A stretch of DNA of 40,826 nucleotides, from positions 1-40,826 of the IMG/VR virus record IMGVR_UViG_3300035181_000676; one strand, written 5' to 3'. Within the stretch, counting starts at the first letter, position 1. Each line of letters begins with the position of its first letter. Positions 1-40,826 of this stretch are shown piece after piece. The position numbers and the translations under genes were made by a program. This stretch comes from a virus. The notes under the pieces were generated by a model. The model saw only the letters and a list, made by a program, of their open reading frames with translations. It did not search any database and was not told the DNA's origin.

Positions 1-82
1 TCGCTCTAACGTCTTTAATCTTTTGAGCGTTAGCCGTCATTGTGAGGAGTTTATCGTTAAGTGCATTTAATACTGTTTTCAT
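1..82 (-). CDS. Partial copy (N-terminus) of the 177-aa putative regulator
   Basis: This is the first 27 codons of the gene annotated at 40192-40725, repeated because of the terminal repeat and cut by the window edge. Its start codon is the ATG whose complement ends at base 82. If the molecule is circular, this and the right-hand copy are one gene, and the promoters and operator at 164-256 belong to it. Confidence 0.8.
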   Translation of the reverse strand, partial: MKTVLNALNDKLLTMTANAQKIKDVRA

Positions 83-183
83 TTTTTAGCCTTTTTGCCT
101 TTTATTGCGATCGCATTGCCGCCGGTTGGATGATTAAGTCATCGACTTGGTTTCTATGGTGTTATTATCTCACAACTTGGAAT
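1..183. repeat. Left copy of the 183-bp terminal direct repeat
   Basis: Bases 1-183 match bases 40644-40826 over the full length with one difference (G at 56, A at 40699). The repeat covers the first 27 codons of the gene that starts at 40725, plus its upstream leader and one promoter -10 region. It is either a true direct terminal repeat (usual for T7-like terminases) or the overlap left by linearising a circular assembly. The mismatch argues against a simple exact k-mer overlap. Confidence 0.95.
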
Positions 184-192
184 AAATTGCAA
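164..192 (-). promoter_or_regulatory. sigma70-like promoter facing the 177-aa gene
   Basis: On the minus strand TTGCAA (192-187) is followed after 17 nt by GATAAT (169-164), a good fit to a sigma70 promoter. It points toward the gene starting at 82 (equivalent to 40725). It sits about 80 nt upstream of the start codon. Only its -10 half lies inside the terminal repeat. Confidence 0.5.
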
Positions 193-225
193 GGGTATAG
201 CAAGGAAAAAAGCTAATTTCAGCTA

Positions 226-256
226 ATTATAAGTTTATATGTTACATTTGGTAACA
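226..256 (-). promoter_or_regulatory. Second promoter with overlapping GTTAC-N5-GTAAC operator
   Basis: On the minus strand TTACCA (254-249), a 17-nt spacer and TATAAT (231-226) form a plausible promoter. An inverted repeat GTTAC-N5-GTAAC (241-255, extending one more pair to 240/256) covers the -35 element, as a repressor operator would. The same GTTAC-N5-GTAAC spacing recurs at 40093-40117, on the other side of the gene. Confidence 0.45.
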
Positions 257-288
257 ATTTATCAGTTTTGGGAATAATTTAACGTGCA

Positions 289-379
289 TTTATAAAAAAT
301 AATAAATTTTCTTTACTTGCGATAATGCTATGATGCGATAGTTTATAAAAATAATAAATTTTCTTTACTTGCGATAATG
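289..379. repeat. Direct repeat, two copies of ~38 bp with 52-bp period
   Basis: Copy 1 is 289-327 and copy 2 is 342-379. They differ only by one A in a short A run. The identical core is 33 bp (295-327 and 347-379) and ends in CTTTACTTGCGATAATG. The spacer also contains GCGATA, so that hexamer occurs three times. A shorter 18-bp part of the flank (285-302) recurs at 40069-40086. Confidence 0.9.
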
Positions 380-384
380 GGATA

Positions 385-464
385 ATATTTGGTTAACATA
401 ATATTCTTAAGAGGATAACCTCGTGATATATTTCAATATAATAAATATTATGTTAACCAAATAT
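385..464. repeat. Perfect 21-bp inverted repeat with 38-nt centre
   Basis: The arms 385-405 and 444-464 are perfect reverse complements containing the palindromic core GGTTAAC. The 38-nt centre holds a smaller dyad, GAGG-ATAA-CCTC (411-422). It could form a cruciform or a long RNA hairpin, or be a paired binding site. No T-tract follows, so a terminator is unlikely. Confidence 0.85.
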
Positions 465-498
465 GATATAATCGTGGGTATGTGAGAAGGGATTTCGT

Positions 499-572
499 TA
501 TGTCTAAAAAGATATAACGCTTTTTTCATTTAGGTTTATGTCTAAAAAGATATAACGCTTTTTTTCATTTAG
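499..572 (+). repeat. Tandem 35-bp repeat, terminator-like, with repeated MSKKI mini-ORF
   Basis: Two copies (499-533 and 537-572) differ by one extra T. In the first copy CGTTAT (496-501) can pair with ATAACG (514-519), followed by C and six Ts, which resembles a weak rightward intrinsic terminator. Each copy also holds ATG-TCT-AAA-AAG-ATA-TAA, a five-codon reading frame. I do not claim it is translated. Confidence 0.6.
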
Positions 573-578
573 TACGTG

Positions 579-766
579 CCTATCACCACGCTATCATGAG
601 ACTATCACCACGCTATCATGAGATTATCACCACGCTATCATGAGATTATCACCACGCTATCATGAGACTATCACCACGCTATCATGAGATTATCACCACG
701 CTATCATGAGATTATCACCACGCTATCATGAGACTATCACCACGCTATCATGATATTATCACCGTG
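579..766. repeat. 22-bp iteron array built of 11-bp half-units
   Basis: Eight 22-bp units (579-754) and a partial ninth run head to tail with no spacers. The unit is [AC][CT]TATCACCACGCTATCATGAG. Each unit is two 11-bp halves, so TATCA recurs every 11 bp from 581 to 757, giving 17 copies on one face of the helix. The base before TATCA changes in a C,T,T pattern, giving a 66-bp higher-order period. Such arrays are typical of iteron origins, but no known Rep protein is visible. Confidence 0.9.
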
Positions 767-873
767 CGTTTATAGACGGCCTAATCGCCGCAAGGCCGAG
801 ACAGAATAAAAGGCTTAAATGATTGGCTACGGATAGGCGATGGGGGACTTTGGTGTGCGGCGGGATGGGGGAA

Positions 874-897
874 AGCATAAAAATTATATATTATGCT
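874..897. repeat. Small hairpin AGCATAA/TTATGCT
   Basis: A 7-bp inverted repeat (874-880 and 891-897) with a 10-nt A/T loop overlaps the first copy of the 47-bp direct repeat. It lies downstream of the leftward gene ending at 1002, so it might end or stabilise that transcript. The evidence is only the symmetry. Confidence 0.35.
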
Positions 898-971
898 AAA
901 AACCTAAACTCTTAATTCTAACTTAAAAAATTATATATTATGCTAAAAACCTAAACTCTTAATTCTAACTT
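879..971. repeat. Direct repeat of 46 bp, two copies at 47-bp period
   Basis: Bases 879-924 and 926-971 are identical and contain TTATGCTAAAAACCTAAACT. They lie between the iteron array and the leftward gene at 1002-1541. The exact identity suggests a recent duplication or selection on paired sites. Confidence 0.9.
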
Positions 972-1001
972 GAATTAGTTACAACGAATACCGCCGACAA
1001 A

Positions 1002-1541
1002 CTATTCATATCTCCACGCATCTCTAACGATCTTATACTCTCTATTGCCTCTTATCTTCTCCTTACGTGGAGCACGATAACCACGATAGGGTATTTCGCA
1101 ACAATAAAGTGCCCTCATACTTTGATCTTTTGCCTCATCAAGAAACATATCGATCATCATATTACTAAAAGCAAATACGTGCTTTCGAGTAAAGCGTATT
1201 CTAACTCTAACTTCAACTCCGGAATACACATACCATGATCTCATCATGCTTCTGATTATATTTAGAAACGCATCATATAACAAATTGCTCATTTCCCCAC
1301 CAAATTGATTGAGATTATTATCTGATATACCATATGCATAAATCGCTATCGCTTTACGACATAAATTATGAGTATTTCCATATCGGTTCATGTACCATAA
1401 CATCTGTTCTTGGTATGGTGTATGTAGGGAAAAGAAATCAAATACAGCCTTTTGTAGCTGTGGACTTGTCTTTTTTGGGATAAATCCCAATGCACGTAAA
1501 TCATCTATTTTAGGTGACATATAGTTTTTAAACTTTTTCAT
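1002..1541 (-). CDS. Hypothetical basic protein beside the iteron region
   Basis: This 179-residue protein is not recognised. It is rich in Lys/Arg and aromatic residues (for example RVRIRFTRKH near residues 111-120) and ends in a charged tail, so it could bind nucleic acid. It is the only leftward gene between the repeat region and the divergent late operon, and its transcript would run into the iterons. No good ribosome-binding site precedes the ATG, so the start is uncertain. Its position makes a replication-initiator or control role conceivable, but no Rep motif is visible. Confidence 0.7.
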   Translation of the reverse strand: MKKFKNYMSPKIDDLRALGFIPKKTSPQLQKAVFDFFSLHTPYQEQMLWYMNRYGNTHNLCRKAIAIYAYGISDNNLNQFGGEMSNLLYDAFLNIIRSMMRSWYVYSGVEVRVRIRFTRKHVFAFSNMMIDMFLDEAKDQSMRALYCCEIPYRGYRAPRKEKIRGNREYKIVRDAWRYE

Positions 1542-1544
1542 GGG

Positions 1545-1550
1545 TATAAT
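1545..1550 (+). promoter_or_regulatory. Possible -10 element for the late operon
   Basis: A TATAAT hexamer lies 30 nt before the ATG of the first rightward gene. It falls just upstream of the start of the divergent gene. The matching -35 is poor, so this would need an activator or is chance. It is the only promoter-like element I see between the divergent genes. Confidence 0.3.
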
Positions 1551-1579
1551 TGTATCAGAAATTCGACCAAAGGGTCATT

Positions 1580-1783
1580 ATGCTACACACTCAAACAGTT
1601 CAAGAGATAATCGATATTTTGCGGAGAGATCATCTCCCAGAAGAGTCAACAATGAAGCAGGTGCTATCTGATACTGAGTTTAATCGTGGTCGTGTATCGG
1701 CTATCTATGAGTTAGTCGATATTCTTGAGCGACTCATTATTATGGAAGAGGAGGATAACCTTGCTAACATTACAACCCATTGA
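1580..1783 (+). CDS. Small phage protein, first gene of the rightward operon
   Basis: This 67-residue protein of unknown function is predicted to be mostly helical and acidic near its end. I place the start at ATG 1580 because AAAGGG lies 6 nt upstream. An in-frame TTG at 1550 has no such site. The last 23 bases overlap the next gene, which carries its own AGGAGG inside this reading frame, so the two are translationally linked. Confidence 0.65.
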   Translation: MLHTQTVQEIIDILRRDHLPEESTMKQVLSDTEFNRGRVSAIYELVDILERLIIMEEEDNLANITTH

Positions 1784-2093
1784 TGACTTAGAGTTTATTA
1801 CTGAGAAGATGTCGGAGTTTGGTCCACCCTATACTAAAGAAGATATTGATTTGTTCCTAATGGTGCCAAAAACCTGTTTAGGTGTGTACAACTATGCGGG
1901 TGTACCTATTGCTTTTGGATGTGTTGTGCACTTAATCGATGGTGATCATATGACTTACTCGTGGCATGATAGTACAATAGCAGGTAAACGGGCCTATGTT
2001 AATGGTATCGATGAGTTTTTAACTCTGTATCCTAACCTAAAGTTTGGCAGTTTTGCCAAATCTCTACATATTATTCAAAGGAGAATACGCTAA
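1761..2093 (+). CDS. Hypothetical phage protein, possibly acyltransferase-like
   Basis: A TTG start at 1761 follows a near-perfect AGGAGG (1749-1754) at 6-nt spacing, giving 110 residues. A longer frame from 1725 lacks such a site. The central part (LGVYNYAGVPIAFGCV and later TYSWHDSTIAG) has the strand pattern of the small GNAT-like proteins that many podoviruses encode near the portal gene. The resemblance is weak. The stop codon overlaps the next ATG as TAATG. Confidence 0.6.
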   Translation: MLTLQPIDDLEFITEKMSEFGPPYTKEDIDLFLMVPKTCLGVYNYAGVPIAFGCVVHLIDGDHMTYSWHDSTIAGKRAYVNGIDEFLTLYPNLKFGSFAKSLHIIQRRIR

Positions 2094-2479
2094 TGTCACA
2101 ACGTACAAGAATGAAGGAGTACCCTTTGGGGTATCCACATCGAACAAAAGAGTTACAGGATCCTGTATCCGCATTGCTCGTAGCATCTATCGGGATGGCA
2201 GGGTATTCCGCATACTCACAATCACAATCGGCAAGTAAAGCACAGGCCGCACAGAATGAAGCTGAACTACGTGCCCGTGAGATTGCGGCTGAGAAGAAGC
2301 CGTTAGAAGAATCGGCAACCTTAAAGACAAACGCTATTAATTCGGCAAATAATCTTGGAGCACTTGGGTTACTTATTGCTCCTGATGAGAATATGCGGCC
2401 TAAGTCAATGTCACTTGGCGGTAATAAGTCATCAGGGGTAGGCTCTACTACGGCTACCGGTCTTGGGTTTGGAGTGTAA
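2093..2479 (+). CDS. Small virion-associated protein, T7 gp6.7/gp7.3-like
   Basis: This protein of 128 residues has a short hydrophobic segment (about residues 26-42, SALLVASIGMAGYSAYS), then an Ala/Gln/Glu-rich helix and a Gly/Ser-rich tail. Small proteins of this build directly before the portal gene in T7-like phages are minor virion or ejection proteins. That assignment rests on position and composition only. AAGGAG lies 9 nt upstream of the ATG, and the start is coupled to the previous stop. Confidence 0.6.
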   Translation: MSQRTRMKEYPLGYPHRTKELQDPVSALLVASIGMAGYSAYSQSQSASKAQAAQNEAELRAREIAAEKKPLEESATLKTNAINSANNLGALGLLIAPDENMRPKSMSLGGNKSSGVGSTTATGLGFGV

Positions 2480-2480
2480 T

Positions 2481-4004
2481 ATGGCAAAACAAAAGCAAAA
2501 CCAAGCCTTATCTGCGCCATTACTCACTCCTAAAGCGTTCTATGCCAAGTATTCTCTTGGTCGGGTCGAGCATGAGAATACTGCTATACGTATTTGTAAT
2601 GTAACACTGCCTTATATTATGATGCCTCAGGGTGCTTCATCATCAACACAAATGCAAGATAGTATTGCTCAAGCATTTTGTGGTCGTGCGGTAAACTCGT
2701 TGAAGGCAAAAATGGGTATGTCATTACTCCCTCCTTCCACTTCAAGTTTCCGACTTGCTCCAGATAAGGACGCTTTGGCTCAAATTACTAACAGCGATGC
2801 AAATAAGCAAGCAGAAGTCTATCAAAAGCTATCCGGAGTTACTGCACAGATCAATAACGAGATTGAAGCACAACAAATTCGGGATAAGATGTTTGATCTA
2901 CTTGCTCAGTTGATTGTTATTGGCTCAGTAGTTATTGAAAAGAAGCCTCAACGTGGGATTCACCTCCACTTTTTACGCTCGTTTACAGTGGATCTCAACG
3001 CTCGTGGTGAACCTCGTGGCATTTGTGTAGTTGAGAAGTTGAAGGATTTACCGAAAGGGATTGAAGCAAAGGTAGTTCAAGAGACATATAATCTTTATAC
3101 CCTTGTGACATGGGATAATATAACTCAGAAGTGGACAATGACTCAATCGATTGAAGATGATATAGTCGGCGAATCTCAACAATTTACAGATGAGGAGTGT
3201 CCGTTTAAATATGTTGGATGGACATGGACGGAGGGTGATAAGTATCACCGTCCATACGCAGAAGACTATCTTCCTGATATGGAGCAGTATAATACATTGG
3301 CTACATTAGTAACTAAGGGGTCAGTTGTTGCCTCTAAAGTTCTAATCTTCGTTGATGAGAAGGGTAATCGTACTCGTAAGTCTGCTGTTGCTAACTCAGC
3401 CAATGGTGATGTAGTAAACGGTCGGGCAGAGGATGTAACTGCGTTCCAACTCAATAAAAACTTTGACTTTCAAGTGCCTGTTGGACGTATGGAGGAGATC
3501 AAGAAGGATTTATCTGCGGCGTTTTTAATGAATGAGTCGGTAACTCGAAATGCCGAGCGTGTAACTGCCGAAGAGATTCGGTATATGGCTCAAGAATTGG
3601 AGTCATCTTCTCTATCAGGCGTTTACTCTAAGCTCTCTGTCCTTGTATCTAAACAGATAGTGCTTTGGATCATGGCAGAATTGAAGATTAAGTTCGATGC
3701 TATAAACGTAAACGTCATTACAGGACTTGATGCACTTGGTCGATCACAAGAATCACAAAAACTTGATGGATTCATGCAACGTATGACCTCTTTAAACTTA
3801 GTTCATTGGGTTAAAGAGGAGGAAGTGGTACAACGATATGCGGCGTATGACGGTATTGATGTTACTAATTTGATAAAAACTCCTGATGAGGTCAAATCAG
3901 AATTGGCACAACAACAACAACAACAAACAGCCCAAGCAGGGACTCAGGCGTTAGCTGAAAGTGCGGGTAAAACGGCAGGAGCGAATATCGTACCGCAAGG
4001 TTGA
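2481..4004 (+). CDS. Portal (head-to-tail connector) protein, T7 gp8 family
   Basis: It forms the dodecameric portal ring through which DNA enters and leaves the capsid. The N-terminal region shows the podovirus connector pattern: LPYIMMPQG near residue 40, then a segment AVNSLKAKMGMSLLPPSTSSFRL aligned with the T7-like N-(K/L)-K-LLPP-FFRL region. The 507 residues are close to T7 gp8 (536). The C-terminus is Gln/Ala-rich. I use ATG 2481 with GGAG six bases upstream rather than the in-frame TTG at 2463. Confidence 0.9.
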   Translation: MAKQKQNQALSAPLLTPKAFYAKYSLGRVEHENTAIRICNVTLPYIMMPQGASSSTQMQDSIAQAFCGRAVNSLKAKMGMSLLPPSTSSFRLAPDKDALAQITNSDANKQAEVYQKLSGVTAQINNEIEAQQIRDKMFDLLAQLIVIGSVVIEKKPQRGIHLHFLRSFTVDLNARGEPRGICVVEKLKDLPKGIEAKVVQETYNLYTLVTWDNITQKWTMTQSIEDDIVGESQQFTDEECPFKYVGWTWTEGDKYHRPYAEDYLPDMEQYNTLATLVTKGSVVASKVLIFVDEKGNRTRKSAVANSANGDVVNGRAEDVTAFQLNKNFDFQVPVGRMEEIKKDLSAAFLMNESVTRNAERVTAEEIRYMAQELESSSLSGVYSKLSVLVSKQIVLWIMAELKIKFDAINVNVITGLDALGRSQESQKLDGFMQRMTSLNLVHWVKEEEVVQRYAAYDGIDVTNLIKTPDEVKSELAQQQQQQTAQAGTQALAESAGKTAGANIVPQG

Positions 4005-4043
4005 TATAATATGATTTTAATACCCAATTTATAGGAGTTTAGA

Positions 4044-4190
4044 ATGGCTAAAACAAAAGCGGTACCGGTAAAAGACTTAGGTAAGGTTATTATGAAGAAG
4101 CCCAATAAGGGTGATGGTAAGCGTGATCCTATTAAAATATACGACTCAGAAGCTTATGCAAAAGCTCTCAAACAAAATAAAGGAAAGTAA
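4044..4190 (+). CDS. Small lysine-rich protein between portal and scaffold
   Basis: This is a 48-codon reading frame starting MAKTKAVPVKDLGKVIMKKP, with AGGAG (4033-4037) 6 nt before the ATG and a stop directly abutting the next ATG at 4191. It is strongly basic and may bind DNA or be a minor virion part. Tight packing and a good ribosome-binding site support a real gene. The function is unknown. Confidence 0.65.
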   Translation: MAKTKAVPVKDLGKVIMKKPNKGDGKRDPIKIYDSEAYAKALKQNKGK

Positions 4191-4577
4191 ATGTCAGAAG
4201 AATTAAATGAAAATACTCAAGCTCCAAATGTTGAAGTAGAAGCAAAAGCTACTCGTACCCGTTCTACTGCTCCAACCAAAGTAAAGGAAGTTATTACTCC
4301 GGAAGTGGTAAGCACTCGTTCACAGATTATGACGGCTCAAGAATATGCGGAATATTCTAAACGTAATGGTACATTTAATGGTCGTAAGGCAAATGAAAAA
4401 ACTCAACTTACTGTTGAAGAATTTGTTGTTTTGTCTCGTGATAATTGGACTCCAAAAATGATGATGGAAAAACATGGCATTACTCTTGAGGAACTTCAAG
4501 CAGTAGCTTCTCGTGTTCCATTGATAATGCAGTTAAATCGTCCGATTCAAGTAACTGCTACATCAATTAAATGGTAA
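4191..4577 (+). CDS. Hypothetical protein between portal and scaffold
   Basis: This 128-residue protein has a disordered, charged N-terminal third (Glu/Thr/Lys-rich) and a helical C-terminal half containing LTVEEFVVLSRDNWTPKMMM followed by a helix-turn-helix-like EKHGITLEELQAVA. That could be a DNA-binding or assembly motif. No family is recognised. It starts right after the stop of the 48-aa gene with AAAGGAAAG upstream, inside the capsid-assembly block. Confidence 0.65.
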   Translation: MSEELNENTQAPNVEVEAKATRTRSTAPTKVKEVITPEVVSTRSQIMTAQEYAEYSKRNGTFNGRKANEKTQLTVEEFVVLSRDNWTPKMMMEKHGITLEELQAVASRVPLIMQLNRPIQVTATSIKW

Positions 4578-5416
4578 CTGTCATGGCTGATGAAATTACT
4601 CCTCCGGTATCCGGAGCAACACCACCAACTGACGGCGGAGTAACACCGCCAATTGATGCCAGTAACTTACCTTCTATGCAACAAGAGTTTCAAGAAGCAA
4701 TGGGTAAATTTACTATTACCGATGAGTTTGCTCAAGCAAATTTTAAAAATGGTAAACTCTATGGTCGTTTTGATTCAATAGAAGCAGTGCTTAACACTCT
4801 TCATGATGTTGAAACTAAATATTCTAATGTTATGCGTGATATCAAGTCGGCTCCACCTGCTTCCGCACCTAATCCACCAGCTCCGGAAGTTCCAATTACT
4901 GAGATCGCACAACCGATCATTAAAAAGTACATTGACAATAACTTTAATTATGACGGGATGGATGCTGAGATTGCTCAACTTTCTCAAGAAACGGGTAAAA
5001 GTGTCGCTGAGATTAAGTTAGCGGCGATTGAAGCTCGTGAACTTGTTACTAAAGCCCATTCTATCGTAGGCGGTAAGAGCAATTATGATGCTATGATCCA
5101 ATGGGGTATGGCTAATCTTAATGACTCACAAAAATCAGACTTCGATAAAGCACTTAACTCCGGTATGGGTGAGTACGCAATTAAAGGGTTGTATAATGAC
5201 TATCAAACAGCACAACAAGCGTCAGGAAATTCCCAACCATCACGTATTGAAGGTGATGGATCGGGATCAATGGGCATTAAACCTTATGGTACTTTTAAAG
5301 AATTGGCTGATGACCGTGCTTACCTATCGGGTAAAGGTCGAAACGATACAGCGGCACACGCAATTCATAAACAAAGAATGATGATAACTCCTGATAACGT
5401 AGTGTATGGGCGATAA
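4571..5416 (+). CDS. Capsid assembly scaffolding protein, T7 gp9-like
   Basis: It is expected to guide prohead assembly and then leave. It is acidic, with a Pro/Thr-rich disordered start, a helix with the common scaffold pattern (LYGRFDSIEAVLNTLHDVETKY, about residues 58-79), and an Ala-rich helical middle. The length (281) is close to T7 gp9 (307), and it lies between portal and major capsid genes. The ATG at 4571 overlaps the previous stop (ATGGTAA). A second ATG at 4583 (MADEITPP) is an equally likely start, and neither has a clear ribosome-binding site. Confidence 0.8.
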   Translation: MVTVMADEITPPVSGATPPTDGGVTPPIDASNLPSMQQEFQEAMGKFTITDEFAQANFKNGKLYGRFDSIEAVLNTLHDVETKYSNVMRDIKSAPPASAPNPPAPEVPITEIAQPIIKKYIDNNFNYDGMDAEIAQLSQETGKSVAEIKLAAIEARELVTKAHSIVGGKSNYDAMIQWGMANLNDSQKSDFDKALNSGMGEYAIKGLYNDYQTAQQASGNSQPSRIEGDGSGSMGIKPYGTFKELADDRAYLSGKGRNDTAAHAIHKQRMMITPDNVVYGR

Positions 5417-5425
5417 GCCCATACA
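5403..5425 (+). terminator. Hairpin at the end of the scaffold gene
   Basis: TGTATGGGC (5403-5411) pairs with GCCCATACA (5417-5425) around the loop GATAA, which contains the scaffold stop codon. No T-run follows, so it is a poor intrinsic terminator. It may instead protect or process the mRNA before the capsid promoter. Confidence 0.45.
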
Positions 5426-5431
5426 TATCTC

Positions 5432-5461
5432 TTGACATTACCCCCTCTTTACGTATATAAT
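5432..5461 (+). promoter_or_regulatory. Consensus sigma70-type promoter before the capsid gene
   Basis: A perfect TTGACA (5432-5437), an 18-nt spacer and a perfect TATAAT (5456-5461) lie just after the scaffold hairpin and about 140 nt before the major capsid ATG. It should give the capsid gene its own strong transcript from host RNA polymerase, in line with the high copy number of the product. Confidence 0.85.
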
Positions 5462-5467
5462 TTCATC

Positions 5468-5601
5468 GAACGGGTTGGTTGGGTACGTACCAATCAATTA
5501 AATCATACGGTAAGACTTCTCCTACCTCAAGGTCATGGTCTTTTGTGTTGTAACTGATTGGTATACCATGCTAACTGTAACAAAAAACAAAAGGATCCAC
5601 T
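5468..5601 (+). promoter_or_regulatory. Long 5' leader of the capsid mRNA
   Basis: About 134 nt separate the promoter from the capsid start with no reading frame. It can fold: GGTTGGGTAC is followed directly by GTACCAATC (with one extra G), and GATTGGTATACCATG recurs near 5560-5574. It ends in AAAAGGATCCACT before the ATG. A structured leader could raise mRNA stability. No known riboswitch is recognised. Confidence 0.45.
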
Positions 5602-6525
5602 ATGGCTTATACAGGTGCTTCAACTCCAAACATCGGAACAACATCTGCTGATACACTCAGTCGTGATATTCATGTCGATACCCTTATGGCGTACCAGCGT
5701 AAGACTTTGTTCTTGGATAAACTCTATACACAAACAATTCAAGGTGGTACGGGTGCTCAATTTACCATTGAAGGTAAAGAAGACATCGACTCTACTGGAA
5801 CAGGGACTTACGCCGCAGGTTCTCAAGTAACGATTACTGCGGGAACTCAAGACGATAAAATTATCAATCTTGATCGCCCTACTTACGTTGCTCGCCGTAT
5901 CGATAAATTTGATGAAGCGGTTGCGAACTATGATGTTATCGCAATGCAAGTTCGTCAAATCGGTACTAAACTCGCAAACGTAATCGACCGTAAGTGTTCT
6001 GCGGCTATTGAAGCCGCCTCTCTTGCTACCGGTCTTGTAGGTAATGGTAATGGACACGTTGTTGTAAATACCTCTCTTGAAGGTGGTGTTGCGGCGGCTA
6101 CCACATCCGAAGGATTGGGAGATGAACTTTGTGAGTCTATCTTTATGGCGGCGGCGAAAATTCGTGAGGCTGACGATATGGGGCCTATTTATGCGGCGGT
6201 TAGTCCTACCTCATATTCGTATATCGTTCAATCTAAAAAAGCGATCAATGCCGACTATACAAGTGCGAACGGTGGATATGATTCTGGTACGGTTGCTAAA
6301 GTTGGTGGAGTTATTGTTTTTGAAACTAATAATCTTCCTACTACTGCGGGACTTAAAGGGTTGGTATTCTGCGATCAAGCGGCAGGTGTCGTCAAACTTT
6401 GGGATGTGAATACAAAAATCACTGAACAAGCCGACTTCCTTGATGCAAAATTGATTACAGCGTACTTCTCTAACGGTATTGCTTCCCTTCGCCCTCAGTG
6501 TGCGGTTTCAATCAAGAACGTATAA
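5602..6525 (+). CDS. Major capsid protein, T7 gp10 family
   Basis: It forms the icosahedral shell. The 307 residues start MAYTGASTPNIG and show the HK97-fold pattern of T7-like capsids: a flexible N-arm, LDKLYTQTIQGGTGAQFTIEG (about 39-59), then LDRPTYVARRIDKFDEAVANYDV (about 94-116) and a late VKLWDVNTKITEQADFLDAKL segment. T7 gp10A is somewhat longer (345). Position after the scaffold, a private promoter and a hairpin after the stop all support the call. Confidence 0.92.
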   Translation: MAYTGASTPNIGTTSADTLSRDIHVDTLMAYQRKTLFLDKLYTQTIQGGTGAQFTIEGKEDIDSTGTGTYAAGSQVTITAGTQDDKIINLDRPTYVARRIDKFDEAVANYDVIAMQVRQIGTKLANVIDRKCSAAIEAASLATGLVGNGNGHVVVNTSLEGGVAAATTSEGLGDELCESIFMAAAKIREADDMGPIYAAVSPTSYSYIVQSKKAINADYTSANGGYDSGTVAKVGGVIVFETNNLPTTAGLKGLVFCDQAAGVVKLWDVNTKITEQADFLDAKLITAYFSNGIASLRPQCAVSIKNV

Positions 6526-6533
6526 CCGTTTTA

Positions 6534-6557
6534 CTATCATCCCTTTGGGGATGATGG
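6534..6557 (+). terminator. Hairpin after the capsid gene
   Basis: ATCATCCC (6536-6543) and GGGATGAT (6548-6555) form an 8-bp perfect stem with a TTTG loop, extended by one G-T and one C-G pair. An A-rich stretch rather than a pure T-run follows, so termination may be partial. T7 places its terminator at the same point after gene 10. Confidence 0.65.
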
Positions 6558-6583
6558 ATAAAATTATTATATAAGGACTGAAA

Positions 6584-7177
6584 ATGGCTTATATAGCTGA
6601 TGAATGGGACTCCTCAAAACTTCTTTTGACGGCAATTAATATCCTTTTGCAAACAATTAATGAGTTACCAATTGAAACAGATACTGATTTAACCAATTCC
6701 ACTGTTGGTCAACTCGCCGAAATGACATTACTCGAAGTTAAAAAGGCGGTACTCGCTCAGGGATGGAGTTTTAATACTGACAATGGTTACCCACTTCCTC
6801 CAGATACATCTGGCATTATAGTTGTGCCTTACAACATTTTAGATATTGTTGCCTCTAACGGTAAGAACTATACAATGCGGGATTGGAAGTTGTATGATAA
6901 AGATAACTATACGTTTATTTTTACAGAATCTGTTCCGTGTGATATTACTTGGGATATGGACTTCAATAGCCTCACTCATCCTCTACGCCATTATATTACT
7001 ATACGTTCTGCTCGTATTTTTCAGGCTCGTACAATAGGGGATCAAGTAGCGTACTCCTATACAGTAAAAGACGAGGAAGATGCTTATCTTTCCGCCCAAG
7101 AGAGTGAGTCACGTACTGGAAGATATAATATGCTTACATCTCCTTCCTTTGGGATATTAAACGGAGGTACTCGATAA
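6584..7177 (+). CDS. Tail tubular protein A, T7 gp11 family
   Basis: This 197-residue protein forms the adaptor ring between portal and nozzle. T7 gp11 has 196 residues. The typical start is seen: a helix with AINILLQTINELPI, then VGQLAEMTLLEVKKAVLAQGWSFNTDNGYPLPPD, the most conserved part of the family. The start follows AAGGACTGAAA. The stop overlaps the ATG of the next gene (ATAATGG), so the two are coupled. Confidence 0.9.
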   Translation: MAYIADEWDSSKLLLTAINILLQTINELPIETDTDLTNSTVGQLAEMTLLEVKKAVLAQGWSFNTDNGYPLPPDTSGIIVVPYNILDIVASNGKNYTMRDWKLYDKDNYTFIFTESVPCDITWDMDFNSLTHPLRHYITIRSARIFQARTIGDQVAYSYTVKDEEDAYLSAQESESRTGRYNMLTSPSFGILNGGTR

Positions 7178-9894
7178 TGGCTTTAGTTCATAATAACTTT
7201 CTCGGAGTATTCGCAGGGGTATCTACTCAAGCCATTGATATGCGTTTACCTAATCATTGTGAGGAAATGGTTAATGTTTATCCCTCAATTCAATATGGAC
7301 TTCGCCGCCGTAACCCGACTATACAGCTTTCTAATTCCATTCTTTCTGTTGATAAGCAGTTCGTTTATACTTATGATAGAGGTTTATCGGGGGAGGCATC
7401 GGAGCAATACTTAATCACTATCGATCCGATTAATAACTTGAGAGTACTTAATATTGGAACTGGAGAATATCAAGGAGTTACTTATTCTGGGAATGCATTA
7501 AGCTATTTACAAAACTCTAACCCTAATTTAGGGTTTTCAGCTCTAACGATTAAGGATACTACTTTCATTTCCAATAAGGATATTATTCCTAAAATGCAGA
7601 ATGATTCTGTCGGTGTGATCAATTTTAAAAGTATTAATCTTAATTCGTCAGGATTTTCAAGTAATTATCCTACTATCGATAATGAGTACGGAGATACTAC
7701 TGTAAAAAGTGGTTATGCCCCTGCACGTATTAAAACATATCAAGGGATATATTCAATATCAGGAATGAGTAAAACATTTTATACGGAGTCAAGCGCAGGC
7801 GCAATTACTACAATTACGATTGATTCTGTTAATTATAGTTATATTACTAATGTGAGATCAGATGGTTTTAATATTATTCCTGAAAGTCTATTAGAATACC
7901 GATCTAATATTTACTCAATGTTAAGCAACTCACTCGATCCTACTCTATACACGGTTAGACTTGGTATTTCAATGGATATTAAAGTATTTAAAAAAGACGG
8001 TACTGCAATATCTCTGACCGCCACTGTAACATTTCCTGCCTCAGTTGATATCCTCCCATTAGCCTTAACATCACTTACCGCTATAACACTTAAAAATTCT
8101 GACTCTTGGCACACGGGTATCCCAGTTTTTAAAACACCTCCGATTACCTATTCATTTAAAAATGAATATAATATTGGATCAACTACCATTTCATCTGTAA
8201 CATCGGGTACATCAAGTGAGAATATTGAGTTGGTAACTAATACTTATGATAGTGATGCATTTATATGGTTTAAATCAGCATCCGTAGACAGTACGTTCCC
8301 CTATACCTATACTGCTACTATCTATAACTCAAGTGGGGGTGTGGTTGGCACACATAGTTATGCGGCAGTAGATACCGATGCTATCGCTACTAATTTTGCA
8401 ACTTGGGCAAATGGATTATCCGGTTATACGGCTATAAGTAAAGGCTCTGTTACTAAAATCACTCGCACTGATCATACTGCCTTTTCCATCGTTGTATCTG
8501 ATACTTATGGAAGTCAAGCAACCTCAGCATGGAAAGGATCAGTTACTACGATGGGGGATCTACCTAAGCACTTTCCATTTAAAGACACAATTGTTAAAAT
8601 CGATGGTGTCCAAAGAGCAGACGATATCGCTTATTGGGTTAAATATGATGGCAATACTTGGATAGAGTGGCGTGACCCAAATATCGATTTTGTAATTGCT
8701 AAAGATACCATGCCACATAAACTTACTCGTAATGCTGATTTTAGTTTTACACTAAGTGCAATTGAATGGGATGATATGCTTGTCGGTGATGGGGATACTC
8801 AATCCACCCCTAACTTTATTGGTGAGCCTATTCAAGATATCTTTTTTATCAATAGTCGATTAGGATTTTTGACAGCGAATGGTATTACGCTCAGTCAGCA
8901 AGATAAGTTTACTAATTTCTTTCGTACTACGATTTTAGATTTACTTGATGATAGTCCAATTAATACCTTCATTAACAGTGCTAAAGCCGTTGGGCTTCGA
9001 TATGCCGTTGAATTACAAGGATATATTATTCTATTTGGGGATAAGCAACAATTTGCTATCGATGCTACTCATGCTATAAGCCCTAAAACAATTTCAGTAC
9101 AATCTGTTTCAGGATATGAAATTAACCGTTTTGTTAAACCGATATCGATTGGTGATAGTATAATGTTTGTAGTACAAAAGGGTGATTATAGTGCCCTTAT
9201 GGAAATGAATAAAAATACTCTATCATTAAATATTAAGGCTGAGGATGTATCCTCCCATGTTACTGGTTATATTGATTCAAATATAACACAGTTAATTGGA
9301 AGTCCACGTAATGATTGTGTATTTTTACGAGGGAATAAAAATCCAAAATCCATCTATGTATATAAATTTTATTCTGAAAAAAATGTAACTTTACAAAAAG
9401 CATGGAGTAGATGGGAGTTTGCTATGGATATCTCATCGATTTTTAGTTTTGATCGATACCTGTATCTATTTGGTAATCGTTATATAACTGATGTTATAAC
9501 CGAATCATCTTTTGAACAGATGCAAATTGAGTCTTATGGTATAAACGCCTTATATAAAGATAACGGCGCATATGATTACGTAAGTTTTGTAGAGTTATCT
9601 GAATGGGCAATCGCTCCGGCAAGAGATAACGTAAAAGAAATTCGTGGAACCCTACTTTTAAAAACAATCGAGATATCTTCGAGTGAGGGTAGCGACTTCT
9701 CTTTAAATATCATTGATAAAGAACGGGGTAAAGGTCGCTCGATACCATCAATTTACACTGTTAACCGTAAGCCCTATCTCTCTGGTACTTCTAAAAATAC
9801 ACGCATCATTATTGATTCAGTTGGGGATATCGGTTTTCAAATAAATTCAATTTCTATTGAAGGTCAATATAACACCCGATCAAAAAGGGTATAA
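7177..9894 (+). CDS. Tail tubular protein B (nozzle), T7 gp12 family
   Basis: This is the nozzle of the short tail. The 905 residues begin with the family signature of a beta-rich N-terminus, GVSTQAIDMRLPNHCEEMVNVYPSIQYGLRRRNPT (about 15-49). The C-terminal half (about 560-680) carries FINSRLGFLTANGITLSQQDKFTNFF, followed by AVGLRYAVELQGYIILFGDKQQFAID, which is typical of gp12. It is about 110 residues longer than T7 gp12. Its order after protein A supports the call. Confidence 0.9.
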   Translation: MALVHNNFLGVFAGVSTQAIDMRLPNHCEEMVNVYPSIQYGLRRRNPTIQLSNSILSVDKQFVYTYDRGLSGEASEQYLITIDPINNLRVLNIGTGEYQGVTYSGNALSYLQNSNPNLGFSALTIKDTTFISNKDIIPKMQNDSVGVINFKSINLNSSGFSSNYPTIDNEYGDTTVKSGYAPARIKTYQGIYSISGMSKTFYTESSAGAITTITIDSVNYSYITNVRSDGFNIIPESLLEYRSNIYSMLSNSLDPTLYTVRLGISMDIKVFKKDGTAISLTATVTFPASVDILPLALTSLTAITLKNSDSWHTGIPVFKTPPITYSFKNEYNIGSTTISSVTSGTSSENIELVTNTYDSDAFIWFKSASVDSTFPYTYTATIYNSSGGVVGTHSYAAVDTDAIATNFATWANGLSGYTAISKGSVTKITRTDHTAFSIVVSDTYGSQATSAWKGSVTTMGDLPKHFPFKDTIVKIDGVQRADDIAYWVKYDGNTWIEWRDPNIDFVIAKDTMPHKLTRNADFSFTLSAIEWDDMLVGDGDTQSTPNFIGEPIQDIFFINSRLGFLTANGITLSQQDKFTNFFRTTILDLLDDSPINTFINSAKAVGLRYAVELQGYIILFGDKQQFAIDATHAISPKTISVQSVSGYEINRFVKPISIGDSIMFVVQKGDYSALMEMNKNTLSLNIKAEDVSSHVTGYIDSNITQLIGSPRNDCVFLRGNKNPKSIYVYKFYSEKNVTLQKAWSRWEFAMDISSIFSFDRYLYLFGNRYITDVITESSFEQMQIESYGINALYKDNGAYDYVSFVELSEWAIAPARDNVKEIRGTLLLKTIEISSSEGSDFSLNIIDKERGKGRSIPSIYTVNRKPYLSGTSKNTRIIIDSVGDIGFQINSISIEGQYNTRSKRV

Positions 9895-9920
9895 TATTAT
9901 AATCAGTTAAAGGATATACT

Positions 9921-11522
9921 ATGGCAATTCAGAGTTCATTTTATAATGTTGATGGAGCAACTCGGACTTACCCATCGAGTAAACATATTGCTACAAAACA
10001 GAATGTATCAATTTGGTTTAAACAAAGAGTCGATAACGTATGGGTACATATTGACCCTACGCTGTATTCTCTTGTAGAGAACTCCATAATTTTTATCACC
10101 GCACCAGATATTTCACTATACTCAGAATTGGAAGTACGGGTGGCTGATACCTATGAAGAACTTGAGGAAAGCCCCTCAGCTATAACATTAGTATCAGGTG
10201 CGTTAGGTGATATTACCTCTGTTGTATCTAATCTCCCTATAATTAAGACTGTTGCTGATAATATCTCAACACTAACTGAGCTTAGTAACTCTTTAATTTC
10301 GGATTACTCTCCATCCCCTGCCTTTAAAAAGTATGGTGGTCAGCTCGATAAACTTGCGAACGAGCTATCAAATCCATTATGTCAATATTTAGGAATAGTT
10401 TTTATAGGTGACTCAATTACTTGGGGAAGAAACTTACCTGATAATGCTGTTTATGACCCTAGAGATGGTACATTATCTGATCCGAGAGACATTTATGCGA
10501 GTGGATCGTTCGTAAATAATTTCAAACGATTTATTGGATCTGAATATTTTGAAAATGTATCTCCAACGTTATCAAATTTCCCTGCCTCTACATCAGGGGA
10601 AGCTATCGCTGAATTTAATAAAAGCTATGTTTTATACCCAAATGGAGATCCATTTTTTTCATATCGAGCAGTAGGGACATCATTATCCCTTACTGAGGTT
10701 AAAAGTACGGCAGTAGCATCCACAGGGTATCAATTGCAACTTGCTGATGGTAATGGATCTGGTACAAGTTATCATGAGATATCATTTACTTTTACCGGAA
10801 CTACTTTTGATTTTCTTTATGGATGCGTAAGTTCAAATGCGTGTGATTATGAGTTGTTTGTCGATGGAGTATCACAGGGTATATTCAAAACTGATGCAAG
10901 TAATGGGGGAGTGGAATTAACAAATGACAACGTGCGTACCCATACTTTTAACTATATACACAATAAAGTAATTACTATCAGAAGTAATCGTGTTGCATAT
11001 CCTACTTCTACCCGTGTGCTTCGCATCACTGCGATTAGAATCAATAAGAAAGTGCGAATAACTAATCAAGGGATTAATGGCAGTTCTACTAACAAATACT
11101 ATCTCTATAACTTATTGGGAAATTATGGCGATGGAGTGGCTGTTCAATCAAATGATCAATTTGTATTTGTAATGTTGGGCACTAATGATAGGGTAATTAC
11201 CGATACAACACCTCATGGCATATCAGGATTTAAACGAAATTTAAAACCTCTTCTTGATAACTTAACTTCTATTTCTGACATAATACTAATGTGTTCTCTC
11301 CCTGCGGTAAATGAAAGTTCGCTTACATATTCATTTACTATGGGACAGTGCAGAGATACCCTACTATTAGAGGCTAAATCTCGATCATTAGATTTTATTG
11401 ATAACTATTCGATATTTAATAACTTGGATTTGACAGGTGTAACTACTGATGGCCTTCATCCGAACTTGATCGGTCATGCTATCATTAGCCGAAATATCAT
11501 AACTTCAATGAGAGGAGTTTAA
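9921..11522 (+). CDS. Tail fibre with T7 gp17-like N-terminus and SGNH esterase domain
   Basis: Residues 1-80 resemble the virion-anchoring domain of T7 fibres (VDGATRTYPSS, then a repeated beta pattern). A linker to about 150 leads to an SGNH/GDSL hydrolase: block I GDS with nucleophile Ser165, block III GTND with Asn422, and block V DGLH with Asp510 and His513. Between block I and block III is a beta-rich insert (about 215-370), probably a carbohydrate-binding jelly roll. Such fibres deacetylate surface polysaccharide during attachment. The substrate is unknown. AAAGGA lies 8 nt before the ATG. Confidence 0.88.
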   Translation: MAIQSSFYNVDGATRTYPSSKHIATKQNVSIWFKQRVDNVWVHIDPTLYSLVENSIIFITAPDISLYSELEVRVADTYEELEESPSAITLVSGALGDITSVVSNLPIIKTVADNISTLTELSNSLISDYSPSPAFKKYGGQLDKLANELSNPLCQYLGIVFIGDSITWGRNLPDNAVYDPRDGTLSDPRDIYASGSFVNNFKRFIGSEYFENVSPTLSNFPASTSGEAIAEFNKSYVLYPNGDPFFSYRAVGTSLSLTEVKSTAVASTGYQLQLADGNGSGTSYHEISFTFTGTTFDFLYGCVSSNACDYELFVDGVSQGIFKTDASNGGVELTNDNVRTHTFNYIHNKVITIRSNRVAYPTSTRVLRITAIRINKKVRITNQGINGSSTNKYYLYNLLGNYGDGVAVQSNDQFVFVMLGTNDRVITDTTPHGISGFKRNLKPLLDNLTSISDIILMCSLPAVNESSLTYSFTMGQCRDTLLLEAKSRSLDFIDNYSIFNNLDLTGVTTDGLHPNLIGHAIISRNIITSMRGV

Positions 11523-11523
11523 T

Positions 11524-11850
11524 ATGCCACAAAATAATCCAGATAATTTTCCACTCCTAACTTGGGTATGGGTACTTGGTATGTCAATTTTTGGAAGCAT
11601 TGTACGAACAATTACGATGCAGAATGAACCATTAGCTGGATGGAGATTAGTTCGGAGATTAACCGCTAATGCTGTTGTTTCCGTATTTATTGCGATTATC
11701 ACTGCGGCACTATGTGTATGGGCTGATATCCCATTTTGGTTAATGGTAGTGTTCATTGGACTAACTTCACATATGGGGGCACCCGTGCTTTTATTGGCTG
11801 AGGATAAATTCATTCAATACGTAAAATCAAAAAAGATAGGAGATCAATAA
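11524..11850 (+). CDS. Holin, LydA/superfamily III-like
   Basis: This 108-residue protein has three predicted membrane segments (about 10-28, 47-66, 70-91) and a charged C-terminus. The residue order around GWRLVRRLTANAVVSVFIA and GLTSHMGAPVLL resembles phage P1 LydA-type holins. It would form the inner-membrane hole that frees the endolysin. GAGAGGAG lies in the end of the fibre gene, and its stop overlaps the endolysin ATG (TAATG). Confidence 0.85.
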   Translation: MPQNNPDNFPLLTWVWVLGMSIFGSIVRTITMQNEPLAGWRLVRRLTANAVVSVFIAIITAALCVWADIPFWLMVVFIGLTSHMGAPVLLLAEDKFIQYVKSKKIGDQ

Positions 11851-12335
11851 TGAGTGCAAAATGGGTTGAAGAAGCCAAAAAGTTCATAGGATTAAAAGAG
11901 ATTAAAGGCGATCAAAACGCACCTGAAATTGTTAAGATGTGGGCTGATATCAAAAATAGTGGGGTTAAAGATGATGAAACTCCTTGGTGTGCCGCCTTTG
12001 TTGGTGCTTGTTTAGAGCGAAGCGGAATTAAATCAACCCGTAGCGGTGGCTCACAATCTTACTTAAATTGGGGAGAAGTATTACTCCATCCGATTAAAGA
12101 TTGTATTGTAGTTTTTAAACGCAATGGGGGTGGTCATGTTGGTTTCGTAGTTGGTAAAGATGAACATGGGAATATTATGGTTCTCGGTGGTAATCAATCC
12201 GATGCAGTCAATATTAAGGCGTTCGATCCGACTCGTGTCGTTGGGTATAGATTTCCTCTTGGAATTGCTCATTCAACACCGAGTGAACTTCCATTACTTG
12301 CAAGTAATGGTGAACTATCTACAAATGAAGCATAG
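11850..12335 (+). CDS. Endolysin, NlpC/P60-CHAP-type (TIGR02594 family)
   Basis: It is a predicted peptidoglycan amidase/endopeptidase with a cysteine-histidine centre: Cys47 in TPWCAAFVG and His96 in GGGHVGFVVG, with Asn115 in GGNQSD as the likely third residue. The N-terminus WVEEAKKFIGLKEIKG is typical of the family. The 161 residues make one domain with a short tail. No signal peptide is visible, so export depends on the holin directly upstream. Confidence 0.9.
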   Translation: MSAKWVEEAKKFIGLKEIKGDQNAPEIVKMWADIKNSGVKDDETPWCAAFVGACLERSGIKSTRSGGSQSYLNWGEVLLHPIKDCIVVFKRNGGGHVGFVVGKDEHGNIMVLGGNQSDAVNIKAFDPTRVVGYRFPLGIAHSTPSELPLLASNGELSTNEA

Positions 12336-12344
12336 GAGTAAGAC

Positions 12345-14798
12345 ATGGCAATATCAACATTAACACTCACAAATACCCCTCAATCGTTTAACGGGGCTTG
12401 TACTATTAAACCGACAAATAATTTTCTTTACGGCTTTGGGGCTTCTCCAAGCACGTTTTACCCATTTAGACTTAGTTATGAAACACCTGAGTTTGTTTAT
12501 GATGGTTTGCAAGGGGTTATCAGTTTTAAATTAACCTCAAATTTTGAACCATGTGTTCTAACAATTACGCCAAATTTTTCAATAGATGCTGGATTCATTA
12601 AACTTGAACAATATAAACAAGATGGTGAGACAAACTACAATCTTGCTTATGATCGTGCAAGAGCTGAATTTAAACCGATCGTACTAACTCCGAATACTAA
12701 ATATAACTTCGATGATTACGAACTAAAGATGGCGGCAAATATAGATATTGTAGGGGATAAAACTTCAATCTTAGAATTTAGTTATCCAAATGGTTCGACA
12801 AAAAAAGCGATTTGGCAAGCAGGTATGGCAATACCTCATGGGTTCCGTTTGCATATTAAATGTACAGGATTCTCAGGTGGTTGTCTTTATCGTAATTCTG
12901 AGTATGTTGCATATTCAAGAAATGAGGCATCCAATACAACTCCGTATTTAGCAGATAGCTCTTATAGATACTTGTATGCTGAAAATATTCACTGTGTTCT
13001 ATTTGATTCTAATAGAACTGCCGATATGTCATGGACGGGTAATGCTAATAATACGGCATCATGCATTATTAACGAATCAACAGGTATGGATGGGGGACTT
13101 TGGGGGCACGGTGCTGAAAATATTACCGTGCAAGGAAAAATCTATAAAGTAGTCAATAATATTATTGACGATAAGTACCCTGATGGATATAGCTATCCAA
13201 GTGGAAAATCAAGAACTCAATCATATGTAAGCTCAGGTAGATATGTGAATTTGACTGCATATGCTCCTATTTATGGTGTGTTCAATGATGTTAAAAATTC
13301 AGGGGGATCAGCCGCATATATCGCAGGGGAAATTGCGGGTAACGTTTATATTGAATTGCAATTACAATCAGTTACTGACTATACGAATGGAACATGGGAA
13401 TCTCGTAACATCGCATATGAAAACTGTGGTCATAGTAACCTTTATATTGCTGAAAAATGGTGGGATTTTGCAGTGCGTACTGGAATTGACCCTACAACAG
13501 GACTGCACTATAAACCATTCTCTGTTGGAAATGAAGGTGTATCATTAGGATTAAATCCATGTAGTGATCTAAACTTTGTAACTGTAACAGATTATGAAGA
13601 CTATATTGACTTTAGAGGTGAGTATAAATTTGGTGCATATAACCAAAATGGAACAGCCGTCACCGTCAACGAAGTAGGACATGGTTTAACAAATGGCCAA
13701 AGTTATGCCTTTTATAAATCAACAGGATCCTTTACCTCAGGGTATTTTACAGTTACCGTGGCAGATGCTAATAATTATTCATTTACACATACCGTATCAA
13801 CTGGAGCAATATCAGGTATACTTAAACACAAAGGGATTGATACACCAACATTGCGTAATGCGGTACAAGTAGGAATGAAATCAATCAACAATGCGTATGG
13901 AAGTGATGTAACTACTCAAATTCAAATTGGTATAGACTTAATCGGAAGTGGTGCGGGAGGTTACTTTACATATAGTGATATGTCTAAACTAATGGTTGGA
14001 TGTAACTATCTACTACCTATGAATAATACAACAGCACGGCAATTTGGATTATACAAACATAGTGCTAATGCACCTGCGTTCTATATTCAAGTGATTGGAT
14101 TATATGAAAATCGTAAGCTTTTAATAGCTACACCACTTACTTCCGGAACAACTGCTACGAATACTAATAAAAGCTATGGAGTAGCTTTTGCAGTGATTGG
14201 TACAAATGCAGCTGGAATGGTATCAGCAAATACCCTACTTAATGGTAACTTTTGGACTAATGCTGATGGTTCACCATATGCAATCGGGTATGCTGATACA
14301 AAAGCAGGGTTATTAGGTTACGCAACATATTTAGCAGTGCTTGATGCAGACGTAGCAGATGGTAAAACTCAAATGGTTACTGACTTACTCGGTTATCCTA
14401 ATGGTGTATTGCTTACACATAAAACCGGTACTGGTTGGGTTGATGGTAATGGTATTGCTCTTGTTGGAACAACACTGGTTGAAACTAAGTATCGAAAATC
14501 TGTAACAACATTAGCGGCGGTGACAGCAACTGCGGTTTACTCATGCCCAATTGCAACATTTAGAAGTATTAACGGAGTAATTCAAGTCGGGGATGGTACT
14601 AACTTTGCTAAATATACAGTTAATGCAATACATAATGGTACTACTGCTTCTGGTTCAGTTACGCAAACACAATTATTAGGTACAAGCCCTTCATCATTTA
14701 CAGTGGACGTTAATGGAGGAAATCTTAGAATTATGGCGACCCCCGCAAGTTCGACTACCACAACGTATAAAGTTGATATTAATCCTGAGTATATTTAA
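12345..14798 (+). CDS. Tailspike-like / second tail fibre protein
   Basis: This 817-residue beta-rich protein lies just after the lysis genes. Residues about 110-420 have the irregular Asn/Gly/Ser-rich pattern of right-handed beta-helix spikes (for example NIDIVGDKTSILEFSYPNGS). Residues about 424-497 form an inserted module (VNEVGHGLTNGQSYAFY, then VADANNYSFTH) like the FCCH-type domains common in phage fibres. The C-terminus is Thr/Ala-rich and repetitive. No catalytic residues can be named. AGGAG precedes the ATG. A short N-terminal anchor is not evident. Confidence 0.7.
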   Translation: MAISTLTLTNTPQSFNGACTIKPTNNFLYGFGASPSTFYPFRLSYETPEFVYDGLQGVISFKLTSNFEPCVLTITPNFSIDAGFIKLEQYKQDGETNYNLAYDRARAEFKPIVLTPNTKYNFDDYELKMAANIDIVGDKTSILEFSYPNGSTKKAIWQAGMAIPHGFRLHIKCTGFSGGCLYRNSEYVAYSRNEASNTTPYLADSSYRYLYAENIHCVLFDSNRTADMSWTGNANNTASCIINESTGMDGGLWGHGAENITVQGKIYKVVNNIIDDKYPDGYSYPSGKSRTQSYVSSGRYVNLTAYAPIYGVFNDVKNSGGSAAYIAGEIAGNVYIELQLQSVTDYTNGTWESRNIAYENCGHSNLYIAEKWWDFAVRTGIDPTTGLHYKPFSVGNEGVSLGLNPCSDLNFVTVTDYEDYIDFRGEYKFGAYNQNGTAVTVNEVGHGLTNGQSYAFYKSTGSFTSGYFTVTVADANNYSFTHTVSTGAISGILKHKGIDTPTLRNAVQVGMKSINNAYGSDVTTQIQIGIDLIGSGAGGYFTYSDMSKLMVGCNYLLPMNNTTARQFGLYKHSANAPAFYIQVIGLYENRKLLIATPLTSGTTATNTNKSYGVAFAVIGTNAAGMVSANTLLNGNFWTNADGSPYAIGYADTKAGLLGYATYLAVLDADVADGKTQMVTDLLGYPNGVLLTHKTGTGWVDGNGIALVGTTLVETKYRKSVTTLAAVTATAVYSCPIATFRSINGVIQVGDGTNFAKYTVNAIHNGTTASGSVTQTQLLGTSPSSFTVDVNGGNLRIMATPASSTTTTYKVDINPEYI

Positions 14799-14809
14799 AG
14801 GAAAATGAC

Positions 14810-15376
14810 ATGAATTGGTCAGATGTAACAAATTTTATAGGCGGGGCGGCACCCGTTGTCGGAGGACTTCTTGCAGGTAAAGCAGGGGAAGCTGTTGGAA
14901 CTATCGTTGCCAAAGCATTAGGCGTGGAAGATAAACCTGACGCAGTTATTGATGCATTGAAGAATAGTCCTGATGCAATCATCAAAATCAAAGAATTAGA
15001 AAATTCTAAAGCGATCGCAGATATGGCGAATCAGCTTGATAATAAAAAGGCTGATTATGCTCATGACGAAGCGTATCTTACTGACGTAAGTAATGCTCGT
15101 CAGATGCAAATGACCGCCTTGAATCAAGAGGATATATTCTCTAAACGATATGTATATTATCTTGCGACAGCATGGAGTGTATTTGCGTTCTTGTATATTG
15201 CATCTGTCACGTTTGCAACTATTCCTGCCGCAAATGTACGAATAGTGGATACGGTACTTGGAGTATTGCTTGGAACGATTATCGGTACCATTATGAACTA
15301 CTTCTTTGGAAGTTCCCTTGGCAGTAAGACTAAAACCGATATACTTCAACGATCAAACCAAAATAAGGAGGTATAA
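14810..15376 (+). CDS. 3TM holin-like membrane protein (GTA_holin_3TM type)
   Basis: The 188 residues comprise a Gly/Ala-rich hydrophobic N-terminus (about 9-36, AAPVVGGLLAGKAGEAVG), a soluble helical middle with an Ala/Asp/Arg pattern ending VSNARQMQM, two membrane segments (about 117-138 and 147-166), and a closing FGSSLGSKTKTDIL. This order and ending match the three-TM holin family first named in gene transfer agents. It is thus a second holin-like gene, 3 kb from the first, and could be an antiholin, pinholin or membrane virion factor. Confidence 0.75.
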   Translation: MNWSDVTNFIGGAAPVVGGLLAGKAGEAVGTIVAKALGVEDKPDAVIDALKNSPDAIIKIKELENSKAIADMANQLDNKKADYAHDEAYLTDVSNARQMQMTALNQEDIFSKRYVYYLATAWSVFAFLYIASVTFATIPAANVRIVDTVLGVLLGTIIGTIMNYFFGSSLGSKTKTDILQRSNQNKEV

Positions 15377-15377
15377 T

Positions 15378-15419
15378 ATGGCGTGTAAAACTAAAAGTAA
15401 AAAACCTACTAAGAAGTAA
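15378..15419 (+). CDS. 13-aa lysine-rich mini-ORF with a strong ribosome-binding site
   Basis: The reading frame MACKTKSKKPTKK is preceded by AAGGAGGT, the strongest Shine-Dalgarno match in the window, at 6-nt spacing. It overlaps the end of the holin-like gene and is followed by a hairpin. The peptide is nearly all Lys/Thr/Ser with one Cys. It may be a real micropeptide, or the site may serve another purpose such as ribosome loading. Confidence 0.4.
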   Translation: MACKTKSKKPTKK

Positions 15420-15424
15420 TTAGC

Positions 15425-15447
15425 AGTGCTCTTATATAGAGAGCACT
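15425..15447 (+). terminator. Hairpin between mini-ORF and internal protein gene
   Basis: AGTGCTCT (15425-15432) pairs perfectly with AGAGCACT (15440-15447) around a 7-nt A/T loop. It lies in the 51-nt gap before the gp14-like gene. An A/T-rich run but no T-tract follows, so it may be a weak terminator or an mRNA processing signal. Confidence 0.5.
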
Positions 15448-15470
15448 ACTAATTAAATAAAGGAAAGATT

Positions 15471-16085
15471 ATGGCAACAATATCACCATCACCATATGGT
15501 GCCGGAGCAGGTGCTGGTATCGCTATGGTATCGAATTTCCTATCAATGGGCGCAAATAATAGATCAATTATAAATCAGATAAAACGTAATGGAGACTTAC
15601 TTGCCATTGAAACCCGTGCAATCAATCAAAATCATGAACAACTTGATCGAGAGTTAGGGGATATTCTCAGTGCAAATGCTATGAGTACTGCTAAAAATAT
15701 GGCAACTGCCTCTGTAATGATGAGTATGTCAGGAACTACCGGAGGATCTACGGCTCAGGTGTCTAAACAAGCACGTATTGATCAATTAAAAACAGAAGCC
15801 GATATAATCGCTCAAGCCCGAAATAGTGACATTGCATTATTAAATAAGCAATTATCAGCACAGATTAATTTCCGTAATCAAGCTGATTCGGTCCGTAGCC
15901 AAATGGCAAGTCCTCTCGAAGCACTCATGGGATCTATAAGTGCAGGGGTAAGTGGAGCTTCTTCCGGTATGCAGTTTGAAAAGAATTTAACTGACGCACT
16001 TCCTAAAAATTTTAATTTCGGTGATTCTATTTTCAAAATGTTTGGTACTACTACACAGTTACCATCTATAAATTACCAACAATAA
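15471..16085 (+). CDS. Internal virion protein, T7 gp14-like
   Basis: The 204 residues compare with 196 in T7 gp14. The N-terminus is Gly/Ala-rich and hydrophobic (GAGAGAGIAMVSNFLSMGA, about 10-28), as expected for a protein that inserts in the outer membrane during ejection. It is followed by long Gln/Asn-rich helices. It is the first of three consecutive genes in the T7 order 14-15-16, which is the main support. AAAGGAAAG lies upstream. Confidence 0.8.
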   Translation: MATISPSPYGAGAGAGIAMVSNFLSMGANNRSIINQIKRNGDLLAIETRAINQNHEQLDRELGDILSANAMSTAKNMATASVMMSMSGTTGGSTAQVSKQARIDQLKTEADIIAQARNSDIALLNKQLSAQINFRNQADSVRSQMASPLEALMGSISAGVSGASSGMQFEKNLTDALPKNFNFGDSIFKMFGTTTQLPSINYQQ

Positions 16086-16094
16086 GGATATACA

Positions 16095-18188
16095 ATGCCC
16101 GATTTCTTAGGTAAAAGCCAAGTACAAATAAACCCCGTAGCACCTGAGCGAGTACAGAATTTAGGTAATGACTTACTCAAAATTTTTGGGTCAACAAATG
16201 ATGCCCTTAAAACCTATAACCAAATAGGTGAAACAGCGGCCTTAGTCGAATATCGAGATACTGCCGCAAATGTTAATACAAATATTGAGAAATTGAAACA
16301 GCAATCTCTTGAATTAGCTCCAGATGATGTGGAAGGTCACCAAAATATTTATAATATGATTGATCAACAACGATCAGTATTTACAAATAAACTTGCAGAT
16401 TTTAGTGGTCATACTGCCGCTTATGACAAGTTCGCCGAAGGGGCGGCGGTATCCACTGAAGGTATTGAGCGTGACCTTACCCAATACAAAGCTAAAGTAA
16501 TTGAGGCTACGCAACTTAAAGAGAAAGATTCCACTACCCAAACCGGTGAGGCATTATCGCTCTCAGCTACTCCGGAGGCGTTCACTGCTTCGCTTAAAGC
16601 TCTCGAAGGAGTGCATTTATCGAATAAAGATGCTTTAAGTCATACTCAAAATGCTATGTTTAATCCGGCGTATGCTAATATGGTAATCAATGTGGATTCT
16701 CAAACTAAAAATATTGAGAAGGAAGTACTTGGAGAAGATGGTTATCCTACGCTTGATAAGATTGCTTCGTTTGGAAATGAAAAAGTTTTGCAAAACTATC
16801 CACTTGCAAAATTGGTTATTAATACTGATGATAATGGGAACAAAACTTTAGCTGTTGATTCACCATTTACAGAAGAGCAAAACGCTAAAATCGTTGGGTT
16901 ATTTAATCAATATCTAAATATGAAACCAAAAGCAGGGGATGGGTCATATCCCTATTATTATTTGAAAAGTACCAGAGCGGCTGTTAGTACTGCACTTGCA
17001 TCGATTAAACCTGATATGCCTCCTAAACAAGTGGAAGCAATCTATTCCTCAGCCCTAAAGCAGTTTGATGATCTGATGGATAGTGAAGACGCAAAACACG
17101 TTAAGCTTGGTGATCCTCAACTTGCAGAGTTCGGGCAAATTTGGGCGGATATTTATACCTCCCGTGCTAAACAACAAGCGATTTACTCTTATGTAAACGC
17201 AGGGAAAACTTTAGCTGATGCACAAGCAGGGGGGCTTACCTATGAGGTAAAAAATTCTGCACAATGGATCTTCCCTAATCAAGATATTAAGTCTACTAAA
17301 GGTCAAATATCTCCCGAAGAGTTTAAAGCGAGTTATAAGTATATTGATGTTGAAGCCCAGAAAGCATTTCAAAATGGCGATGTGGCAAAAGCACTGCTAT
17401 TATCTCGTGCATATATTTCCAAAACAGAGGAACCAAGTACTATCTATACCTCATTTAATAATGTAGTTAATGGAAGGATTTCACCTCCGGCTACCGTCCA
17501 AGGGTTATCAGGAATTAAAACTATGTCCGATATCATGTATAATAACGGGGAGATACCTGAGGATAAAAATACTGTTATCTCACGGGCTGTTAATGGTGCC
17601 TTATCCCAAATTAAAGATCCTAAATCTACAACTATCACCCCCGATGCTATGGTTAGTTTTAGTGACGGTATCGCTCGTACTGCCAATCTTACTTTTGGGG
17701 CCTCACAATATGAGAAGAAGATTATTGACACAGTAAAAAACCAACCGTGGTTTAGCACGGCTTCTGTAAATTCAGACGTAATTGGTCAAACTGTACACTC
17801 ATTAATTGTTTCCGGAAAAATGCGAGTTGGTGATGATCCTACCGCAGTAGGTAAATTGGTATATCAAAGCCTCGGTGAAACTGTCGGTGGTATCCTCATT
17901 CCGAGTCTTGATGGGTTAGACAAGAAGCAGTTAAAAAATGGTATGGATAAATTGCTTGATGATCGTAGTAAAAAATTAAATATCGAAATACCTCGTAATG
18001 CTAAAGATTTACAGATTAGAGTTAATTCTACTGCAACCGGTTACGTGGTACAATATCGATTACCCAAGGGAAATTGGTCGCCAGATCCCATTTATATCAC
18101 TCCTAAGCAGTTAAAAGAAGCAAATGAAAAATCAAATGCTCCTATCGAATACAAACCAACGGGGGCGATACCGATCCTTGCCCCATAA
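16095..18188 (+). CDS. Internal virion protein, T7 gp15-like
   Basis: This 697-residue soluble, helical protein (T7 gp15 has 747) sits between the gp14-like and gp16-like genes. In T7 the protein forms the tube that crosses the periplasm for DNA ejection. It starts MPDFLGKSQVQINPVAPERVQ, a typical opening for this family. No enzyme motif is seen. The ATG follows AAGGATATACA. Confidence 0.8.
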   Translation: MPDFLGKSQVQINPVAPERVQNLGNDLLKIFGSTNDALKTYNQIGETAALVEYRDTAANVNTNIEKLKQQSLELAPDDVEGHQNIYNMIDQQRSVFTNKLADFSGHTAAYDKFAEGAAVSTEGIERDLTQYKAKVIEATQLKEKDSTTQTGEALSLSATPEAFTASLKALEGVHLSNKDALSHTQNAMFNPAYANMVINVDSQTKNIEKEVLGEDGYPTLDKIASFGNEKVLQNYPLAKLVINTDDNGNKTLAVDSPFTEEQNAKIVGLFNQYLNMKPKAGDGSYPYYYLKSTRAAVSTALASIKPDMPPKQVEAIYSSALKQFDDLMDSEDAKHVKLGDPQLAEFGQIWADIYTSRAKQQAIYSYVNAGKTLADAQAGGLTYEVKNSAQWIFPNQDIKSTKGQISPEEFKASYKYIDVEAQKAFQNGDVAKALLLSRAYISKTEEPSTIYTSFNNVVNGRISPPATVQGLSGIKTMSDIMYNNGEIPEDKNTVISRAVNGALSQIKDPKSTTITPDAMVSFSDGIARTANLTFGASQYEKKIIDTVKNQPWFSTASVNSDVIGQTVHSLIVSGKMRVGDDPTAVGKLVYQSLGETVGGILIPSLDGLDKKQLKNGMDKLLDDRSKKLNIEIPRNAKDLQIRVNSTATGYVVQYRLPKGNWSPDPIYITPKQLKEANEKSNAPIEYKPTGAIPILAP

Positions 18189-18202
18189 TAAAAGGACATT
18201 AA

Positions 18203-21200
18203 ATGGGTTTTTATGAAGATAATCTAAACGCAGTTAAACAAGCAACGGACTTTAATCCTAAGACAAATACTGTAAATCCTGTTAAAGCCTCAGCTATCAC
18301 TAAAAATGCCGCAGACACTTTCAAAAATGGTACTCCGGAGAACGCACAATATAAAGCTGAGATGGCGGATTATTCTTATCAAGCCGAACAATTTTTTGCA
18401 GGGCAGAAGAGAGATCAAGCCCAAATCGTGCAAAATCTACAAGATGTAAAAGATGCTAAAGATAACTACTCTGCAAGTTTCGGGGATAAGTTAGATGCAA
18501 TGCTCAAGACAGCCTATGGAACATCCACTGCCGCAAAGACTATTAATCGAGCGGTAATGTCTGCTTATGAGCCAAATGATACAACTGACACCGAGTTTAG
18601 TAAAAGTAATTCTTTCGATTATCGCTATAACCAATTAGTTCAAGAAGGTTTACCAACAACTACCGCTAACTTACAGTTACTCTCAGAAGCTAAGAATAGA
18701 GATAATTTTGACTTCTATCTTCAATCGATTAAAACTGATACTGAGTTTGAACGTAGTAGTCGATTACTCAGTCAGGGTATGGAGAAGTCTGCAATGATCG
18801 CAGGTGCATTTTCCGATCCCACATACCTCATGTACCCTCCGGCAAAACTATTCCAAACTTTACAGGGAGCAACTCGTTTAGTTGCTTTTATGGGAACAGA
18901 TGCGGCTATGCAGTTTGCGTTAGCTAACGCTCGTGATGTAGGGTCACCTGAGCGTGATACTATGGATACCGTCACTGATATGGCACTTGCAGGTTTGGCT
19001 AACACTTTCTTTGGTATGCGACAACTTAATAAAATTGATGAGAGTCTAACCCATGATCTTGGGTCAACCGTAGTTGATACAGCTAATGCAGTACACGTAA
19101 ATAGTATTTTAAAACCGGAGAAATATGATTTTAGTACGAACTATAACTGGAGCACCGTAAAACAAGAGCTATCACCGGCGGAGATGTACAGAGCGAGAGT
19201 AGCTAATGAGGCGACAACAACTTTAGATCGTGCGGCAACTATGGATTTCTCAAGAGATAATCTCCAACAGATTATTAAAGATTTTAAAGAAGCAAATAAA
19301 CCACAGTTAGTTCCACAAGAATTAAAACTCACCCCTGAAATGAGAATGGCAAAAGAAGCTGAGGCGGCTAAAGAGATCAAAGATTTTCAAGTCGCCAAAG
19401 AAGCGGAACTTACTGGTAAAATTGAAGCAAGTGGGCTAACTAAAGATGCGTTTATGGAAGTCTATAATAACTTAAATAAAGATGTACCCGAACTTAAAGA
19501 TATTATCCGTAATACATCAGGGAACGTTACAGCTCAAAAATCACTTATCGATGACATCCTACCAATTATCGACCATATTGGTAAAGTATCTCCTGAGGCA
19601 AAAGCATCGTTACAAGCTGAGATAGAGAAGGTTTTAGACCTGAATACTAAAGCGAGTAAAGTGGTCACTAAGTCAGAACGTGAACTTGCTTTTCAAAAAG
19701 GTAAGCCCTCTTTTAACCAAAAGACGAAAGTGTTTGATAATCTTATCAAAGGCTCATTTGATAAGGTAAAAAAATCTTTTAAAGAAGTGACCGATTATAA
19801 AGCCCTCAAACCATTATCCGAGGGTGGAGCACTGACAGCAAAAGAGTTAAAGTATTTAGAAGATACTCGTACAGCAATCAAGTCTCTTGAAGAAAAATTG
19901 AGTATGGCTAAAACCGAAAAATCAGTACAAGTCATCCATGAGAAGTTATTAAAATTAGACAATTCTGAATCTAATCTACTCTCTAAAACTGATGAGTTTA
20001 ATGCCCGTAGAAAAAACTCTGTTGAGTTCTCACTTTCTAAACAAAAAGAACTTTATCAACGTATGGCATCGGCTATGGATGAGTTAATGCATGAGGCGAA
20101 TCAACAATTTAGAAATGTATTTCTTGATACCTTTGCTTCTCCAATTGAGAAAAAACTTTTCACAGAGAAATTGACAAAAGACCTCAGCTCAGTATTTGGA
20201 CAAGAAATCACGGTTATTGAAAAAGATGGTAATCTGATGATAAAAGGGAATATCGAATTCAAAATAAAAGGCGACTACGCCTATCTTGGTAAAAATAAAA
20301 TTATGTTGGCAACACTTTTAGCCATAGGTGGGAGTAGTGCGGCAATGGCAGATGATGGGTCAGTTCTTAGTCTAAGTAATGTAATGCTTTTACCATTTAT
20401 TCTTGCAATGGGGGCAGTTGGTTTTAATGCTTTTAAAGAAGTCAATGGGTTCAAAGGTATTATTAATGAGACAGCCAAAAAGGTAAAGGGTATCCAAGAC
20501 TTAGCTATATTCCAATCGAGTGATAAGGGTAAGGCACTAACTGAATTACGGAAATCGGTTGTTGATATTGCGAATATCGGAGCAATCAACTCAATGGCAT
20601 ATGTTATGAAGAAGGGGTCACAGTTATCTAAAGACCTTGCACAACGGTTAGGATTTGATGCCGTTAATGCCCAAAAAACATTAGATGCTATGCGAGCACG
20701 AACTATTGCAGTGCGTAACGATGTTGAGAACTTTACTATTGCAGAAGATACTAATTACAAAGACTGGTTGAAAGAAACTAACCAAAAAGAATCAGTGATT
20801 AGTCCACTTCTATCCGGTGGGATGGAAACAGAACTTCGAGAAAAATTCTTGAATGAAGTAACTGATCATATTGAGTTTGGTAAATCGACTTCCGATGCTG
20901 TTAAAAAACAAGCTAAAGTATTTTCAGATATCATGTATGCTAATGCGAAACGGGCTGTTGAAAATAAAATTATTGGCTTCACCGATGGTGTTATCAATAA
21001 GATCAGCAACTATGTACCACGGATCCCGAACTACACTAACGTCCATGAAATTGTTGTATCTGGAGGTAAAGAACAACTTATCGAACAAATCGCTAATTGT
21101 ATCGCCGCACCAAAAGGAGTTCCGGTTGAAGATATGTATGATCTTGCAGAAAAACTTGTTAATGGTTATGCGAGTGTTGAATTTAGAGGGGTAAGTAATA

Positions 21201-22651
21201 TTGCACGTATCGATGATATTATTAAGGCTATGAAAAAGGCAGGGTTCGATACTACCGATATTGATAGCAAAGAAGTTGCCGCTACTCTACGAAACAATAA
21301 TGACGCAATCAGTCGTGGAAAGTTTCGTATTGAAATGGATCTAAGTAAGTTCAAACCATTTACTGTAACAATCGGAGGGGAAGAAAAACTCATCAATCTC
21401 AATAACATTTATGAGAGAAATGCGGGAATTATTAACCAAGCTCACTCATCAAACATTAACGGTATGATTGCTTTAAAACGAGCAACGAGAGGTATGGAGA
21501 TTAATGGAGAGATTATACATGATGGTATCGAGTCTGAATGGGGGGTTCGTAATTTGATCTCGCATGAGATCGATAGGGATACCCAATCTATTTTAACAAG
21601 CTATCTTGATTATATTATGGGGTACGCATTATATGATGTTAATTCCGCTGGATCTAAATTTGTAAATAATCTACGTAACTTATCCTACGCCTATTTAGTC
21701 CCAACACAATTTAATATGGTATCAGAAATGGCTACTATGACTCAGCATATGCTTGAAAGTAGTTCTGCGTTTAAAGAGGGAATGAACCATTATACAAATA
21801 TTTTACGTAGAATGTTTGGGCAAGATGTTAATACTACGGCACTTGCTAAAGAGTTTCATGGGCTTCTTGGTTATGGCTCATCTGGAGCAAGACGAGAAGA
21901 ATCGATTAAAAATATTGATGGTATATACAATGTATCAGAAGAAACAGGCCATACACCAATCGATAAGGTTTCTAATTTTACTAAATATATTACACTTAAA
22001 ATGTCAGGATTAATGCACGCTGATGATGCAATTAAAGACGTTGCCTCAATCTTCAATGGTGAGCGTGTTGCCAAATTTGTAGAGGGTAAAATTACTATGT
22101 CACCGAATCGTTTAGAGCGATATGGGATTGATCAAAATTTTATTGATATGTTCAAAGGTAAAATACCTTTAGATAAAAATGGAAATCTCGTAGAAGGATT
22201 TAGTAATGGGTGGAGTCAGGATATGCGTGATGCTTATGCTAATGTAGTTGGACGGATGGTAATGACAGATAGCCCAGAGGCGGTGTTATCGTCATTACCC
22301 CACGGGGCAGTCACATCTGATGCAGGTAGACTTCTCTATTTTATGACATCATTTACCGCACAATCATGGACTACTAAAGTTTTGGCAGGTATGAAATATC
22401 CTGATATGCGCTCATTTGCAGAAACAAACGTTTATTTTCTTGGAACATATGCTGGTTTATATGCTAAAGATCAACTCAGTGGAAAAACTAAAAAGAAAAC
22501 ACAGAGTGACCTGATTTATCAATCACTTATGATGATGCCTATCGGTGCTCCTTATGCGATCGCCTCTATGGTATCTGACCCAATGGCGGCAACTATTATT
22601 CCTGATACCTTTAAAAAATTTGATAGAGCAGGGAAGTACCTAATACAATGA
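18203..22651 (+). CDS. Internal virion protein, T7 gp16-like, without visible transglycosylase
   Basis: The 1482 residues make it the largest protein here (T7 gp16 has 1318). It is mostly helical, with strong coiled-coil tendency at about 320-590 and a hydrophobic pair of segments at about 690-740 (MLATLLAIGGSSAAM, then MLLPFILAMGAVGF). In T7 the N-terminal 150 residues hold a lytic transglycosylase. I see no such catalytic pattern here, so cell-wall opening may rest on another protein. Gene order and size give the assignment. The TGA stop overlaps the TerS ATG (ATGA). Confidence 0.82.
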   Translation: MGFYEDNLNAVKQATDFNPKTNTVNPVKASAITKNAADTFKNGTPENAQYKAEMADYSYQAEQFFAGQKRDQAQIVQNLQDVKDAKDNYSASFGDKLDAMLKTAYGTSTAAKTINRAVMSAYEPNDTTDTEFSKSNSFDYRYNQLVQEGLPTTTANLQLLSEAKNRDNFDFYLQSIKTDTEFERSSRLLSQGMEKSAMIAGAFSDPTYLMYPPAKLFQTLQGATRLVAFMGTDAAMQFALANARDVGSPERDTMDTVTDMALAGLANTFFGMRQLNKIDESLTHDLGSTVVDTANAVHVNSILKPEKYDFSTNYNWSTVKQELSPAEMYRARVANEATTTLDRAATMDFSRDNLQQIIKDFKEANKPQLVPQELKLTPEMRMAKEAEAAKEIKDFQVAKEAELTGKIEASGLTKDAFMEVYNNLNKDVPELKDIIRNTSGNVTAQKSLIDDILPIIDHIGKVSPEAKASLQAEIEKVLDLNTKASKVVTKSERELAFQKGKPSFNQKTKVFDNLIKGSFDKVKKSFKEVTDYKALKPLSEGGALTAKELKYLEDTRTAIKSLEEKLSMAKTEKSVQVIHEKLLKLDNSESNLLSKTDEFNARRKNSVEFSLSKQKELYQRMASAMDELMHEANQQFRNVFLDTFASPIEKKLFTEKLTKDLSSVFGQEITVIEKDGNLMIKGNIEFKIKGDYAYLGKNKIMLATLLAIGGSSAAMADDGSVLSLSNVMLLPFILAMGAVGFNAFKEVNGFKGIINETAKKVKGIQDLAIFQSSDKGKALTELRKSVVDIANIGAINSMAYVMKKGSQLSKDLAQRLGFDAVNAQKTLDAMRARTIAVRNDVENFTIAEDTNYKDWLKETNQKESVISPLLSGGMETELREKFLNEVTDHIEFGKSTSDAVKKQAKVFSDIMYANAKRAVENKIIGFTDGVINKISNYVPRIPNYTNVHEIVVSGGKEQLIEQIANCIAAPKGVPVEDMYDLAEKLVNGYASVEFRGVSNIARIDDIIKAMKKAGFDTTDIDSKEVAATLRNNNDAISRGKFRIEMDLSKFKPFTVTIGGEEKLINLNNIYERNAGIINQAHSSNINGMIALKRATRGMEINGEIIHDGIESEWGVRNLISHEIDRDTQSILTSYLDYIMGYALYDVNSAGSKFVNNLRNLSYAYLVPTQFNMVSEMATMTQHMLESSSAFKEGMNHYTNILRRMFGQDVNTTALAKEFHGLLGYGSSGARREESIKNIDGIYNVSEETGHTPIDKVSNFTKYITLKMSGLMHADDAIKDVASIFNGERVAKFVEGKITMSPNRLERYGIDQNFIDMFKGKIPLDKNGNLVEGFSNGWSQDMRDAYANVVGRMVMTDSPEAVLSSLPHGAVTSDAGRLLYFMTSFTAQSWTTKVLAGMKYPDMRSFAETNVYFLGTYAGLYAKDQLSGKTKKKTQSDLIYQSLMMMPIGAPYAIASMVSDPMAATIIPDTFKKFDRAGKYLIQ

Positions 22652-22896
22652 CAAAAGCGGAAAAACTACAAATGTTAGATGAAGCTGTACTCGATAAAAT
22701 GATTGGGTATCTTCAAAGTAATCAAGTTGATATGATCAAAGAGTTAGGCACTGCGGTACAATATCTAAGAGCGAATCAAGTTGTCGAGCCACCTTCAAGA
22801 GGGGAACTTGATCCTATTGAAGCTCGAAAGCGTAAACTTGAAGAAGTTAAAAAAAGACGAGAGCGACAAGATCAAGAGGACGAGTTTTTACAATGA
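22648..22896 (+). CDS. terS: Terminase small subunit, T7 gp18-like
   Basis: This 82-residue helical protein (T7 gp18 has 89) starts TKAEKLQMLDEAVLDKMIGYL and ends in a highly charged helix with EARKRKLEEVKKRRERQ. It would recognise concatemeric DNA and direct the large subunit. It overlaps its neighbours by ATGA on both sides, immediately before TerL, which is the strongest evidence. Confidence 0.85.
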   Translation: MTKAEKLQMLDEAVLDKMIGYLQSNQVDMIKELGTAVQYLRANQVVEPPSRGELDPIEARKRKLEEVKKRRERQDQEDEFLQ

Positions 22897-24626
22897 GCAA
22901 ATACAATAAACAATATTATATAAATCGATCTGAAAAAGATAGTTGGGGAAAACATTATGAGGATGACAAATATTATGATGATAAAGATTTGTATGATAGT
23001 TTTATTTGTTTTGTTCACTATTCTTTCGCTTATCTAAACCTACCGGCACCATCCCGTGCCCAAATAGAATTAGCAGATTTCGTTTCTGATAGCTCTAATC
23101 CTCACCGTATGCTTCAATGTCTTCGGGGATTATCAAAGTCACTCATGGCAGAGCTTTACACCGTATGGCGGCTTTTAAATGATCCAGATGAGCATATCCT
23201 TGTTATGTCATCTACCGGAGGTCGTGCTGTAAACTTTACTCAATTCGTGCAAAAGCTACTTACTCTCCTTCCAGTATGTAATGGAATGCAACCTCGTCAT
23301 AATAAAGAGAGAACTTCTGGTCAATCATTTGACATCGCAGGTGCCGCACCATCAGATAGTCCATCTGTTTATGCAGTTGGTATCGGAAATCAAATTACCG
23401 GTATGCGGGCAACTCTTGTTATTTATGACGATATTGAAACACCTCAAAATGCTCAGTCAGCAAACTCACGGGATAAAATTGATTACTACGCTTCCGAGGG
23501 GGCGAATTTACTTATGGCGGGTAGGGATGAAACAATTACCCTCTGTACCCCACACTCGATGGACTCAATCTATATTGATTGGATCAATGAGAAAGGCTTT
23601 AAACCGTTAATCATACCGGCAGAGTATCCAGAAGATATCAGTATCTATAACGGATACTTAGCACCCTATATTCTAAAACGATTAGAAAATAACCCTGAGT
23701 TAGTTGGATCGAATGTTGATGAGCGATTTACGTTGGCCGTACTTGCTAATAAGAAAATGAAGATCGGTAAGTCACAATATAAATTGCAATATCAACTTGA
23801 TGTAAGTGCAAGTGATGAGCTTAAACATCCATTAAAACTATCAGACTTTATTGTTATGGACGTTGATAACGATGATGCTCCGGTAAAAATCTCCCCTTCG
23901 TCAATGCATGAGAACCGAGTACTCATTAAACATAATGGCTTCAATACTGATAAGCTCTACGCCCCTTCCTTTATGAGTGAGCAGAGGGTTGATTATAACT
24001 ATCGAGTAATGGCGATTGACCCATCTGGTCGTGGGGCAGATGAAACAGGCGGAGCACTTGGTTTTACACTTGGTGGTCGTATCTTCCTTAAAAAATCAGT
24101 AGGATTTAAAGGTGGCTATGAGTACGAAACTCTTAGACAAATTGCTCAGATGTGTTCTGACTATCGAATCGACTATCTCGTAATTGAGGATAACTTTGGT
24201 GATGGTGCTTATGGTAAAATGATGGAGCCAATCTTGAATAAGATATCCCCAAATACTAAACTTGAAGAAGTACACGCTATCGGTAGAAAAGAAGTACGTA
24301 TTATACGTACTCTTGAACCGGTATTGAATCAAAGAAAACTTGTTGTTGATAAAAAACTTCTTGATGATGACACGCTGGGAAATGTTGTAAACTCATTGAC
24401 CTATCAACTCACAAGAATTACCGAAGAACCAAAGTCACTTCGTCATGATGACCGGTTAGATGCTTTGGAAATGCTTGTAACATTTGTACTTGGATTAGAA
24501 AATTTTGATGAGGACGCTCTTTCTAATCGTTTGGAGGATGAAAAATTGGAAGAGGATCTTGCAGAATATATGCGAATGTTTGAGTTACCTTATGGTGGTA
24601 ATATGAATTATGGATCTAAATATTAG
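22893..24626 (+). CDS. terL: Terminase large subunit, T7 gp19 family
   Basis: It is the packaging ATPase and headful/concatemer nuclease. The 577 residues are close to T7 gp19 (586). The ATPase part shows a non-classical Walker A, RGLSKS (78-83), and Walker B VIYDDIE (176-182). The RNase H-like nuclease shows AIDPSG (Asp near 376), VIEDNFGDG (Glu near 432) and the closing RHDDRLDALE (about 516-525). The T7-type TerL fits a phage with short direct terminal repeats. It ends by overlapping the convergent gene at 24623 by four bases. Confidence 0.93.
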   Translation: MSKYNKQYYINRSEKDSWGKHYEDDKYYDDKDLYDSFICFVHYSFAYLNLPAPSRAQIELADFVSDSSNPHRMLQCLRGLSKSLMAELYTVWRLLNDPDEHILVMSSTGGRAVNFTQFVQKLLTLLPVCNGMQPRHNKERTSGQSFDIAGAAPSDSPSVYAVGIGNQITGMRATLVIYDDIETPQNAQSANSRDKIDYYASEGANLLMAGRDETITLCTPHSMDSIYIDWINEKGFKPLIIPAEYPEDISIYNGYLAPYILKRLENNPELVGSNVDERFTLAVLANKKMKIGKSQYKLQYQLDVSASDELKHPLKLSDFIVMDVDNDDAPVKISPSSMHENRVLIKHNGFNTDKLYAPSFMSEQRVDYNYRVMAIDPSGRGADETGGALGFTLGGRIFLKKSVGFKGGYEYETLRQIAQMCSDYRIDYLVIEDNFGDGAYGKMMEPILNKISPNTKLEEVHAIGRKEVRIIRTLEPVLNQRKLVVDKKLLDDDTLGNVVNSLTYQLTRITEEPKSLRHDDRLDALEMLVTFVLGLENFDEDALSNRLEDEKLEEDLAEYMRMFELPYGGNMNYGSKY

Positions 24627-24817
24627 AGTATACCATTTTTAGTTAGCCATTCTTTAGCTTCTCGATATTGTTTCATATACTTGAAGACTTCCTGTTCTTT
24701 TTCATATTTAAGAGCGGCCTCTTCTGCTTGATTTAGTGTGTTATACACCCCTATATGTACTCCGTACTTACGTACTCTAAATCTAATACCCTGTGGGTAT
24801 ATACCCTTTATTCTCAT
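24623..24817 (-). CDS. Small AP2-like DNA-binding protein
   Basis: These 64 residues read like a lone AP2 domain: KGIYPQGIRFRVRKYGVHIG, then VYNTLNQAEEAALKYEKE. That is the Gly-x-Arg-x-Arg three-stranded sheet followed by the (F/Y)-x-T-x-x-x-A-x-x-A helix. In phages such domains usually sit on HNH nucleases, and here none is attached. It is the last gene of the leftward early region. AAGGAG lies 7 nt before the ATG, and the stop overlaps TerL. Confidence 0.65.
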   Translation of the reverse strand: MRIKGIYPQGIRFRVRKYGVHIGVYNTLNQAEEAALKYEKEQEVFKYMKQYREAKEWLTKNGIL

Positions 24818-24954
24818 CTATAATCTCCTTAAAAGTCATGCGGCCTACCGATAAAACCCATGACCTGACTTTATCTGCACTCAGAGTAAATATCAAAGCT
24901 ATGATATGTCCTTTAAGTTTTCGGTATATTTGGTGGGTTTCCCCATATTAAAAT
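24818..24954 (-). other. Short gene-free spacer
   Basis: This spacer of 137 bases lies between two leftward genes. It holds the ribosome-binding site of the AP2-like gene and a small GTCATG...CATGAC inverted repeat (24836-24841 and 24870-24875). No promoter is convincing. Confidence 0.35.
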
Positions 24955-24977
24955 TGTGGATAAATTACTTATCCACA
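24955..24977 (-). terminator. Hairpin made of two inverted TTATCCACA sites
   Basis: TGTGGATAA (24955-24963) and TTATCCACA (24969-24977) form a perfect 9-bp stem around ATTAC, with the stop codon of the leftward gene in the loop. The leftward RNA continues with ATTTTAATAT, so it may end transcription weakly. Each arm equals the consensus DnaA box TTATCCACA, so it could also be an inverted DnaA pair. Confidence 0.5.
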
Positions 24978-25249
24978 TAAGGCACTGCTAACAATGCTTC
25001 AAGCATATCTGCCCATATATCAGTATTAACATTATGATATTTGGAATTTTTGTATTCCAATGCTATAGATATTGCTGAGTTTAAATCAAAATTTTTCGTG
25101 CTAATACGCCCTCTTGTCTCGATACTCTTTGTTGATCGAATAACTTTTAAAGTTTTCGATGGTAGGACTCTGTTCAACATAGAAATATATTTAGCCGCTG
25201 TTGTAGGCTCCACCCCGTTATCAATTAAAGTATAAGTATTAATTAACAT
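24965..25249 (-). CDS. Hypothetical early protein
   Basis: This 94-residue protein is not recognised. It has a helical start and end around a basic Ser/Thr/Arg-rich centre (TLKVIRSTKSIETRGRIS). GGAG is six bases before the ATG, and the start overlaps the end of the upstream gene by 7 bases, so it belongs to the same operon. Confidence 0.7.
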   Translation of the reverse strand: MLINTYTLIDNGVEPTTAAKYISMLNRVLPSKTLKVIRSTKSIETRGRISTKNFDLNSAISIALEYKNSKYHNVNTDIWADMLEALLAVPYVDK

Positions 25250-25680
25250 TGTCTCTCCAACTCAATATCGATATCTACGATGAAACTTAAACAGCACATT
25301 GCGTGGGCTAAATGATGTAATGACGTTTCGTTATCTTTAATATCACCCATTCGATACGCACTAATATGTCTTAACGCCGCATCGATATAGCGATTTAAGT
25401 TTTCACATTTACGCCAATTATCAGGGCTGTACTTACGGGCACCGAAATTCAAAACCTTCACCATTTCTTGCTCTGCAATTGGGGGAATTAAACTATATTG
25501 TAATTTATTTGAGTCATCTTTAACAAATGGCTCGAAATCTACTTGGTCGTTAATTATTTCTAATGATGGTTTTTTACTAATTACCATTGCTGTTACATAT
25601 GGACTTTTACAATAGGTGCAACGTATTCCGTTATCCTCACTACTGCTAAAAATAGCCCCGCATTCACACTTGTATGTCAT
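25243..25680 (-). CDS. Zinc-ribbon dATP/dGTP diphosphohydrolase-like protein (DUF5664 type)
   Basis: Residues 1-26 form a putative zinc ribbon: CxC at 5 and 7, CxxC at 21 and 24. Residues about 58-140 match the phage nucleotide-hydrolase family formerly DUF5664: YSLIPPIAEQEMVKVLNFGARKYSPDNWRK, then YIDAALRHISAYRMGD and SLHHLAHAMCCLSF. The family is all-helical and related to MazG-like enzymes. It would trim dNTP pools. The zinc ribbon is an unusual addition. No PurZ or other Z-genome gene is present, so base replacement is not implied. AAGGATATGGC precedes the ATG. Confidence 0.8.
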   Translation of the reverse strand: MTYKCECGAIFSSSEDNGIRCTYCKSPYVTAMVISKKPSLEIINDQVDFEPFVKDDSNKLQYSLIPPIAEQEMVKVLNFGARKYSPDNWRKCENLNRYIDAALRHISAYRMGDIKDNETSLHHLAHAMCCLSFIVDIDIELERQC

Positions 25681-25925
25681 GCCATATCCTTACTACTTAA
25701 TTCCTTATCATCGATAAGGATAACTGTCGTGTTAATACCATTTTGTTTTGGTATTTTTAATTCTAAACAATCAGTAAACGCCAATTGTTCACCCCTTGGA
25801 AGAAACTCAATAGCTTTTTTTAAAAGCTCTAATCTCCCCCGATCCCTAAATTGTTTTACAATTTGAGCAGTTGTCATTGTAGATGTAAAACCCATGATTA
25901 CTTTAGCTACTTCTTGTACTTGCAT
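25677..25925 (-). CDS. Hypothetical early protein
   Basis: These 82 residues have a helical first half (VQEVAKVIMGFTSTMTTAQIVKQF) and a Lys/Glu-rich helix. No family is recognised. It overlaps the previous gene by 4 bases (ATGA) and the next upstream gene by 19, so it is translated from the same message. Confidence 0.65.
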   Translation of the reverse strand: MQVQEVAKVIMGFTSTMTTAQIVKQFRDRGRLELLKKAIEFLPRGEQLAFTDCLELKIPKQNGINTTVILIDDKELSSKDMA

Positions 25926-26143
25926 TTACCAATTTTCTCCTGATAGAATTTAATGGCTTTCATACGATAATTTAAAAGATGCCTCACATCCGGCTCAATC
26001 CAGTTACCTTTAACCGCCTCTTCAATTAGATAGTTTAACCGATTAATTGCCCATTTACAAAACTCGTTAAAGATTAACGAGTTTTTTATTTCGTTAAGTG
26101 TTTCGGTTGGTAACTCAAAAAGTTCCTCATCACTATATCTCAC
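25907..26143 (-). CDS. Hypothetical early protein with GTG start
   Basis: This 78-residue helical, charged protein is of unknown function. The start is GTG, chosen because AAGGAGG lies 6 nt upstream. It overlaps the gene before it by 11 bases, which is typical of this compact early operon. Confidence 0.65.
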   Translation of the reverse strand: MRYSDEELFELPTETLNEIKNSLIFNEFCKWAINRLNYLIEEAVKGNWIEPDVRHLLNYRMKAIKFYQEKIGKCKYKK

Positions 26144-26399
26144 GTGCGTCCTCCTTCATATTTATTTTTTCAAGAATATCTATCGTATTTTGTAGCATTT
26201 CAAGACTACGACTTAATTGCTTCGGATTACGGGTAGAACACTGTAAAATGAGTACTATTGCCACTTCAACAATTTTTTTGCTGTCGTATACACTTTTTTT
26301 GTACAACATATAATCAAGTTTTGCGTTGTTAAATTTTGAACTGAACCATCGCACATGATAACCAGTAAGTTCAGATAGTTCATTAGTTGTCAGTAACAT
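26133..26399 (-). CDS. Small helix-turn-helix protein, excisionase/MerR-like
   Basis: I start this gene at ATG 26399 (88 residues), where GGAGATAGG lies directly upstream and the previous gene has just ended. The longer frame to 26537 would overlap that gene entirely. The N-terminus LLTTNELSELTGYHVRWFSSKF has the spacing of an excisionase-like winged helix (strand, helix, turn at TG, recognition helix). The C-terminal helix could mediate dimers. It may be a transcription regulator of the early operon. Confidence 0.6.
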   Translation of the reverse strand: MLLTTNELSELTGYHVRWFSSKFNNAKLDYMLYKKSVYDSKKIVEVAIVLILQCSTRNPKQLSRSLEMLQNTIDILEKINMKEDAREI

Positions 26400-26400
26400 C

Positions 26401-26691
26401 CTATCTCCAATCTGATGGAACAAAGATATCTCGACTGTCACACATGAAAATGGGAGTAGTCTTTTCAGTAGCAAGATCGGGAACCCAACGCCCTTCTGCC
26501 CCAAACCAATCACCTTTTTTATATGGATTATTCCCAATAAAAAGAACTTTTAATCGTGCCTTTGTTTGGGATAATAGTCCAGTATTTCTATCGTGATGTG
26601 CTAACCAAATAATAATTAAAGTTGAGTTTTCTTTTTCAATAATATCGCCGATTTTTCCGGTAACGGCACTCATCCCTTTTCTAATATTCAT
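26401..26691 (-). CDS. Hypothetical early protein
   Basis: These 96 residues include a hydrophobic strand (LIIIWLAHH) and a Trp-rich C-terminal part (GDWFGAEGRWVPDLA, then SRDIFVPSDWR). No family is recognised. The ATG overlaps the stop of the upstream gene (ATGA) and has no separate ribosome-binding site, so it depends on coupling. Confidence 0.65.
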   Translation of the reverse strand: MNIRKGMSAVTGKIGDIIEKENSTLIIIWLAHHDRNTGLLSQTKARLKVLFIGNNPYKKGDWFGAEGRWVPDLATEKTTPIFMCDSRDIFVPSDWR

Positions 26692-26873
26692 TTATAAGCT
26701 TTTTTGCTTCGATCTTTGACCGAGCCTGAATTAATTCCCACTGTTATAAAAGAGTGTTTATCTCCTAATAATGGTATTCCATGTTTATTCATTGCTACAT
26801 TATTTAAAGTAATTCCATTTACCGTAGTTGCTATCCCACTACGGTGCTGGTTACGATTTCGTTTTTGACCCAT
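26688..26873 (-). CDS. Small basic hypothetical protein
   Basis: The 61 residues begin GQKRNRNQHRSG and end DRSKKAYK, with a hydrophilic beta-like middle. The function is unknown. The basic ends suggest nucleic-acid contact. GGAGG is 9 nt before the ATG, and the gene starts within two bases of the VRR-NUC stop. Confidence 0.6.
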   Translation of the reverse strand: MGQKRNRNQHRSGIATTVNGITLNNVAMNKHGIPLLGDKHSFITVGINSGSVKDRSKKAYK

Positions 26874-26874
26874 T

Positions 26875-27138
26875 TTAAAATTCCTCCATTACATCCCAAA
26901 GGCAGTCGGCTACAATGGCCTTACCTCCGCTGTTTATTATCATAGCAAGGTGTAGTTTTTGTAGTTCTGTTACCTTAGATTTTTTACCTTTAGCCTTTAC
27001 TTCTACCGCACAAAATTTACCATCTTTGCAGAATAGAATATCAGGAACCCCACTGACATTTGCTTGTACAACTTTTATTACATAGTATCCTCTTTCTTTA
27101 AGATATTTGATAATCTCAGCTTGTATTTTACTTTCCAA
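26875..27138 (-). CDS. VRR-NUC domain nuclease
   Basis: This 87-residue stand-alone VRR-NUC (PD-(D/E)XK) nuclease shows an N-terminal helix with ESKIQAEIIKYLK, VSGVPDILF with the catalytic Asp, AVEVKAKG with the E-x-K pair, and LQKLHLAMIINSGGKAIVA as the C-terminal helix-strand. Family members cut branched DNA such as Holliday junctions or flaps. The start is TTG with AAAGGAG 8 nt upstream. It lies next to the SNF2-type helicase, a common phage pairing. Confidence 0.9.
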   Translation of the reverse strand: MESKIQAEIIKYLKERGYYVIKVVQANVSGVPDILFCKDGKFCAVEVKAKGKKSKVTELQKLHLAMIINSGGKAIVADCLWDVMEEF

Positions 27139-27150
27139 TTTTATTCTCCT

Positions 27151-28482
27151 TTATTTTAATGATTCGAGGAGTTTATCTTGAGTAGCCTCTTTACTCATTA
27201 GAACACTCATCAATCTATTCTCAATCTCTCCAACTGCCAAGTGCATCACTCTTACATGATTTTTTTGCCCTTGTCGATATAATCGTGCATTGAACTGTTG
27301 ATATAGTTCTAACGACCATGTAAATCCAAACCAAACTATTAAGGATCCTCCATCTTGTAGATTTAATCCATGTCCTGCCGAAGCGGGGTGAGCTATCAAC
27401 TGTTTGATATTTCCCGCATTCCAGTTTTCAATCGTTGAACTGTTTTTATCAAGCACTCGTGCATTTGGAAATGCTTTTAACACTCGCTCTAACTCATGTC
27501 GATAGTTATATGCTATTAATATATTATCATTAGGATTTTCTTCGATGATCTCTTTTAACATTTCAATTTTAAGATCGTGGATATATTGAACTTCTTTTAC
27601 TTCGCTATACACAGCACCGGAACAGAACTGTAAAAGTTTGTTACTCAGTGTAGCGGCACTCATCGCTGTAATCTGATTTTCCTTACCTAAGTTCAAAACC
27701 ATTTCTTTCTCAAAACGATTATAATCTTGAAGTAATTTACCCTCAAGATTATTATGGACAATTGATGGGATATAGTCAGGAAGAGTAAGATAATCCTCAG
27801 CCGACATAGATAGAATTAAATCTTTAATGGACTCTTGAATCTGATTAACGGAACCACTGCGAAGAGTATAGGTATATCCCATATAGTCCTTATCGAAAAA
27901 ACGATCACGATAAATTCCAATCGTTCTACCAAGACGGATCCCACTATCGAGTAAAAACATTTGTGACCAAATATCAATGTACCCATTTGATGCCGGAGTA
28001 CCGGTTAATTCAACTATCCGATTAGTAAACGGTAAAACTTTTTTTAAAGCTTTAAACCGTTTTGACGAATGGCTTTTAAATGATGAACTCTCATCGATAA
28101 CTACCATATCAAAAGTCCATTTTTTACCAAGTATGTTCACGAGCCATTCAACATTTTCCCGATTGATGATGTAGATATCGGCTGATCGTTGTAATGCAGA
28201 GAGTCTTTCGGTAACTGATCCAGTGATGATTGAGAACTTGAATCGATGTAAGTGACTCCACTTCTTAGCTTCACTATGCCATACATTATTAGCTACCCTT
28301 AGAGGAGCTATGATAAGCACTTTATATACATCAAATTCATCAAACATTAGCTCATCAATCGCAGTTAATGTTGTAGCTGTTTTTCCTAAACCCATATCAA
28401 GCCATAATGCCGATTTGTGCTTTGTCTTAATATGGGTAACCCCACGGTTTTGATAACTATGCATATCGGATCTATTTAACAT
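27151..28482 (-). CDS. SNF2/DEAD-box family helicase
   Basis: These 443 residues have both RecA-like lobes: motif I DMGLGKTA (29-36), motif II VIDESS (128-133), motif III LTGTPASNG (near 158-166), and motif VI QFNARLYRQGQ (near 400-410). The short SNF2-type protein is usual beside VRR-NUC and DNA polymerase in phage replication cassettes, where it is thought to remodel DNA or displace protein. The start follows AGGAG and lies inside the end of the polymerase gene (11-base overlap). Confidence 0.92.
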   Translation of the reverse strand: MLNRSDMHSYQNRGVTHIKTKHKSALWLDMGLGKTATTLTAIDELMFDEFDVYKVLIIAPLRVANNVWHSEAKKWSHLHRFKFSIITGSVTERLSALQRSADIYIINRENVEWLVNILGKKWTFDMVVIDESSSFKSHSSKRFKALKKVLPFTNRIVELTGTPASNGYIDIWSQMFLLDSGIRLGRTIGIYRDRFFDKDYMGYTYTLRSGSVNQIQESIKDLILSMSAEDYLTLPDYIPSIVHNNLEGKLLQDYNRFEKEMVLNLGKENQITAMSAATLSNKLLQFCSGAVYSEVKEVQYIHDLKIEMLKEIIEENPNDNILIAYNYRHELERVLKAFPNARVLDKNSSTIENWNAGNIKQLIAHPASAGHGLNLQDGGSLIVWFGFTWSLELYQQFNARLYRQGQKNHVRVMHLAVGEIENRLMSVLMSKEATQDKLLESLK

Positions 28483-30262
28483 AAGATACTCCTAAATCCT
28501 CAAGCACTGCTATCGCCTCCTTATAATACCAATCATAGTTTAAATTGGATGGGATTTCATCCAATATATCCATCATGGGGTGTACACCTTCTCCGGTTTT
28601 CGGAACGAGATTACCATTTAGTTTATAGTTGATACTACATCCATCGGTTGAGTAATACCATCGCACCATTTTACCAAGGTACTTACCATTCCAGACTCCT
28701 CCGCCATTGACTGTTCGTGCGGATAGAAACTTATTTACATCAGTACATTCATTGATCGTGTCCTCCATTGGAGTAAAATTAAGAATATATTTTCGCACTG
28801 CCTCAAATACGATTGGGGTTTGTAGCCCTTTGCTTAATGATGGTTCAGCATAAATACCTTTCGCCTTTACCTTACCTTTGTACTTTGCTATATAATTATT
28901 CACATCACGAGCATATAAACCAAGGTATTCGCCATGCTCCATTTCATAACCGGTTATTAGCTCAAGATCAAATATTATCGTTTCTGCCAATTGTATTTTA
29001 TCACGATGACAATAATATTCTAACCCATCTGTATTTGCTGATATTACTGAGATATCATTAGCTTCAAACTGCTCGATGAGCATTAGCAAAGTTAGTTGAC
29101 CGGTGATTGTTGTGCCGAGTAATAAATCGGGAGAATAAAGTACTGAATATTTAGATCCGAATTTACCAAAGGATCCGTTAATTGTAATCTTTAACGAGTC
29201 AGCAGTAAGAGTGTCGCCTTCTTGTTTGGCACGAATACGTCTGTTTACAATTCGGCGATAAACATCAAGAAATTTTTTACCAAGATGTTTAGGGGCGAGG
29301 GAGTTATTCAAAATAATAAAGGGATAGTATGAAGTAAAGTCAGCATTTCGGAGTACGTGTGTATCTGTACTTGTTACTGCCAACTTTTTTTCCTGAGAAT
29401 GCAATCCACCAATACCCATTTTATAGGTTGTGTTACCGATAATAATTTTTTTATGGGCTAATTCTTTTGGCATTTCAACTTGACCATTACTCGTAAGTGA
29501 AAATGATGTACTATTTACAAGATCAAGAATATCATTCAGAGTATTTGATTTGAAATGGATATAGTCAGGTGCCTTGTATTTTGCCGTGTAATATGAGGGT
29601 AAGTCCGGTCTATTTACGATAACTCCAAGTGATGATAACTCTGAAACGATAACTGCCTCAGCGATTTGTGCATCAGACTTAGAGCGGAGATCCAAACCAT
29701 ACTCTTCACCCATTAATATCCGAAGATTAATACGATCAGTGATAGCCCTATAAAGATCAATTGTAACTTCAAGATCATTCTCACAATACCGAGAGATTTC
29801 GTCAGCTGTTTTTCGATCAATTGGTAATTTAGGATCAACAAAAAAGTCCCATAATTTTTTAGAGCGAATCCGAGTACCGTAATTTTTTAACGATATCATT
29901 ACAGCAGGGGCTGGATCACAGATATCAAAATGATCCATTTTAGGATAATCAAGACTAAGATCACGCATTGCCATCCGTTCGGACTGACCTCCGATAAGTT
30001 TCATAGATTGCTTATGTAGCTTCTCACAGGTAGCACCGGATAGTGCGTATGCGATCATTGGTAAGTCATAATTTTTGGAGTTAAAACCAAAAGTAGTTTT
30101 AGTGGAGAGAATTGATTTTATCTGAGAGATATCGCTTTTTGATAACATAGCCTTTTCTCCATAGGCTTCAAACTTCATTACCTTACCGCTATCTAAACCT
30201 TTTACTGCGAGTAACCAATAATTAGGAAGGCACTCGGTGTCAAGGACAACTAACTTTTTCAT
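28472..30262 (-). CDS. Family B DNA polymerase with 3'-5' exonuclease
   Basis: The 596 residues are about the size of compact phage PolB enzymes. The exonuclease part has Exo I DTE (Asp8, Glu10), Exo II N61-x3-Y65-D66 and Exo III Y159-x3-D163. The polymerase part has motif A DFTSYYP (308-314), motif B K358-ITINGSFGKFG and motif C NTDG (410-413). The first Asp of the usual DTD is Asn, while the catalytic Asp412 is kept. No terminal-protein gene is seen. It replaces the PolA of T7. The start overlaps the stop of the small Cys-rich gene (TAATG). Confidence 0.9.
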   Translation of the reverse strand: MKKLVVLDTECLPNYWLLAVKGLDSGKVMKFEAYGEKAMLSKSDISQIKSILSTKTTFGFNSKNYDLPMIAYALSGATCEKLHKQSMKLIGGQSERMAMRDLSLDYPKMDHFDICDPAPAVMISLKNYGTRIRSKKLWDFFVDPKLPIDRKTADEISRYCENDLEVTIDLYRAITDRINLRILMGEEYGLDLRSKSDAQIAEAVIVSELSSLGVIVNRPDLPSYYTAKYKAPDYIHFKSNTLNDILDLVNSTSFSLTSNGQVEMPKELAHKKIIIGNTTYKMGIGGLHSQEKKLAVTSTDTHVLRNADFTSYYPFIILNNSLAPKHLGKKFLDVYRRIVNRRIRAKQEGDTLTADSLKITINGSFGKFGSKYSVLYSPDLLLGTTITGQLTLLMLIEQFEANDISVISANTDGLEYYCHRDKIQLAETIIFDLELITGYEMEHGEYLGLYARDVNNYIAKYKGKVKAKGIYAEPSLSKGLQTPIVFEAVRKYILNFTPMEDTINECTDVNKFLSARTVNGGGVWNGKYLGKMVRWYYSTDGCSINYKLNGNLVPKTGEGVHPMMDILDEIPSNLNYDWYYKEAIAVLEDLGVSYVK

Positions 30263-30462
30263 TAGTAAGCCTTTTTATAATGTTCACATAACGTACTTAT
30301 TGGTAGCTGTGCTTTCCAAAAGAATGAGTCTGTGTTATTACAACAACACATACCTTTATTTTTATCATATACATATCTACAGGTATCACAACAGCGTTGC
30401 TCCAAATATGCAATGTCACACTCTAATTTATCAATTACACCTTCAATATATTCTAATTCCAT
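30262..30462 (-). CDS. Small cysteine-rich protein, putative zinc binder
   Basis: This 66-residue protein starts at ATG 30462, with GGAGG 8 nt upstream. A longer frame begins at 30495 without such a site. After a helix it has CCDTC, then CCCNN and a final C, enough ligands for one zinc site. It abuts the polymerase start and may be a polymerase accessory. No family is recognised. Confidence 0.6.
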   Translation of the reverse strand: MELEYIEGVIDKLECDIAYLEQRCCDTCRYVYDKNKGMCCCNNTDSFFWKAQLPISTLCEHYKKAY

Positions 30463-30515
30463 TTTAAATCCTCCTTGCGCTATACGATTTTTCATTTAGA
30501 GTTTTTAACTCTACT

Positions 30516-30535
30516 CTACCCCTCAAAAGGGGTAG
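30516..30535 (-). terminator. Hairpin after the DUF2815 gene
   Basis: CTACCCCT (30516-30523) pairs with AGGGGTAG (30528-30535) around a 4-nt loop. It follows the leftward stop at 30542. The leftward RNA continues with a second small stem GAGTT/AACTC and A/T-rich DNA but no clean T-run, so termination is probably partial. Confidence 0.55.
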
Positions 30536-30541
30536 GTAAAA

Positions 30542-31060
30542 TTAAAGATCGTCAATATCGTCAAAATCTTCATCGATGTCAACGCCACCTGCACCAAATG
30601 GCTCACCGTCTGCAACAAACTGAACACCTAATACATTACAAAGAAGTTGTTTACCACCTTTAGGGTGATCGCTATACCAAAAGTCAATAATTGCATTGAC
30701 ATAACAACCTGCATAAACGATTTCATCTTCTTCTGCGATTGGAGTTTTATCACGATTAATCACTGTGATACGCTTACTTGATGAACCTTTAAATGCGATC
30801 TTGTTTTCGTAACCATCGTATTCTTTAGTATCACCATCGATCATAAATGTACGTTTCAACCCTTTAGGAATTTTACCGGCACCGAATTTTTCAAGAAGGA
30901 ACGCCTCAGCCGCATCTTCAATCATCTTGATTTGTTTTTTGTCTTCGTCTTTATCAAGAAGAAATGTAGCTTCAAATTTAGTAGCTACGCCATCGAACAC
31001 CGCTTTTTTAAATAAACTTGGAAATGAAAGTCGAGCATTTGTGATTTTAATTTTTGGCAT
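30542..31060 (-). CDS. DUF2815 ssDNA-binding protein
   Basis: These 172 residues start PKIKITNARLSFPSLFKKA, the family signature, with a beta-rich OB-like body and an acidic tail DIDEDFDDIDDL, as in T7 gp2.5 and other SSBs. It probably coats single-stranded DNA and contacts the polymerase and helicase through the tail. It has its own gap on both sides, consistent with higher expression. AAAAGGATATACA precedes the ATG. Confidence 0.88.
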   Translation of the reverse strand: MPKIKITNARLSFPSLFKKAVFDGVATKFEATFLLDKDEDKKQIKMIEDAAEAFLLEKFGAGKIPKGLKRTFMIDGDTKEYDGYENKIAFKGSSSKRITVINRDKTPIAEEDEIVYAGCYVNAIIDFWYSDHPKGGKQLLCNVLGVQFVADGEPFGAGGVDIDEDFDDIDDL

Positions 31061-31138
31061 TGTATATCCTTTTAGCCTTTTAATTTTAGTCTTTTACTTT
31101 GAACGTTATCAGGGAGTGTATTTTTTATTTTTATTATA

Positions 31139-31164
31139 TCGATACACAGATTAAAGTGTATCGA
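31139..31164 (-). terminator. Hairpin at the end of the DUF2800 gene
   Basis: TCGATACAC (31139-31147) and GTGTATCGA (31156-31164) form a perfect 9-bp stem with an 8-nt loop. It overlaps the last codons and stop of the leftward DUF2800 gene. The following leftward sequence is A-rich rather than T-rich. TATAAT overlaps at 31138-31133, so it may instead be part of a promoter region for the SSB gene. Confidence 0.5.
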
Positions 31165-32287
31165 AATTTTCACAGATAGCATTGATCTCCGGTCGCTTGT
31201 CACTTTCTGAAACAAGTACTGGATCTCCATGAGGAGTTATCCATGTTGAATTAAGATCATCGGCATCTTTTTTACCAATCAACTTCAAGGCTTGAGTCGG
31301 AGTGATCATTTTCTTTGTGAAAATTTCATCATCTGTTTTGCCTTTATCTTTAAGAACTTTTAATGCAAGAGCTTCATTGGCCCATGCTTTGTGTTTAGTT
31401 GACTCAACAATTTTATAGCCTTCAATTTTATCTCCGGATTGTGCCCGTTCAAGAGCTACCTGACTAACTGATTTTAGAAATCCGGAAATTAGATCCATAT
31501 TGTCAAGGATACGTTTGATATGCTCGTTACTGATTTTATCAACTTGACCATCAATCTCTTCAAGTTGATTAAACTCTCCGGTAATAATATCATTGACGTG
31601 ATTGAATAACGCTATACAATCAAACCGATGTAAGCACCATTCACATCCCTTCTTTGTTGGGTTAAACGGTGCATCTTTACTAAGAGCTAACTTTGCTCTT
31701 TCTCTTACCCAATCTGACCATTCAGCTAAATGGTCGGGTGTAGTAATCCATTTATCAAAATGATTGGCACGAGGTTGAACGATATGAAGAACTACCTCTT
31801 CGATATCATCGATCATAAACTCATACGTAGATAAAGCTCCAATGCCATAAAGTTGTAGCTGAGTATTATTCTCAGCATAAACAATGTTATGACCAAATTT
31901 TAGATCAATTACATGGAGAGTTTTTCCAATAATTAAGATCGTATCTGCTGTACCGAACCCTTCTGGAACAACGTGGCTGAAATCAAGTCTAACTTCTGTC
32001 TCAGCGATAGAATATTGACCCTTATAAGACAATACATAGTCAAGGTATTCTTGAACACCTTCTACCATTTCCTTATCAACGATCACGCCTTCAATCTCTT
32101 TGCCCAACATATCATCAGGCTCATTGAGTTTACCTAATAGACATAGCTCTGCAAGAGCATGGGCGGCAGTGCCATACGAACTTGCAGAATTTGATTTGTT
32201 TTCGTAAGGTTCACACGCCTTCACCGAGGCGGGACACGACAACCATCGAGCGGAACTTGATGCACTTAGTTTAGCGTGTTGTGACAT
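31151..32287 (-). CDS. DUF2800 Cas4/RecB-like nuclease
   Basis: The 378 residues carry the PD-(D/E)XK pattern of this family: the N-terminal SASSSARWLSCPASV with Cys18, Asp115 in FGTADTI, D128-L-K130 in VIDLKFG, and Q143-x3-Y147 in QLQLYGIG. A later cluster GCEWCLHRFDC (near 217-227) supplies cysteines for the Fe-S site known in Cas4-type enzymes. It probably acts in phage recombination or end processing with the DUF2815 protein, its usual neighbour. Confidence 0.9.
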   Translation of the reverse strand: MSQHAKLSASSSARWLSCPASVKACEPYENKSNSASSYGTAAHALAELCLLGKLNEPDDMLGKEIEGVIVDKEMVEGVQEYLDYVLSYKGQYSIAETEVRLDFSHVVPEGFGTADTILIIGKTLHVIDLKFGHNIVYAENNTQLQLYGIGALSTYEFMIDDIEEVVLHIVQPRANHFDKWITTPDHLAEWSDWVRERAKLALSKDAPFNPTKKGCEWCLHRFDCIALFNHVNDIITGEFNQLEEIDGQVDKISNEHIKRILDNMDLISGFLKSVSQVALERAQSGDKIEGYKIVESTKHKAWANEALALKVLKDKGKTDDEIFTKKMITPTQALKLIGKKDADDLNSTWITPHGDPVLVSESDKRPEINAICENFDTL

Positions 32288-32465
32288 CGTTTATCCTTTG
32301 AGCATACATTTGTGCTTGACTTCTAATGTCTTTTGATAATTTTCGAGCAAAATACATTAGTTTGTTATCCAAACCTATCATCAAGTTGATTGATTGTTGC
32401 AAATTATGTTTATCACACTCTAACTCGTAAGCTAAAAACTCAGGGGGCATAGTTACTTTTTCCAT
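32271..32465 (-). CDS. Hypothetical small helical protein
   Basis: These 64 residues are almost all helix (HNLQQSINLMIGLDNKLMYF). No family is recognised. GGAG lies 6 nt before the ATG, and the end overlaps the DUF2800 start by 17 bases, so the two are co-translated. Confidence 0.65.
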   Translation of the reverse strand: MEKVTMPPEFLAYELECDKHNLQQSINLMIGLDNKLMYFARKLSKDIRSQAQMYAQRINDVTTR

Positions 32466-32468
32466 AAC

Positions 32469-32894
32469 TTACTCCAATTCCTTAAAGGCTTTCATCAATG
32501 CACTATAATCAGAGCTTTTAACTTCGCTGAGTTTATCAGCAAACTGACTGATAGCCGCTTTGACTTTATCACGATCAACTTTTTTTACAAGATCCTGAGC
32601 TTTTTCTTTCAAGTCCTGTAAAGTGATAGAAGATTCATTTTTGTCTTCGGTAGGTTCAGGTATAGGCTCCACCCCTTTCGTGTCTTCTACCTGTGTTTCT
32701 GTGCGTTTGGCACGTGTCTTTTTAACTGGAGCGTCTTCAACCTTTTCTTCTACCGCTAATTTACCTTGGATATGTTGTAGATTTTCATGAGTTTCATCCG
32801 GTGTTGCACCAACAGGAGTGAGTAATTCGAGAATGGCAAAAAGCCCTACACGTTGTTGACCATTTAGTTCGTTAAGATTGATTATTAATTGCAT
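32469..32894 (-). CDS. Hypothetical protein with charged linker and C-terminal helical domain
   Basis: The start is set at ATG 32894 (141 residues), with AAGGA upstream in the short gap after the primase gene. A longer frame would overlap the primase. It has an N-terminal strand-helix segment (QLIINLNELNGQQRVGLFAIL), a Glu/Lys/Thr-rich disordered middle, and a C-terminal helical pair (DKVKAAISQFADKLSEVKSS) like the short tail domain of several phage DNA-metabolism proteins. The function is not known. Confidence 0.65.
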   Translation of the reverse strand: MQLIINLNELNGQQRVGLFAILELLTPVGATPDETHENLQHIQGKLAVEEKVEDAPVKKTRAKRTETQVEDTKGVEPIPEPTEDKNESSITLQDLKEKAQDLVKKVDRDKVKAAISQFADKLSEVKSSDYSALMKAFKELE

Positions 32895-32907
32895 TTTATT
32901 TTCCTTG

Positions 32908-35250
32908 TTATAGTTCATCGATATCAAGATTGGCAAATTCGTTTAGAATTTGTTGTTCTTCATCGAGGGTATAAGGTTTAAGTGTAAGTCGATAATAGCG
33001 GTGAACTTTATCACCTAATCGAACTCGTTGCTCATCACCGACTAAAAAGTTTGATAACTTTTCTGCGTACTTGTTATGGTCAATACCGGATAACTCCGAT
33101 AAAAGATCCAGTGCCAATTTATAAACATCGCCCTTACGCTTTGAGAAATACTCCCCATTGCGATGGAGATAATCTCCGACTTCATTATCACGAGCATTGT
33201 TTTTAATCTCCACAATGATGTGCTCTGATATCCCATAAAGAAACTCATCCAAGTCATTGTTTGTCGGAAGTCTATACTTCGCTTGTAGTTCATGAAGTTC
33301 TAATTGAGTACCATTGCCGTTTACTGTTTCAATAAAAACTTTACGGAGATATGACGCAATTACAGCACTGTATTTAGTCCTGTCTGCTTTAAATAACTCA
33401 CCGCTCGTAACTGAGTGTTGCATTTCGGTTTCAGTCAACTCAATCTGTAAAAATCGATTATAAAGCTCGTCAGAGTTATTCCGAGTTGCCGCCTTATGGG
33501 TAGAGGTTAAGATAGTAAAAAGCAGGGGTAGTACTTGAGTACCATAACTTCCGAACTGATCTATCTGTATCTCTTTGTCCATATCTTTGATCTCTTGCTC
33601 AAGTGCGCTGTTCGTTTCGTCTATGAGCAATAAACCGGTTTTCTTGATACCTTTGATGATATCAGCCCCGACACCCTTGTCACCACGTAGTGCGTTTAAA
33701 AGTCGCTTCATGGTGATCTTTTGAAAGTTAAGATGTGAAGCGATTTCACTCTTACCTGTGTTTGACGGAGCGACCAACATCAATCGATTTAACTTTGTTT
33801 CTTTGAACTTGATCGATAAGGCGATCAGTTTAACTATGTCTATTACTTTACCATTCCAAACCCCCTCACAAAATTCTTTCACAATATCATCATCAATCTC
33901 ACCGACATAGAAGTTGTTAATTGGGTTTTTCCACACAGTTAGAAAATTGAACTTAGATTCTTCACTGCTCTCCAATGAGAAACTGACGATTGACTCAGCC
34001 GTGTAATCCAACTTATGACGGATATCGCCGATCGAAGTGGTTGCATTTACAACCCTCTCCAATTCTTTGATATAGCCATTATTCATCAAGTGTTTTTTAA
34101 CACTTGATATATTTAGATCCTCTTCTATGATCGATCCAATTTGAAGCACATAGCTATTGCCCTTGAGATAAAGTTTTACATCATCCGGAGCTTCTGTCTT
34201 GATATCAGGTGTATAACTCACAGACTTAGACCACATGACACCACGTTTACGACCATAAAAATCTTTACCCATATCTTTCTCAATAATCTCATCAGCCAAC
34301 TTTTGACGGTTTTCTTTTGATATTTTTGATTTTGATATTTCAAGAGCGATCTCTTCTAACTCTTTGGTACTTTTAGCCGAGTTGATCTTTGCTTTGAATA
34401 CCGAGTTGTCTTTTTTGTTTACCATCCCGATAATCTTTTTGTAAAAATCAGGAGCTTCCGCCACACTCATATGGTATTTCTCAGCGATCTCGTCCTCAGT
34501 AGCTGAGTAGCGTTTAGCTTTCTGCGACCATTCAATAGCAATCTCAAGTCCTTCATCTCCTCCGAGATCCCATGAGTTAAGTGCCATGATGACTTGTTGC
34601 CATCCCCCCTCATAACTCATATCCGGATCAAGATTCTCAAGGAACTCAAGCAGTTCCTCTTTAGGGGTTCGGGTCATGTAATGCTCATCAGCATCAATAC
34701 CCCCGTATTCATTGCCTCGTACAAATTCTTTTCTTAACTCAAATAAACCTCCATCACTTTCAAGTGTAATTTTTCCCGATATAAAGTACTCATCGATAGG
34801 ATCATCGAATGAATACTCCCCGTAACCTTCTATGAACTGACCCCCACACATAACCCACTCCCGACCGTGACATTGGAAATCGATATCCGGATAGCGGGGT
34901 TGAGATTTTGCCAATTTCACCCCATCGTTAATACGTAGGTAAACGTGCCCTCCTCCGGATGGGGTAGTTACAACATTGTCGAGATTTTTATTGAGATCCT
35001 CACGAAGTTTAGTAAGCGACTTATCGCCAACTTTACCTTTTTTGGTATCCCAATCTACAACAACGATATCCGAAGGGGGAACCCCTCCATAGATTTTTGT
35101 AGGATCATAGTCACATGACGGTGAGTTCATATCATTCCACCCTCTTGGTGTTGAATATTTACCCTTTACCCCGTTGCCATCTTTAGCAACATAAAGTGCA
35201 AATAATTTCCACCCATCAGAACGGTATGCATCGTAGATATGCTTTTCCAT
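32908..35250 (-). CDS. Bifunctional prim-pol / SF3-type helicase
   Basis: The 780 residues span three parts. The N-terminal prim-pol domain (about 1-180) has DWD (66-68) and SGGGH (His102). A PriCT-2-like linker follows (about 203-270, ELLEFLENLDPDMSYEGGWQ). The C-terminal ATPase has Walker A APSNTGKS near 490-500 and Walker B LLLIDE near 540. It should prime and unwind the genome and is the likely initiator-loading helicase. It is the first gene after the control region at 35251-35770, with GAGG five bases before the ATG. Confidence 0.88.
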   Translation of the reverse strand: MEKHIYDAYRSDGWKLFALYVAKDGNGVKGKYSTPRGWNDMNSPSCDYDPTKIYGGVPPSDIVVVDWDTKKGKVGDKSLTKLREDLNKNLDNVVTTPSGGGHVYLRINDGVKLAKSQPRYPDIDFQCHGREWVMCGGQFIEGYGEYSFDDPIDEYFISGKITLESDGGLFELRKEFVRGNEYGGIDADEHYMTRTPKEELLEFLENLDPDMSYEGGWQQVIMALNSWDLGGDEGLEIAIEWSQKAKRYSATEDEIAEKYHMSVAEAPDFYKKIIGMVNKKDNSVFKAKINSAKSTKELEEIALEISKSKISKENRQKLADEIIEKDMGKDFYGRKRGVMWSKSVSYTPDIKTEAPDDVKLYLKGNSYVLQIGSIIEEDLNISSVKKHLMNNGYIKELERVVNATTSIGDIRHKLDYTAESIVSFSLESSEESKFNFLTVWKNPINNFYVGEIDDDIVKEFCEGVWNGKVIDIVKLIALSIKFKETKLNRLMLVAPSNTGKSEIASHLNFQKITMKRLLNALRGDKGVGADIIKGIKKTGLLLIDETNSALEQEIKDMDKEIQIDQFGSYGTQVLPLLFTILTSTHKAATRNNSDELYNRFLQIELTETEMQHSVTSGELFKADRTKYSAVIASYLRKVFIETVNGNGTQLELHELQAKYRLPTNNDLDEFLYGISEHIIVEIKNNARDNEVGDYLHRNGEYFSKRKGDVYKLALDLLSELSGIDHNKYAEKLSNFLVGDEQRVRLGDKVHRYYRLTLKPYTLDEEQQILNEFANLDIDEL

Positions 35251-35289
35251 CTGCGCCTCAGCAATAGTAAATTTAAGGGAGAGCTATGA

Positions 35290-35367
35290 GGTGCTGATTT
35301 CCATAGTTCATTTAAACCCTTAACGGGAAGCTCCGAAGAACCCCGTGGGAGATCAGCACCCCGTTAA
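35290..35367 (-). ncRNA. Candidate structured leader RNA with pseudoknot
   Basis: On the leftward transcript two 8-9 bp helices interlock: 35290-35298 with 35352-35360 (GGTGCTGAT/ATCAGCACC) and 35320-35327 with 35360-35367 (TTAACGGG/CCCGTTAA). Their order makes an H-type pseudoknot. ACGGG (35323-35327) can instead pair with CCCGT (35342-35346), and CTCC (35331-35334) with GGAG (35348-35351), so two exclusive folds exist. It lies 40 nt upstream of the primase start. No known riboswitch class is recognised by eye. Confidence 0.5.
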
Positions 35368-35373
35368 AGATTT

Positions 35374-35435
35374 AGTATATTGTGCCATTTAAAAAGCACG
35401 GTTGTCAAGATAATTTAGTGTTACGAGCATGACAA
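35374..35435 (-). promoter_or_regulatory. Promoter region of the replication operon
   Basis: On the minus strand TTGTCA (35435-35430), a 17-nt spacer and TATCTT (35412-35407) form a plausible sigma70 promoter. A perfect TTGACA (35408-35403) overlaps its -10, but its nearest -10, TATACT (35379-35374), is 23 nt away, too far for a normal promoter. Either would start the leader RNA and the primase operon. Confidence 0.5.
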
Positions 35436-35464
35436 CAAATTGACTACACTGCTGTACACGCCAA

Positions 35465-35486
35465 AAAGCCCTAAAAATAGGGCTTT
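35465..35486 (-). terminator. Intrinsic terminator of the upstream leftward block
   Basis: TAGGGCTTT and AAAGCCCTA form a perfect 9-bp stem around four bases. On the minus strand the stem runs directly into a T-run, followed by GG, which is the classic form. It should stop transcription coming from 35771-39777 before the replication promoter. On the plus strand TATTTTTTATT follows after a few bases, so it may work both ways. Confidence 0.85.
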
Positions 35487-35543
35487 ATAAGGCTATTTTT
35501 TATTTGTGTACAAGTAGTCAATATATAAATAGATTGTAGAAAT

Positions 35544-35577
35544 AAAAAAAATAATTTGTATAAAAATTATTTTTTTT
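35544..35577. repeat. A8/T8 inverted repeat, 14-bp arms
   Basis: Bases 35544-35557 and 35564-35577 are perfect reverse complements, beginning with eight As and ending with eight Ts around a 6-nt centre. It is all A/T. It may act as a second bidirectional terminator or an easily melted site. Confidence 0.75.
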
Positions 35578-35770
35578 CTATAAAGGGTACAATGATTTTG
35601 ACTTGTACACGTGTACACAACCAAAACCACTTCAAACTCCCACGGTACCGTGCTTTGCCGTCATATTGAACTCTAATAGTCTGTGTACAACGATTAAGGT
35701 TTTCGACTTTTTATGAGTAATTATCGGTCGATTTACCCCATTTGCTAATTTAAGGTTATCTTTATATTCA

Positions 35771-35872
35771 TTATTTTGTAGCCTCATCTAACCAAACCCA
35801 GATCGAATACCATACAGCTATCACCATGACAATAGCTATCTCAACGTTATTATTTTCAAACCATTTTTTCAT
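35771..35872 (-). CDS. 33-aa single-pass membrane peptide
   Basis: The reading frame MKKWFENNNVEIAIVMVIAV continues to a 33-residue product with one hydrophobic span (about 10-28) and an acidic end. AAGGA lies 7 nt before the ATG, inside the end of the hexad-repeat gene, so the two are linked. It could sit in the inner membrane as a host-takeover or superinfection factor. No family is recognised. Confidence 0.55.
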   Translation of the reverse strand: MKKWFENNNVEIAIVMVIAVWYSIWVWLDEATK

Positions 35873-35874
35873 TT

Positions 35875-36843
35875 TTAGTCCTTAATTTCTTTTTCATCAG
35901 GTAATAAATTTAATAACCATGATTTATGTTTGCTCCACCATTCTAATGCACCATTATCCATCTCTTTTATTCTTTCATCATTAAAGCTCCTCCAATTCTC
36001 GATAGTATGTTTTTGACAACCGATTTTAAGCATTGATCCCCAACGGTGAATGTTATATTTAAGTCCACTTATAAAAATTAAAGCGGAGCCTTTATGGTTG
36101 AAAGATTCGATCCATTTACTGGCTTCGATACATGAACCCGCTTCGATCCATTCCCCTGCTTTGATCCATTTATCGGAGTTTATCCATCCACCAGATTCAA
36201 TCCACTCACCGGCTTCGATCCATTCACTGGCTTCTATTGATCCACCGGCTTCTATTGATCCACCGGCTTCGATCCATCTACCGACTTTGATCCGTTCACT
36301 GGAGTTGATCCATCCCCCTGCTTTGATTGACCCGTTAGATTCTATCGATCCCCCTGCTTTGATATATCTATCAGCTTTGATCGATCCTTTGGCTTTGATC
36401 GAGCCACTGGATTCAATCCATTCACCAGAGCTTATCCATCTTCCGGCTTCGATTGATCCGTCAACTTTGATGTATCTATCGGATTTGATTGATCCGCCGG
36501 TTTTGATATACCCATCGACCTCGATTGATCCGCCAGAATTAATTGATCTATCGGCTTCGATCCATTTACTGGAGCTTATCCATCCACCAGCTTCAATCGA
36601 GTCACCAGATTTGATCGATCTACAACCTTCGATTGATCCACCAGATTGGATCGATTCACTAACTTCTATTGACTCATTGGCTTCTATCCATCCACCGGCT
36701 TTGATTGTTCCCTCAACGTATAAACATTTGTCAAGTGAAAAATTGATGGAAAAATCAAAAGTTATTGATCCTTCATACACATAACGGTCATTTTCATTGA
36801 TTAGACCTTCGTAATCTTTATCTACTATTAATACATTTTCCAT
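35875..36843 (-). CDS. Hexapeptide-repeat (beta-solenoid) protein
   Basis: Of 322 residues, 45-248 are 34 uninterrupted six-residue units of the form x-[SWY]-I-[EKNS]-[ASV]-[GSD], for example GSIEAG, RWISSG, EWIEAG. Ile is at position 3 in every unit, which predicts a regular solenoid or filament-like fold. The N-terminal 44 residues and the Trp/Lys-rich C-terminal 74 residues (KSWLLNLLPDEKE) are unique and may cap it. The register differs from the classic left-handed helix. GAGG lies 9 nt before the ATG. The function is unknown. Confidence 0.8.
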   Translation of the reverse strand: MENVLIVDKDYEGLINENDRYVYEGSITFDFSINFSLDKCLYVEGTIKAGGWIEANESIEVSESIQSGGSIEGCRSIKSGDSIEAGGWISSSKWIEADRSINSGGSIEVDGYIKTGGSIKSDRYIKVDGSIEAGRWISSGEWIESSGSIKAKGSIKADRYIKAGGSIESNGSIKAGGWINSSERIKVGRWIEAGGSIEAGGSIEASEWIEAGEWIESGGWINSDKWIKAGEWIEAGSCIEASKWIESFNHKGSALIFISGLKYNIHRWGSMLKIGCQKHTIENWRSFNDERIKEMDNGALEWWSKHKSWLLNLLPDEKEIKD

Positions 36844-36844
36844 T

Positions 36845-37186
36845 TTAGTTTACCTCAAACATAACATTTGTCATGAACACTTGGATATTTTCAAGGGTGA
36901 ACATCTCCGATAATGGTAATGTTTTTCCCTCAGAATCAACTCCCCCCGCAACTACTAAGTTTCCAAATAATGGATCGGGGTAACCCATAACAAGACGACC
37001 ATAATTGTGCTTTAACAACCCCTCGTCATCTAAGAAGATTGATACCGGCTGACCTACCCAATCCAAACTTACCACATCGAAAAGAGACGATCCAATTAAA
37101 GGATAGTAGTCTTTGTAGGATTTAATATCCACCTCTTTTACAATTGTTCTTTTGTCCTCGTTAATCGTTACTTGAATTGCTCTCAT
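36845..37186 (-). CDS. DUF3846-like protein
   Basis: These 113 residues fit the DUF3846 layout: an N-terminal strand RAIQVTINEDK, then LIGSSLFDVVSLD, VSIFLDDEGLLK and a GNLVVAGGVDSEGKTLPLSE segment. This family is common in phages and plasmids and has no known role. It overlaps its upstream neighbour by ATGA. Confidence 0.75.
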   Translation of the reverse strand: MRAIQVTINEDKRTIVKEVDIKSYKDYYPLIGSSLFDVVSLDWVGQPVSIFLDDEGLLKHNYGRLVMGYPDPLFGNLVVAGGVDSEGKTLPLSEMFTLENIQVFMTNVMFEVN

Positions 37187-37449
37187 CTGATTTCTCCGTA
37201 TTTTAAAATTGAAAACATTGCTTGGCGAAACGCCACCTTATCCCCTACCTTGAATTCATGTAATTCTATCCATTCTTGATTACTCATATCGATAGAGTTA
37301 AACGTGAATGATGGGAATTCACCTATTACATAATTAAGCGTATGAGTAAAGCACATGGCTACCCATTGCTTCATCGATACTTGCTGAATTATAAACCATT
37401 GTTGATGTTTGTTACTACCCAAGTAACTAAATCCTTTTTTGATCGTCAT
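37183..37449 (-). CDS. Hypothetical early protein
   Basis: This 88-residue beta-rich protein has several Trp/Phe and a C-terminal EFKVGDKVAFRQA that resembles a small SH3-like strand. No family is recognised. AAGGAGGTG precedes the ATG, and the start overlaps the previous stop (ATGA). Confidence 0.65.
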   Translation of the reverse strand: MTIKKGFSYLGSNKHQQWFIIQQVSMKQWVAMCFTHTLNYVIGEFPSFTFNSIDMSNQEWIELHEFKVGDKVAFRQAMFSILKYGEIR

Positions 37450-38279
37450 TTGAACACCTCCTTTTCAAATTTTGACAAACTATCGTTATCATTAAGGGCA
37501 ATAAAGTTTTTATGTATAATAGGTGTCCCATAGCCGCTATTCGTAACTCCGATCTCTTCCATTAACTTAAAATGCCCTCGTCTAAAATAGGACGGACTTA
37601 ATACGGTACTGACTTTAGAATAATTTAATGGTTCGTTATAGTTTTTAACCTCCATAATTGTCATAAGTGTATTATGGTTCCTCATACACCTTCGTGTTGT
37701 AGATACCGCTTTTAAACTCACTTGAATATCATGATCTTCCAATATTCGGATAATTGCAATAAGTTTCGCCGCATTTTTAACAATGGTATCTTTATCTTGA
37801 ACCGCATTAAACGCCGCATTGAAATAAATATCGAGTTTTACTAATTCAACTTTGTTTACTACTGGTGTTAGCCATGTTTCCGGAACTCCAGATAATACTA
37901 AGCCAATATCAAAAAACTCTCCCGTTACATCGAATTTATAAGAGGTTAAAACATCTTTATACTGTTTTTTTAACTCTTTGACTTGAGCATTGGTATCTAT
38001 CTTAATTTTAGCTATCAAATCTTGATCTCCGGTATCCAAAAGATTGATGTACTCCCTCCATGTTTCAGTACCACTCCACTCACTTTCTTTCATTGATGCT
38101 AAATAACCTTCTCGTGTAGGTGCTGATCTTTCGATCATAAACTCTCTCCATTCGTGAAGACTTTTAATTTCCAATATCCGAATATCAGTTATTGCTTTCA
38201 TATCATCTTGATCAATAAAAGAAGGAACTTTTTTCAAATGTTTAAAAGGTATTGTAGGATGTTCGGTTATGATTTTCAT
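37446..38279 (-). CDS. DUF7192-type protein, degenerate CobT/VWA-like partner of the AAA ATPase
   Basis: These 277 residues contain the stretches LVLSGVPETWLTPV (about 129-142), LAKLIAIIRILEDH-like helices and IMEVKNYNEPLNYSKVSTVL, then PSYFRRGHFKLMEE (near 230-243). This is the layout of phage proteins that sit beside CobS/MoxR-like ATPases and look like decayed VWA proteins without a full MIDAS site. It lies 11 bases after the AAA gene and probably acts with it. AGGGGG lies 6 nt before the ATG. Confidence 0.7.
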   Translation of the reverse strand: MKIITEHPTIPFKHLKKVPSFIDQDDMKAITDIRILEIKSLHEWREFMIERSAPTREGYLASMKESEWSGTETWREYINLLDTGDQDLIAKIKIDTNAQVKELKKQYKDVLTSYKFDVTGEFFDIGLVLSGVPETWLTPVVNKVELVKLDIYFNAAFNAVQDKDTIVKNAAKLIAIIRILEDHDIQVSLKAVSTTRRCMRNHNTLMTIMEVKNYNEPLNYSKVSTVLSPSYFRRGHFKLMEEIGVTNSGYGTPIIHKNFIALNDNDSLSKFEKEVFK

Positions 38280-38290
38280 GGTTTACCCCC

Positions 38291-39349
38291 TTACCAATTA
38301 AATTCATCGTCAATAATTTCTTTATCCTCCGGAATATCATCTATTTCGATTTCATTAATCTCCGGTAATGGCTCTTTTTGAATATTTACTTTTGGAACCT
38401 CTTTAGGTTCTACTAAGGCTAATTCAACCGCCTTAGCTTTCATTTTATCTGTAATTGTTCGTAAGATAGACTTACGGGCATCATCACCCATCGCCTTAAT
38501 GATCGTCATTTCAATCACTGCATCGATGTTTACTCCGGCTCGTAATAGCTTTGCTCCATCATAGGATGATCGTGGCGTGATTACGATGTTATCGAGTTCT
38601 CGATCTGCTAATTTACGGCACTCTCTCACGATCTCAAGCCATCCATCATTATCTGTTAATCTTTTTTCTAAGTCTTCATCAAGTAGCCACTCAATTACAA
38701 CAAATCGGTCGATAGTTGCTTGATCAAGTTTATTCCGAGCTGTAAATCCACCACTTGCACCTCTCAAATTTGTGTTAGCGGTGCCTACGAAACGAAAATT
38801 TTTGTGAGCGTATAATACCTCTCCATTTGCGGGAGTTTCCAAAAATCCGTTTGAGATAGCACTATTCAACAATACAAGTACATTTGCGGAACACGCATCC
38901 ATTTCATCGGCTAAAAAAACTTTACCGTTTCTAAATGCATCCACAAAGGCCGATTCCCGATAAACCCCCATAGCATCCACAAATCCCAATAAGTCCGTTT
39001 TTGTGGTTTGGTTACTAAATGAAATAGATCCAAACTTTAGGCCCAATGCTTCCGCTATTTGAGTAACGGATTGAGATTTACTCAATCCGGCCCCTCCGGT
39101 AATCAATACGTTTAATCCCTTAATCGCTACAATTTGAAGGAGTTGTTCAAATTGTTTATGAACTAACGAAAACTTTTTCCCCTCTTTTTCCCCATCCAAT
39201 TTTATGGTGAGGATTTTTTGGGAATTTTTTGCTACATCTTCGAGCATATTTTTAATTTGCCCCTGAATGTCGATCTCTGCCATTTTTCCGGCAACAATTT
39301 CCCCGATAATTGGTGCAAGTGCTTTTCCCAATAAATCTGTATTTTCCAT
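38291..39349 (-). CDS. MoxR/CobS-like AAA+ ATPase
   Basis: The start is placed at ATG 39349 (352 residues), 8 nt after GGAGG, rather than the ATG at 39364, whose first codons contain that site. Walker A is GGAGLSKS (85-92), Walker B VFLADEMD (144-151), sensor 1 GTANTN (189-194), and the likely arginine finger lies in ATIDRF (211-216). The N-terminal 60 residues are helical and the C-terminus acidic. CobS/MoxR ATPases remodel or insert metal in partner proteins. The phage role is unknown. Confidence 0.88.
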   Translation of the reverse strand: MENTDLLGKALAPIIGEIVAGKMAEIDIQGQIKNMLEDVAKNSQKILTIKLDGEKEGKKFSLVHKQFEQLLQIVAIKGLNVLITGGAGLSKSQSVTQIAEALGLKFGSISFSNQTTKTDLLGFVDAMGVYRESAFVDAFRNGKVFLADEMDACSANVLVLLNSAISNGFLETPANGEVLYAHKNFRFVGTANTNLRGASGGFTARNKLDQATIDRFVVIEWLLDEDLEKRLTDNDGWLEIVRECRKLADRELDNIVITPRSSYDGAKLLRAGVNIDAVIEMTIIKAMGDDARKSILRTITDKMKAKAVELALVEPKEVPKVNIQKEPLPEINEIEIDDIPEDKEIIDDEFNW

Positions 39350-39372
39350 TTTTATAACCTCCAATTTTTTGA

Positions 39373-39612
39373 TTAAGTCCGTTTAAGTATTCCGTCATTT
39401 ATCCCGAATATATTAATGATCATGTTTTGTAGTTTACTCGTTGTCTTTGAGTAATATGCATTATCAAAATATCCTGATTTATCGCTGTAAATCAATGTTG
39501 AGTACGAGTAAATTTTATATTCCCCCTCCTCATATATCGCATGAGCACTATTCCCTGTAAATACTTTTTTTGCCGAAATAAAATTCGGCATCTCTTTATT
39601 TGTTACCTTCAT
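39373..39612 (-). CDS. DUF8033-like small phage protein
   Basis: These 79 residues with VFTGNSAHAIYEEGEYKIYSYSTL and AYYSKTTSKLQNMI match the pattern of small phage proteins in which a Tyr-rich strand is followed by YSKTTS. The role is unknown. AAAGGA lies 9 nt before the ATG. It is first in the block with the AAA ATPase. Confidence 0.6.
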   Translation of the reverse strand: MKVTNKEMPNFISAKKVFTGNSAHAIYEEGEYKIYSYSTLIYSDKSGYFDNAYYSKTTSKLQNMIINIFGINDGILKRT

Positions 39613-39641
39613 TTTTTTTGTCCTTTTATTGTTTTTTAATT

Positions 39642-39667
39642 GATTTAATTAAATCACCTTAATTAAG
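39642..39667. repeat. Two adjacent A/T palindromes
   Basis: GATTTAATTAAATC (39642-39655) is a perfect 14-bp palindrome, and CTTAATTAAG (39658-39667) a perfect 10-bp one, two bases apart. They overlap the end of the 42-aa gene. They may be a protein site. As a terminator they lack G/C pairs. Confidence 0.6.
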
Positions 39668-39777
39668 TAATACCCACACGCCATAATTAAATCCATAGCT
39701 TTAGAAACAAATTTTGCTTCAGTGTGGACAGTGTGAACATATCCAGCCCGATTCATGTAAGTAATCGCCATCATCAT
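39649..39777 (-). CDS. Small 42-aa early protein with three start codons in a row
   Basis: The frame starts with ATG at 39777, 39774 and 39771, and AAAGGGG (39788-39782) lies 4, 7 or 10 nt before them, so 39774 is the best start. The product contains MNRAGYVHTVHTEAKFVSKA. It is not recognised, but spacing and ribosome-binding site support expression. Its stop lies inside the palindrome at 39642-39655. Confidence 0.55.
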   Translation of the reverse strand: MMMAITYMNRAGYVHTVHTEAKFVSKAMDLIMACGYYLIKVI

Positions 39778-39785
39778 AACACCCC

Positions 39786-39835
39786 TTTAGTGATCAAATT
39801 AGATAACCGTGTGATTATCTTAAAACATCACTAAA
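39786..39835 (-). promoter_or_regulatory. Two-step hairpin overlapping a ribosome-binding site
   Basis: TTTAGTGAT/ATCACTAAA (39786-39794 and 39827-39835) enclose AGATAA/TTATCT (39801-39806 and 39815-39820), with equal 6-nt internal loops on both sides and an 8-nt tip. The outer stem runs into the AAAGGGG of the 42-aa gene, so folding could control its translation. As DNA it is a 50-bp dyad that a dimer could bind. Confidence 0.5.
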
Positions 39836-40092
39836 AAGTATTGTAGTGGTAATGCAACGGTTAAATATTTCCCGTGCATAGCTACAATAGTTTTTAATTT
39901 TAGGGTGTATATTCGCTCCACCCGCCTAAAATTTTCGTGTACTATTTCCCACGCCTCTCATGTTCAGCCTATACCCTTGAGAGGATTTATTAACAATAAA
40001 TTTTCAATTATCATGATAGTTGAGTTACTATCAAAACATCATTACATCATTTTTTATTAATTTGCCACTGCATTTATAAAAAATAAGATTAA

Positions 40093-40117
40093 TTTCGGTT
40101 ACAACACGTAACCGAAA
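40093..40117. promoter_or_regulatory. GTTAC-N5-GTAAC operator-like inverted repeat
   Basis: TTTCGGTTAC (40093-40102) and GTAACCGAAA (40108-40117) are perfect 10-bp arms with a 5-nt centre. The inner GTTAC-N5-GTAAC is the same as at 241-255. The two sites flank the 177-aa gene on the circular map, so both may be bound by its product. Confidence 0.6.
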
Positions 40118-40127
40118 ACGCCACAGT

Positions 40128-40172
40128 AAAGCGATAAAGGATAATTACACCGCTGTGCGCCTTTATCGCTTT
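40128..40172 (-). terminator. 13-bp perfect stem after the 177-aa gene
   Basis: AAAGCGATAAAGG (40128-40140) and CCTTTATCGCTTT (40160-40172) pair without error around a 19-nt loop. It lies just beyond the leftward stop at 40192. The leftward RNA continues TACTG then GTTTTC, so a T-run is nearly absent, but the stem is very stable. Confidence 0.6.
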
Positions 40173-40184
40173 ATAATAGCGTTC

Positions 40185-40202
40185 CCGCTCTTTAAAGAGC
40201 GG
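40185..40202 (-). terminator. 18-bp palindrome at the stop of the 177-aa gene
   Basis: CCGCTCTTTAAAGAGCGG is a perfect palindrome that includes the stop codon. Together with the larger stem at 40128-40172 it would block leftward transcription. It could also be a dimer site. Confidence 0.5.
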
Positions 40203-40725
40203 TTACCATTAAATTAATTTCGGCCTTACTTAAGCCTAATCCCTTGAGAGTATCAAATTTTGTTTTTAACCCTCTTTCTAAGATAAGCTTATTTGCTCGA
40301 TCATGTTTATAGTTAGTTATCACCTCTTTAACCTCACTTAAATATTCTTCCCCCTCGTCCTCTTTAACGTCAATATCCATTAACGAGTTCACCGTGCTTT
40401 TTTGAACAGAGCATAGATTTTCCGCTTGAGATAGCGTTAGTAATTCCTTACGAATTACATATCCGTCAACGAGCAATTTTTTAGCAAGTGTAACGGCCCG
40501 TTTAGTAAATGGATCAGAGTTTATTTTTTCGTCTGCGAGTAATTTAGTGAGCACCCATTTTTGAGCTAATCTTTTATTAGCAAAACTGATGTGACTTGCT
40601 TTTGCTTCGGAAATAATAAGTGCAATTATTTCGTTTATTACTGTCGCTCTAACGTCTTTAATCTTTTGAGCGTTAGCCGTCATTGTGAGGAGTTTATCAT
40701 TAAGTGCATTTAATACTGTTTTCAT
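40192..40725 (-). CDS. Putative autoregulated DNA-binding protein next to the origin region
   Basis: This 177-residue protein is helical and Lys-rich. Residues 100-117 (LSQAENLCSVQKSTVNSL) have helix-turn-helix spacing, but the match is modest. On the circular map its upstream DNA is 83-256, with two promoter candidates and an operator over one of them. A second like operator lies downstream, so self-control is plausible. It is the gene nearest to the repeats on this side and may control replication. Its first 27 codons lie in the terminal repeat. AAAGG lies upstream at a poor distance. Confidence 0.7.
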   Translation of the reverse strand: MKTVLNALNDKLLTMTANAQKIKDVRATVINEIIALIISEAKASHISFANKRLAQKWVLTKLLADEKINSDPFTKRAVTLAKKLLVDGYVIRKELLTLSQAENLCSVQKSTVNSLMDIDVKEDEGEEYLSEVKEVITNYKHDRANKLILERGLKTKFDTLKGLGLSKAEINLMVTAL

Positions 40726-40826
40726 TTTTTAGCCTTTTTGCCTTTTATTGCGATCGCATTGCCGCCGGTTGGATGATTAAGTCATCGACTTGGTTTCTAT
40801 GGTGTTATTATCTCACAACTTGGAAT
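40644..40826. repeat. Right copy of the 183-bp terminal direct repeat
   Basis: This is the second copy of the terminal repeat, ending exactly at the last base of the window. Here the coding part (40644-40725) is continuous with the full 177-codon gene, so this copy carries the intact gene start. In the left copy the same gene is cut after 27 codons. Confidence 0.95.

Follow-up and report, generated by a model that had tools for sequence, protein, structure and literature searches.

A fast-changing 22-bp repeat array between two conserved non-coding blocks in an uncultivated podovirus lineage, a candidate docking site in an origin-like or early-control region

The window analyzed here is the whole 40,826-nucleotide stretch of the viral record IMGVR_UViG_3300035181_000676. 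Its two ends share 183 bp (1–183 and 40644–40826) with one mismatch (position 56, G/A), and it is therefore probably a complete phage genome, circularised or end-repeated; the shared segment could be a genuine terminal repeat, or else an overlap left by assembly that involves a variant. Virion and lysis matches comprise a portal, scaffold, major capsid protein, T7-like tail tube B, terminase, holin and endolysin, and the replication set includes a DNA polymerase (phrog_1252), a DUF2800/PD-(D/E)XK exonuclease, an Enc34-type single-strand binding protein, an SNF2/DEAD helicase and a MoxR-type AAA protein. The repeat array that is the subject of this work lies between two conserved non-coding blocks (B1 and B2), in the gap that separates genes A and B, together with the following features:

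40192–40725, minus strand: gene A, encoding a basic, all-helical protein of 177 aa; conserved and adjoining the gap
288–362, no strand: AT-rich tracts, two copies of AAAAATAATAAATTTTCTTTACTTGCGATAATG
382–467, no strand: 24-bp inverted repeat (96%) around GGTTAACATAATATT, adjoining B2
464–483, plus strand: block B2, TGATATAATCGTGGGTATGT, with a family consensus of about TATNATCRTGTGYGAG; from a leave-one-out matrix, recovered in held-out relatives
498–572, plus strand: 38-bp direct repeat, two copies, the first of which has a hairpin and T run like those of a terminator
580–767, no strand: the array, eight 22-bp units (TATCACCACGC followed by TATCATGAGAY) and one half unit
836–925, plus strand: block B1, degenerate in the window, GGCGATGGGGG ... 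CTTAATTCTAACTTA; includes CTTAA repeated at 11 bp, with a TATAAT-like box after it
879–972, plus strand: 47-bp direct repeat, two copies, duplicating the CTTAA/promoter-like part of B1
1002–1541, minus strand: gene B, the right border of the gap, with divergent homologues in relatives

The array consists of eight full copies of TATCACCACGCTATCATGAGAY (22 bp) and a closing half unit, TATCACCGTGC. The word TATCA starts at 581, 592, 603 and so on to 757, giving 17 occurrences in steps of exactly 11 bp, so that the positions, the identity at fixed lags and Tandem Repeats Finder (period 22, 8.3 copies, 96% matches) all bear out the tandem arrangement described in the sequence-only reading. Self-identity is 0.96 at a lag of 22 and 0.98 at a lag of 66, and the periodicity is the strongest within the whole window, with a z of 14.7 against a maximum of 5.1 in dinucleotide shuffles of the gap. 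No open reading frame of at least 25 aa covers the repeats; the array is non-coding, and the gap around it is origin- or control-like. A role at the RNA level was considered and dropped, as folding of either strand was no better than that of shuffles. The exact unit had no match in the viral contigs searched, and the DNA of the gap had none among phages and plasmids.

All eight full units are identical to TATCACCACGCTATCATGAGAT except for the last base, which is C in units 1, 4 and 7, and for one base in unit 8. The last bases thus read C,T,T,C,T,T,C,T, and the bases preceding TATCACC are C followed by this same series, whereas the base preceding TATCATG is always C; the C,T,T order claimed for the whole array therefore holds only in front of TATCACC. 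Given three C among eight units, 2 of 56 possible orders have a period of three. The 66-bp order is thus mild evidence, and looks like the pattern expected from duplication of a three-unit block. The division of each unit into 11-bp halves is likewise real in a narrower sense than first proposed. The two 11-mers agree at 7 or 6 of 11 positions (P 0.006–0.015 at lag 11), and for a shared run of five between them, with all lags from 5 to 11 allowed, P is 0.16. Since the 22-bp unit was copied afterwards, the half-period amounts to a single 11-mer comparison, a single event then multiplied eightfold with the unit. The final full unit has TGATAT at its end and contains a perfect 10-bp palindrome, TATCATGATA, which occurs twice in the genome, at 746–755 and in non-coding DNA to the left of gene A (40009–40018).

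Relatives were collected from viral contigs with DNA polymerase, MoxR and portal queries. Named phages are about 30–34% identical in the portal protein, and a homologue of protein A has no match among 50,697 phage records, so that, as far as these collections show, the phage and its relatives form an uncultivated podovirus lineage. Two scans of genome contigs found neither a host nor a prophage; the DnaA-type boxes described below and the CTTAA repeats would allow a guess at a host in the Campylobacterota, which we do not claim. The relatives share a conserved cassette, which runs DUF7192, MoxR, gene A, gap, gene B, portal. B1 is present in all 14 loci (12 distinct) in which genes A and B were both found, and additionally in G002, L057 and L059. 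This strongly conserved, non-coding block reads GGCTATGGGGKAAAT...TGGGGTGGATACCCA...ATTTCCC...CTTAA-N6-CTTAA...TATAAT in the window and in the gaps of relatives, and it has neither an Rfam match nor a supported RNA structure. The B2 model was built by visual inspection of 11 sequences and evaluated by leaving out each in turn; the left-out sequences score above shuffles (L048 only marginally), and B2 was also recovered in L034, L057, L059, L061, L064 and L082, none of which had been used in building the matrix. It is weak in G003 and absent in G002 and L077. In L034, L057, L059, L061 and L082, where tblastn missed gene A or the contig did not contain it, the gap was taken to extend 1.0–1.2 kb leftward from gene B. 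In L031 several tRNA-like sequences were spotted by eye in the part of the gap between B1 and gene B.

The interval between B2 and B1 was then measured in the 18 loci with both blocks, using 300 shuffles for each. It ranges from 133 to 351 bp, and arrays beyond all 300 shuffles were obtained for the window (22 bp) and for G001, G004, L036 and L037 (8 bp), with weaker ones in L064 (17 bp, P 0.013) and L061 (P 0.04). Nothing in the interval is clear as an array in the remaining 11 of the 18 loci, which goes part of the way toward the refuting outcome named in advance, that close relatives replicate without the array. Arrays are also present in the gaps of G002 (8/16/32 bp) and G003 (30 bp), where one of the two blocks is not clearly recognised. 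The repeat units differ among relatives in both sequence and period and are unrelated, and with periods of 8, 17 or 30 bp, or no array at all, spacing by one helical turn is not conserved in the lineage. The prediction of variable copy number did hold. Two SNPs separate L036 from L037 across about 900 bp of flank, yet the arrays have been rearranged to a net difference of 50 bp.

These observations could be explained without any bound protein if the region between B2 and B1 were a length-tolerant spacer that gains short arrays by slippage and block duplication, i.e., a neutral or near-neutral satellite. The many loci with no clear array, the unrelated units, the variable interval length and the rapid change between L036 and L037 would all be expected under this explanation, as would a 66-bp order of the kind that block duplication gives. 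It has more difficulty with the fact that arrays recur in the same interval across several separate lineages, and that an 8-bp period is shared by G001, G002, G004 and L036/L037 although their octamers differ. With the clustered boxes described next also counting against it, we consider a satellite unlikely, though an alternative to be taken seriously. The 8-bp arrays, built from unrelated octamers in separate relatives, have a period that corresponds to no helical turn.

Four relatives have DnaA-type boxes, TTATTCACA, clustered in the gap, in or beside the interval that holds the array in the window. The gaps of L031, L034, L057 and L061 contain 4–6 copies each, against 0, 0, 3 and 0 copies outside the gap in the respective loci, with clustering P values of 3.7e-4, 2.3e-7, 5.7e-4 and 5.1e-5. 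Some of the boxes (all four of them in L057) are not between the blocks but immediately to the left of B2, and neighboring boxes on the same strand are often 11–12 or 20–21 bp apart. TTATTCACA fits TTWTNCACA of E. coli as well as the consensuses for epsilonproteobacteria (PMC5043019), and in this respect the four gaps are like the DnaA-box clusters of bacterial origins. The window differs, as its gap contains no DnaA boxes and the array units do not fit the DnaA-box consensuses.

Comparison with other known systems places the geometry of the array on familiar ground. The iterons of R6K and pPS10 are also 22 bp long (PMC4980987), and like the array these origins have near-identical 22-bp direct repeats beside AT-rich DNA; the array differs from them in its 17 half-sites and in being missing from many relatives, and PHROG and Pfam scans of the window proteins gave no Rep-family initiator. 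Sites at every helical turn, taken at first to line up bound proteins as a continuous filament, have precedents. ParR of plasmid R1 requires two 11-bp repeats (PMC9426499), and ParR/parC repeats are bound as a superhelix (PMC9426499, PMC5016525); HP1043, of the OmpR/PhoB family, binds direct repeats centered 11 bp apart on one face (PMC5253667). The one-turn geometry is therefore not new, and the array looks like a changeable docking strip rather than a new kind of filament. The array shares with parC of R1 and its relatives 10–11-bp direct repeats, one per turn, and the equal 11-bp spacing (PMC9426499) would suit a centromere-like partition site. This interpretation is nevertheless very improbable, as the array sits in a phage control gap and no ParR, ribbon-helix-helix, ParA or ParM family is present among the window proteins scanned. 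The presence of virion genes and the lack of an integrase match also give no sign of plasmid-like maintenance. With HP1043 sites the array shares direct repeats centered 11 bp apart, but the HP1043 word is TTTAAG, in paired sites (PMC5253667), whereas the word of the array is TATCA, 17 times over; CTTAA repeats are found in B1 instead.

The statement that no initiator gene is present proved to be wrong. The window encodes an initiator-type candidate 5 kb from the gap, with an upstream region of its own that carries a different motif cluster:

32908–35250, minus strand: replication protein with Prim-Pol, PriCT-2 and P-loop (Walker A)
35453–35689, no strand: region R1, upstream of the Prim-Pol gene, with six GTGTACA/TGTACAC motifs on both strands

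The Prim-Pol and PriCT-2 domains were matched and the Walker A motif was identified by eye. For an SF3-type helicase domain there was, beyond this motif, no Pfam helicase match above the cut-off, and the C-terminus of the AlphaFold model was left unused since the model is poor (pLDDT 49). The six motifs in R1, against four elsewhere in the window, surround an AT-rich tract and a GGGCTTT hairpin. The equivalent gap holds 6–11 words of the GGTAGTAA type in G001, G003, L032 and L036/L037, GTGGTCA seven times in L057, GTAGTCA five times in L038 and CGGTTCA five times in G004; clusters of this kind, each with a phage-specific motif of 7–8 bp on both strands around an AT-rich tract and a hairpin, lie at L022:2320–2600, L026:11150–11570 and L028:19150–19420. 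The type of motif tracks the type of Prim-Pol protein, and the cluster is absent from G002 and L039, which have the other type of helicase half. In G002 (L025, 26332–28719) the different helicase half and the loss of the cluster give the appearance of a module swap, and L039 is similar. Prim-Pol/helicase replicons such as pRN1 (ORF904) and phage BIP-1 are comparable in the domains they encode, and their proposed origin is a stem-loop downstream of the gene (PMC4234260), whereas the R1 cluster is upstream and has a word different from that of the array. Judged by these motif clusters, R1 is likely an origin candidate, and a better one than the array gap for the Prim-Pol protein.

As in P4 alpha, the binding sites of an initiator are expected beside its own gene. 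The cluster at the Prim-Pol gene thus weakens the case for the array as the site of the phage's own initiator, and the two regions may divide the work, with R1 as the origin bound by the Prim-Pol/P-loop protein and the array as a regulator-bound set of operator or activator sites between divergent promoters. We regard this division as unlikely on the whole but credible. R1 is favored by the both-strand clusters that precede the Prim-Pol gene in the window, G001, G003, G004, L032, L036, L038 and L057 and by their co-variation with the protein, and the 11-bp CTTAA repeat of B1 followed by a TATAAT-like box has the layout of the OmpR/PhoB family, e.g., HP1043 (PMC5253667). R1 and the gap could, however, both be origins, 17 half-sites are many for an operator, and a promoter scan was no better than shuffles. 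A GC-skew minimum near the gap was rejected as evidence for an origin because the skew follows gene orientation and gives no independent support.

The interpretation we favor, to which we would give about even credence, is that a lineage-specific set of direct-repeat binding sites, numerous and fast to change, serves here as a docking array within an origin-like or early-control region. We infer that the repeats would be bound cooperatively by a host factor or a phage protein, and that the bound copies could either open the nearby AT-rich DNA (288–362 and 877–941, of which the former is a possible unwinding element) or control promoters in the gap, with a role in replication or in transcription control. 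In some relatives the same spot is occupied by DnaA-type boxes, partly 11–12 bp apart, and in others by 8-bp repeats, and array copies would expand and shrink through block duplication, leaving the 66-bp order behind. The strongest support comes from the four relatives with DnaA-type boxes in or beside the array interval. The conserved cassette and gap, the retention of B1 and B2, the arrays beyond all shuffles in five loci, the array change between L036 and L037 and the AT-rich tracts to the left of B2 are also in favor, while the absence of a clear array from 11 of 18 loci, the unrelated units, the poor fit of the window's units to DnaA-box consensuses and the separate motif cluster at the initiator-type gene weigh against it. 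As to what might bind, protein A is a possible and reasonable first candidate; it has no family match and its fold search gave none, and the product of gene B has no family match either. Ribbon-helix-helix binders, sought for the 8- and 11-bp geometries, were not found in the window, and a weak, sub-threshold CopG/NikA-like match was seen only in relative L058.

A more specific version, which we think improbable but worth stating, is that there is one conserved control region in which the docking array has been swapped repeatedly between fixed blocks, among DnaA-type boxes, 8-bp arrays and 11/22-bp arrays, so that related phages change their initiator or regulator, the 11-bp array of the window being suited to a filament-forming binder, possibly protein A. 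The replacement of an array by other types of site between fixed blocks within one phage lineage is in itself unusual. If the array is indeed a docking strip, the lineage would offer a ready-made comparison set, its members carrying DnaA-type boxes, 8-bp repeats, 11-bp repeats or none at one control site, and changes in the spacing and identity of sites could be tested against a control region that stays put. For this uncultivated phage lineage, the primase-linked motif clusters of R1 predict an origin in a form that is open to direct testing.

Repeats are also found in coding DNA of the window. The gene at 35875–36843 on the minus strand contains 18/36-bp repeats at 36106–36672, and its product, which has a FapA beta-solenoid match, is probably an early-region repeat protein.
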